From contig SHZF01000043.1 of the NCBI GenBank assembly GCA_009692425.1, positions 1 through 38,406 of the forward strand: 38,406 nt of DNA, read 5' to 3'. Below the pieces are notes generated by a model that searched no databases, was not told the DNA's origin, and saw nothing but the letters and a program-made list of their open reading frames with translations. Each line of letters starts with the position of its first letter. Position 1 is the first letter of the stretch. Origin of the DNA: Myxococcales bacterium. GTDB lineage: Bacteria; Myxococcota_A; UBA9042. Shown here one piece after another: positions 1 through 38,406 of this stretch. The position numbers were made by a program, and so were the translations under genes.

Positions 1-1
1 A

Positions 2-52
2 CTGGCTGACATGCGCGTCGTTGCCGAGTTGGTCGAAGTGCTCGGAGCGTAG
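2..52 (+). CDS. C-terminal end of an unidentified upstream gene (partial)
   Basis: An open frame enters from the left edge and stops with TAG at 50-52, giving a 16-residue tail (LADMRVVAELVEVLGA). The tail is helical in character and cannot be assigned to a family. The repeats that follow are of a kind I associate with mobile-element or tyrosine-recombinase surroundings, so an integrase end is possible, but this is inference from context only. Confidence 0.35.
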   Translation: MADMRVVAELVEVLGA

Positions 53-170
53 AAGCGCCGCGTGGCTCTTGTGCGGAAGTTTGTCCCCGCTGCGGGACAC
101 GCCGGGCAGTGCGGGGCAGTGATCTGGCCGGTCTTGTGCGCTGTAAGTAGTTGAAATTACACGATCTACC

Positions 171-249
171 ACACATTAAACCGATGTTTACACGCGTAGT
201 GATTTCAATAGGTTGCGGGTGTTTTCCCCGTTTTGTCCCCGTTGCGGTC
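171..249 (+). repeat. 79-bp direct repeat, copy A
   Basis: First of three 79-bp copies (others at 1013-1091 and 1135-1213). It begins with acacattaaaccgatgttt, holds a tgatttcaa core, a ggttgcggg element, and ends in a doubled tccccgtttt/tccccg segment plus gcggtc. Copies A and C differ at about 13 of 79 positions by eye and have no length difference. It lies just downstream of the minus-strand cassette gene at 337-857. Confidence 0.8.
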
Positions 250-336
250 CACCGGCTCTACGGCAAGGTGCGTCATGTCCTGGCCGAACTGAAACACAGA
301 CCATTCCGCCAGCAACGCCTTGGATTTGAAGAACTG

Positions 337-857
337 TCAAGCGAATTCGGCTATCGAAGCAAACGGAGCACCGTCAACACGAAACAGGTGAGTCCGAAAC
401 GACGCGTCCTCGACCTTGCCGTGATCGCATAGTCTGCGGGCTTTGCGCCGCCTCATCGCATCGCCGATGTAGACGTTTATCGCCAAGTCGAGATGGTTCA
501 GCGGGGCAGCATCGGCGGCTGTTCCGGGACGGCAGTTCGTGTCGAGGTGAATGCACCTGCCCACCATTCGTCTGCCGCACCGCTCTTCGACCAACTCCTC
601 CAGCATCATTGTCAGATTGCCGTCGTTGTCCCGCCCCGCATGAACTTCCAGAGTTCGCACGTCGTTGAGGTGATAGTCAATGTACTCCCAGTGGAATCTT
701 GGGTCATATTGATCAAACGGTTCAAGCACATAGTGTCCACCATCCGCCTCGCGGTTTCGGAGGCCCAGCGAGTTCCACCACCCCGGTCGCGGCCGGCGGC
801 TCGCGCAGCGCACCACCCAGCGAAGTTATGACTATGTTTGGCTATATCGTATGGCAT
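337..857 (-). pseudogene. Small cassette-type protein with an apparent frameshift
   Basis: Two reading frames must be joined to make one protein. The start at 857 (ATG) has a strong Shine-Dalgarno AAAGGAG six bases upstream and gives a convincing N-terminus MPYDIAKHSHNFAGW, a His-Asn-Phe-Ala-x-Trp type opening I associate with mobile cassette proteins. That frame loses its protein-like character near 785-800. The neighbouring frame then continues with GWWNSLGLRNREA and runs to the stop at 337, ending in DGAPFASIAEFA. The second frame alone could start at GTG 816 but has no ribosome site. The product has no function I recognise. It sits between 79-bp repeats, which fits a mobile cassette. The break may be real decay or a one-base sequencing error. 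Confidence 0.5.
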
Positions 858-940
858 GTGCCGCTCCTTTCGCTAACTTTGGTTTTCCCGGTCATCCCCG
901 TTTTTGTCCCCGTTTTGGGACATCCGGGGTCATTTCGGGT

Positions 941-960
941 CAGATTCTGAGCCGAATCTG
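941..960. other. Short perfect inverted repeat
   Basis: cagattc at 941-947 pairs exactly with gaatctg at 954-960 across a 6-base loop. No T-run follows on either strand, so it is not a standard intrinsic terminator. It lies between a tcccc-rich motif (about 885-925) and repeat copy B. Confidence 0.4.
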
Positions 961-1012
961 GTTGTCAAACCGTGCCAAATGACGTCGGCGAGCAGGTTCC
1001 AAGCGCGGCACT

Positions 1013-1091
1013 AAACATTGAACCGAAGTCTAGCCTGATAACAAGATCAAGCAGTTGCGACAGTCTTCCCCGTTTCATCCCCGTCGCGGTC
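1013..1091 (+). repeat. 79-bp direct repeat, copy B (diverged)
   Basis: Same length and order of elements as copies A and C, but more diverged. It keeps acattgaaccga at the left end, a gttgcg element in the middle and tccccgtttcatccccg plus gcggtc at the right end. It stands 43 bp left of copy C in the same orientation. Confidence 0.65.
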
Positions 1092-1134
1092 ATCCGGTCG
1101 TCGGGGGTCGGTCGGGGATCGGCCCGCAACCCCT

Positions 1135-1213
1135 ACACATTAAACCGATGTTTCAGCAGCTTGTGATTTCAAGCGGTTGCGGGAGGTATCCCCGTTTTGT
1201 CCCCGGTGCGGTC
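1135..1213 (+). repeat. 79-bp direct repeat, copy C
   Basis: Best match to copy A: the first 19 bases are identical and the tccccgttttgtccccg segment is conserved. Around it, cccgcaacc at 1123-1131 and ggttgcggg at 1175-1183 form a perfect 9-bp inverted repeat, so the element could fold. It ends two bases before the stop codon of the first higA. Confidence 0.8.
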
Positions 1214-1215
1214 GG

Positions 1216-1503
1216 TCACGCTGCGGCCCGCAGAAGCTTGACCGCTTTGCCGTGCCGCGTCCGCCCCAAGTCGTGCGCCGCCTGCAGGTTCATCCAAAAC
1301 TCCGGCGTCGTGCCCAAAGCCTGCGACAAAAGCCATGCCGTCTCGGGCGTCACGCCCCGCTTGCCCTTGACCAATTCGTTCACCCGCTGCACCGGCACGC
1401 CTAGGTGGGCGGCAAACGAGACTTGGGTCACGCCCAGCGGGGTCAGGAACTCTTCGAGCAGGATTTCGCCCGGGTGCGTCGGTGTACGGTTCTGCGGCAA
1501 CAT
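1216..1503 (-). CDS. higA: HigA-family antitoxin (module 1)
   Basis: A 95-residue XRE-type helix-turn-helix antitoxin of the HigA/VapI family. It is expected to neutralise the HigB toxin encoded just upstream and to repress their shared promoter. It opens with the family hallmark HPGEILLEEFLTPLGVTQ, followed by the HTH (about residues 25-60) and the typical GTTPEFWMNLQ segment. The start at 1503 (ATG) follows AGGAGG by five bases, and the toxin stop lies 9 bases upstream, so the two genes are co-translated in toxin-first order as usual for higBA. The gene ends almost on repeat copy C. It is clearly paralogous to the antitoxin at 1911-2216. Confidence 0.92.
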   Translation of the reverse strand: MLPQNRTPTHPGEILLEEFLTPLGVTQVSFAAHLGVPVQRVNELVKGKRGVTPETAWLLSQALGTTPEFWMNLQAAHDLGRTRHGKAVKLLRAAA

Positions 1504-1512
1504 CTTGACCTC

Positions 1513-1803
1513 CTAATGGTAGTCCACGAGCTTGGCGTCCTCGGCCTGACCGTCCACCCAGCGGAAGATGATCCGCCACTGGTCGTTCACACGGATGCTC
1601 AACCAGCCCTCCAGATCGCCCTGCAAGGCTTCCAAGCGGTTGCCAGGTGGCGAACGAAGATCCTGAACGGCTGCTGCCGCCACGATCATGTCCAACTTGC
1701 GAACCGTCGCCCTGACGAGCGCCGCATCGAGCCGCTTGACCTCGCGGGTCGCGTGGCCGTGGAACACGTCCTCAGTGCGTTGGTCGCCAAAGCTGCGGAT
1801 CAC
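1513..1803 (-). CDS. higB: HigB-family toxin, RelE/ParE superfamily (module 1)
   Basis: A 96-residue plasmid-maintenance killer-type protein. The RelE-like fold of this family cleaves mRNA, usually on the ribosome. Family hallmarks are the N-terminal IRSFGD, the central PPGNRLEAL segment and the C-terminal VNDQWRIIFRW strand with terminal VDYH. The start is GTG at 1803; a nearby upstream ATG is in another frame and stops at once. The gene follows the promoter at 1840-1868 with a leader of about 30 bases and precedes its antitoxin by 9 bases. The sequence appears intact, so the module is probably functional. Confidence 0.9.
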   Translation of the reverse strand: MIRSFGDQRTEDVFHGHATREVKRLDAALVRATVRKLDMIVAAAAVQDLRSPPGNRLEALQGDLEGWLSIRVNDQWRIIFRWVDGQAEDAKLVDYH

Positions 1804-1839
1804 GCTGGTCTCATCGCCGCTAACGTGCGGCTTGTCGTC

Positions 1840-1868
1840 AAGATAGCGGATACACGGATACCGTGCAA
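1840..1868 (-). promoter_or_regulatory. Promoter of higBA module 1 with possible operator
   Basis: Read on the minus strand: -35 TTGCAC (1868-1863), 17-base spacer, -10 TATCTT (1845-1840). The spacer contains a direct repeat GTATCC-GT-GTATCC, and CTTG-N4-CAAG at 1831-1842 overlaps the -10 box. These are plausible HigA operator elements, since HigA proteins bind their own promoters; the exact site is inferred. Confidence 0.65.
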
Positions 1869-1910
1869 GCGTGTCTCAGTGCGAACAGCACAATTCGATC
1901 CAGTTGCGGT

Positions 1911-2216
1911 CTATGCCGCGTTCCGCTTGAGCACATGCACTTCGCCCAGAATCCGCGCCTCCGCCTCGTCGCGCTGCCGTTCCAGGTCGTACCGCGACTG
2001 CAGGTTCATCCACAACTCTGGCGACGTGCCGAAGTACCGGGCCAGCCGCAACGCCGTGTCCGCGCTGATGCCACGAATGCCGTGGACGATCTCGTTGACC
2101 CGACGCGGCGGCACGGCGATGTCCTTGGCTAGGCGGTACTGAGACACGCCAAGCGGCAGCAGGAAGTCTTCGAGCAGCACTTCGCCGGGGTGAATGGGTG
2201 GCAGCTTGTCGTTCAT
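1911..2216 (-). CDS. higA: HigA-family antitoxin (module 2)
   Basis: A 101-residue HTH antitoxin paralogous to the one at 1216-1503, with the same HPGEVLLEDFLLPLGVSQ opening, HTH region and GTSPELWMNLQ segment, and a longer charged tail (DEAEARILGEVHVLKR). I place the start at ATG 2216 because AAGGAG lies six bases upstream. A longer frame from TTG 2231 would translate through that ribosome site. The toxin stop at 2228 is 11 bases upstream. It presumably pairs with the adjacent HigB, but cross-binding to module 1 cannot be excluded. Confidence 0.92.
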   Translation of the reverse strand: MNDKLPPIHPGEVLLEDFLLPLGVSQYRLAKDIAVPPRRVNEIVHGIRGISADTALRLARYFGTSPELWMNLQSRYDLERQRDEAEARILGEVHVLKRNAA

Positions 2217-2227
2217 GGTTGACTCCT

Positions 2228-2509
2228 TCAATGATAGTCCACGATCTCAACACCATCTGCGCCGCCAGCCATCCAGCCAAAGCAGACCCGCCACTGATCG
2301 TTGATCCGGATGCTGTGCTGACCCACGCGATCGCCCGTCAAGGCTTCCAGTCGGTTGCCGGGCGGCACACGCAGGTCGTCCAGCGTGATAGCTGCATCCA
2401 GCTGCACCAACTTGCGCAGCGCCGTTCGCTGAATGTCGGGCGGCAGCCTGCGAATCCGCTCGCGGCGGAAGAGCTTTTCGGTCTCGGTGTCGGCGAAGGA
2501 CCGGATCAT
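2228..2509 (-). CDS. higB: HigB-family toxin (module 2)
   Basis: A RelE/ParE-fold toxin of 93 residues from ATG 2509, sharing [15 protein letters not shown], the INDQWRVCF strand and terminal VDYH with the module 1 toxin. GTG 2515 also opens this frame, but the promoter -10 box ends at 2516, so GTG 2515 would lie within or upstream of the expected transcription start. ATG 2509 coincides with the expected start and would be translated from a leaderless message. The central part differs enough from module 1 to suggest an old duplication or separate acquisition. Confidence 0.9.
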
Positions 2510-2515
2510 GGCCAC

Positions 2516-2551
2516 ATGATAACGGAGTCCGATAGTAACGGCAAGCGTTAT
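2516..2551 (-). promoter_or_regulatory. Promoter and likely operator of higBA module 2
   Basis: Minus strand: -35 TTGCCG (2544-2539), 17-base spacer, -10 TATCAT (2521-2516). ataacg at 2519-2524 and cgttat at 2546-2551 form an inverted repeat that brackets the promoter, and a third half-site gtaacg lies at 2535-2540. This arrangement suits autorepression by the HTH antitoxin. The first toxin ATG is about 7 bases from the -10 box. Confidence 0.65.
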
Positions 2552-2593
2552 GAGTGTGCGGACCGCCTTTGCCGATCAGACTAGCCCACGTAG

Positions 2594-3478
2594 TCACGCT
2601 TCGTCGAAGAAGTCCTCATCGACCTTGGGCACTCGGACCACAACCTCTGCCTGAACGCCGACCTCGAATTCAACCATCAGTCCGGCCAACTCCTTGCCCT
2701 CCACCAAGCGGATCGCCTTGTGCGACTTGTCGACGTACTTTCGCGCTGCTGGGGTGAACGTTGACGTCGTCAAGATGACGCCTTTGTTCGCTCCCAAGTC
2801 CATTGCCCCAGCGAAGCTTCGCACCGGGTCCTCTCCAACCGACCCCTGCCAACGCTTGGCCTGCACGTAGACCCGCTCAAGTCGCAGCCGGTCGAGGTAA
2901 AGGATGCCATCGATTCCACCGTCGCCGGTCCCACCCACATGTTCACTCGCCCCGAGGTTGCCGGCGTACCCCATCTTGGCAAGCAGTTGTAGGACTATGT
3001 GCTCGAACCGTTTGGGAGACACGCTGCTGAGCCGCTGAAGCACCGTCGACTCCACATCCGCCACGATTTCCGCCCGCGCGGCGTCAATGCGTTCCTGGGG
3101 CGTCAAGGTCGGCTGGGGCAGGGCGAGTTGGGGCGTCGTTGTGTTCGGCCCCAACGGTTCGTCCTTCGCGGGACGAATTTCTTCGATGCCGATTGCCTTG
3201 CCACTCTTGGTTCGCTCGCGACCGGCGGGCAGAACTGTCCAGAACGCGCGGCTCGGGTTGTCCACCCATCCCAACTTCTTCATGTACGAGAGCGCCCACC
3301 CCACGCGGTTCTCGAATACGGACTGCCCGCTTGGGATGACATCCTGCAAGTCGCCGTCCGTAAGCTTCATCCGTTTGGCAACACGCTCATACACGTCGCG
3401 TTTGGTCGAGCCTTGAGGGGAAACGAGAAGCTCCTGGAGTGTCGGCAGACAAAACTCGTAAAACGGGGGCAATGACAT
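2594..3478 (-). CDS. mrr: Mrr-family type IV restriction endonuclease
   Basis: A 294-residue protein with the two-part build of Mrr. An N-terminal winged-helix Mrr_N domain (about residues 8-90) is followed by a linker and a C-terminal PD-(D/E)xK nuclease domain (about 150-270). The nuclease core is visible as GDGGIDG (D190) and YVQAKRW (Q206, K208), the D...QxK variant normal for this family. Mrr enzymes cut foreign DNA carrying modified bases. The start at ATG 3478 has AAGGAG six bases upstream; the frame is open further upstream but without support. It follows ychF by 29 bases on the same strand, so it probably shares a transcript with housekeeping genes, and it borders the accessory strip to its left. 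Confidence 0.88.
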   Translation of the reverse strand: MSLPPFYEFCLPTLQELLVSPQGSTKRDVYERVAKRMKLTDGDLQDVIPSGQSVFENRVGWALSYMKKLGWVDNPSRAFWTVLPAGRERTKSGKAIGIEEIRPAKDEPLGPNTTTPQLALPQPTLTPQERIDAARAEIVADVESTVLQRLSSVSPKRFEHIVLQLLAKMGYAGNLGASEHVGGTGDGGIDGILYLDRLRLERVYVQAKRWQGSVGEDPVRSFAGAMDLGANKGVILTTSTFTPAARKYVDKSHKAIRLVEGKELAGLMVEFEVGVQAEVVVRVPKVDEDFFDEA

Positions 3479-3507
3479 GGAGAGCTCCTTGGTGGTTGGG
3501 GCAAGGT

Positions 3508-4605
<1,098 letters not shown>

Positions 4606-4630
4606 GAAGTTTCCTTGTGATTCTGAGCTA

Positions 4631-5074
4631 TTATGGGATGTTCCGGTCGACGACACGGCCCAGGCCCGGTACCGCCGCGATGACGTGCTCCTTGGCGCCC
4701 GACCGCAGCTTTTCGTAGAGCGCGAGTACGGTGCGGTGGCCGCCCTTGCGGGCCCGTGCATCGGTCACTTCGAGCAGGCGTTCGGCGACGGTCGCCGCGT
4801 CGCGGGCGCAGAACTGGCCGAAACTCGTGGTCTTGCCCGCCGCCTCCCAGCGCGCAAAGTGCGCCTCCAGCTTTTCGACCCACTCGGGCAGCAAACCGTC
4901 GGTGACTTCGGCGATGAACCCCGGCTTGACCGCCTTGACCGCCTTGAACGCCGCCTTGAGCGCGAAGCCCGACAGGCCCCCCTTGCGGTCGACCTCTTCG
5001 TCGATCAGGTGGATACAATCGCTGACGACGCGCGGGCGGCGTTCCGCGGTCAGCAGGTGGTCGTGCAATGGCAT
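4631..5074 (-). CDS. Conserved hypothetical protein, DUF6918-like
   Basis: A 147-residue soluble, helix-rich protein without signal peptide or membrane segment. It opens with MPLHDHLL and holds the segment FALKAAFKAVKAVKPGF followed by LLPEWVEKLEAHF, a pattern I recall from the DUF6918 family of actinobacteria and myxobacteria. Function is unknown. It stands between moaDE (68 bases upstream) and ychF (25 bases downstream) on the same strand, probably in one transcript. The family name is from memory and moderately secure; the gene itself is secure. Confidence 0.75.
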   Translation of the reverse strand: MPLHDHLLTAERRPRVVSDCIHLIDEEVDRKGGLSGFALKAAFKAVKAVKPGFIAEVTDGLLPEWVEKLEAHFARWEAAGKTTSFGQFCARDAATVAERLLEVTDARARKGGHRTVLALYEKLRSGAKEHVIAAVPGLGRVVDRNIP

Positions 5075-5142
5075 GGGTCCTCGGCGCGGCCGGCGCGGGG
5101 CCGGAAAGGGGCGCGCAGGCTAGGCCATGGGTGCCGCGCGAA

Positions 5143-5856
5143 TCAAGGTGTACTGCCGATCCACTCGGCGCCGTCGGCGGTGACCTCGCGCTTCCAGATC
5201 GGCACGCGGCGCTTCAGTTCGTCGATGACCCAAGCGCAGGCCTCGAAAGCTTCCTTGCGGTGCGGACTCGCGACACCCAGCGCCACGGCGACGTCGCCGA
5301 CTTCAAGATGGCCGAGTCGGTGCACGATGCGGACGTCGATGAGCGACCAGCGCGCCTGGGCCTCGGCGGCGATCGCTTCCATCTCTTTGACAGCCAGCGG
5401 TGCGAAGGCGCTGTACTCCAGCCACCGCACAGTGCGCCCGTGGTTGGTGCCGCGCACGACGCCGACAAACGTCGCGATGCCACCGGCCCCGGCCGTCGCG
5501 AGCGCGCCCTCGACCGCGCCGGGTGCGATCTGCCGCTCCACCAGTTCGACGCGCGGGGCCCCGCCAGAGAACGGCGGCAATACGAGCACCTCGTCGCCCG
5601 GCGCCAACAGGTCGTCGTCCAGGCAGAACTCCGCGTCCTGACCCGTCGCGTTGTCACCCGCCGCGTTCGTGCGCGCCAGCCGGCACACGCCGAGCAGCCA
5701 GCGCAGCCGGTCCGAAGCGGCCGCAGCCTGCAGTCGGGTGCGCAGGCCACCCGCCGTCTCGCCCGGCAGGAACGCGATGGTCTGGAGTTCCATTCCGGCC
5801 GCGTCCTTGGCGGCCGCCAGCCAGCGAATGCGCACGGTGGTGGCGGGGTCGGTCAT
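5143..5856 (-). CDS. Molybdopterin synthase, MoaD-MoaE fusion
   Basis: One 237-residue chain carries both subunits of molybdopterin synthase, which adds two sulfurs to precursor Z in molybdenum-cofactor biosynthesis. Residues 1-99 are the ubiquitin-like MoaD part, ending in PPFSGG (Gly98-Gly99). A loop insertion at about 64-78 makes it longer than usual. Residues 103-237 are MoaE, with the conserved SPHRKEAFEA stretch and catalytic-site lysines in ELKRRVPIWKRE (K215, K222). MoaD normally needs a free C-terminal glycine for thiocarboxylation, so the fusion must be cut or work unusually; the mycobacterial fusion MoaX is cleaved after the double glycine. Start ATG 5856 lies 13 bases after uvrD. 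Confidence 0.92.
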   Translation of the reverse strand: MTDPATTVRIRWLAAAKDAAGMELQTIAFLPGETAGGLRTRLQAAAASDRLRWLLGVCRLARTNAAGDNATGQDAEFCLDDDLLAPGDEVLVLPPFSGGAPRVELVERQIAPGAVEGALATAGAGGIATFVGVVRGTNHGRTVRWLEYSAFAPLAVKEMEAIAAEAQARWSLIDVRIVHRLGHLEVGDVAVALGVASPHRKEAFEACAWVIDELKRRVPIWKREVTADGAEWIGSTP

Positions 5857-5869
5857 GGCGACACGTCCT

Positions 5870-8236
<2,367 letters not shown>

Positions 8237-8354
8237 GGCGGGGCCGGAGTCGAGCACACGCCCCGGGCCGGTGCAAGCGGGGCCTAGACACCGATGGGCC
8301 CGTATCGGCGGATCCGGGGCGAAGCGTGAGTGGACAAGCGCCCCGCCGCCGCAC

Positions 8355-9260
8355 ATGCTGCCGCCGCTCCGGCACCGGTGTGCGCCGGCCCTGCCCGCTG
8401 TGCTGCTGCCGCCGCCAGAACCCGCCACCTTGGGGCCCGAGCCGTGGCCGCAGCGCCTGCTGCGCACCCATGTGGCCGAGCGTTGGCGCCGCATCGACGC
8501 CCAGGAGAAGACCCCGCGGGTGGGCCGAGTTTCCGCACGCACTGCGGCCGTCGTAACGGCCATCGTCGCCGCGGTCATGGTGACGTTCCTGCGCTTCACC
8601 GTCATGGACCGCGCGGTCCAGGTCTCGATCGCGACACTGGTCGAAGTAGCCGGCGCCGCGCTGCATCCGTCGTTGGGCGACCTCTTGCGGCGCCAGCACC
8701 TGCTGCTGATCAACCTGACTTGGGTGACGGGCTGTTTCACCTGCTATTTCGCGGTGCCCGGGCTCGTCGTGCACCACGTGTTCGGGGCGCGCCTGGCCGA
8801 CTTCTACCTGGCACCGCGCGCGTATTTTCGCCACCTGCCGGTGTATATGGTGCTGTTCCTGCCGGTCGGCCTGCTGGTGGCGCTGGCGGCGCGCAACCCG
8901 GAGTTCCTCGACGCGTACCCGTTCTACGCGCCCCACCAAGGCTGGCTCGACCTGGCGGTGTGGGAGCTTGGCTATGCGGTCCAGTTCCTGAGTCTGGAGT
9001 TCTTCTTCCGCGGCTTCCTGCTCAAGGGTTTCGGCGCCGAGATGGGGTCGATGGCGATCGTGGCGATGGTGACGCCGTACTGCATGATCCACTTCGGCAA
9101 GCCGCTGCCCGAGTGCCTCGGCTCGGTCGTCGCGGGGCTCGTGCTGGGCACGCTGGCGATGCAGACACGCAGCATCTGGGGCGGGGTCACGATCCACGTG
9201 GCGGTGGCCTGGTCCATGGACGGGGCGGCGGTGTGGCAGAAGGCGAGCTTGGGGCGGTGA
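8355..9260 (+). CDS. CPBP-family intramembrane metalloprotease-like protein
   Basis: About 301 residues from ATG 8355, with six or more hydrophobic segments (roughly 63-80, 116-138, 160-178, 205-225, 232-250, 258-275). It belongs to the CPBP/Abi (CAAX protease-like) family. The signature reads SLEFFFRGFLL at 213-223: E215 and R219 fit, but the first glutamate of the EExxxR motif is leucine. A second family motif with a conserved histidine follows (MIHFGKPLPE), and the third is GGVTIHVAVAW. Such proteins cleave membrane substrates or process peptides; the substrate is unknown. No good ribosome site supports the start, and the first 60 residues are weakly constrained. It is divergent from uvrD. 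Confidence 0.82.
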   Translation: MLPPLRHRCAPALPAVLLPPPEPATLGPEPWPQRLLRTHVAERWRRIDAQEKTPRVGRVSARTAAVVTAIVAAVMVTFLRFTVMDRAVQVSIATLVEVAGAALHPSLGDLLRRQHLLLINLTWVTGCFTCYFAVPGLVVHHVFGARLADFYLAPRAYFRHLPVYMVLFLPVGLLVALAARNPEFLDAYPFYAPHQGWLDLAVWELGYAVQFLSLEFFFRGFLLKGFGAEMGSMAIVAMVTPYCMIHFGKPLPECLGSVVAGLVLGTLAMQTRSIWGGVTIHVAVAWSMDGAAVWQKASLGR

Positions 9261-9362
9261 CCTGGCCGAGCGCGGCGCACGGAGAACCGCAGCGTTGCCG
9301 GTCACGGCCGACCTGAGGCATCCTCCCGGCGCGCCGGCCCCCGCCGGGAGGTCAGAGGCATC

Positions 9363-10100
9363 GTGAAAAAGCAGGCCCATCTCGTCCCCAGCGTCCACAT
9401 GGAGCGCTCTCTGTACTTGTGGCAATACGGCGACTTCGGCTTGCCCGTCCTCGTGTTTCCGTCGGCGGCCGGCATGGCGCACGAGTGGGAGCGCCACGGC
9501 ATGGTCGACGTGCTTGCCCCGCTGCTGAACACGGGCCGCATCAAGCTCTACTGCATCGAGTCAAACGTCAGCGAAGCGTGGACGAAGCAGGAGACCGACC
9601 CCAGCTGGCGCCTGCAACGCCACATCGCCTACGAGCGCTTCGTGTACGACGAACTCGTGCCGTGGATTCGGGCCGATTGCCACTCGCCGGAAATCCCGCT
9701 GTCGTGCGTCGGAACCAGCCTGGGCGCGATGTACGCCGCGAACGCCGCGCTCAAGCAGCCCGAGACGTTCCACTACGCGCTGTGCATGTCGGGGCGCTAC
9801 GAGATGCGGGCGTTCAATCCGACCGAGTCGGCGGACATGTACTTCCAGAATCCGCTGGCGTACCTGCCGAACCTCGACGGGGCCGCGCTCGAACGCGTGC
9901 GGCGCCACACCCAGCTCGACCTCGTGTGCGGGCGCGGGCCATGGGAAGATGGGAACTGGCAGGAGACGGCAAAGTTCGCCGCCTGCCTCGAAGCGAAGGG
10001 CGTGCCCCATCGGCTGGACTTGTGGGGGCGCGACATCGACCACGACTGGCAGTACTGGAAGCGGCAGGTGAAGATGTATTTCGGGCATCGGTTCGGGTAG
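9363..10100 (+). CDS. Putative esterase, alpha/beta hydrolase fold (esterase D-like)
   Basis: A 245-residue cytoplasmic hydrolase with no signal peptide. The nucleophile elbow is CVGTSLGAMYA (Ser119), and the C-terminal GRDIDHDWQYW supplies the likely catalytic His (about 227). An aspartate nearby or at about residue 200 may complete the triad. The oxyanion-side segment LPVLVFPSAAG is typical of PF00756-type esterases. Family members act on carboxyl or thioester substrates; the substrate here is unknown. The start is GTG 9363, with GGGAGG and AGAGG upstream. It follows the CPBP gene by 102 bases on the same strand. Confidence 0.85.
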   Translation: MKKQAHLVPSVHMERSLYLWQYGDFGLPVLVFPSAAGMAHEWERHGMVDVLAPLLNTGRIKLYCIESNVSEAWTKQETDPSWRLQRHIAYERFVYDELVPWIRADCHSPEIPLSCVGTSLGAMYAANAALKQPETFHYALCMSGRYEMRAFNPTESADMYFQNPLAYLPNLDGAALERVRRHTQLDLVCGRGPWEDGNWQETAKFAACLEAKGVPHRLDLWGRDIDHDWQYWKRQVKMYFGHRFG

Positions 10101-10470
10101 ACGTGCGCCAGCCGCGGGCCTGCGCGATTCAACTCGAAGGCTGGGCTTTCGCGCCGAAGTCTCCAGAATCATCCTGACAAGTTGCCCGCGGAATTGGCGC
10201 TCGAGGACCGGCACCGATAAATCTGCAATCAGCCACTCGGAGTCCACCGCGAACTGCAGCCCCGCCCTCCACTTCGACATGGCGGCACCCGTGTCTCCGC
10301 GCAGTGGGCGTGAGGGCCACGCGACGAACGCGACGAGCAGGCTGGCGCAGCGCGAGCCCTCGATCCGATTCGGCGGGCTTTGGTACAAGAGGGTGTGGCG
10401 GGAGAGTTCGCCAAATCGACGGATTCGCCCACGCGTCCTGACGCCCACATCTGACAAAGCGAAACTGGTG
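10101..10470. other. Spacer without a confident gene; weak remnant on the minus strand
   Basis: No gene here has both a start signal and a full-length product. One minus-strand frame from ATG 10280 reads like protein for about 50 residues (MSKWRAGLQFAVDSEW onward) before running antisense through the esterase gene. It may be a decayed fragment or chance. No hairpin with a T-run or tRNA was seen. Confidence 0.4.
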
Positions 10471-10884
10471 TCAGAACCGGGTGCGGAAGTAGAACGCGAA
10501 CGGTGTCACACTCGTCACCTTGACCAGCGACTCCTCGCCCAGACGTAGCGTGGTGAAGACGTTGATGTCGTAGCTGTGCTGCACGGTCGGCACGCCGGGG
10601 CGGGCGGTGCGCGCCGAAGCGACGCACTTGTCACAACGCACGACGGGCGCGGCGCCAAGGCCTGCGTCCTGCGCACCGAACCCACCGATGCGGGGGGCGC
10701 CGAGCCAGGCGCCGGGGGCGCGCACCGTTGCCGCCGCGGCCACGACGACCGTGGGTTCCGGGCGCACGCGGTTCGCGGCATCGTCTCGATTGCGGCGGGG
10801 CCGAGCGACGGCGTCGGGCAACGCCAGCGCCAGCACGAACACGGGCGTGCACAAGGCGAGCAGGCTGCGCAGGTCCAGGTTCAT
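10471..10884 (-). CDS. Hypothetical secreted protein with a CxxC pair
   Basis: A 137-residue product from ATG 10884. The N-terminus has a clear signal peptide (RSLLALCTPVFVLALALP then AVA). The mature part is Gly/Ala-rich, carries RCDKC near the middle, and ends in beta-like sequence (SYDINVFTTLRLGEE, FAFYFRTRF), as if a small envelope domain. I do not recognise the family. The ATG overlaps the stop of the preceding frame in an ATGA arrangement, which suggests coupling to the small ORF at 10881-11186. Confidence 0.6.
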   Translation of the reverse strand: MNLDLRSLLALCTPVFVLALALPDAVARPRRNRDDAANRVRPEPTVVVAAAATVRAPGAWLGAPRIGGFGAQDAGLGAAPVVRCDKCVASARTARPGVPTVQHSYDINVFTTLRLGEESLVKVTSVTPFAFYFRTRF

Positions 10885-11186
10885 GCCTCGAGGCGGCCAC
10901 AACGCGGCAAGCTCGCCGCAGCATCCCCCTCCCTGCCAGAATAGCGGCTGCGCGTCGGCGCGCAAGGGGATTCCCGGATCGGGCCACGCTCAGCGTCCCC
11001 GGCCCCAAATCCACCACCCCAAGACCTTCCCGGGACGCCGAATTGGGTCCAGATGCCAGGCGAGCCAGGGGTTGGGGCGAAGACGTACGTGGCTACGTTG
11101 AGCACCAACGCCGCCGCGACAACGACGTAGATGGACCCAGGGCGGCGGGTCCGGGCGGCGGTCGCGACTTGACGCCATCCGGCCAC
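10881..11186 (-). CDS. Possible small membrane protein coupled to the secreted protein
   Basis: A frame from GTG 11186 gives about 101 residues with one strong hydrophobic stretch (SIYVVVAAALVLNVATYVF, about residues 18-36) after a basic N-terminus. Its TGA overlaps the ATG of the next gene (ATGA at 10884-10881), typical of translational coupling. Against it, there is no clear ribosome site and the C-terminal half is low in character. No family is recognised. Confidence 0.35.
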   Translation of the reverse strand: MAGWRQVATAARTRRPGSIYVVVAAALVLNVATYVFAPTPGSPGIWTQFGVPGRSWGGGFGAGDAERGPIRESPCAPTRSRYSGREGDAAASLPRCGRLEA

Positions 11187-11228
11187 ACCTAGAGCATCAG
11201 GCAGCCTCCGCGGGCTACGGACACCGCC

Positions 11229-12350
11229 ATGACCGCCACGCCTTTCCTGTCCGGCACGCCGATCCCCCTCGACGTCGTTGCCGCGCCACTGCGGCCCCTC
11301 GTGCAGCGCGACGCACAACTTCCTGCCCGCTTGCGTGTGGCCCGCGGCGTGCTGCCCGCGCCGCCCGACGCGCTGATTCCTGCGCTTTTCTTCCTATGCC
11401 AAGACCCGGAGCCCCAAGTCAAGCAGGTCGCCCGCGAAACCCTGGCGAGCATGCCGTCCGACGTGTTGCTGCCCGTGCTGCGCGCTGCCCAGGACCCCTA
11501 TGTGCTCGACGCCGCCGCGCGCGTGCTGTGGAAGGCCGAGGAGCCCGCGCGGCAGGTTGCGCTCAACCACTACACCGCCGACGACACCGTGCGCTGGCTG
11601 GCGGGCGTGGCGAATGCGGTCGTGTGCGATGTTATCGGCCGCAACCAGGTTCGCGCCCTGCGTGCGCCGGGGATCATCGAAGCCATCACGCTCAACCCGC
11701 GCGCGTCGCAAGGTGTCGTTCACGGCCTGCTCGAACTTGCCGTGCGCGAGAACCTCGACCTCGACCACATGCCCGGTTTTCGCGAGATGCGGTCGGTGCT
11801 GATCGGCGAAGAGCAGGACGATGCGGGCACGGGACTGAGCGATCTGGAGTTTGCGTCGGCCCTGCTGATGGCGACGGGCCAGATCGAGACGATGGCCCAA
11901 GAAGGCGCCGCCGTCGACGACAAACGGACCGGCAACCTTGCGATCTTGATCGGCAAGATGAGCATCGCACAGAAAATTCGCACGGCGCTGGTGGGCGACG
12001 CGGCGTGTCGCAAGTTGTTGATCCGCGATCCCAAGAAGATCGTGGCCTACTCTGTGCTCAAGAGCCCGCGCCTGACCGAAGGCGAAATCACGTTGTTCGC
12101 GGCGCAAAAGTCGCTGGCAGAGGAGATTATCGCGGCAATCTCGCGCAATCGCACGTGGACGAAAGACTACGGCACGCGCAAGGCGCTGGTGTGCAATCCG
12201 AAGACGCCGGTCTCGTCGTCAATGAACCTGATCCGCACGCTGTCGCAATTTGACCTCAAGCACATCTCGCAGAGCCGCGATGTGAGCCCGACGGTCGCGC
12301 GGACGGCCAAACGGATGCTCGATGCGCTGACGACGAAGAAAAAGGGCTGA
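11229..12350 (+). CDS. HEAT-like conserved protein of deltaproteobacterial type
   Basis: A 373-residue soluble, almost all-helical protein. Residues 40-110 read as HEAT-like helical pairs (ALIPALFFLCQDPEPQVKQ and DVLLPVLRAAQDPYV). The C-terminal part (about 235-370) has a regular pattern of blocks, for example KMSIAQKIRTALVGDAACR, LLIRDPKKIVAYSVLKSP and RTWTKDYGTRKALVCNPKTP. I recall this pattern from conserved proteins of unknown function in Myxococcota. There is no signal peptide and no catalytic motif. It likely acts as a scaffold, which is inference. The start ATG 11229 is the first in frame, 42 bases from the divergent small ORF. Confidence 0.8.
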   Translation: MTATPFLSGTPIPLDVVAAPLRPLVQRDAQLPARLRVARGVLPAPPDALIPALFFLCQDPEPQVKQVARETLASMPSDVLLPVLRAAQDPYVLDAAARVLWKAEEPARQVALNHYTADDTVRWLAGVANAVVCDVIGRNQVRALRAPGIIEAITLNPRASQGVVHGLLELAVRENLDLDHMPGFREMRSVLIGEEQDDAGTGLSDLEFASALLMATGQIETMAQEGAAVDDKRTGNLAILIGKMSIAQKIRTALVGDAACRKLLIRDPKKIVAYSVLKSPRLTEGEITLFAAQKSLAEEIIAAISRNRTWTKDYGTRKALVCNPKTPVSSSMNLIRTLSQFDLKHISQSRDVSPTVARTAKRMLDALTTKKKG

Positions 12351-12356
12351 GACGCG

Positions 12357-12930
12357 TCAGGGTGGTGCCAACACCAACTCCGCCGCCAACGCCACCCCGG
12401 GCATCGTCTCCCGCTCCCCCAGCACGCCAGGCCGCCCGACTGAAGCCACGCGCACGCCGTGTTCCAGCCCGCGAGAATGCTCGTCGCCGGACCGAGTGGG
12501 GCGCCGGGTCCGATGCCGACGCCGCCCGTCCCGCTGCCGATCGGACCGCACAGCTGTTTGGTCTTTTCGATCGGCAGGTTCACACAACCGGTCCTGCCCA
12601 TTGCACCCGAGTCGCAGGCACTCTGCAGGCAGTCGCCGGCGGTCTTCGCCGAGCACACCGGCACGGACTTCGGGTTGATCCGGCACGTCCAGGGGAACGT
12701 CGCATGGTCGCAGAAATGGCTGCCCGAACAGCCATCACCGGCCTTGTCGGGGGCCGCGCAGTCGGCATCGACCTGTCACTGGCATCTGCCGTGACGGTCA
12801 CCTTCACGGGCGGAGCAGGGTCCGCGCACGCTGCGCCGAGCAGGGCCCCCAGCGCAAGGCACCAGCGGCGACACACCGGACGTGGTTCGAGCAGACGAGT
12901 TGGACGACGGGTCGGCAGTACAGGAGGCAT
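12357..12930 (-). pseudogene. Cys-rich lipoprotein, frameshifted
   Basis: From ATG 12930 a lipoprotein signal is clear (CLALGALLGAAC, lipobox LGAAC), followed by ADPAPPVKVTVTADAS. The frame then loses protein character near 12775. A second frame, opened by a TGA at 12778-12776, continues with VDADCAAPDKAGDGCSG and a Cys-rich domain (FCDHATFPWTCRI, GDCLQSACDSGAMG, TGCVNLPIEK). Near its end NTACAWLQSGGLACWG resembles an RCC1-type repeat motif. Beyond that a further shift may be needed to reach the stop at 12357. At least one indel is required, so this is a decayed gene or an assembly error. It is last in the AgmX operon, 43 bases after the nucleotidase-like gene. Confidence 0.5.
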
Positions 12931-12973
12931 CCGGCGCGCCAAAATGTCGCACAGTTGCGGTGGGTTCACTCTC

Positions 12974-14677
12974 TCATTTCGGCAGGTCGGCATCCATTGC
13001 ACCCGCGCGCACGGCCTGCTCGATGATGTCGCTGAGCAGTGGCGTGCCGGCGCAAGGCCGCGTGGGCACGAATGGTTGCCCGTCGAGGCAGCGGCAATCG
13101 CCGAGCGTGAGCGCAAAGTAGCCACTGCCGCCCTTCGCCAGGTAGTCCAAGGTCGCCAGGTGGTAGGTGGCGCGCGGCTTCAACGGCCGTCCGCCGACCG
13201 TGGCGTCGACGACGCGCTCGCCCGGCATCGCGATGGCGGTCGGCCGGTTGTCCTGCCACACGTAGCGCACCGGCGGCCGGGCGACATCGCAGCGGAATGA
13301 GATGCCCCACGTGACGGCACCCGCCCCATGGCGGTCGTCGCCCGCAGCGGAGCAGACGTGCTCCAGCACCGCGCGCAGTTGTGCGCCGCTCAACTCGATC
13401 ACCACGAGGCGGTTCGAAAAAGGGTGAATGGCCGCCACCTCGACGTTCGTGACCGGGCCCGCGGGGTACACGGTCGCACTGCGCAGGCCGCCGAGGTTCA
13501 TGAGGGCGCCGTCGATGGACCGGCCGGTCGCTTGGGTGGCGTGGGCGGCCATCGCGCGGGCGGTGCGCTGGGCATACGGCAGCAGGCCGGGGGGCGTCAG
13601 GTCCCACGGCACGGCGCGCGTGCCGATCGTGCGCTCCGGAACCAGCGTCGCGCGCAAGGAATCGACGGCAGCGACGATGGCAGGGTCCGCCGCCATGCCG
13701 GCGTCGATGGGGTCCAGGCGCCAGGTCGTCTGCGCGGGGTCGAAGCCGCCGGCCGCGGCGCGCACGAACTCGAGTCGGCCCAGGTGGGCAAAGCGGGCGC
13801 CCGCCTGAGTGATCCACGTCGCGCCGACCCGCCGCGCTACCGGCAGGGCGGTGTGGGAGTGCCCCCCGACGATCGCATCGATGCCGGTGACCGCGAGGGC
13901 CAAGTCTACATCCTGGCCGACGCCCAGGTGGGTGAGCGCAACCACGACGTCGGCGCCCTGGCTGCGCAACGCGGCGACTGCAGCACGCGCCGGGCCGACC
14001 AGGGGGTCCGCCGCAAAGCGCACGTCGCCGAAATCGCTGATCGTCTTGGTAGTCGGCGTCAGCAGCCCAAAGAACCCGACGCGCATCCCGCCGCACGCCA
14101 CCAGGGCCGTGGCTTCGTGCAGTCGCTCGCCCGCGCGTTTGTCGGTCGCGGGGTCGAGCGACGTACCCGCGGCGTCGAGGTTGGCCACGAGCAGTCGGTA
14201 GCGGGCAAGGCCTTCGAGCGCCGCGCGCAGGACCCTCGGCCCGCCGTCGAATTCGTGGTTGCCGAGCACGCCCAGGTCGTAGCCGGCGCGTTCGTAGAGG
14301 CGCAGCGCGGCAGCGGCGGCCGCGGCCCGATTGCCGTCGGCCCGCGCGAGGTAACGGCCCTGCAGCACGTCGCCACCCTCGACGAGGAGGACGTTGCCTG
14401 TGCCGCGCTGGGCCTGCATCCGGCGCTTTTCTCCTGCCACGCGCGCAACCGGAACGAGAAACTCCGCCAACCCGGGCGCGCCGATGCGGGGCCCGTCGAA
14501 GTTGGCCTCGCTGTCATTCGTCGTCAACAGCAGGCAACGACCTGGTTCGGGCGGTGCGCCGGCGCCGGCATGGAGCGCAGTGGCTTCGGGCACCGGATTG
14601 GCGCCACACGCGGAGGCCAAGCCAATCCCGGCGCCCAGGCATGTCGCGGCGCAGGCCAAAAGCGGGCGCGATAACAC
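12974..14677 (-). CDS. 5'-nucleotidase-like lipoprotein (metallophosphatase)
   Basis: A 567-residue lipoprotein (lipobox ending at Cys24) with the two-domain build of secreted 5'-nucleotidases. The N-terminal calcineurin-like metallophosphatase part (about 47-330) has GGD (D103), GNHEFDGG (140-147), LTHLG and GGHSHT. The C-terminal 5'-nucleotidase domain (about 345-545) has the NLGGLRS and PFSNRLVVIELSG segments. The first metal motif, normally D-x-H, reads TNDSEANF here, with Glu57 in place of His. Activity may be altered, or glutamate may serve as ligand. The start is GTG 14677, directly abutting the aldolase stop. It probably hydrolyses nucleotides or other phosphoesters at the cell surface. 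Confidence 0.88.
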   Translation of the reverse strand: MLSRPLLACAATCLGAGIGLASACGANPVPEATALHAGAGAPPEPGRCLLLTTNDSEANFDGPRIGAPGLAEFLVPVARVAGEKRRMQAQRGTGNVLLVEGGDVLQGRYLARADGNRAAAAAAALRLYERAGYDLGVLGNHEFDGGPRVLRAALEGLARYRLLVANLDAAGTSLDPATDKRAGERLHEATALVACGGMRVGFFGLLTPTTKTISDFGDVRFAADPLVGPARAAVAALRSQGADVVVALTHLGVGQDVDLALAVTGIDAIVGGHSHTALPVARRVGATWITQAGARFAHLGRLEFVRAAAGGFDPAQTTWRLDPIDAGMAADPAIVAAVDSLRATLVPERTIGTRAVPWDLTPPGLLPYAQRTARAMAAHATQATGRSIDGALMNLGGLRSATVYPAGPVTNVEVAAIHPFSNRLVVIELSGAQLRAVLEHVCSAAGDDRHGAGAVTWGISFRCDVARPPVRYVWQDNRPTAIAMPGERVVDATVGGRPLKPRATYHLATLDYLAKGGSGYFALTLGDCRCLDGQPFVPTRPCAGTPLLSDIIEQAVRAGAMDADLPK

Positions 14678-15385
14678 CTACCCGGCCTTCTTGCGCGCGT
14701 CGGGTCCCAGCCCGGCTTTGGTGCGCGCGTCGAGCAGTCGTGCGACGTCGGTGTCTGGCAGCACCCGCACCCGCCCGGCCTGCAGCGCCCGCAGTTGGAT
14801 GGTCGCGAGGTGCTCGACGAGTTCGGCCCGCAAAAAGGCCGCCTCCAGGTCGCCACCCCATGCGAGCACGCCGTGGTTTTCGAGCGTCACCGCATCGACC
14901 GCGGCGGCCGCGACTTGCAGCGCCGCGATCTGCTCTGCCGCGTTTGGGAATGCGTACGGCAGCAGCGGCACCTGGGCGCCGAGCGACACGACCGCCTCGG
15001 CCAACATGCGCGGCTCGACTGCCACCCCCGCCACCGCCAGGCCCGCGGCGCTCGGCGAGTGCGTATGCACGACGGCCATCACGTCGGGCCGCGCGGCGTA
15101 CACGGCGCGGTGCAGTTTGAGTTCGCTGAACGCGCGGCGCCCGCCCTGGACGACCTGGTCGGCGGCATCGACCACGATGAGGTCCTGCTCGGTCAGCACA
15201 CGCTTTGACAGCGCGGTCGGCGTGGCCAGCAACCGGCCAGCGGGGAGTCGCAGCGTGACGTTGCCGTCGTGATTGGCCACCCAGCCGCGGCCATGCAGTT
15301 CGTGGGCGATCGCGAGCAGTTGCCGACGCGCTTCGCCGAGCGTCGGCTCGCCGTGGTGCAGGCGGTGTAGGGGCGCAGTAGCCAT
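14678..15385 (-). CDS. Class II aldolase/adducin-family protein (fuculose-phosphate aldolase-like)
   Basis: A 235-residue zinc-dependent class II aldolase-fold protein. The zinc ligands of the family are present: VHTHSP (His107, His109) and ENHG (His171). The catalytic acid position is in FSELKLH (Glu88), and the phosphate-binding region near residue 40 reads DGNVTLR. Relatives split L-fuculose- or L-rhamnulose-phosphate into DHAP and lactaldehyde, but the substrate here cannot be read from sequence. Two EutN/CcmL microcompartment vertex genes lie directly upstream; class II aldolases are signature enzymes of one group of fucose/rhamnose microcompartments. The start ATG 15385 is weakly supported but matches the family N-terminus. 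Confidence 0.88.
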
Positions 15386-15403
15386 GGGCAGCAGGGCCTC
15401 GCG

Positions 15404-15694
15404 CTACGCCGGGCCGCTTGCGGGGGCGGCCGGTGTCACGGCGTCGACCACGCCGACGATCAGGCAGCGGATCGGCGACTTCGGATCCCCGAGCATCAGG
15501 CGAATGCCGCTGCCTTCGCGGTGCACCAGCACAAGGTCGCCGGGCCCGGCCTGCGCGTGGTCCACGGCCAGGAAGCTGTCGCCGTGCAGCGCGCCGAACT
15601 CATCGACCGGTTGGACCGCAAACACGATGCGCGCGGTCAGGCTGGGGTGCTTGACCGTCGCGACGACGCTGCCCAGGACGCGGCACAGGATCAC
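15404..15694 (-). CDS. EutN/CcmL-family microcompartment vertex protein (BMC-P), first
   Basis: A 96-residue protein matching the whole EutN/CcmL fold. It opens with [16 protein letters not shown], has the central [20 protein letters not shown] loop and ends in LIVGVVDAV plus a short Ala/Pro tail. BMC-P proteins form pentamers that cap the vertices of polyhedral microcompartment shells. The start is GTG 15694, overlapping the stop of the preceding vertex gene as GTGA, so the pair is translationally coupled. The aldolase follows after 18 bases. No hexamer (BMC-H) or trimer (BMC-T) shell gene is present in this window. Confidence 0.9.
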
Positions 15695-16053
15695 GTTGTC
15701 TCCTTGCTTCGACGCGCTGGGCCTGCGTTTTTCGCGACGCGGCCCGTGGCTGCGGGCGCGCCTGCGGGCGATGGCGGCACGTGGCGGTACTGCACATCGA
15801 TGGCATCGACGATGGCCACGATAGCGGCATCGACCGGCACGAACGGGTCGGGCATCGCGATGGCGGCCTCGCGCGAGGTCGTCACATGGACCAGGTCGCC
15901 AGGCCCCGCCTGCGTGACGTCGGCGGCAACCAGCGCAGTGCCGCGATCGCGCCGGTCTTCATCGACGGGCTGTACGACAAGCAGGCGAATGCCGTCGAGG
16001 CCCGGCGCCTTGACGGTCGCAACGACAGTGCCGGTCACGCGGGCGAGGAACAT
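15691..16053 (-). CDS. EutN/CcmL-family microcompartment vertex protein (BMC-P), second, with C-terminal extension
   Basis: A 120-residue BMC-P protein. Residues 1-86 carry the fold ([42 protein letters not shown]). After this comes an unusual tail of about 34 residues, Pro/Ala-rich then basic ([23 protein letters not shown]), not needed for the pentamer fold. The two vertex proteins are only moderately similar, so they are an old pair. The ATG at 16053 stands 67 bases after the TPR lipoprotein gene on the same strand, with no promoter seen in the gap, so the microcompartment genes probably belong to the AgmX operon. Confidence 0.9.
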
Positions 16054-16120
16054 CGGCGGGCCCTCTGCTGCAATCCGGCGGCCAGACGCGGGGTCATGGT
16101 GCCTGTGCGGCCTGCGACGG

Positions 16121-17023
16121 TCAACGCGGGCGCGACTTCAGCTTGAGCAGCATCCGGGCAGCGGCATCGACCGTCGGGTCCTTGTCGCCGCGCTTCTGCA
16201 ACAAGAACGCCCGCAGGGCCTGTGTCGCCGCGTCGTATTCACCCAGTTGCAACAGCGCGGCGGCGAGGTTCACGTGCGCTTGCGGCCGCGCCTTCGGATT
16301 GCCGACGGCCGGGTCCAGCACATGGCGTGCCCGGTCCGGCCGGCCGAGGTCGAGCCATGCAACGCCGAGGGACTCCTGCAACTCCGCGGAGTCAGGCGAA
16401 AATTTCAACCCTTCTTCGAGCACGGTGCGCGCCGCTTCGAACGCGCCGACATCCGAGTAGAGCGCCGCCAGCTTCGAATACGCTGGCGCAAAGCCTGGGT
16501 CGCCGGCAATCGCGGCGCGCAAGGCCTTGTCGGCCACAGCGAGGTTGCCACCGGCTGCGGCCAACCGCGCCACGAGCAAGCGCGCCTGCGGATGGCCCGG
16601 GTCGAGCTTGAACACGCCCTCGGCAGCCGCAAGCGCATCATTCGGGTGCCCCGCCTCGGCGAGCGCCTTCGCCAGCAGCAGGTGGGCATCGACGCGGCGC
16701 GGGTCGCCCAGCGTCGCCTTGCGCAGGTGGTCCGCGGCCACCGGCCATTTCTCTTCGTGCAGCGCGATCGAACCGAGGTAGAAATGGGCGTCGCCGTCGT
16801 CGGGGTCCAGCTTGAGTACGGCCTGAAACCGCTCGCGCGCCCGGCTGTGCTCCTGGCGCTCCAGGTAGCGGATGCCCTCGTTCGACAGGGCGACGATGTC
16901 GCGCGCCGTCGAATCACAACCGGCGACTCCGACGATCACGCTGACGACGCCCAGCAAGACAGGGCCTGCAAGCACGCGACGGCACCACAACGGCAACAAC
17001 AACGGCAACCTCAACGTCCGCAT
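16121..17023 (-). CDS. TPR-repeat lipoprotein
   Basis: A 300-residue lipoprotein. The N-terminus is a long signal with a lipobox (VGVAGC) at about residue 36. From there to the end it is a chain of about seven tetratricopeptide repeats, for example LERQEHSRARERFQAVLKLDP, AHFYLGSIALHEEKWPVAA and LNLAAALLQLGEY-like units. TPR lipoproteins of this type scaffold envelope complexes. Its ATG at 17023 overlaps the TGA of the AgmX-like gene (TGATG), so the two are translated together, and a joint role in an envelope machine is likely. It may be a partner of the AgmX-like protein. Confidence 0.88.
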   Translation of the reverse strand: MRTLRLPLLLPLWCRRVLAGPVLLGVVSVIVGVAGCDSTARDIVALSNEGIRYLERQEHSRARERFQAVLKLDPDDGDAHFYLGSIALHEEKWPVAADHLRKATLGDPRRVDAHLLLAKALAEAGHPNDALAAAEGVFKLDPGHPQARLLVARLAAAGGNLAVADKALRAAIAGDPGFAPAYSKLAALYSDVGAFEAARTVLEEGLKFSPDSAELQESLGVAWLDLGRPDRARHVLDPAVGNPKARPQAHVNLAAALLQLGEYDAATQALRAFLLQKRGDKDPTVDAAARMLLKLKSRPR

Positions 17024-19017
17024 CAATGCGAGGAGAACACAAATGGATACAAGACCTTCGTCGTGCCGCCGCCTTTGGCCTGCGGGAATTTCCAGTTCTT
17101 CACGTTGTTGAGGATGCACTCCTCGACGCTCGTGTTCGCCAGGCTGGTGTCGTCGACGCGCGCGCCCAGCACGTTGCCGGTCGGCTGGATGAGGAACGCG
17201 ACCTTCACCTTGCCCGCCAGGTCGGGATTCGACTGGAGCGCTTTCTGGTAGCACGCCTTGATCGCGCCCATCTTCGTGGCGATGTAGGCCTTGATGACGG
17301 TCTTGGGCAGTTCACCTTCTGCATCCGCGACAGAACCGCCGACACGCACGATTTCCTGCTTCTTTTCCTTCAGGCCGACCTCGGGACCCTTGCCGAGATC
17401 GCCTTGCTTTTCGAGGCCGGCAATGCGCGCCCTCTCGACGTCGCCGCTCGAACCGACGCCCGGCTGGCGCGTACCTGCGGGTCCACCGGCGAGGTCGGCC
17501 AGTTTGCCTTCGGGGTCGGCCAGCACGGCGCCCTGCCCGTCCGGATTCGCCGTCCCCGCCGCACCTTCATCGGTCTCGGCGAACAGTTTCGTGCCCGGCA
17601 ATTGCGCGCCGAGGTCCTTGAGCGCCTCGTCGACGACGGCGGTCTCCTTGGCGACCTGCTCCTTGACGATTTCGACCATCTTCTCCTTCCGCTCGTCTTC
17701 GTTGAGGTTCTTGAGCGCCTGGTCGACCTTGTCCTGCTCCTTCTTGATCTCCGCCTGCTGCACCTGGGCGGGCACGATCGCCGGTGCTTCCTTTTTTTCC
17801 TCAGCCTTCTCCTCGGCCTTTTCCTCTTCGGGCGGCTTATCCTCCTTGACCTCAATGAGTTCAAGTTCGTGCAACCGCTCGTCCATCTGCTCGGCGTACG
17901 ACATCTTCATGCGGTCGCGAAAGTCGGGGCTCATGTAGCCGGCCACGATCGGCGTGACGAGCAGCACCAGCGCGGCGATCAGGCACGCGAGCAGGGTCGT
18001 CGCTTCGCGGCTCCACAGGTACAGCGGCGCCGGCGGCGGCACGGGCGTGCGCGTCAGGATAAACGTGAACTCGCTGCCGAACTGCAGCAGGGCGTGCGTA
18101 TCGGCCGCGAACACCAACGCCTTGCCACCGAGGCCTGCGGGTCGCGGCGTAGCCGTCAGATCGAGGCGCTCGCCCTGGTGCAACACGTGGCCACTGAGCC
18201 CGGGGGTATCGAGGCGCAGCGCAAAGCCACCCTTGCCGTCGGGCTCGACCAGCGTCGCCATGTCCTTGCCGCCCAGCACGTCGGGCGGCAGCGGAAACGT
18301 GCCGTTCAGGCCGACCGTGACCGGCTGCGGAGCGCCAAAGAACCGCGCAGCGAACACGTCTTCACGCCACAGCATCCGCACGTCGAGACCGAGCGGCCCG
18401 GTGAGCAGATCGCCCGGCTTCGAGGAGAGGAACTTCGCCCTGCGGGCCGACAACGTGGGCGCATCGGCGCTGCCGTCGGGTTGGCGTGTCACGACGGTGT
18501 CGGCCCGGCCGGTCGCGGTGGGCGCGTCGAACGGCAGAGTCCCAGGGCGCGATGGCAGAGTCCCAGGGCGCGGCGGCGCGGTCGAGGCCGATGGCGCAGG
18601 CATTGGCGCCGGCCGGGCCACTGGAGGCGGCGGGCTCGATGGATGCAGTGGGCTCGATGGATGCAGTGGGCTCGATGGATGCGACGGGCTGGGCTTCGGA
18701 GCCCCGATGACGGTCGTCGGTCCGTCGTCCTCGTCGGCCATGGCCTGGAAGACGGTCGTGGCGTCGTCTCCGCCCAGGCTGCGCTCACCGATGGGACTGT
18801 GCAGCCGGCGGTCGTGCCCGGCTGCGGCCAGCACGCTGTCCCCGACGATCGGCTGGTCGATCACGGTCGCCTCGCCGTTGTCACCTGCGGAATGCCCACC
18901 GCCCGGCGGCGTGCGAAGGGTTGCGGCATCCGAGTCCGCCAGACCCGACCCGCGACTGCCCACGCCGGCAGGCAAATCAGTCACGGTCTTCGAAGAGCTG
19001 CGGCTTTTCTTGGACAT
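17023..19017 (-). CDS. AgmX/PglI C-terminal domain protein (TonB-like envelope protein)
   Basis: A 664-residue modular protein. Residues 1-200 are a disordered cytoplasmic region rich in Pro/Ser with Thr-x-Val motifs (TVI 51, TTV 87 and 101, TVV 174) and two internal repeats. Residues about 205-325 look like the FHA-like/beta domain common in this family (PVTVGLNGTFPLPPDVLGG, LLQFGSEFTFIL). One membrane segment follows at about 338-361. Then come a Glu/Lys-rich coiled stretch (395-470), a flexible linker, and the C-terminal AgmX/TonB-like domain (574-664; IKACYQKALQSNP, KVAFLIQPTGNV, VEECILNNVKNWKFP). Relatives take part in gliding or other energised envelope work. It starts 3 bases after the small secreted gene and overlaps the TPR gene. 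Confidence 0.88.
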   Translation of the reverse strand: MSKKSRSSSKTVTDLPAGVGSRGSGLADSDAATLRTPPGGGHSAGDNGEATVIDQPIVGDSVLAAAGHDRRLHSPIGERSLGGDDATTVFQAMADEDDGPTTVIGAPKPSPSHPSSPLHPSSPLHPSSPPPPVARPAPMPAPSASTAPPRPGTLPSRPGTLPFDAPTATGRADTVVTRQPDGSADAPTLSARRAKFLSSKPGDLLTGPLGLDVRMLWREDVFAARFFGAPQPVTVGLNGTFPLPPDVLGGKDMATLVEPDGKGGFALRLDTPGLSGHVLHQGERLDLTATPRPAGLGGKALVFAADTHALLQFGSEFTFILTRTPVPPPAPLYLWSREATTLLACLIAALVLLVTPIVAGYMSPDFRDRMKMSYAEQMDERLHELELIEVKEDKPPEEEKAEEKAEEKKEAPAIVPAQVQQAEIKKEQDKVDQALKNLNEDERKEKMVEIVKEQVAKETAVVDEALKDLGAQLPGTKLFAETDEGAAGTANPDGQGAVLADPEGKLADLAGGPAGTRQPGVGSSGDVERARIAGLEKQGDLGKGPEVGLKEKKQEIVRVGGSVADAEGELPKTVIKAYIATKMGAIKACYQKALQSNPDLAGKVKVAFLIQPTGNVLGARVDDTSLANTSVEECILNNVKNWKFPQAKGGGTTKVLYPFVFSSH
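18534..18575. repeat. 21-bp tandem duplication inside the AgmX-like gene
   Basis: Two copies of a 21-base unit (cagagtcccagggcgcgatgg and near copy) encode RPGTLPS-RPGTLPF at residues 150-163 of the AgmX-like protein. The coding frame is kept. Confidence 0.6.
18632..18685. repeat. 18-bp tandem repeat, three units, inside the AgmX-like gene
   Basis: The unit gggctcgatggatgcagt occurs three times in a row (18632-18649, 18650-18667, 18668-18685, the last with two changes at its end). On the coding strand it gives HPSSPL three times. The first two units are identical, so the expansion is recent. Confidence 0.85.
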
Positions 19018-19020
19018 GGG

Positions 19021-19320
19021 CTACAGGTCCTCGGCCGACCGGATGATCTCGTTGAAGAAGTGCAGCCGGATGCGGATCAGGCTCGCGCGCTTGTGCTTGT
19101 TGATCGTTTCGACCTGTGTCGTTTCCGGCCGCAGCAAGGACGTCTCGATCATGTCGTCTTCAAAGCTGAATGTGCGCTCCTTCTTCTTGCTGCTGGGCCT
19201 TGGCTGTGCGTCGGCGTCCAGCGGGGCCAGCGAAGTGGCAGCGAACGCGAGCCCCGCAGCGACGACGGCCACCGCCCTCGGCAGCGCGCGCAGGCGGCGA
19301 ATCAGGTCAAGCGTGTTCAT
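19021..19320 (-). CDS. Small secreted protein accompanying AgmX
   Basis: A 99-residue protein from ATG 19320. It has a signal peptide (AVAVVAAGLAFAATSLA with a cut after ADA), then a basic stretch (SSKKKERTFSFEDDMIETS) and a helical tail (ASLIRIRLHFFNEIIRSAEDL). I recall the FxFEDDxIE...LxRP pattern followed by LIxIRxxF from small proteins encoded beside AgmX/TonB-like genes in myxobacteria; their function is unknown. It is first in its operon, about 110 bases from the promoter at 19438-19466, and the AgmX-like gene starts 3 bases after its stop. Confidence 0.78.
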   Translation of the reverse strand: MNTLDLIRRLRALPRAVAVVAAGLAFAATSLAPLDADAQPRPSSKKKERTFSFEDDMIETSLLRPETTQVETINKHKRASLIRIRLHFFNEIIRSAEDL

Positions 19321-19437
19321 GCATACCTCGACGGCTGCGAGCCCGAATCCGTCGACGGCGTGCGGCGAGAGTTGGGGAGGCTTCCCTCGCCGCCCGCTCG
19401 ACGCAAGGGGAGCGCCGGGCGTACGGATCCAGACTTG

Positions 19438-19466
19438 AGTATAGGGCCGCTGCGAGCGCCCTTCAA
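19438..19466 (-). promoter_or_regulatory. Sigma-70-type promoter of the AgmX operon
   Basis: Minus strand: -35 TTGAAG (19466-19461), a spacer of exactly 17 bases, and -10 TATACT (19443-19438), matching consensus at 4 of 6 and 5 of 6 positions. Transcription would start near 19431, leaving about 110 bases of leader before ATG 19320. It is placed in the 202-base gap after selA. Confidence 0.7.
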
Positions 19467-19522
19467 TCCGGCTTGTGTGACGCTCCGCGCGCGGGTTCGG
19501 TGTAGCGGCCCAAGGCGGCGGA

Positions 19523-20977
19523 TCATGCGGCGGCCTCCGTCCACAAGGCGGCGGCCAGTTCGGCGGCGAGCCCAGCGGGTGGTGCGCCGTGGCTGCCGGC
19601 ACGCAGCGAGCGCACATCGAGCAGCAACCGGTCGCCGCGTACCCGCCCCAGCAAGGGCACTGGCGCAGCCAATGCCGCCAGAGCGGTCGCTTCAGCCCGG
19701 ACGCCATCGCGCGCGACGGCCAGGCAGAACGACGGCAACTCGACCAGCGGATCCGTGCCGCCGCCGGGCTCCGCCAGCGCAGGTTCCACCTCGACCGTCC
19801 ACGCGGGCCCGAGGGCGGCCCGCAGCGCGGCGGCCAAGGCGACGGCATATGCGCCGACGTCGGCCGCAGGGGCTTGCAACTGGGCCAGCGCGGGAATCTG
19901 GGCCGTGTGGCCGAGCAGGTGCATGCGCAGCACCGCTTCGAGCGCCGCCACGACGAGGTTGTCGATGCGCACGGCCCGCGCCAGCGGTTCGGCCTGCAGG
20001 CGCTCCACCCACCTGCGCGCGCCGACGACGATGCCGGCCTGCGGGCCGCCGATCAGCTTGTCGCCGCTCATGCAGACGAGGTCGGCACCGGCGGCCAACA
20101 CCTCCTGGACCGTCGGCTCGCGCGCCGCCCCGCCGCGGCCGGGCCCACCGGTTGCGAGCGCGGCCTCGACCGCGAGCGCCCCGGCACCGAGATCGACGAC
20201 GAGCGGCACGCCGGCTGCGCGCGCCAGGGCCGCGAGTTCGGCCAGCGCAGGCGTATGGACGAAGCCGATGAGGGCGAAATTCGAGCGGTGCACTTGCAGC
20301 AGTCCCGCAACCGGCCGACCGTTGGCCCGCGCAAGGTCGATCGCCTCGGCATAGTCGGCCGCGTGGGTGCGATTCGTCGTGCCGACCTCGACGAGTTCGA
20401 CGCCTGCCGCTGCGAGAATGTCCGGCACCCGAAAACCGCCGCCGATCTCGACGAGTTCCCCGCGGCTGACGACCACCGGCCTGCCGCGACACAGGGCGTG
20501 CAGGGCGAGCAGCACCGCGGCGGCCCCATTGTTGACGACGAGCGCGGCCTCGGCGCCTGTGAGCCAGCGCAACAGGGTGCCGAGGTGGGCCTGACGCGAG
20601 CCGCGGCGGCCGCTGGCGAGGTCGAGTTCGAGGTTGCAGTAGCCGCGCGCGGTGTCGGCAATGGCGGCCACGGCGGCGGCGGGCAGCGGGGCGCGCCCGG
20701 CATTCGTGTGCAACAGCACGCCCGTGCCGTTGAGGACGCGCCGCAGCGACGGCCCGTCGGCCACACGGCGCGCGCGCTCCAGTGCAGCGGCGACCGCCGC
20801 GGCCAGGGCTGTTGCGGACCCGATGGAACCGGCGGCGATCGCGGTCCGCACCTCTTCGAGCGCTGCGCGCGCACACAGCGTCCGCACCGTGTCGGGCCCT
20901 TGCAGGCCGTCGAGGGCGGCGTGGCCCTTGAGCCGGTCGACGGAAGGCAGGTGGCGGCGCCAATCCGGGGGCGTCAT
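19523..20977 (-). CDS. selA: L-seryl-tRNA(Sec) selenium transferase SelA
   Basis: A 484-residue PLP enzyme that converts seryl-tRNA(Sec) to selenocysteinyl-tRNA. It has the N-terminal HLPSVDRL element found in genuine SelA and missing from shorter SelA-like enzymes, then NGTGVLLHTNAGRAPL, ASGRRGSRQAHL, VVSRGELVEIGGGFRVPDI, EVGTTNRTHAADY and the PLP-lysine motif MSGDKLIGGPQAG (Lys307). Length is normal for the family. ATG 20977 overlaps the stop of the KamB-like gene (ATGA). selB, selD and the tRNA-Sec gene are not recognised in this window. The gene implies selenoprotein synthesis, often a Sec formate dehydrogenase, which would also need the molybdenum cofactor. Confidence 0.95.
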   Translation of the reverse strand: MTPPDWRRHLPSVDRLKGHAALDGLQGPDTVRTLCARAALEEVRTAIAAGSIGSATALAAAVAAALERARRVADGPSLRRVLNGTGVLLHTNAGRAPLPAAAVAAIADTARGYCNLELDLASGRRGSRQAHLGTLLRWLTGAEAALVVNNGAAAVLLALHALCRGRPVVVSRGELVEIGGGFRVPDILAAAGVELVEVGTTNRTHAADYAEAIDLARANGRPVAGLLQVHRSNFALIGFVHTPALAELAALARAAGVPLVVDLGAGALAVEAALATGGPGRGGAAREPTVQEVLAAGADLVCMSGDKLIGGPQAGIVVGARRWVERLQAEPLARAVRIDNLVVAALEAVLRMHLLGHTAQIPALAQLQAPAADVGAYAVALAAALRAALGPAWTVEVEPALAEPGGGTDPLVELPSFCLAVARDGVRAEATALAALAAPVPLLGRVRGDRLLLDVRSLRAGSHGAPPAGLAAELAAALWTEAAA

Positions 20978-21981
20978 TTCTGGGGCTCCGCGGCGGCAAC
21001 CAGCCCGGCGACGAGATCGACACAAGGGCCGTGCCATGCCAGCGCGCGCGCCGCCGCGACGACGCTCGCATGCACGGCGATCGCATCGGCCGCAGGCTCC
21101 GGCGCACGAAACGGACTCGTCGCCAGCGCGATCAAGGGCACGGCCCAGCGCACCGCGATGTCGATGCCCGCGCGGTCTGCCCGCACCCAGCCCGCTTCGT
21201 GCATCAAGATGTGGCCCGGCGTCTCGACCCGCACCCGGCGCGCGCCGGCCCCGGCGAGCCGGTCGAGGGCCGCGTCGGTACACGCGCCATCGAGGTCGTC
21301 CCACGCGAGCCCATCGTTCGCGGCGGGACACGTGAGCGCGCGCAGGGTCGGCAGGGCGCAGCGCACCATGTCGGCCGGCGCCGCAGCCAAGATGGCACCG
21401 ATCGCCAGCACCGTGGCATCGGCAACCGCGGGGTGGGCGGCCGCTTGCCGGTGGTAGGCACCGTCGATCGCGACCAGCAATGCCCCCGCGGCCTGCAGCG
21501 CCGCGACCGCCTGCGCCAGAGCCGCCCGGTGGGGGACGCCGCACAACTCGACCGCGCCCGGAGCGCGGGCTTCACACACGACGGCGCGTCCCAGGGCGGA
21601 GCGGAACCCGGCGTCGCCCAGCACGCGCAACCGCGCGCCGGCGGCGGCGGCGAACAGGCCGGCCGTCACGACGAGGGTACCCTTCTCGACCCAGACCGCA
21701 GGCTTCGGTTCGCCGGACCAGGCGTCGTGATCCTCGCCGTCGCGCCCGACCGAAACGAGGCCGACCGTCTCACCGCGGCGCGAAGCGATCGCGACGAGCG
21801 CGTTCAACACCGTCGTCTTGCCTGCATTCTTGCTGGCCCCGATCACAGCCACACGGTGGACGGCGGCGCCCCACACCGCGCGTTCCAGGGCGGCCAACGC
21901 CGCCGTGGCGGCTGCGGAGGCGCGCGCCGACCCGGTACCCGGGGATCCGGAGGGCGCTGCGTTCACGGGCTGGGGTTGCAT
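20974..21981 (-). CDS. KamB-like P-loop ATPase (aminomutase reactivase-type)
   Basis: A 335-residue soluble protein. After a Pro/Ala-rich lead it has Walker A GASKNAGKTT (48-57), then LVSVGRDGEDHDA (75-87), KPAVWVEKGTLVVTAGL, and LLVAIDGAYHRQAAAHP (168-184) with ADATVLAIGAILA. This order matches what I recall of KamB, the ATPase subunit that reactivates B12-dependent lysine 5,6-aminomutase in clostridia. No aminomutase genes are nearby. Instead it is coupled to selA through an ATGA overlap. Either it serves an aminomutase encoded elsewhere, or it belongs to a wider family with another job linked to SelA. The family call is from memory; the P-loop is certain. Confidence 0.72.
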   Translation of the reverse strand: MQPQPVNAAPSGSPGTGSARASAAATAALAALERAVWGAAVHRVAVIGASKNAGKTTVLNALVAIASRRGETVGLVSVGRDGEDHDAWSGEPKPAVWVEKGTLVVTAGLFAAAAGARLRVLGDAGFRSALGRAVVCEARAPGAVELCGVPHRAALAQAVAALQAAGALLVAIDGAYHRQAAAHPAVADATVLAIGAILAAAPADMVRCALPTLRALTCPAANDGLAWDDLDGACTDAALDRLAGAGARRVRVETPGHILMHEAGWVRADRAGIDIAVRWAVPLIALATSPFRAPEPAADAIAVHASVVAAARALAWHGPCVDLVAGLVAAAEPQK

Positions 21982-22090
21982 GGCGGTCTGAAGCGTGCAT
22001 CCTGCGGCAACCCGTGTCTACCGCGGGCCAGAACCGCGTCGTCTGAGTCCGTGCCCGCGGCGCAGACGGCACGCGTTGCCTCGCCAGTCC

Positions 22091-23926
22091 ATGCCCCAAG
22101 CACCCGAGCCGCTAGCGCGTGAGTCCACGCCACCCGTTCCGTCGAACGGGACGATGGTGCGCGCATTCTTGCGCCGCTACGCCTTGCGGTATGCCTGGGT
22201 CTACGCGGGCGGACTCGCCCTGCTCGTGCTGACCAACGTGCTCACGGTGGCGATCCCGCGCTTGCAGAAGGAGGTATTCGACGAACTCGCGCACGGCCGC
22301 GATGTAGGGCGCGTGCACCTGTTTGCCGCGGCCATCGCGACATGCGCGGTGCTCATCATCTTTGTGCGCACGGGCTCCCGCATCGCGTTCTTCAACCCGG
22401 GCCGTACGATCGAGTTCCGCCTGCGCAACGACATGTTGGCGCGGCTGTTGCGCATGTCGCCGGCGTTCTTCAAGCGCTGGAGCATCGGCGACATGATGGC
22501 CCGCGCCAGCGACGACGCCACCTTCGTGCGCGCCCTCGTCGGGTTTTCGACGATCATGGCGCTGAACATCGTGGTGGCCGCCACCCTCGCCGTGGCCCAG
22601 ATGTGGGCGACGGATGCTTGGCTGACGGCAGCGTGCGTCCTGCCGCTGCTGGGCGCACTGTGGGTGCTGCGCGAGGGCGTGCGGCGCACGTTCCTGCTGA
22701 TGAAGCGTGGCCAGGAGGCGCTCGGCACCCTGTCCGAGACGGTGCTCGAGACCTACAAGGGCATCTCCGTCGTGCAAGGCGCGGGCGCCGAAGACGCTTT
22801 TCTCGCCCGCTTCGACCGCGACAATGATCGGTACACGGCACTGAACCTGCGCAGCGCGCTCGTGCGCACGTTCCTGCTGCCGATCGTGGGCGTGGTCGGC
22901 AACCTGTGCGTTTTCCTGCTCCTGTGGATCGGCGGGCGCCATGTGCTAGCCGGCCAGTTGACGGTGGGAGACCTGGCTGCCTACGCCAGCTACGTCGCCG
23001 TGTTGGTCGGTGCGCTGGCGTCGGGCGGCTGGGTGGTCGGCGTGCTGCAGCGCGGCATGGTGTCGCTGCGGCGCGTGTGGGAGGTCGTCGAGTTGCAGTC
23101 CGATCTGCCGGAAGGCAAGACGCCGTTGCCCGCCACCGGCACGGGGCTCGGCGTCATGGTGCGCGACCTGACCTGGCGCTACCCCGACGCGGCGCCCGAC
23201 GCGGCGCCTGCGCTCGACGGCGTGTCGCTCGAGGTGCGGCCCGGTCAGGTACTCGGGGTCTACGGGTCGGTCGGCTCCGGCAAGTCGACGCTGGTGCAAT
23301 TGCTCGCTCGCTTGCACACGGCCCCGCCCGGCGCGATCCGCATCGACGGCATCGACGTGCGCGACGTGGCGACCGCCGACCTGCGCCAGGCGCTCGCGGT
23401 AGTGCCGCAGGAGGCCTTCCTGTTCTCGCGCAGCATTCGTGCCAACGTCGGCTTCGTCGATGCTGAGGCCGCCATCGATGGCGCCCGCGTCGAGCGCGCG
23501 GTCGAGCAGGCGAGCCTGACCCCCGAAGTCGGACGCATGCCCGACGGGCTGGCCACCGTCGTCGGCGAGCGCGGGCTCACGCTGTCGGGGGGCCAGCGCC
23601 AACGGGTGCAGTTGGCGCGCGCGTTCTACCGCGGCTTTCGGCTGCTGGTGCTCGACGATGTGCTGTCGGCCGTGGACCACGCCACTGAGGAGAAGCTGCT
23701 TGCGGCCCTGCGCGACGAGATCGCGGCGCGCGGCACGTCGGCGATCGTCGTCTCCCACCGGTTGAGTGCGCTGCAGCGCGCCGACGCCATCATCGTGCTC
23801 GAGCGCGGCAGGGTCGTCGAGCGCGGCACGCACGCCGAGTTGCTTGCGAGCGGGGGCACATATGCCCGCGTGTGGGATTTGCAGCAGGCCGAACCCGAAG
23901 TGGAGCCGGAAGCTCTGGCGGCCTAG
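22091..23926 (+). CDS. ABC-type multidrug/lipid exporter, fused permease-ATPase
   Basis: A 611-residue half-transporter of the exporter type. The membrane domain (about residues 25-330) has six hydrophobic segments, with the FFKRWSIGDMMARASDD coupling region. The ATPase domain has Walker A GSVGSGKST, Q-loop VVPQEAFLFSRS, signature LSGGQRQRVQLARA, Walker B LLVLDDVLSAVD and the switch VVSHRL. All catalytic residues are present. The pattern RYALRYAWVYAGGLALL at the start is like the MdlA/YheI branch. It would work as a dimer in the inner membrane; the substrate is unknown. ATG 22091 or 22154 are both possible starts, and neither has a strong ribosome site. It is divergent from the KamB-like gene. 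Confidence 0.93.
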   Translation: MPQAPEPLARESTPPVPSNGTMVRAFLRRYALRYAWVYAGGLALLVLTNVLTVAIPRLQKEVFDELAHGRDVGRVHLFAAAIATCAVLIIFVRTGSRIAFFNPGRTIEFRLRNDMLARLLRMSPAFFKRWSIGDMMARASDDATFVRALVGFSTIMALNIVVAATLAVAQMWATDAWLTAACVLPLLGALWVLREGVRRTFLLMKRGQEALGTLSETVLETYKGISVVQGAGAEDAFLARFDRDNDRYTALNLRSALVRTFLLPIVGVVGNLCVFLLLWIGGRHVLAGQLTVGDLAAYASYVAVLVGALASGGWVVGVLQRGMVSLRRVWEVVELQSDLPEGKTPLPATGTGLGVMVRDLTWRYPDAAPDAAPALDGVSLEVRPGQVLGVYGSVGSGKSTLVQLLARLHTAPPGAIRIDGIDVRDVATADLRQALAVVPQEAFLFSRSIRANVGFVDAEAAIDGARVERAVEQASLTPEVGRMPDGLATVVGERGLTLSGGQRQRVQLARAFYRGFRLLVLDDVLSAVDHATEEKLLAALRDEIAARGTSAIVVSHRLSALQRADAIIVLERGRVVERGTHAELLASGGTYARVWDLQQAEPEVEPEALAA

Positions 23927-23967
23927 TACCCGAAGCCGCAGGTTCGCACCGGGATTTCGCGTACTAG
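23923..23967. other. 7-bp inverted repeat at the end of the ABC gene
   Basis: ctagtac (23923-23929) and gtactag (23961-23967) are exact inverted copies 31 bases apart. The left arm contains the ABC transporter stop. Without a T-run it is not a classical terminator, but it sits in the gap between convergent genes. Confidence 0.35.
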
Positions 23968-24058
23968 TCGCTGGTTGGGTCGCCTAGCTCGCGGCGGAAG
24001 CCGACTGGGCTGGCGACGTGAGGGTGTTCGACTTGTTCTTGCACGCTTCGTGGACCGG

Positions 24059-25084
24059 TCAGGCGGCGGCAGCGCCTCGGGCCGCACGCAAAGCGGCCAC
24101 GCACGATCGCACGACGTCGCCCGCCGGCACGATGGCGTCGATCGCATCGACCGAGCGCCCGGCCTGGAAGTAGTCCTTGTAGCCATCGCCGCGCTTCTGG
24201 CCACGGTCGAGTGCCCAGATCGAGTGCAGCGAGTAGTACAGGCGCATCCAGTGCTTCGTGCGCGAGTGGCCCAGCAGGCGGCGCCCGAGCCAGCCCGCGT
24301 GCGTGCCGACCCGGTCGACGTAGGGCGTGCGGATGACGGCGACGGGGACGCCTGAAATCTTCTCCGTCAGCACGATGTCTGCCGCCTTCGCCTTCAGGAT
24401 CGCGTTCTTGTATTCCATGTGCGCTTGGCACTCGGTCGTCGCAATGAAGCGGGTGCCCATCTGCACACCGGCGTACCCCAGTTCCAGCGCACGCACGAAG
24501 CCCGCCGCGTCGCCCACGCCGCCGGCACACACGACGGGCAGGCCGAGGTCGATGAGTTCGCGCAGCAACGCCGCAGGTTCGCGCGCGCCGGCATGGCCAC
24601 CCGCCTCTCCATTGACCGCGATGAGGCCATCGACCCCGGCCTCCTTCGCCTTGAGGCCCCACTTGCGTTCTGTGACGTCGTGATAGACCACACCACCGAA
24701 GGGGCGCGCGCGCTCGACCACCCAACGCGGGTTGCCGAGCGAACTGACGAAGAACCGCACCCCTTCTTCGAGCGCGATGTCGACCCAGCGCCGCATGCGG
24801 TCGAGGTAGATGCGGCTCGACTGCTCGGTCAGCACGTTGAGGCCGATCGGGCGGCCATCGGCAAGGTCACGGATGCCGCGCAGGCCGGCGCGAAAGTCGA
24901 GGCGGTGCACGTAGACGAGCGCGATCGGCTGGACGATGCCGATGCCCCCGGCGCGCGAAGCCGCCGCCACGAGTTCGGGGTTGCTGCACGGGTACATGGC
25001 GCCGCAGATAAGCGGCACTTCGATGCCGGCGGCGGCGGTCAGCGCGGTGGCGAGCGGGTTGGCAAGGGCTGCGACGGGGGTCAT
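24059..25084 (-). CDS. Nitronate monooxygenase / 2-nitropropane dioxygenase-family flavoprotein
   Basis: A 341-residue TIM-barrel FMN protein of the NMO/NPD family. It has the N-terminal PLICGAMYPCSNPELVAAAS, the catalytic-region NGEAGGHAG, the FMN-phosphate loops VCAGGVGDAAGFVRAL and GVQMGTRFIAT, and a C-terminal extension with YYSLHSIWALDRGQ. Family members oxidise nitronates or act as quinone or fatty-acid-linked flavoenzymes, so the substrate is uncertain. The start ATG 25084 has GGAGG four bases upstream and overlaps the stop of the small upstream ORF (ATGA). It is the last gene of a minus-strand run. Confidence 0.88.
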   Translation of the reverse strand: MTPVAALANPLATALTAAAGIEVPLICGAMYPCSNPELVAAASRAGGIGIVQPIALVYVHRLDFRAGLRGIRDLADGRPIGLNVLTEQSSRIYLDRMRRWVDIALEEGVRFFVSSLGNPRWVVERARPFGGVVYHDVTERKWGLKAKEAGVDGLIAVNGEAGGHAGAREPAALLRELIDLGLPVVCAGGVGDAAGFVRALELGYAGVQMGTRFIATTECQAHMEYKNAILKAKAADIVLTEKISGVPVAVIRTPYVDRVGTHAGWLGRRLLGHSRTKHWMRLYYSLHSIWALDRGQKRGDGYKDYFQAGRSVDAIDAIVPAGDVVRSCVAALRAARGAAAA

Positions 25085-25482
25085 GGTGCCTCCAGCAAAG
25101 GTGGCAGCAGGGTCGGTTGGGCGGGGGCTGGGGTCAAGGGTGTGGGGCGGCCCCGATCCGCCGCCTTCGGGCGCATTCCGTCGTTGCCGTCGTCGGTTGG
25201 CGGTTCGACGTACCCGGTGTATGCGTTGACCGCCAACTTCGGGTCGCGGGTGCCAGGTGCATGTCGGACAAGGTCAGGCTCCGGTGCGCGTGTCCGAGGC
25301 AATGAAAATCGGCAAGGAACGGCTGCCGGGAAGGGGAAGGGGAAGGCAATAGAATCATGGCATGTTGTCGGGGAGTCGGCGAGGACCCGGCGCTGTCGGC
25401 GCTGTGGGCAGTGCATCCGGTCCTGCGTGATAGCGCCCTCGGCATGGGTGCCCACGAAATCGCCAGGCCATTGTGATTTCAT
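25081..25482 (-). CDS. Possible small Pro-rich protein coupled on both sides
   Basis: A 133-residue frame fills exactly the gap between the HEAT lipoprotein and the NMO-like gene. Its ATG (25482) overlaps the upstream stop as ATGA, and its TGA overlaps the downstream start as ATGA. The C-terminal half (AVNAYTGYVEPPTDDGND, then a Pro-rich tail) reads like protein; the N-terminal half is less convincing, and there is no signal peptide or known domain. A G/A-rich triplet of gaaggg units at about 25330-25350 encodes FPFPFP. If it is not a gene, this stretch of about 400 bases holds nothing else that I can see. Confidence 0.4.
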   Translation of the reverse strand: MKSQWPGDFVGTHAEGAITQDRMHCPQRRQRRVLADSPTTCHDSIAFPFPFPAAVPCRFSLPRTRAPEPDLVRHAPGTRDPKLAVNAYTGYVEPPTDDGNDGMRPKAADRGRPTPLTPAPAQPTLLPPLLEAP

Positions 25483-26492
25483 CGGAACGTGCGTTCGCCC
25501 CCGCCATCCTTCCGCCCCGCCGCTCGCACATCCAACAGCCAGCGGGCCCGCGCCCGCAACAGTGCCGGCCGTTCCTCGTCGGCAGCGACCGCCTCAATGC
25601 GCGCGGTCACGTCGGGCGTGCCGAAATCACCGAGGGCCTGCAGCGCGGCGTCCGCAATCGCGAAGTCGTGCGTGTCAATGCGCCGCAACAGCGTCGGCAG
25701 GCTGGCAGGCACGTGCAGGCGGCCCAGCGCGGCGAGTGCGACGACGGCCGGGTCGCGGCGAGACGAATCCGCCAGTTTTTCGAGCGCCTCGGTCGCACGT
25801 TCGAGGTGCCGTTCGCCCGCCTCGCGTGCCGCGGCCATCTGGCGCCACACGGGCGGGGCAGCGAGCGCGGCGAGCAGGTCGGCATCGCTGCGCGCGCTGG
25901 CCCACAGTTCGCCGAGCGCATCGGTGATGGCCGTGCGTGCCGCCATGCGTACCCGCGACTGCACGAAGGCGGCGAGGTCGTGGCGGCGCTCTTCGGGCAA
26001 CGGCACGGGCGCGTCGATCCGCCGCACCGCCCTGGCCCGGTCCCCCACGGCCGGAATGGCGTCCACCTGGGCCTCCACCGACACGAGGAGCGTCGTGTCG
26101 CCAAGCGACCCTTCGAGCGGCTGGGGGCTGCGATCGGCATCGAGCGACTGCCACGCGACCGTCACGTGCACTCCGACCGCCGCCCGCGCCTGACCGGTCG
26201 GCAGCGCGCCGACGCCGGCGACGCCCTCGATGCTCGTCACGTCGGCGGCCAGCGCACGCTGCAAGTCCGCGGCGCCGAGGCCGGCGACTTCCTGATCCGG
26301 CGGGCACGCCAGTTCGAGCTCGACATCGAGCACTTGCACGCCATCGCGCTCTACGGCGACGGCGGGCGGGACGAGCGGCGAGGCGGGAGCGATCGGCAAG
26401 GCGGGAGCGATCGGCGCCGAGCGGGCACACGCGCCCATGCCCGCCAGGATGGCGAACGTCCAGCTCCCGCCGGTTCGGCAACTACTTCGCAT
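25479..26492 (-). CDS. HEAT-repeat lipoprotein
   Basis: A 337-residue lipoprotein, lipobox LAGMGAC near residue 22, followed by a short repeated Pro-rich linker (IAPALPIAPASP). The middle part (about 45-200) is beta-rich and unassigned (VQVLDVELELACPP, AAVGVHVTVAWQSL). The C-terminal third has HEAT-like helical repeats (DPAVVALAALGRLHVPASL, DFAIADAALQALGDFGTP). A surface-anchored adaptor role is inferred; no enzyme motif is present. ATG 26492 overlaps the end of the NERD-helicase gene by 11 bases, and its stop overlaps the next small ORF. It is part of the PEGA operon. Confidence 0.75.
   Translation of the reverse strand: MRSSCRTGGSWTFAILAGMGACARSAPIAPALPIAPASPLVPPAVAVERDGVQVLDVELELACPPDQEVAGLGAADLQRALAADVTSIEGVAGVGALPTGQARAAVGVHVTVAWQSLDADRSPQPLEGSLGDTTLLVSVEAQVDAIPAVGDRARAVRRIDAPVPLPEERRHDLAAFVQSRVRMAARTAITDALGELWASARSDADLLAALAAPPVWRQMAAAREAGERHLERATEALEKLADSSRRDPAVVALAALGRLHVPASLPTLLRRIDTHDFAIADAALQALGDFGTPDVTARIEAVAADEERPALLRARARWLLDVRAAGRKDGGGERTFR
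26381..26416. repeat. 18-bp tandem duplication in the HEAT lipoprotein
   Basis: aggcgggagcgatcggca at 26381-26398 is repeated at 26399-26416 with one change. It encodes two copies of an Ile-Ala-Pro-Ala hexapeptide in the linker after the lipobox. Confidence 0.75.
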
Positions 26493-28218
26493 CGGGCGCC
26501 CGCGCGGCTGGCGCGCTGGCGGCGGACTGCATTGGGGTGGCCTCCACCAGATTGGCCTCCAGGGGTGCGGGCTCGACGATCGCGTCGCCCATCACCACCA
26601 GCAGATTCGTGGCGCGCGAGGCACCGACGTGGTGCAGGCGGCGCCGGCGCTCGCTGTCGATGCCGTCGAGTTCGCACAGGATGATGACGGGCGCCTCCAT
26701 GCCCTTGAACGCGTGGATGCTGCGCAGACGGACCGCGCCGGGTTCGTCGGTCAGCGTCAGGCGGATTGGGGCCAGTTCATGGTCCAGTTCGGCGACGCGC
26801 GATCGCCCAGGGTTGCGGCCGGTCAACACCACCACGTCGTCGGCAGCCATGCCACCTTCGTGCACGACGCGCTGCAGCACGCGGCGCAGGGCGTGGGCGA
26901 GGTCGGGGCGCACCGGCTCCACCTCGACGTCGGCGCCATCGGGTGCGGCGCACTGCACGTCGCGCAATGTCGGCTCCAGGCGCGCGAGCCAGGCGTGGAT
27001 GCGACCGGTGTTGCGCCAGTTGGTCGTCAGTGTCGCCGCTGCATCGGCGCCGGGTACGGGAGCGGCGTCGGCGCGCAGGCGCTGGGCGTCGTCGAAAAAC
27101 ACGTAGCGCACGCAGCGTGCGGGGTCGCGGCAACACGACGCGAGCGCCTCCCACCACCCGGCGAGGAAGTCCTGGGCTTCATCGACGACCAGGGCATCGA
27201 ACCAGGGCCCGCTGCGCTCGGCGGCGGCGGCCAAGGCGGCGGCGAGGCCGTGGTCGAACCAGTTCGTGCGGTCGGCCGGGCGCGTCGGCACGGCGGCATC
27301 GAGCAGCCCGGCACGTTCGGCGCACAGTTCGTGAAAGTGGATGGCCGTCACGTTCGGCTCGTCGGCCAGCGCCTGGCGCAAGTGGTGGCCGAGCGCCTTG
27401 TTGAAGCAGGTCAGCAGCACGCGTTGGCCCTGCTGCGCGAGCAGGCGCGCCTTGTGGATGGCGAGCACCGTCTTGCCGGTGCCGGCGGGCCCGCTCACGG
27501 CCAGGCGCCGGACGCGCCCCAGCAGATCGAGCACCTGGAACTGCTGCGGCGACAGCGCCACCATCTGGCGCTGCTCGTCTTCGATGCGGTGGCGCAGCAG
27601 GATGTGGGCCACTTTCGGCATGAGGAACAGGTCTTCAAAGGCCCGCCACCACTGGCGCGACGGCGCATTGCCCACAGGCGGGCGCCGCTCGGCCCATGCG
27701 GCCAGCACGCGCTCGATGGCCGCGAGCGAGTGGTCGAGGTCGGCTCGGTCGAGCACGAAAGTGCGCGGCGCGTGCAGGGCAAAACCGCGCGCTGGCGCCA
27801 GGATGTCCGGCAAGGCGACCGCGTACCCCAACACGGGCCGCCCGGCGGGCCACGCGGGGTGGTCGGCCAGCGTGCGCACAAGCGCATCGAGCTGTGCGTC
27901 GGCCGCCGCGAAGGGGTCAGGGATCGGCCCGGGTGCCGCACCGCCCAGTGACGTCCAGCCGCCCGCGCCGGGGTCATGCAGCAGGCCGCCGGACAGGCCG
28001 CGCACGACGAGCAGCCCGCGCTCGGCGTGGGCGAGCACGAAGTCGGCGGCGCCGTCAGTCAGCGGGGCGCCCGGCCGGGCGCGCGCGACCCAGCGGGCGC
28101 CGTGCACGAGCGTCCAGTCTGTGGGCAGCCCGAGTTCGAAGCGGGACCACAGCGCGGCTTCGTGGCGCGCGCAGTGGGCGCCGCCGCGGGGACCCTGGGC
28201 GGGGATGCTGCGGGCCAT
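26482..28218 (-). CDS. NERD-like domain fused to a superfamily 1 helicase-like ATPase
   Basis: A 578-residue protein. Residues about 15-140 match the NERD (nuclease-related) domain in pattern (ALWSRFELGL, DFVLAHAERGLLVV, GYAVALPDI). The active-site residues are largely lost: the GE.D position reads GAAD, and LEVKGG reads VRGLSGG. Residues about 220-550 form a UvrD/REP-type ATPase: Walker A SGPAGTGKT (242-250), Walker B ALVVDEAQD (342-350), a TTNWRNTGRI motif IV-like segment and SIHAFKGMEAPVII (motif V), then GASRATNLLVV (motif VI). Thus probably an ATP-driven DNA-binding protein with a dead nuclease domain. The ATG at 28218 is 66 bases after the DUF2723 gene. Confidence 0.85.
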   Translation of the reverse strand: MARSIPAQGPRGGAHCARHEAALWSRFELGLPTDWTLVHGARWVARARPGAPLTDGAADFVLAHAERGLLVVRGLSGGLLHDPGAGGWTSLGGAAPGPIPDPFAAADAQLDALVRTLADHPAWPAGRPVLGYAVALPDILAPARGFALHAPRTFVLDRADLDHSLAAIERVLAAWAERRPPVGNAPSRQWWRAFEDLFLMPKVAHILLRHRIEDEQRQMVALSPQQFQVLDLLGRVRRLAVSGPAGTGKTVLAIHKARLLAQQGQRVLLTCFNKALGHHLRQALADEPNVTAIHFHELCAERAGLLDAAVPTRPADRTNWFDHGLAAALAAAAERSGPWFDALVVDEAQDFLAGWWEALASCCRDPARCVRYVFFDDAQRLRADAAPVPGADAAATLTTNWRNTGRIHAWLARLEPTLRDVQCAAPDGADVEVEPVRPDLAHALRRVLQRVVHEGGMAADDVVVLTGRNPGRSRVAELDHELAPIRLTLTDEPGAVRLRSIHAFKGMEAPVIILCELDGIDSERRRRLHHVGASRATNLLVVMGDAIVEPAPLEANLVEATPMQSAASAPAARAPDAK

Positions 28219-28284
28219 GCGCGCGCGGAGTCCTTCGGCGCCGCAGTGGCACCGGATGCAGCGTCCGGTGCCGCCGGGTCGGCG

Positions 28285-30468
28285 TCAAGGCCGCGCGGTG
28301 TGCTGCGTCGCGGCCAGGGCGCGCAGGTCCGCTGCCAGGGTCGGGTCGGCAGCCAAGGTCGCCAGTTCTTCGAGCCAAGCGCCCAGCGTCGCATCGCCCG
28401 TGCGCGACCGCACCCAAGCCGAGGCGTGCAGGCGCGTGCGGTCGGAAGCGCCGGCGATGACCGCTGCGCGCGCCGCACTGCGGTGCGCTCGCGCATACAG
28501 GGGGTCGGCGACAACGGCTGCCTCGGCGAGACCCAGCGCCCGCCCGGCCGTCGCGGGTGTCATCAGGAGCGCCGCAGCATTGTTCAGCACCCGCGCCTCG
28601 TGGGGGGCATACGCCAAGGCGGCCAGCGCGAGCGGCAGGGCGAGGTCAGGTTGCGTGTGCCCTGCACCGGCGGCCGCGACGGACAGGGTCGTGCCGAGTT
28701 CCAGCGCGAGCGTCGGTGGCAGCGCAGGACGCAGCGGATCGACTCCGCTGAGCGCTCGCCCTGCCGCGGCGTCGACGCGGGCGCGGAGCCCGATCAAGGC
28801 CGCGCGCAGCCGCGACGCCGGCACCCCGCCCGGCACCAGCGCGCCGAACGGCACGTCGGGCAGGTACAGGGCCCGGACTTGAGCATCTTCAGCGGCAAGT
28901 CCTGCCTCCCACGCTACGGGGCGCGCCGCGACCAGCGGACGCAGCCAAGAGCCGAGCAGCCTGGCGGCAAACCGGGCCGAATCCCGGGATTCGGTTGTAC
29001 CAACGCGCGGGCCCGCGCGCGCAACGGCAGCCGCGACGGCCAAGGCGGCCAGGCCTGGGCGTGCAGCGCGGGCCTCCAACATCGGAGCGGAGCGCGCAAA
29101 CACGCCGGGCAGCCACGCGACATCGGGACGCCCGCCTTCGGCCCCCTGCCGCCACGCACAAGCTGCGCTGAGCGCGTCGCTGGCGGTCACGGCAAGCGCC
29201 CCGGGCACGACCTGGCGCAGCACGCCGTCGCGCCAGGTGGCGGCGGCGCGGGTGTCTGCGGCCGGCCGCGCAGCCAGCGTCACCCCCGCCTGCACCGCGA
29301 CGAACCCGAGCGCCGCGAGCGCTACGAGCGCCCGACTGGTTCCCGGTGGGGCCAACCGCACGACGGCGTCCAGGCCACAGGCGGCGAATGTGCCGATGCC
29401 CAACAGCAGCAGCAGGCCCGCCTGATCGTCGCGCAGGCCCATGGGATTCAAGGCGACGCTGTACCAGGCATCGAGGACCATCACACCGAGAACCGCCAGC
29501 GCCGCAGTCGGCGCCCGACGGACGCCCGCGACAACGCCCACAGCGGCCGGCGCCCACAACAGGGTCGCGTTGCGCGCGAGCAGTTGGCCCAACGCCCGCA
29601 GCGCTTCGACAGGCTGTGCGCCGATCCGATCGGCAAACGCATCGCGAATCGACGCGGCGCTCAGATGGTCGGCGAACGCATCCCAACCGCGCACGGCGCC
29701 CCAGTCAAGCAAGGGGTGCCGTGCCGCTGCGAGCGGCAGGTAGGCCAGGCCGAGCGCTGCACACGCGCCCAGCGCGGCGCCGACGCTCAGGGGAACGGCG
29801 AGACTCCGGGCCGCGTCTCCCGGTCGCAGGTTGCGCTTGCCCAGGCCGAGCCCGGCAGCGACGGTCGCGGCCACGACGCCGCAGGCCGCCAGGCCCGCCG
29901 CTTCGACGTGCACGCCGCAGCCGACGCCGGTCAGCAGCGCCAGTGCCACGATGCGCCGCCCGCCGGCCAGCCCCGCCCACGCGGCCACGCCGGCACCAAC
30001 GACGCACCACACGAGCGGATAGACCTCGAACGACGCGACGTGCAGCCACAGCGCCGGTTGCAGCAGCGGCAGCAGCAGCGTCGCCGCACCCAACAGGGCC
30101 GCGGAGACGGCCCGCACCGCAATGGCGGACCGCGAGCGCAGAGGCGCAGGTTCGGTGGCGCGGACTCGGGCTGGCGCCAAGGCAGCCGCCAGCAGCGCGC
30201 AGGCCACCAGCGCCCCAGCCGCCCCGAAGGCATTCAAGCGCAACCCCGCCTCGCCCAGCGGCACGCGCGCCCAGCCGTGGCCAGCCAGCATCAGCAGGGG
30301 AAAGCCGGTGGGGTGCGCGACGTCGAGTCCGACCGCCGCCGCGCCCAGTTCGCCGCTGTCGTACCAGCCCACCGACGGCGCGATGCCCCACGCCAACACG
30401 GCGCCCGCCAGCGCCAGCGCCAGCCACTGGGTCGTTCGCCCGCTTTGTCCTGGCGCTAGTTCGGGCAA
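28285..30468 (-). CDS. DUF2723-family polytopic membrane protein (glycosyltransferase-like)
   Basis: A 727-residue membrane protein with about ten or more hydrophobic segments over residues 10-450 and a soluble C-terminal part rich in Ala, resembling TPR-like helices near the end. The DUF2723 hallmark GWYDSGELGAAAVGLDVAHP is at about 34-53, with an acidic DSGEL site after the first helix as in O-mannosyltransferase-like enzymes. It may move sugars from a lipid carrier to proteins at the envelope; this is inferred. The start is TTG 30468, overlapping the kelch-gene stop by 13 bases; no better start was found. The order kelch lipoprotein - DUF2723 suggests the enzyme may act on surface proteins. 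Confidence 0.8.
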   Translation of the reverse strand: MPELAPGQSGRTTQWLALALAGAVLAWGIAPSVGWYDSGELGAAAVGLDVAHPTGFPLLMLAGHGWARVPLGEAGLRLNAFGAAGALVACALLAAALAPARVRATEPAPLRSRSAIAVRAVSAALLGAATLLLPLLQPALWLHVASFEVYPLVWCVVGAGVAAWAGLAGGRRIVALALLTGVGCGVHVEAAGLAACGVVAATVAAGLGLGKRNLRPGDAARSLAVPLSVGAALGACAALGLAYLPLAAARHPLLDWGAVRGWDAFADHLSAASIRDAFADRIGAQPVEALRALGQLLARNATLLWAPAAVGVVAGVRRAPTAALAVLGVMVLDAWYSVALNPMGLRDDQAGLLLLLGIGTFAACGLDAVVRLAPPGTSRALVALAALGFVAVQAGVTLAARPAADTRAAATWRDGVLRQVVPGALAVTASDALSAACAWRQGAEGGRPDVAWLPGVFARSAPMLEARAARPGLAALAVAAAVARAGPRVGTTESRDSARFAARLLGSWLRPLVAARPVAWEAGLAAEDAQVRALYLPDVPFGALVPGGVPASRLRAALIGLRARVDAAAGRALSGVDPLRPALPPTLALELGTTLSVAAAGAGHTQPDLALPLALAALAYAPHEARVLNNAAALLMTPATAGRALGLAEAAVVADPLYARAHRSAARAAVIAGASDRTRLHASAWVRSRTGDATLGAWLEELATLAADPTLAADLRALAATQHTARP

Positions 30469-32327
30469 TACACTTCGACGTGGTTCTGGGGCTGCAGCAC
30501 GCCATCGACCAGCCCGAACCCGCCGGTCAGCATCACGCAGCCACCGGTAGGCCCGCGGCCTGGGATCCGCACGGCACTGCCGCCGAACCGCGCCACGCCG
30601 AGGTCGATGCGCCCGCGAACCGTGCCGTCGGCGCCGACCACCATCGCATCCTTGATCGGCTTGAGGTCCTTGCCGAGCCCGCCGATCACGATGGCGCTGC
30701 CGTCGCCGAGTGCCACTCCCGTCGTGAGTGCGCGCTGGCCCCCGTCGGCGCCCTTGAACGCGCCCAGATCGACCGGCGCGAACTCGAGCGTCACGTCAGC
30801 GCCTGCCACGGTGACGACGATGCGCAACAGGCCGATGGGCTCCGCATCGACGACGCCATTGACCTCGTTGCCGTCGAGCCACAGCGCTATCTTCGTGGCG
30901 CCGGCCAGCAGCCACGCCGTGCCGCCGAGCCTGAGCAGTTCGCCGCCGTGCAGGAGTTCGGGCTTTGCACCCTTGTAGGCGGGCTCGGTGAACTTGCCGG
31001 CATCGGCGTCGAATACTTCGGCCAAGGCGCCCTTGCCCGTACGCCCGCCCAGCAGCAGCAGCTTGGCGCACGTGCCGTCGGCATTCGGTTGGATGCATGC
31101 CGTCGCCGCACGCGCCCGCGGCACCGCCATCGCCGGCACGTCGCCCGAGCACCCGACGCTCGCACCGTCCAGCTTGCACAGCACGGCCGAACCGGTGCGT
31201 TGCGAACCGGTCTTGGAAAGCGGGATCGGCGCTCCGCCCGCGATCAGGAGCCTCTCGCCGTCCTTGGTCTTCATGCGGCCCACGGCCGGGAATGCAAGCG
31301 GCGCCGCCTGCAGGAACGTGTCGGCGCGGCCCTCCTTCGCATCCTTGAGGTCCCAGCGCGCGACCAGCTTCGACATGACACACTGGGCGCCCGTGCCGAC
31401 GCCGCAGCCTTTGGCATCGAGTTCCGCCCTGAGCTTCCCGCCGCCGAGTTCAAACCTCAGCCCCGCGCCGCCGCCGACCACCGCCAGCGCCGACTGCGCC
31501 AGCGTCACCGATTCGGCCAGTCCGACGGCAAAGCCTGCGTTGGCCACCGGTTGCGCCCGGAACAGGCCGGTCGAGGGGTCATAGAGTTCGGCGCGGTCCT
31601 TCGTCGCCGTCCAGATGCCGTCCTTCAGCGCGGTGAACCCGCCCGCCAGCAGCACGCGGCCGTCGCCCAACGCAAGCGCGCGCCCGAACGCCCGCCGGTC
31701 CCCGCCGTTGAGCGGATACATGTGATCGACCGTGCACTTCAGTGCCGGGGTGCAGGTCGCGTTGACATGCACGCCCTTGCAGTCGGCGTCCGAGGAGCAG
31801 AGCTTTTTCGCGGCCTCGGTCAGCAGCCCATCGAACACGCCGGCGAGCCCCGTGAACTTGCCGATCTCGTACGGCTGCACGTAGTAGGGCCGATCGAGGG
31901 CGGCCTGGTTCGTCGCTTCCTGAATCTTGAGGCCGCCGCGGTAGGCCCGGTAGCGCAGCGCCGTGCAGCCGTCGTCTGCGAAAAGCTCGACGAGCAACGA
32001 GTAGGTGCCGACCTTCAACTGGCTGATCGTCAACTTGTTGCGCGGCTTGCCGCTGGCTTCGAAGTACGGGTCGCACTTCGCCGGCAGGAACTTCTCGCGC
32101 TGCGTGGGTTCCGTGACCGCCGTGTCGTAGATGCGCACGCGGAAGCGCTTCACGTCGGGCAACGTGCCTTGCAGCGCCACTTCGACGGTGCCGAAGCCGG
32201 TCGGGATGCGGTCGGGTTCGACCGAGGGCGCACACGCGAGCAGCGCCAACCCCAAGCCAGCCACGCCCGCGCGGACGATCGCGCCGCCACGGAGTACGGT
32301 CTTCGTCAGTGAATGCGTCCAATGCAT
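30456..32327 (-). CDS. Kelch-like/beta-propeller lipoprotein
   Basis: A 623-residue lipoprotein (lipobox ALLAC at about residue 32). After an unassigned N-terminal domain (35-200) with two Cys-rich spots (CSSDADCKGVHVNATC, a motif common in myxobacterial surface proteins) it has kelch-type blades, for example LGDGRVLLAGGF, SALAVVGGGAG, RLLIAGGAP, KLLLLGGRTG, SAIVIGGLG and CVMLTGGF. The propeller likely mediates binding at the cell surface. ATG 32327 overlaps the PEGA-gene stop as TGATG. The family has no enzyme activity, and its ligand is unknown. Confidence 0.85.
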   Translation of the reverse strand: MHWTHSLTKTVLRGGAIVRAGVAGLGLALLACAPSVEPDRIPTGFGTVEVALQGTLPDVKRFRVRIYDTAVTEPTQREKFLPAKCDPYFEASGKPRNKLTISQLKVGTYSLLVELFADDGCTALRYRAYRGGLKIQEATNQAALDRPYYVQPYEIGKFTGLAGVFDGLLTEAAKKLCSSDADCKGVHVNATCTPALKCTVDHMYPLNGGDRRAFGRALALGDGRVLLAGGFTALKDGIWTATKDRAELYDPSTGLFRAQPVANAGFAVGLAESVTLAQSALAVVGGGAGLRFELGGGKLRAELDAKGCGVGTGAQCVMSKLVARWDLKDAKEGRADTFLQAAPLAFPAVGRMKTKDGERLLIAGGAPIPLSKTGSQRTGSAVLCKLDGASVGCSGDVPAMAVPRARAATACIQPNADGTCAKLLLLGGRTGKGALAEVFDADAGKFTEPAYKGAKPELLHGGELLRLGGTAWLLAGATKIALWLDGNEVNGVVDAEPIGLLRIVVTVAGADVTLEFAPVDLGAFKGADGGQRALTTGVALGDGSAIVIGGLGKDLKPIKDAMVVGADGTVRGRIDLGVARFGGSAVRIPGRGPTGGCVMLTGGFGLVDGVLQPQNHVEVYCPN

Positions 32328-33403
32328 CAGGGCCCCACGCCGTCGAAGATGGGGTCTTTGTAGGCTTCGCTGTCGTCGATCAGGAAGGACGCTGCGCCCG
32401 TTGCGGTCTTTTCGGCCGGGATGCTCGCGATGACGACGGCGACGAGGCCGGCCGTCACGGCGCCCCCGACTAGCGTCCAGAACCACCACTTGCGTGTGAT
32501 GGACTCGTCGGCGGGCTTGGTCGGCGCACCGGTGCCGCCCGATGGCGTGACGTCGGCCAGTTGCTCCAACTGGACCGCTCGTTCGACGGCAGAGCCGGAC
32601 CCGACGAGGACGGCGCCGATCCACTCCTTGAAGCCGGCGCGCACCACGCGGACGGTGTGGGTGCCCGGCGCGACGGTCGCCTTGAGCCCGGTCACCGACG
32701 TACGCCCGATCAATTTGTCGTCGATGTACACGAGCGCGACGCCGCCGCCCTGCAGCACGATCTGGATGACGCCGGGCGTCTCAGCCTCCGCCGTGGCGGG
32801 CATGTCGACCGGGCCGAGCAGGACCGTCAGGCCGCGCTGCACCGCCTGCATCGGCTTGTCGGAATTGTCCAGCGGCTGTTGGCTCGACTGGGCCACACGC
32901 GACTGGAGCACGTCGATGACGCGCATGCCGACCTGCAACCCCCCGGCGGTACTCTTGGTGATCTCGGAAAACACCACGAGTTGGGCGCCATACTTCGCGC
33001 CGATCTTGCCGATGCACTCGACGCCCGCCTCGGTGCACTCGAACTCGAACATCTCCTCGACGAGGTCGGCACCGGACAATACCGCGTCGAGGTTCTTGTA
33101 GTGCAGCGCCTGGGCCAGGACCTCGCGTGCCAAGGCGAGTCGCTGCGCGTCAGCCACCACCGACGACTCCGGCCGCAAGATCAGGATTTTCTGGCGCGCC
33201 CCACTGCTCGCCGGCGCAGCCGCAACGGGGGCTCCGGCGACGGGCGGCGCGGGCGGCGTCTGGGCGTGCGCTGGCTGCGCGGGCAACATGGCAACGGCAA
33301 GCCACCACATGGCAAGCGCGCCGGCCAAATGCCGCACGGCAGGGCGGAGAGCGGGGTTTGCCGGGCGCGGTGCAAGGGGCATGGGGCGCTCAACTCCGGA
33401 CAT
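32327..33403 (-). CDS. PEGA-domain secreted or membrane-anchored protein
   Basis: A 358-residue protein with an N-terminal signal (LAGALAMWWLAVAMLPA then AHA), an N-terminal domain (75-205) with ILILRPESSVVADA and YGAQLVVFSEIT that resembles a FlgO/curli-assembly-like nucleotide-free fold, a PEGA domain at about 220-275 (ALVYIDDKLIGRTSVTGLKATVAPGTHTVRVVRAGF) and one membrane segment near 310-330 (WTLVGGAVTAGLVAVVIAS). PEGA domains occur in surface-layer and envelope proteins. The start is set at ATG 33403: an upstream ATG at 33436 lies before the promoter start point and is rejected. ATG 33382 is also possible. It leads the operon 33403-24059. Confidence 0.82.
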   Translation of the reverse strand: MSGVERPMPLAPRPANPALRPAVRHLAGALAMWWLAVAMLPAQPAHAQTPPAPPVAGAPVAAAPASSGARQKILILRPESSVVADAQRLALAREVLAQALHYKNLDAVLSGADLVEEMFEFECTEAGVECIGKIGAKYGAQLVVFSEITKSTAGGLQVGMRVIDVLQSRVAQSSQQPLDNSDKPMQAVQRGLTVLLGPVDMPATAEAETPGVIQIVLQGGGVALVYIDDKLIGRTSVTGLKATVAPGTHTVRVVRAGFKEWIGAVLVGSGSAVERAVQLEQLADVTPSGGTGAPTKPADESITRKWWFWTLVGGAVTAGLVAVVIASIPAEKTATGAASFLIDDSEAYKDPIFDGVGP

Positions 33404-33438
33404 GGCAAGCCCCGGCAGGCGGCGACTGGACGCCATCG

Positions 33439-33467
33439 ATGCTAGGTGCGCCGGGTGGGGGTGTCAA
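33439..33467 (-). promoter_or_regulatory. Consensus-like promoter of the PEGA-kelch operon
   Basis: Minus strand: -35 TTGACA (33467-33462, exact consensus), 17-base spacer, -10 TAGCAT (33444-33439). The start point falls near 33432, which decides against ATG 33436 as translation start. It is divergent from the plus-strand gene at 33527, whose own weak -10 (TACAGT, 33484-33489) lies about 40 bases away. Confidence 0.75.
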
Positions 33468-33526
33468 CCACGCGCACCTCGGCTACAGTCGGCGCGCGGC
33501 TCAGATGGGCCGCTCGAGGCGCGACG

Positions 33527-35392
33527 ATGCAGCAGGTGGACTACGCCGTTTTCCCGGGCGTACGCGACGAGGCGCTGTTGGCGACGGTGAACAAGGTCCT
33601 GGGCCACGTGCGGCGCTCGCAACTGGGTCCGCGCGAGTTCCGCGACTGGCTCAAGGACGAGACGCTTTTCGACAAGGACACGACGCCGCACGTGATGCGC
33701 CTGTTCGACATCTTGCAAGACGCGTCCGTGCGTCTCGGGCCGTGGGCTGAGCAGTTCTTTGCGACCACGACCGAAGAGGCTGCGCGCGAACTCCTCTACA
33801 AGCGGCTCCTCGAAGAAAACACGCTGCTGATCAAGTACGTGCTGGAGGCGCTCGACACCGAGGGCGGCGGGCGCCTGCATTCGGACCACGAACTGCACCG
33901 GATGCTGACGAGCTACGTCTATCCGGGCAAGCACATCGGCCTGGTGCCGTTCAAGGCGTGGACGAAGTGGCTGGTCGTGGCCGGGCGGGTCAAGCTCGTC
34001 GGCATCCGCTGGGGGCTCACCGACCTGGGCAAGGCGGCGGTGCCGCGGCTGCGCACGATCGATGCCGACGAGTTCCTTGAAGACGAGAAGCTCGCGCAAG
34101 CGGCCGCGGCGCCCGCGACCGGCTCCTTGCCGGGCGCGACGACAGCGGCAGCGGCGGGGACCCCGCTGAGTGCTCCGGCCAAGGCCGCCACCGCGCCCGT
34201 TCCGCCGGCCCAGGCCGCGCGGCCCCCTGCGAGCGCTGCGGCGAAGCAGGCGGCCGCAGATGCCGACGAAGAGGGGCTGGACCTGCCGCCGGAGCCCGAG
34301 CCGATCGACGAAACGCTCGCCGCGCGCTACGAGGCCCGTTTCGAGGCAGACCCCGCGCCAGAGGCGGCGCCAGCGGCTCGCGAACGGCCAAGGCCGGCGG
34401 GAGCTGCCGGGCATCCGACGTCCGGCTCGCCCATCGCCAGCGCCGCAGCGGCAAAGGCCGGTGCAGCGCCAGGCCAGGCCGACCTGAAGGGGTCCGGTGC
34501 GACGCAGGTGGCCGCCCAACCGAGCACGCTGCACGTGGCGGCTGCGGCGCGCGACCTGACGGCGCCGAGCGTGATCGTGCGCGAGGGCCGACTCGAGGTC
34601 GCGTGCACGAGCGCGGCACCCGACGTCTCCGAGGTCCTGACCTCGCTGCGGGAGGTCGGACGCACGCGCGGGTTGGGCGGCGGTTCGCTGCTGCTCGCAT
34701 ACGGGCTGGAGCCGCGCATGGCCCAGAACGAGGCCGCACGCCATCTGTTCCTCGCCGGGCTGTTGGCGCGACTGCACGCGCACCCAGAGGGCGCGGGTCT
34801 CGCGGCGTGGCTGGTCGAACGCGTCGGCGGCCTCGGCCCCATCGCGTTGCTGCTCGATCGACCCGAAGCGCTGCACGAGGTCGTGGTGCGCTGGGGCGTC
34901 TCGGGCAGCGACCCCGCGTCGATGGCGGTGCGCGCGGCGTTGCTCGATGCGACGCTGGGAGGCCGCGCACTCAAGGCACAGCCCGACCTCCCTACCGCAC
35001 TGGCCGACGCGCCCACGTCTGAGGTGCTGGTCGGCCAACTCGGCCAAGGCCTGCTGCGCGGGGCGCCGGTCACGGCGCAGTTGTGGCTGGTGCGCGAGAT
35101 GGTGCGGGCGGGCCTGTGGACGCGGCCGTCGGCGACCGAAATCGCATTCGTGCCCACGCGCGCCGCCCGCCTGATGGCATACCGGCTCCGCCTCATCGAC
35201 AGCCATTTTGCCTCCGGCGCCGCACTGTTGATCCCGCTGGCGCGCCGGTTGTGCACGTTGCTGCCGCCCGCCTCGGTCGAAGCTGCCGCATTCGAGGCAC
35301 TCGCCCCGGCCAACCACCTGCGCTTTGACTGCGTCAAGGTGACCGTCTGCCAGCAGCCGTGCGCGCTGCATCCGGCGGGCGACGACAGCTGA
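33527..35392 (+). CDS. Conserved large protein of unknown function (winged-helix-like N-terminus)
   Basis: A 621-residue soluble protein in three parts. Residues 1-180 are well ordered, with helical blocks (ALLATVNKVLGHVRRSQ, DTTPHVMRLFDILQDASV) and a winged-helix-like end (VAGRVKLVGIRWGLTDLGKAAV). Residues about 195-350 are an Ala/Pro/Glu-rich disordered linker. Residues about 360-621 form a second ordered domain of Leu/Ala helices (SEVLTSLREVGRTRGLGGG, LVGQLGQGLLRGAPV). No catalytic motif or signal peptide. The start ATG 33527 fits the ordered domain. I do not recognise the family and offer no function. It stands alone, 162 bases before the rho leader array. Confidence 0.7.
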   Translation: MQQVDYAVFPGVRDEALLATVNKVLGHVRRSQLGPREFRDWLKDETLFDKDTTPHVMRLFDILQDASVRLGPWAEQFFATTTEEAARELLYKRLLEENTLLIKYVLEALDTEGGGRLHSDHELHRMLTSYVYPGKHIGLVPFKAWTKWLVVAGRVKLVGIRWGLTDLGKAAVPRLRTIDADEFLEDEKLAQAAAAPATGSLPGATTAAAAGTPLSAPAKAATAPVPPAQAARPPASAAAKQAAADADEEGLDLPPEPEPIDETLAARYEARFEADPAPEAAPAARERPRPAGAAGHPTSGSPIASAAAAKAGAAPGQADLKGSGATQVAAQPSTLHVAAAARDLTAPSVIVREGRLEVACTSAAPDVSEVLTSLREVGRTRGLGGGSLLLAYGLEPRMAQNEAARHLFLAGLLARLHAHPEGAGLAAWLVERVGGLGPIALLLDRPEALHEVVVRWGVSGSDPASMAVRAALLDATLGGRALKAQPDLPTALADAPTSEVLVGQLGQGLLRGAPVTAQLWLVREMVRAGLWTRPSATEIAFVPTRAARLMAYRLRLIDSHFASGAALLIPLARRLCTLLPPASVEAAAFEALAPANHLRFDCVKVTVCQQPCALHPAGDDS

Positions 35393-35450
35393 AGGCGCAC
35401 CGGAGCGACTGGTTGCAACGGGGCAGGCCCATCTCGCGGCGTTGCAGGTA

Positions 35451-35479
35451 TTGACGCGGTGCGTGCTGCAAGCTAGTGT
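35451..35479 (+). promoter_or_regulatory. Probable rho promoter
   Basis: -35 ttgacg (35451-35456), spacer of 17 bases, -10 tagtgt (35474-35479). Expected transcription start near 35486, giving a leader of about 395 bases before ATG 35882, or about 70 before GTG 35555. The -10 match is modest. Confidence 0.55.
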
Positions 35480-35557
35480 ACCGCGCGCGTCCGTCGAACC
35501 GGCCCGCCTGCCCACTCGTGCTGCGACGGGCCGCGGGGTTCGGTCGAACGCTCGGTG

Positions 35558-35773
35558 TCCTCCGCGCAGTCTCTCTCCTCCGCGCAGTCTCTCTCCTCCG
35601 CGCAATCTCTCTCCTCCGCGCAATCTCTCTCCTCCGCGCAATCTCTCTCCTCCGCGCAGTCTCTCTCCTCCGCGCAATCTGTCTCCTCCGCGCAATCTGT
35701 CTCCTCCGCGCAATCTCTGTCCTCCGCGCAATCTCTGTCCTCCGCGCAGTCTCTGTCCTCCGCGCAATCCGTT
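35558..35773 (+). repeat. Twelve-unit 18-bp tandem array in the rho leader
   Basis: Twelve head-to-tail copies of an 18-base unit (tcctccgcgcaatctctc and variants) with no spacers, 216 bp in all. Differences fall at three main positions: A/G at 12, C/G at 16, C/G at 18. The last unit also differs at its end. The RNA is rich in YC dinucleotides. In the rho frame each unit reads SSAQSL or SSAQSV, and the A/G and last-position changes are silent. The array lies between the promoter and the rho start; GTG 35555 directly precedes it in frame. Confidence 0.95.
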
Positions 35774-35881
35774 CCGCCCGCGTGTCTCCCCTTCCCTGCC
35801 CGCGCAACCTCGCGGCGACCGACTGCACCTTCCGTCGATTGCCCGCCCTGCGTCGCCCCACCCTCCCGCATCGGTACCAAC

Positions 35882-37186
35882 ATGCCCCGCAAGCCCGCAG
35901 CCTCCGCGACGCCCGCCGCCCCCTCGGCCGGCGATGTGATGAACCTAAACGATCTCAAGCACATGAAGATGGTCGACCTTGTCAGCCTGGCGCACGAGTT
36001 GGGCATGGACGATGCCGCTGCGATGCACCGGCAGGACCTCATCTTCGGGTTGCTGCAGGCGCAGACCAGCCGCGAAGGCGCCATCTTCTCCGAGGGCGTG
36101 CTGCAGGTGCTGCCCGACGGCTACGGCTTCTTGCGCTCGCCGGACTACAACTACTTCCCCGGTTCTGACGACATCTACGTCAGTCCGTCGCAGATCCGGC
36201 GCTTCGGCCTGCGCAACGGCGACACGATCTCGGGTGAAATCCGGCCGCCCAAGGAGGGCGAGCGCTACTTTGCCCTGCTCAAGGTCGACGAGATCAACTT
36301 CGAGGACCCGGAGCGCGCCAAGAGCAAGATTCTCTTCGACAACCTGACGCCGCTGTACCCCGAAGAGCGGCTGCGCCTGGAGTACACGCCCAAGAGCTAC
36401 ACGACGCGGATCATCGACCTGCTGTGCCCGCAAGGCAAAGGCCAGCGCACGCTGATCGTCGCGCCGCCGCGCACGGGCAAAACCGTTTTGTTGCAGGAGA
36501 TCGCCCACGCCGTTGCTGCCAACCACAAGGAGGTCTACCTCATCGTGCTGCTTATCGACGAGCGGCCCGAAGAAGTGACGGACATGCAGCGCACGGTTCA
36601 CGGCGAAGTCGTGTCGTCCACGTTCGACGAACCGGCGTCGCGCCACGTGCAGGTCGCTGAAATGGTGATCGAAAAGGCCAAGCGACTGGTCGAACACGGC
36701 CGCGACGTCGTGATCCTGCTCGACTCCATCACCCGGCTGGCGCGCGCCTACAACACCGTGGTGCCGCCGTCTGGCAAGATCCTGTCGGGCGGCGTCGACA
36801 GCAACGCGCTGCACAAGCCCAAGCGCTTCTTCGGCGCGGCGCGCAACATCGAGGAGGGCGGCTCGCTGACGATCATCGGCACGGCGCTGGTCGATACCGG
36901 CAGCCGCATGGACGAGGTGATCTTCGAGGAGTTCAAGGGCACCGGCAACTGCGAAATCCACCTCGATCGCAAGCTGATGGAGAAGCGCATCTACCCGTGC
37001 CTCGACGTCAACAAGTCTGGTACCCGCAAGGAAGACCTCCTGATGGACGAGCGCACGCTCAACCGCGTGTGGCTGCTGCGCCAGTTGCTCCACCCGCTGA
37101 ACGTCATCGACTCGATGGAGTTCTTGCTGGACAAGATTCGCAAGTACGAGACAAACGACATGTTCCTCAACGGCATGAACCAGTAA
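35882..37186 (+). CDS. rho: Transcription termination factor Rho
   Basis: A 434-residue hexameric RNA-dependent ATPase. The N-terminal Rho_N region ([22 protein letters not shown], about 20-60) is followed by the cold-shock-like RNA-binding domain ([16 protein letters not shown] and [16 protein letters not shown]) and the ATPase core: Walker [24 protein letters not shown], Walker [17 protein letters not shown], the Q- and R-loop region [20 protein letters not shown] and the [15 protein letters not shown] segment. All motor residues look intact. ATG 35882 lacks a ribosome site; ATG 35939 gives a more usual N-terminus, and GTG 35555 would add 109 residues including the 12-unit repeat. The start therefore remains open. 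The epimerase gene follows after 17 bases. Confidence 0.96.
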
Positions 37187-37203
37187 CCGCGCGGATCGGA
37201 CTC

Positions 37204-38142
37204 ATGGCACGCATCGTCGTCACCGGCGGGGCCGGATTCATCGGCTCCAGCTTGGCCCACGCGTTGGCCGATCGCGGCGACGGCGTGCGCGTCGTCGATG
37301 ACTTCAGCACCGGGCGGCACGTCAACCTGCGCGGGCTCGAGGGACGCGTCGAGGTGTTCGAAGGCGACATTCGCGATGCGAACCTGCTCGACAGGGCGTG
37401 CGCGGGGGCCGATTTCGTGTTCCATGAGGCGGCGCTGCCCAGTGTCGCGCGCTCGGTCGAGGACCCGTTTGCGTCGCACGACGTCAACGCGAACGGCACA
37501 CTGCAGGTGCTCGAAGCGGCACGGCGGGCGGGTGTCAAACGGCTCGTGTACGCGGCGTCGTCGTCGGCCTACGGCGAGACGCTCGTACAGCCCAAGGTCG
37601 AGACGATGGTGTCGTGCCCCATCAGCCCGTATGGCGTACAGAAGTTGATGGGCGAGCTGTACTGCAAGGTGTGGACGCACGTGTACGGGCTGCCGTGCGT
37701 GGCGCTGCGCTACTTCAACGTGTTCGGGCCGCGCCAGGCGCCGGACAGCGAGTATGCTGCGGTGATCCCGCGCTTCATCACCGCCTTGCAGCACGGACGG
37801 GCTCCGACGCTGTTCGGCGACGGCGCCCAGACCCGCGACTTCTGCTACATCGCCAACGTCGTCGAGGCGAACCTGAAGGCCCTCGACGCCCCGGCCGCGC
37901 CCGGCCACGTGTACAACGTCGCGTGCGGCGAGCGCTGGTCGCTGCTGCAGGTGGTCGCGATGCTCAACAGCATCCTCGGCACGGACATCGCGCCTTGCCA
38001 TGCCTCGGGGCGCGTCGGCGACATCCGCGACAGCCTCGCCGACATCGGGGCCGCGCGGCGCGACCTCGGCTATGCGGCTGGCGTGGGCTTCGAAGAGGGC
38101 CTGCGCCGCACCGTGCAGTGGTACGCGGAACATCCAAACTGA
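37204..38142 (+). CDS. NAD-dependent epimerase/dehydratase, UDP-hexose 4-epimerase type
   Basis: A 312-residue extended SDR protein. The NAD-binding TGGAGFIGS is at about 7-15, followed by VVDDFSTGRHVNL, GDIRD, the serine motif ASSSAYGE and the catalytic tyrosine-lysine pair SPYGVQK (YxxxK). Later segments are RYFNVFGPRQAP, GDGAQTRDFCYI and the C-terminal YNVACGE. The pattern is that of UDP-glucose/UDP-N-acetylglucosamine 4-epimerases (GalE/WbpP group), which supply sugars for surface polysaccharides. The start ATG 37204 is 17 bases after rho, so cotranscription is likely. It may feed the DUF2723 and polysaccharide paths, but that link is speculative. Confidence 0.9.
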   Translation: MARIVVTGGAGFIGSSLAHALADRGDGVRVVDDFSTGRHVNLRGLEGRVEVFEGDIRDANLLDRACAGADFVFHEAALPSVARSVEDPFASHDVNANGTLQVLEAARRAGVKRLVYAASSSAYGETLVQPKVETMVSCPISPYGVQKLMGELYCKVWTHVYGLPCVALRYFNVFGPRQAPDSEYAAVIPRFITALQHGRAPTLFGDGAQTRDFCYIANVVEANLKALDAPAAPGHVYNVACGERWSLLQVVAMLNSILGTDIAPCHASGRVGDIRDSLADIGAARRDLGYAAGVGFEEGLRRTVQWYAEHPN

Positions 38143-38169
38143 CCTGGACCCACGGGCGTGCCGGCAGCG

Positions 38170-38364
38170 CTAGCGTGCGGCCGCGGGGGCCGGGTTGGCC
38201 GCTGCTGGGTCCGGCACCCCAGCAGGCACACTTGCGGGCGGCGCCGCGGCGGCACGGGTGCGCTCCCGCAGCGCCTTGACGTGCTCTGGAGCCGCACCGG
38301 CCGACGAGGGTGCCAGCAAGGCAGCCAAGAGCAGCGCGGGTGGAGCGCGCACCTTCCACACCAT
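38170..38364 (-). CDS. Small secreted Ala/Pro-rich protein
   Basis: A 64-residue product from ATG 38364 (GTG 38367 also opens it) with GAGG upstream. It has a signal peptide (VRAPPALLLAALLAPSSAGA), then EHVKALRERTR, a charged helix, and an Ala/Pro-rich end. The family is unknown. It is convergent with the epimerase gene, separated by 27 bases. Confidence 0.5.
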   Translation of the reverse strand: MVWKVRAPPALLLAALLAPSSAGAAPEHVKALRERTRAAAAPPASVPAGVPDPAAANPAPAAAR

Positions 38365-38406
38365 CACCGTCCCCTCGGCTTCGGCAACGGTCGTGGCCGG
38401 CGCCTG

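What the first reader, a model, noticed from the sequence alone, without database searches (positions are those of the whole stretch)
15404..16053. Orphan pair of microcompartment vertex proteins with an aldolase in an AgmX operon
Seen: two coupled EutN/CcmL genes followed by a class II aldolase, within a same-strand run starting from the AgmX promoter; no BMC-H or BMC-T gene in 38 kb. Known: vertex proteins normally come with hexamer shell genes; class II aldolases mark fucose/rhamnose-type microcompartments. Inference: this is a satellite locus for a shell encoded elsewhere, or the pentamers have taken a shell-free envelope role alongside the AgmX and TPR proteins.
Basis: partly seen in the sequence, partly recalled or inferred. 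Interest (0 to 1): 0.65.

Follow-up and report, generated by a model that had tools for sequence, protein, structure and literature searches.

The report
Satellite of a scattered HO-type microcompartment
The two shell-corner genes and the aldolase are a split-off piece of a known bacterial protein organelle (the Haliangium ochraceum type), whose main shell and enzyme genes lie elsewhere in the same genome; the neighbouring gliding-type genes are chance company.

Summary
In detail: two translationally coupled EutN/CcmL (BMC-P) genes at 15404-16053 (-), followed by a class II aldolase. The genome does have a shell. Contig C48 holds an HO-type main locus (BMC-T, BMC-H, BMC-P1, EP-bearing aldehyde dehydrogenase, BMC-T); one BMC-T is about 70% identical to Hoch_5816. 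Further BMC-T genes lie on C87 and C67. The pair is BMC-P2 and BMC-P3 of the BMC-P triplet. Sutter et al. [quoted passage not shown] I reproduced the fission: other MAGs carry one operon T2-H-P1-AldDH-T1-P2-P3-aldolase. P2-P3-aldolase is kept in 22 of 22 genomes of the family, whereas AgmX-TPR precedes it in only 9 of 21 loci examined; the shell-free envelope reading is therefore rejected. Lineage details I did not find described: a 5'-nucleotidase added downstream, no encapsulation peptide on this aldolase (canonical in many orthologues elsewhere), and instead a tagged DERA and a second class II aldolase with an EP-like tail elsewhere in the genome. New member of a known kind.

The parts
15691..16053 (-). 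BMC-P2 (EutN/CcmL pentamer protein, 120 aa)
   Evidence: PF03319 E 3e-26; P2 clade distinct from Hoch_5814/CcmL clade
15404..15694 (-). BMC-P3 (EutN/CcmL pentamer protein, 96 aa), GTG start overlapping the P2 stop
   Evidence: PF03319 E 9e-22; P3 clade support 0.97; sequence read
14678..15385 (-). class II (FucA-fold) aldolase, metal and catalytic residues kept, no encapsulation peptide
   Evidence: PF00596 E 1.5e-41; invariant E88, H107, H109, H171; model pLDDT 93, Foldseek to FucA 1e4c and deoxyribose-phosphate aldolase 6btg; tail comparison
12974..14677 (-). 5'-nucleotidase (metallophosphatase plus 5_nucleotid_C), lipoprotein-type signal by eye; family-specific addition to the satellite
   Evidence: PF02872 E 9e-26, PF00149; downstream of the aldolase in 17 of 19 testable loci of the family
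16121..17023 (-). TPR protein with lipobox VAGC by eye; neighbour, not part of the module
   Evidence: TPR families; upstream of P2 in 9 of 21 loci of the family
17023..19017 (-). AgmX/GltG-like gliding-type protein; neighbour, not part of the module
   Evidence: NF033760 142.6 bits (cut-off 650), NF033768 99 bits (cut-off 40)

Best explanation
This is the satellite locus of a type I HO (Haliangium ochraceum-type) bacterial microcompartment, split off from the 3' half of an ancestral operon T2-H-P1-AldDH-T1-P2-P3-aldolase. P2 and P3 are pentameric vertex proteins that cap the shell built from BMC-H, BMC-T and P1 encoded on other contigs. The aldolase probably cleaves a ketose-phosphate-type substrate to DHAP and an aldehyde, which the EP-bearing, CoA-acylating aldehyde dehydrogenase of the main locus would oxidise inside the shell. 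Shown: gene identities, the main locus in the same genome, conservation and consolidated forms elsewhere, intact aldolase active-site residues. Inferred: assembly into one shell, the aldolase reaction and substrate, the direction of the fission, and co-transcription with AgmX-TPR as mere local context. In this family the aldolase lacks an encapsulation peptide, so whether it works inside the shell is open; EP-tagged deoxyribose-phosphate aldolase and a second class II aldolase with an EP-like tail may be the packaged aldehyde makers.
For: The main locus on C48 has the order T-H-P-AldDH-T; T2 is about 70% identical to Hoch_5816, P1 is 55/91 identical to Hoch_5814, and H best matches HO-5815. 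Tandem P2-P3 is present in 22 of 22 family genomes, with the aldolase next to it in all 22, and with the aldolase in 17 of 19 further class loci. Consolidated operons in the same order exist in L130, L143 and L159. The split is real: in G037 the main and satellite parts lie about 192 kb apart on one contig. Each locus gives one P2 and one P3, separate from P1. Orthologous P2-P3-linked aldolases carry C-terminal EPs in many other lineages, e.g. L077, L134, L139, L153. Published description of the same arrangement: PMC8217296. Phylum co-occurrence table 149, 3, 4, 223.
Against: The window aldolase has no EP, and neither have the others of its family (0 of 21), so cargo status is not shown here. 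No expression or structure data for P2/P3. P2 clade support is only 0.58. H. ochraceum itself was not identified in the sets searched, so its own satellite BMC-P genes were not compared directly.
Confidence: 0.93

Rival explanations
1. The pentamers have left the shell and serve the envelope together with the AgmX- and TPR-type proteins of the same run.
For: One same-strand run with short gaps; the AgmX-TPR arrangement recurs in 9 loci of the family; three distant loci (L111, L135, L158) have another AgmX/PglI-domain gene just upstream of P2.
Against: Twelve of 21 family loci keep P2-P3-aldolase without AgmX-TPR; full shell set in the same genome; fused operons with shell and AldDH elsewhere.
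Confidence: 0.03
2. P2 and P3 cap the shell, but the aldolase now works in the cytosol and is only a genomic neighbour kept from the ancestral operon; packaged aldehyde production is done by EP-tagged DERA and the second class II aldolase.
For: No EP on the aldolase in this family; EP-like N-terminus on DERA conserved in most of the family; conserved EP-like C-terminal tail on the second aldolase.
Against: The P2-P3-aldolase linkage is kept in 22 of 22 genomes; untagged enzymes can enter by binding tagged ones (own knowledge of other BMCs).
Confidence: 0.3
3. Decaying remnant of a lost microcompartment.
For: No shell gene in the 38 kb window.
Against: Intact frames, full set elsewhere in the genome, conserved across the family.
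Confidence: 0.01

Closest known systems
Type I HO BMC satellite locus (Sutter et al. 2021, PMC8217296)
   Same: Two BMC-P genes with an aldolase, away from a main locus that has its own BMC-P, BMC-H, BMC-T and AldDH.
   Different: Here a lipoprotein-type 5'-nucleotidase follows in most family members, and AgmX-TPR precedes it in about half; the paper's supplementary locus diagrams could not be read, so it is not known whether they show these.
Haliangium ochraceum model shell (Hoch_5814, 5815, 5816 and others; PDB 5v74 and related entries)
   Same: Same main-locus shell set and similar sequences.
   Different: The solved shells hold the P1-type pentamer; P2/P3 of this window are of other clades.
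PVM, GRM5 and ACI microcompartments with PF00596 aldolase
   Same: Class II aldolase beside shell genes.
   Different: Different BMC types in the published catalogue; their aldolase sits with the main locus; the window aldolase falls far below every FucA equivalog cut-off.

Membership tests
HO-type BMC, type I satellite | two BMC-P genes with an aldolase, distal from the main locus | tested here: met
   published definition
HO-type BMC, type I satellite | main HO locus (BMC-H, BMC-P, BMC-T, AldDH) in the same genome | tested here: met
   C48 locus L010
HO-type BMC, type I satellite | characteristic BMC-P triplet (three distinct BMC-P clades) | tested here: met
   the published gray and orange clade names themselves could not be assigned
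HO-type BMC, type I satellite | HO-type AldDH (nearest to SPU5/SPU7 in the published tree) | not tested
   AldDH with EP-like N-terminus and PRK15398 hit 619 bits; no tree against SPU types made
HO-type BMC, type I satellite | direct orthology to the H. ochraceum satellite genes (Hoch_4425/4426, named from memory) | not testable with these tools
   genome not found in the collections searched; no paper in the library names those tags
Fucose/rhamnose (PVM-type) compartment | L-fuculose/L-rhamnulose phosphate aldolase identity | tested here: not met
   FucA models 64-84 bits against cut-offs 250-400

The most novel reading that the evidence does not exclude
In this myxobacterial family the shell-linked aldolase has lost its encapsulation peptide and its role was taken over by, or is bridged through, a second EP-bearing class II aldolase and EP-tagged DERA; with the added 5'-nucleotidase this would be a dispersed organelle for nucleotide-derived sugar phosphates, assembled from at least six loci.
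Probability: 0.2. Interest if true: 0.5.

Novelty: new member of a known kind. Interest (0 to 1): 0.22.

Why it matters
It removes a seeming oddity (vertex proteins without a shell). The family shows a BMC spread over several loci, with a set of candidate cargo enzymes that makes the unknown function of the HO compartment testable (deoxyribose- or nucleotide-derived sugar phosphates, as Sutter et al. suggested).

Tried and rejected
Upstream conservation outside the family was sought by all-against-all comparison of upstream ORFs: nothing shared across lineages beyond small related groups. The AgmX/PglI-domain genes next to P2 in L111, L135 and L158 are another arrangement, and such domains are common in these genomes (own knowledge); treated as coincidence or one inherited event. 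A simple GC-frame gene caller was too crude and was dropped. Literature search for the H. ochraceum locus tags gave nothing. An early idea that PDB 6vop/6voq is a methylthioribulose aldolase was wrong: the entries are YgbL.

Full report
Observation. The two PF03319 genes, the class II aldolase behind them and the same-strand run from the AgmX-like gene are all there. P2 and P3 overlap by 4 nt with a strong Shine-Dalgarno before the GTG of P3. The aldolase follows after 18 nt and a 5'-nucleotidase abuts it. There is no BMC-H or BMC-T in the 38 kb window.

The genome has the shell. The window is C80 of a 4.94 Mb, 137-contig assembly. PF00936 hits lie on C48 and C67, and a third PF03319 gene lies on C48; another BMC-T is on C87:7428-8030. 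The C48 locus (L010) reads BMC-T (about 70% to Hoch_5816), BMC-H (best natural match HO-5815), BMC-P1 (55 of 91 residues identical to Hoch_5814), aldehyde dehydrogenase with an EP-like N-terminus MMDEARIQAIVAEVVKRLG, and a PduT-like BMC-T. [quoted passage not shown] Sutter et al. describe such EUT modules as satellites of HO compartments.

Already described. Sutter et al. [quoted passage not shown] That is this locus.

Tests made here. All 22 genomes of the family have the tandem P2-P3 pair, always with the aldolase next to it. Of 19 further loci in the class, 17 have the aldolase. Named MAG loci L130, L143 and L159 carry T2-H-P1-AldDH-T1-P2-P3-aldolase in one run (L159 with the aldolase about 2 kb on), the same order as main plus satellite here. 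In G037 the two parts lie about 192 kb apart on one contig, so the split is not an assembly artefact. In 379 genomes of the phylum the HO BMC-T and the P2-model BMC-P occur together in 149, alone in 3 and 4, neither in 223; some P2-model hits may be P1, so this tests linkage to the system, not P2 alone. A tree of 255 BMC-P domains gives three groups: P1 with Hoch_5814 and CcmL, P2 (101 loci, support 0.58) and P3 (98 loci, support 0.97).

Neighbours. AgmX-TPR precedes P2 in 9 of 21 family loci and not in the others. The 5'-nucleotidase follows in 17 of 19 testable family loci and in none of the other class loci. So the conserved unit is P2-P3-aldolase, with a family-specific nucleotidase; AgmX-TPR is context.

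The aldolase. It folds as FucA (pLDDT 93; 1e4c TMt 0.92; next 6btg, a deoxyribose-phosphate aldolase). Residues aligned with FucA E73, H92, H94 and H155 are invariant (FucA residue roles from own knowledge). It falls below all NCBIfam equivalog cut-offs, so its substrate is unknown. Its tail ends at [13 protein letters not shown]2-P3-linked orthologues elsewhere carry a linker and a canonical C-terminal encapsulation peptide, e.g. L134 DPLLRAIVAEELGHLLRK and L139 GELATLIREELTRALRDGR. None of the 21 family sequences does.

Other candidate cargo. The genome has a deoxyribose-phosphate aldolase with an N-terminal EP-like helix (C5:82150-83148), with that N-terminus conserved in most of the family, as Sutter et al. 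noted for some HO genomes. It also has a second class II aldolase (C31:38246-39019) whose C-terminus is a Pro-rich linker plus a short amphipathic helix, kept in the 20 loci read. EP assignments rest on sequence resemblance and helical moment only.

Conclusion. A new member of a known kind: the type I HO satellite locus. Low surprise for a specialist; the lineage details on cargo are modestly useful.

Noticed in passing
G000:C31:38246-39019 (L200): Second class II aldolase with a conserved C-terminal Pro-rich linker and EP-like helix (DERLVQAVLAALGRR-type) in the 20 family loci read.
   Followed up: partly
G000:C5:82150-83148 (L225): Deoxyribose-phosphate aldolase (DeoC) with an EP-like N-terminus, His-rich linker and a conserved Cys-rich segment, in 21 of 22 family genomes.
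   Followed up: partly
L011:8214-10254 (C67) and G000:C96:21461-22762: EutC next to a EutL-type BMC-T on C67, EutB on another contig: a dispersed ethanolamine module.
   Followed up: partly
window 19523-21981: SelA (selenocysteine synthase) preceded by a KamB-like lysine 5,6-aminomutase reactivase (192.7 bits, cut-off 210).
   Followed up: no
L111, L135, L158: A different AgmX/PglI C-terminal-domain gene lies 6-13 nt upstream of P2 in three distant Myxococcota-type loci.
   Followed up: partly
L084, L107, L143: MAGs titled Klebsiella pneumoniae or Bifidobacterium breve carry these myxobacterial-type loci; the record titles look wrong.
   Followed up: no
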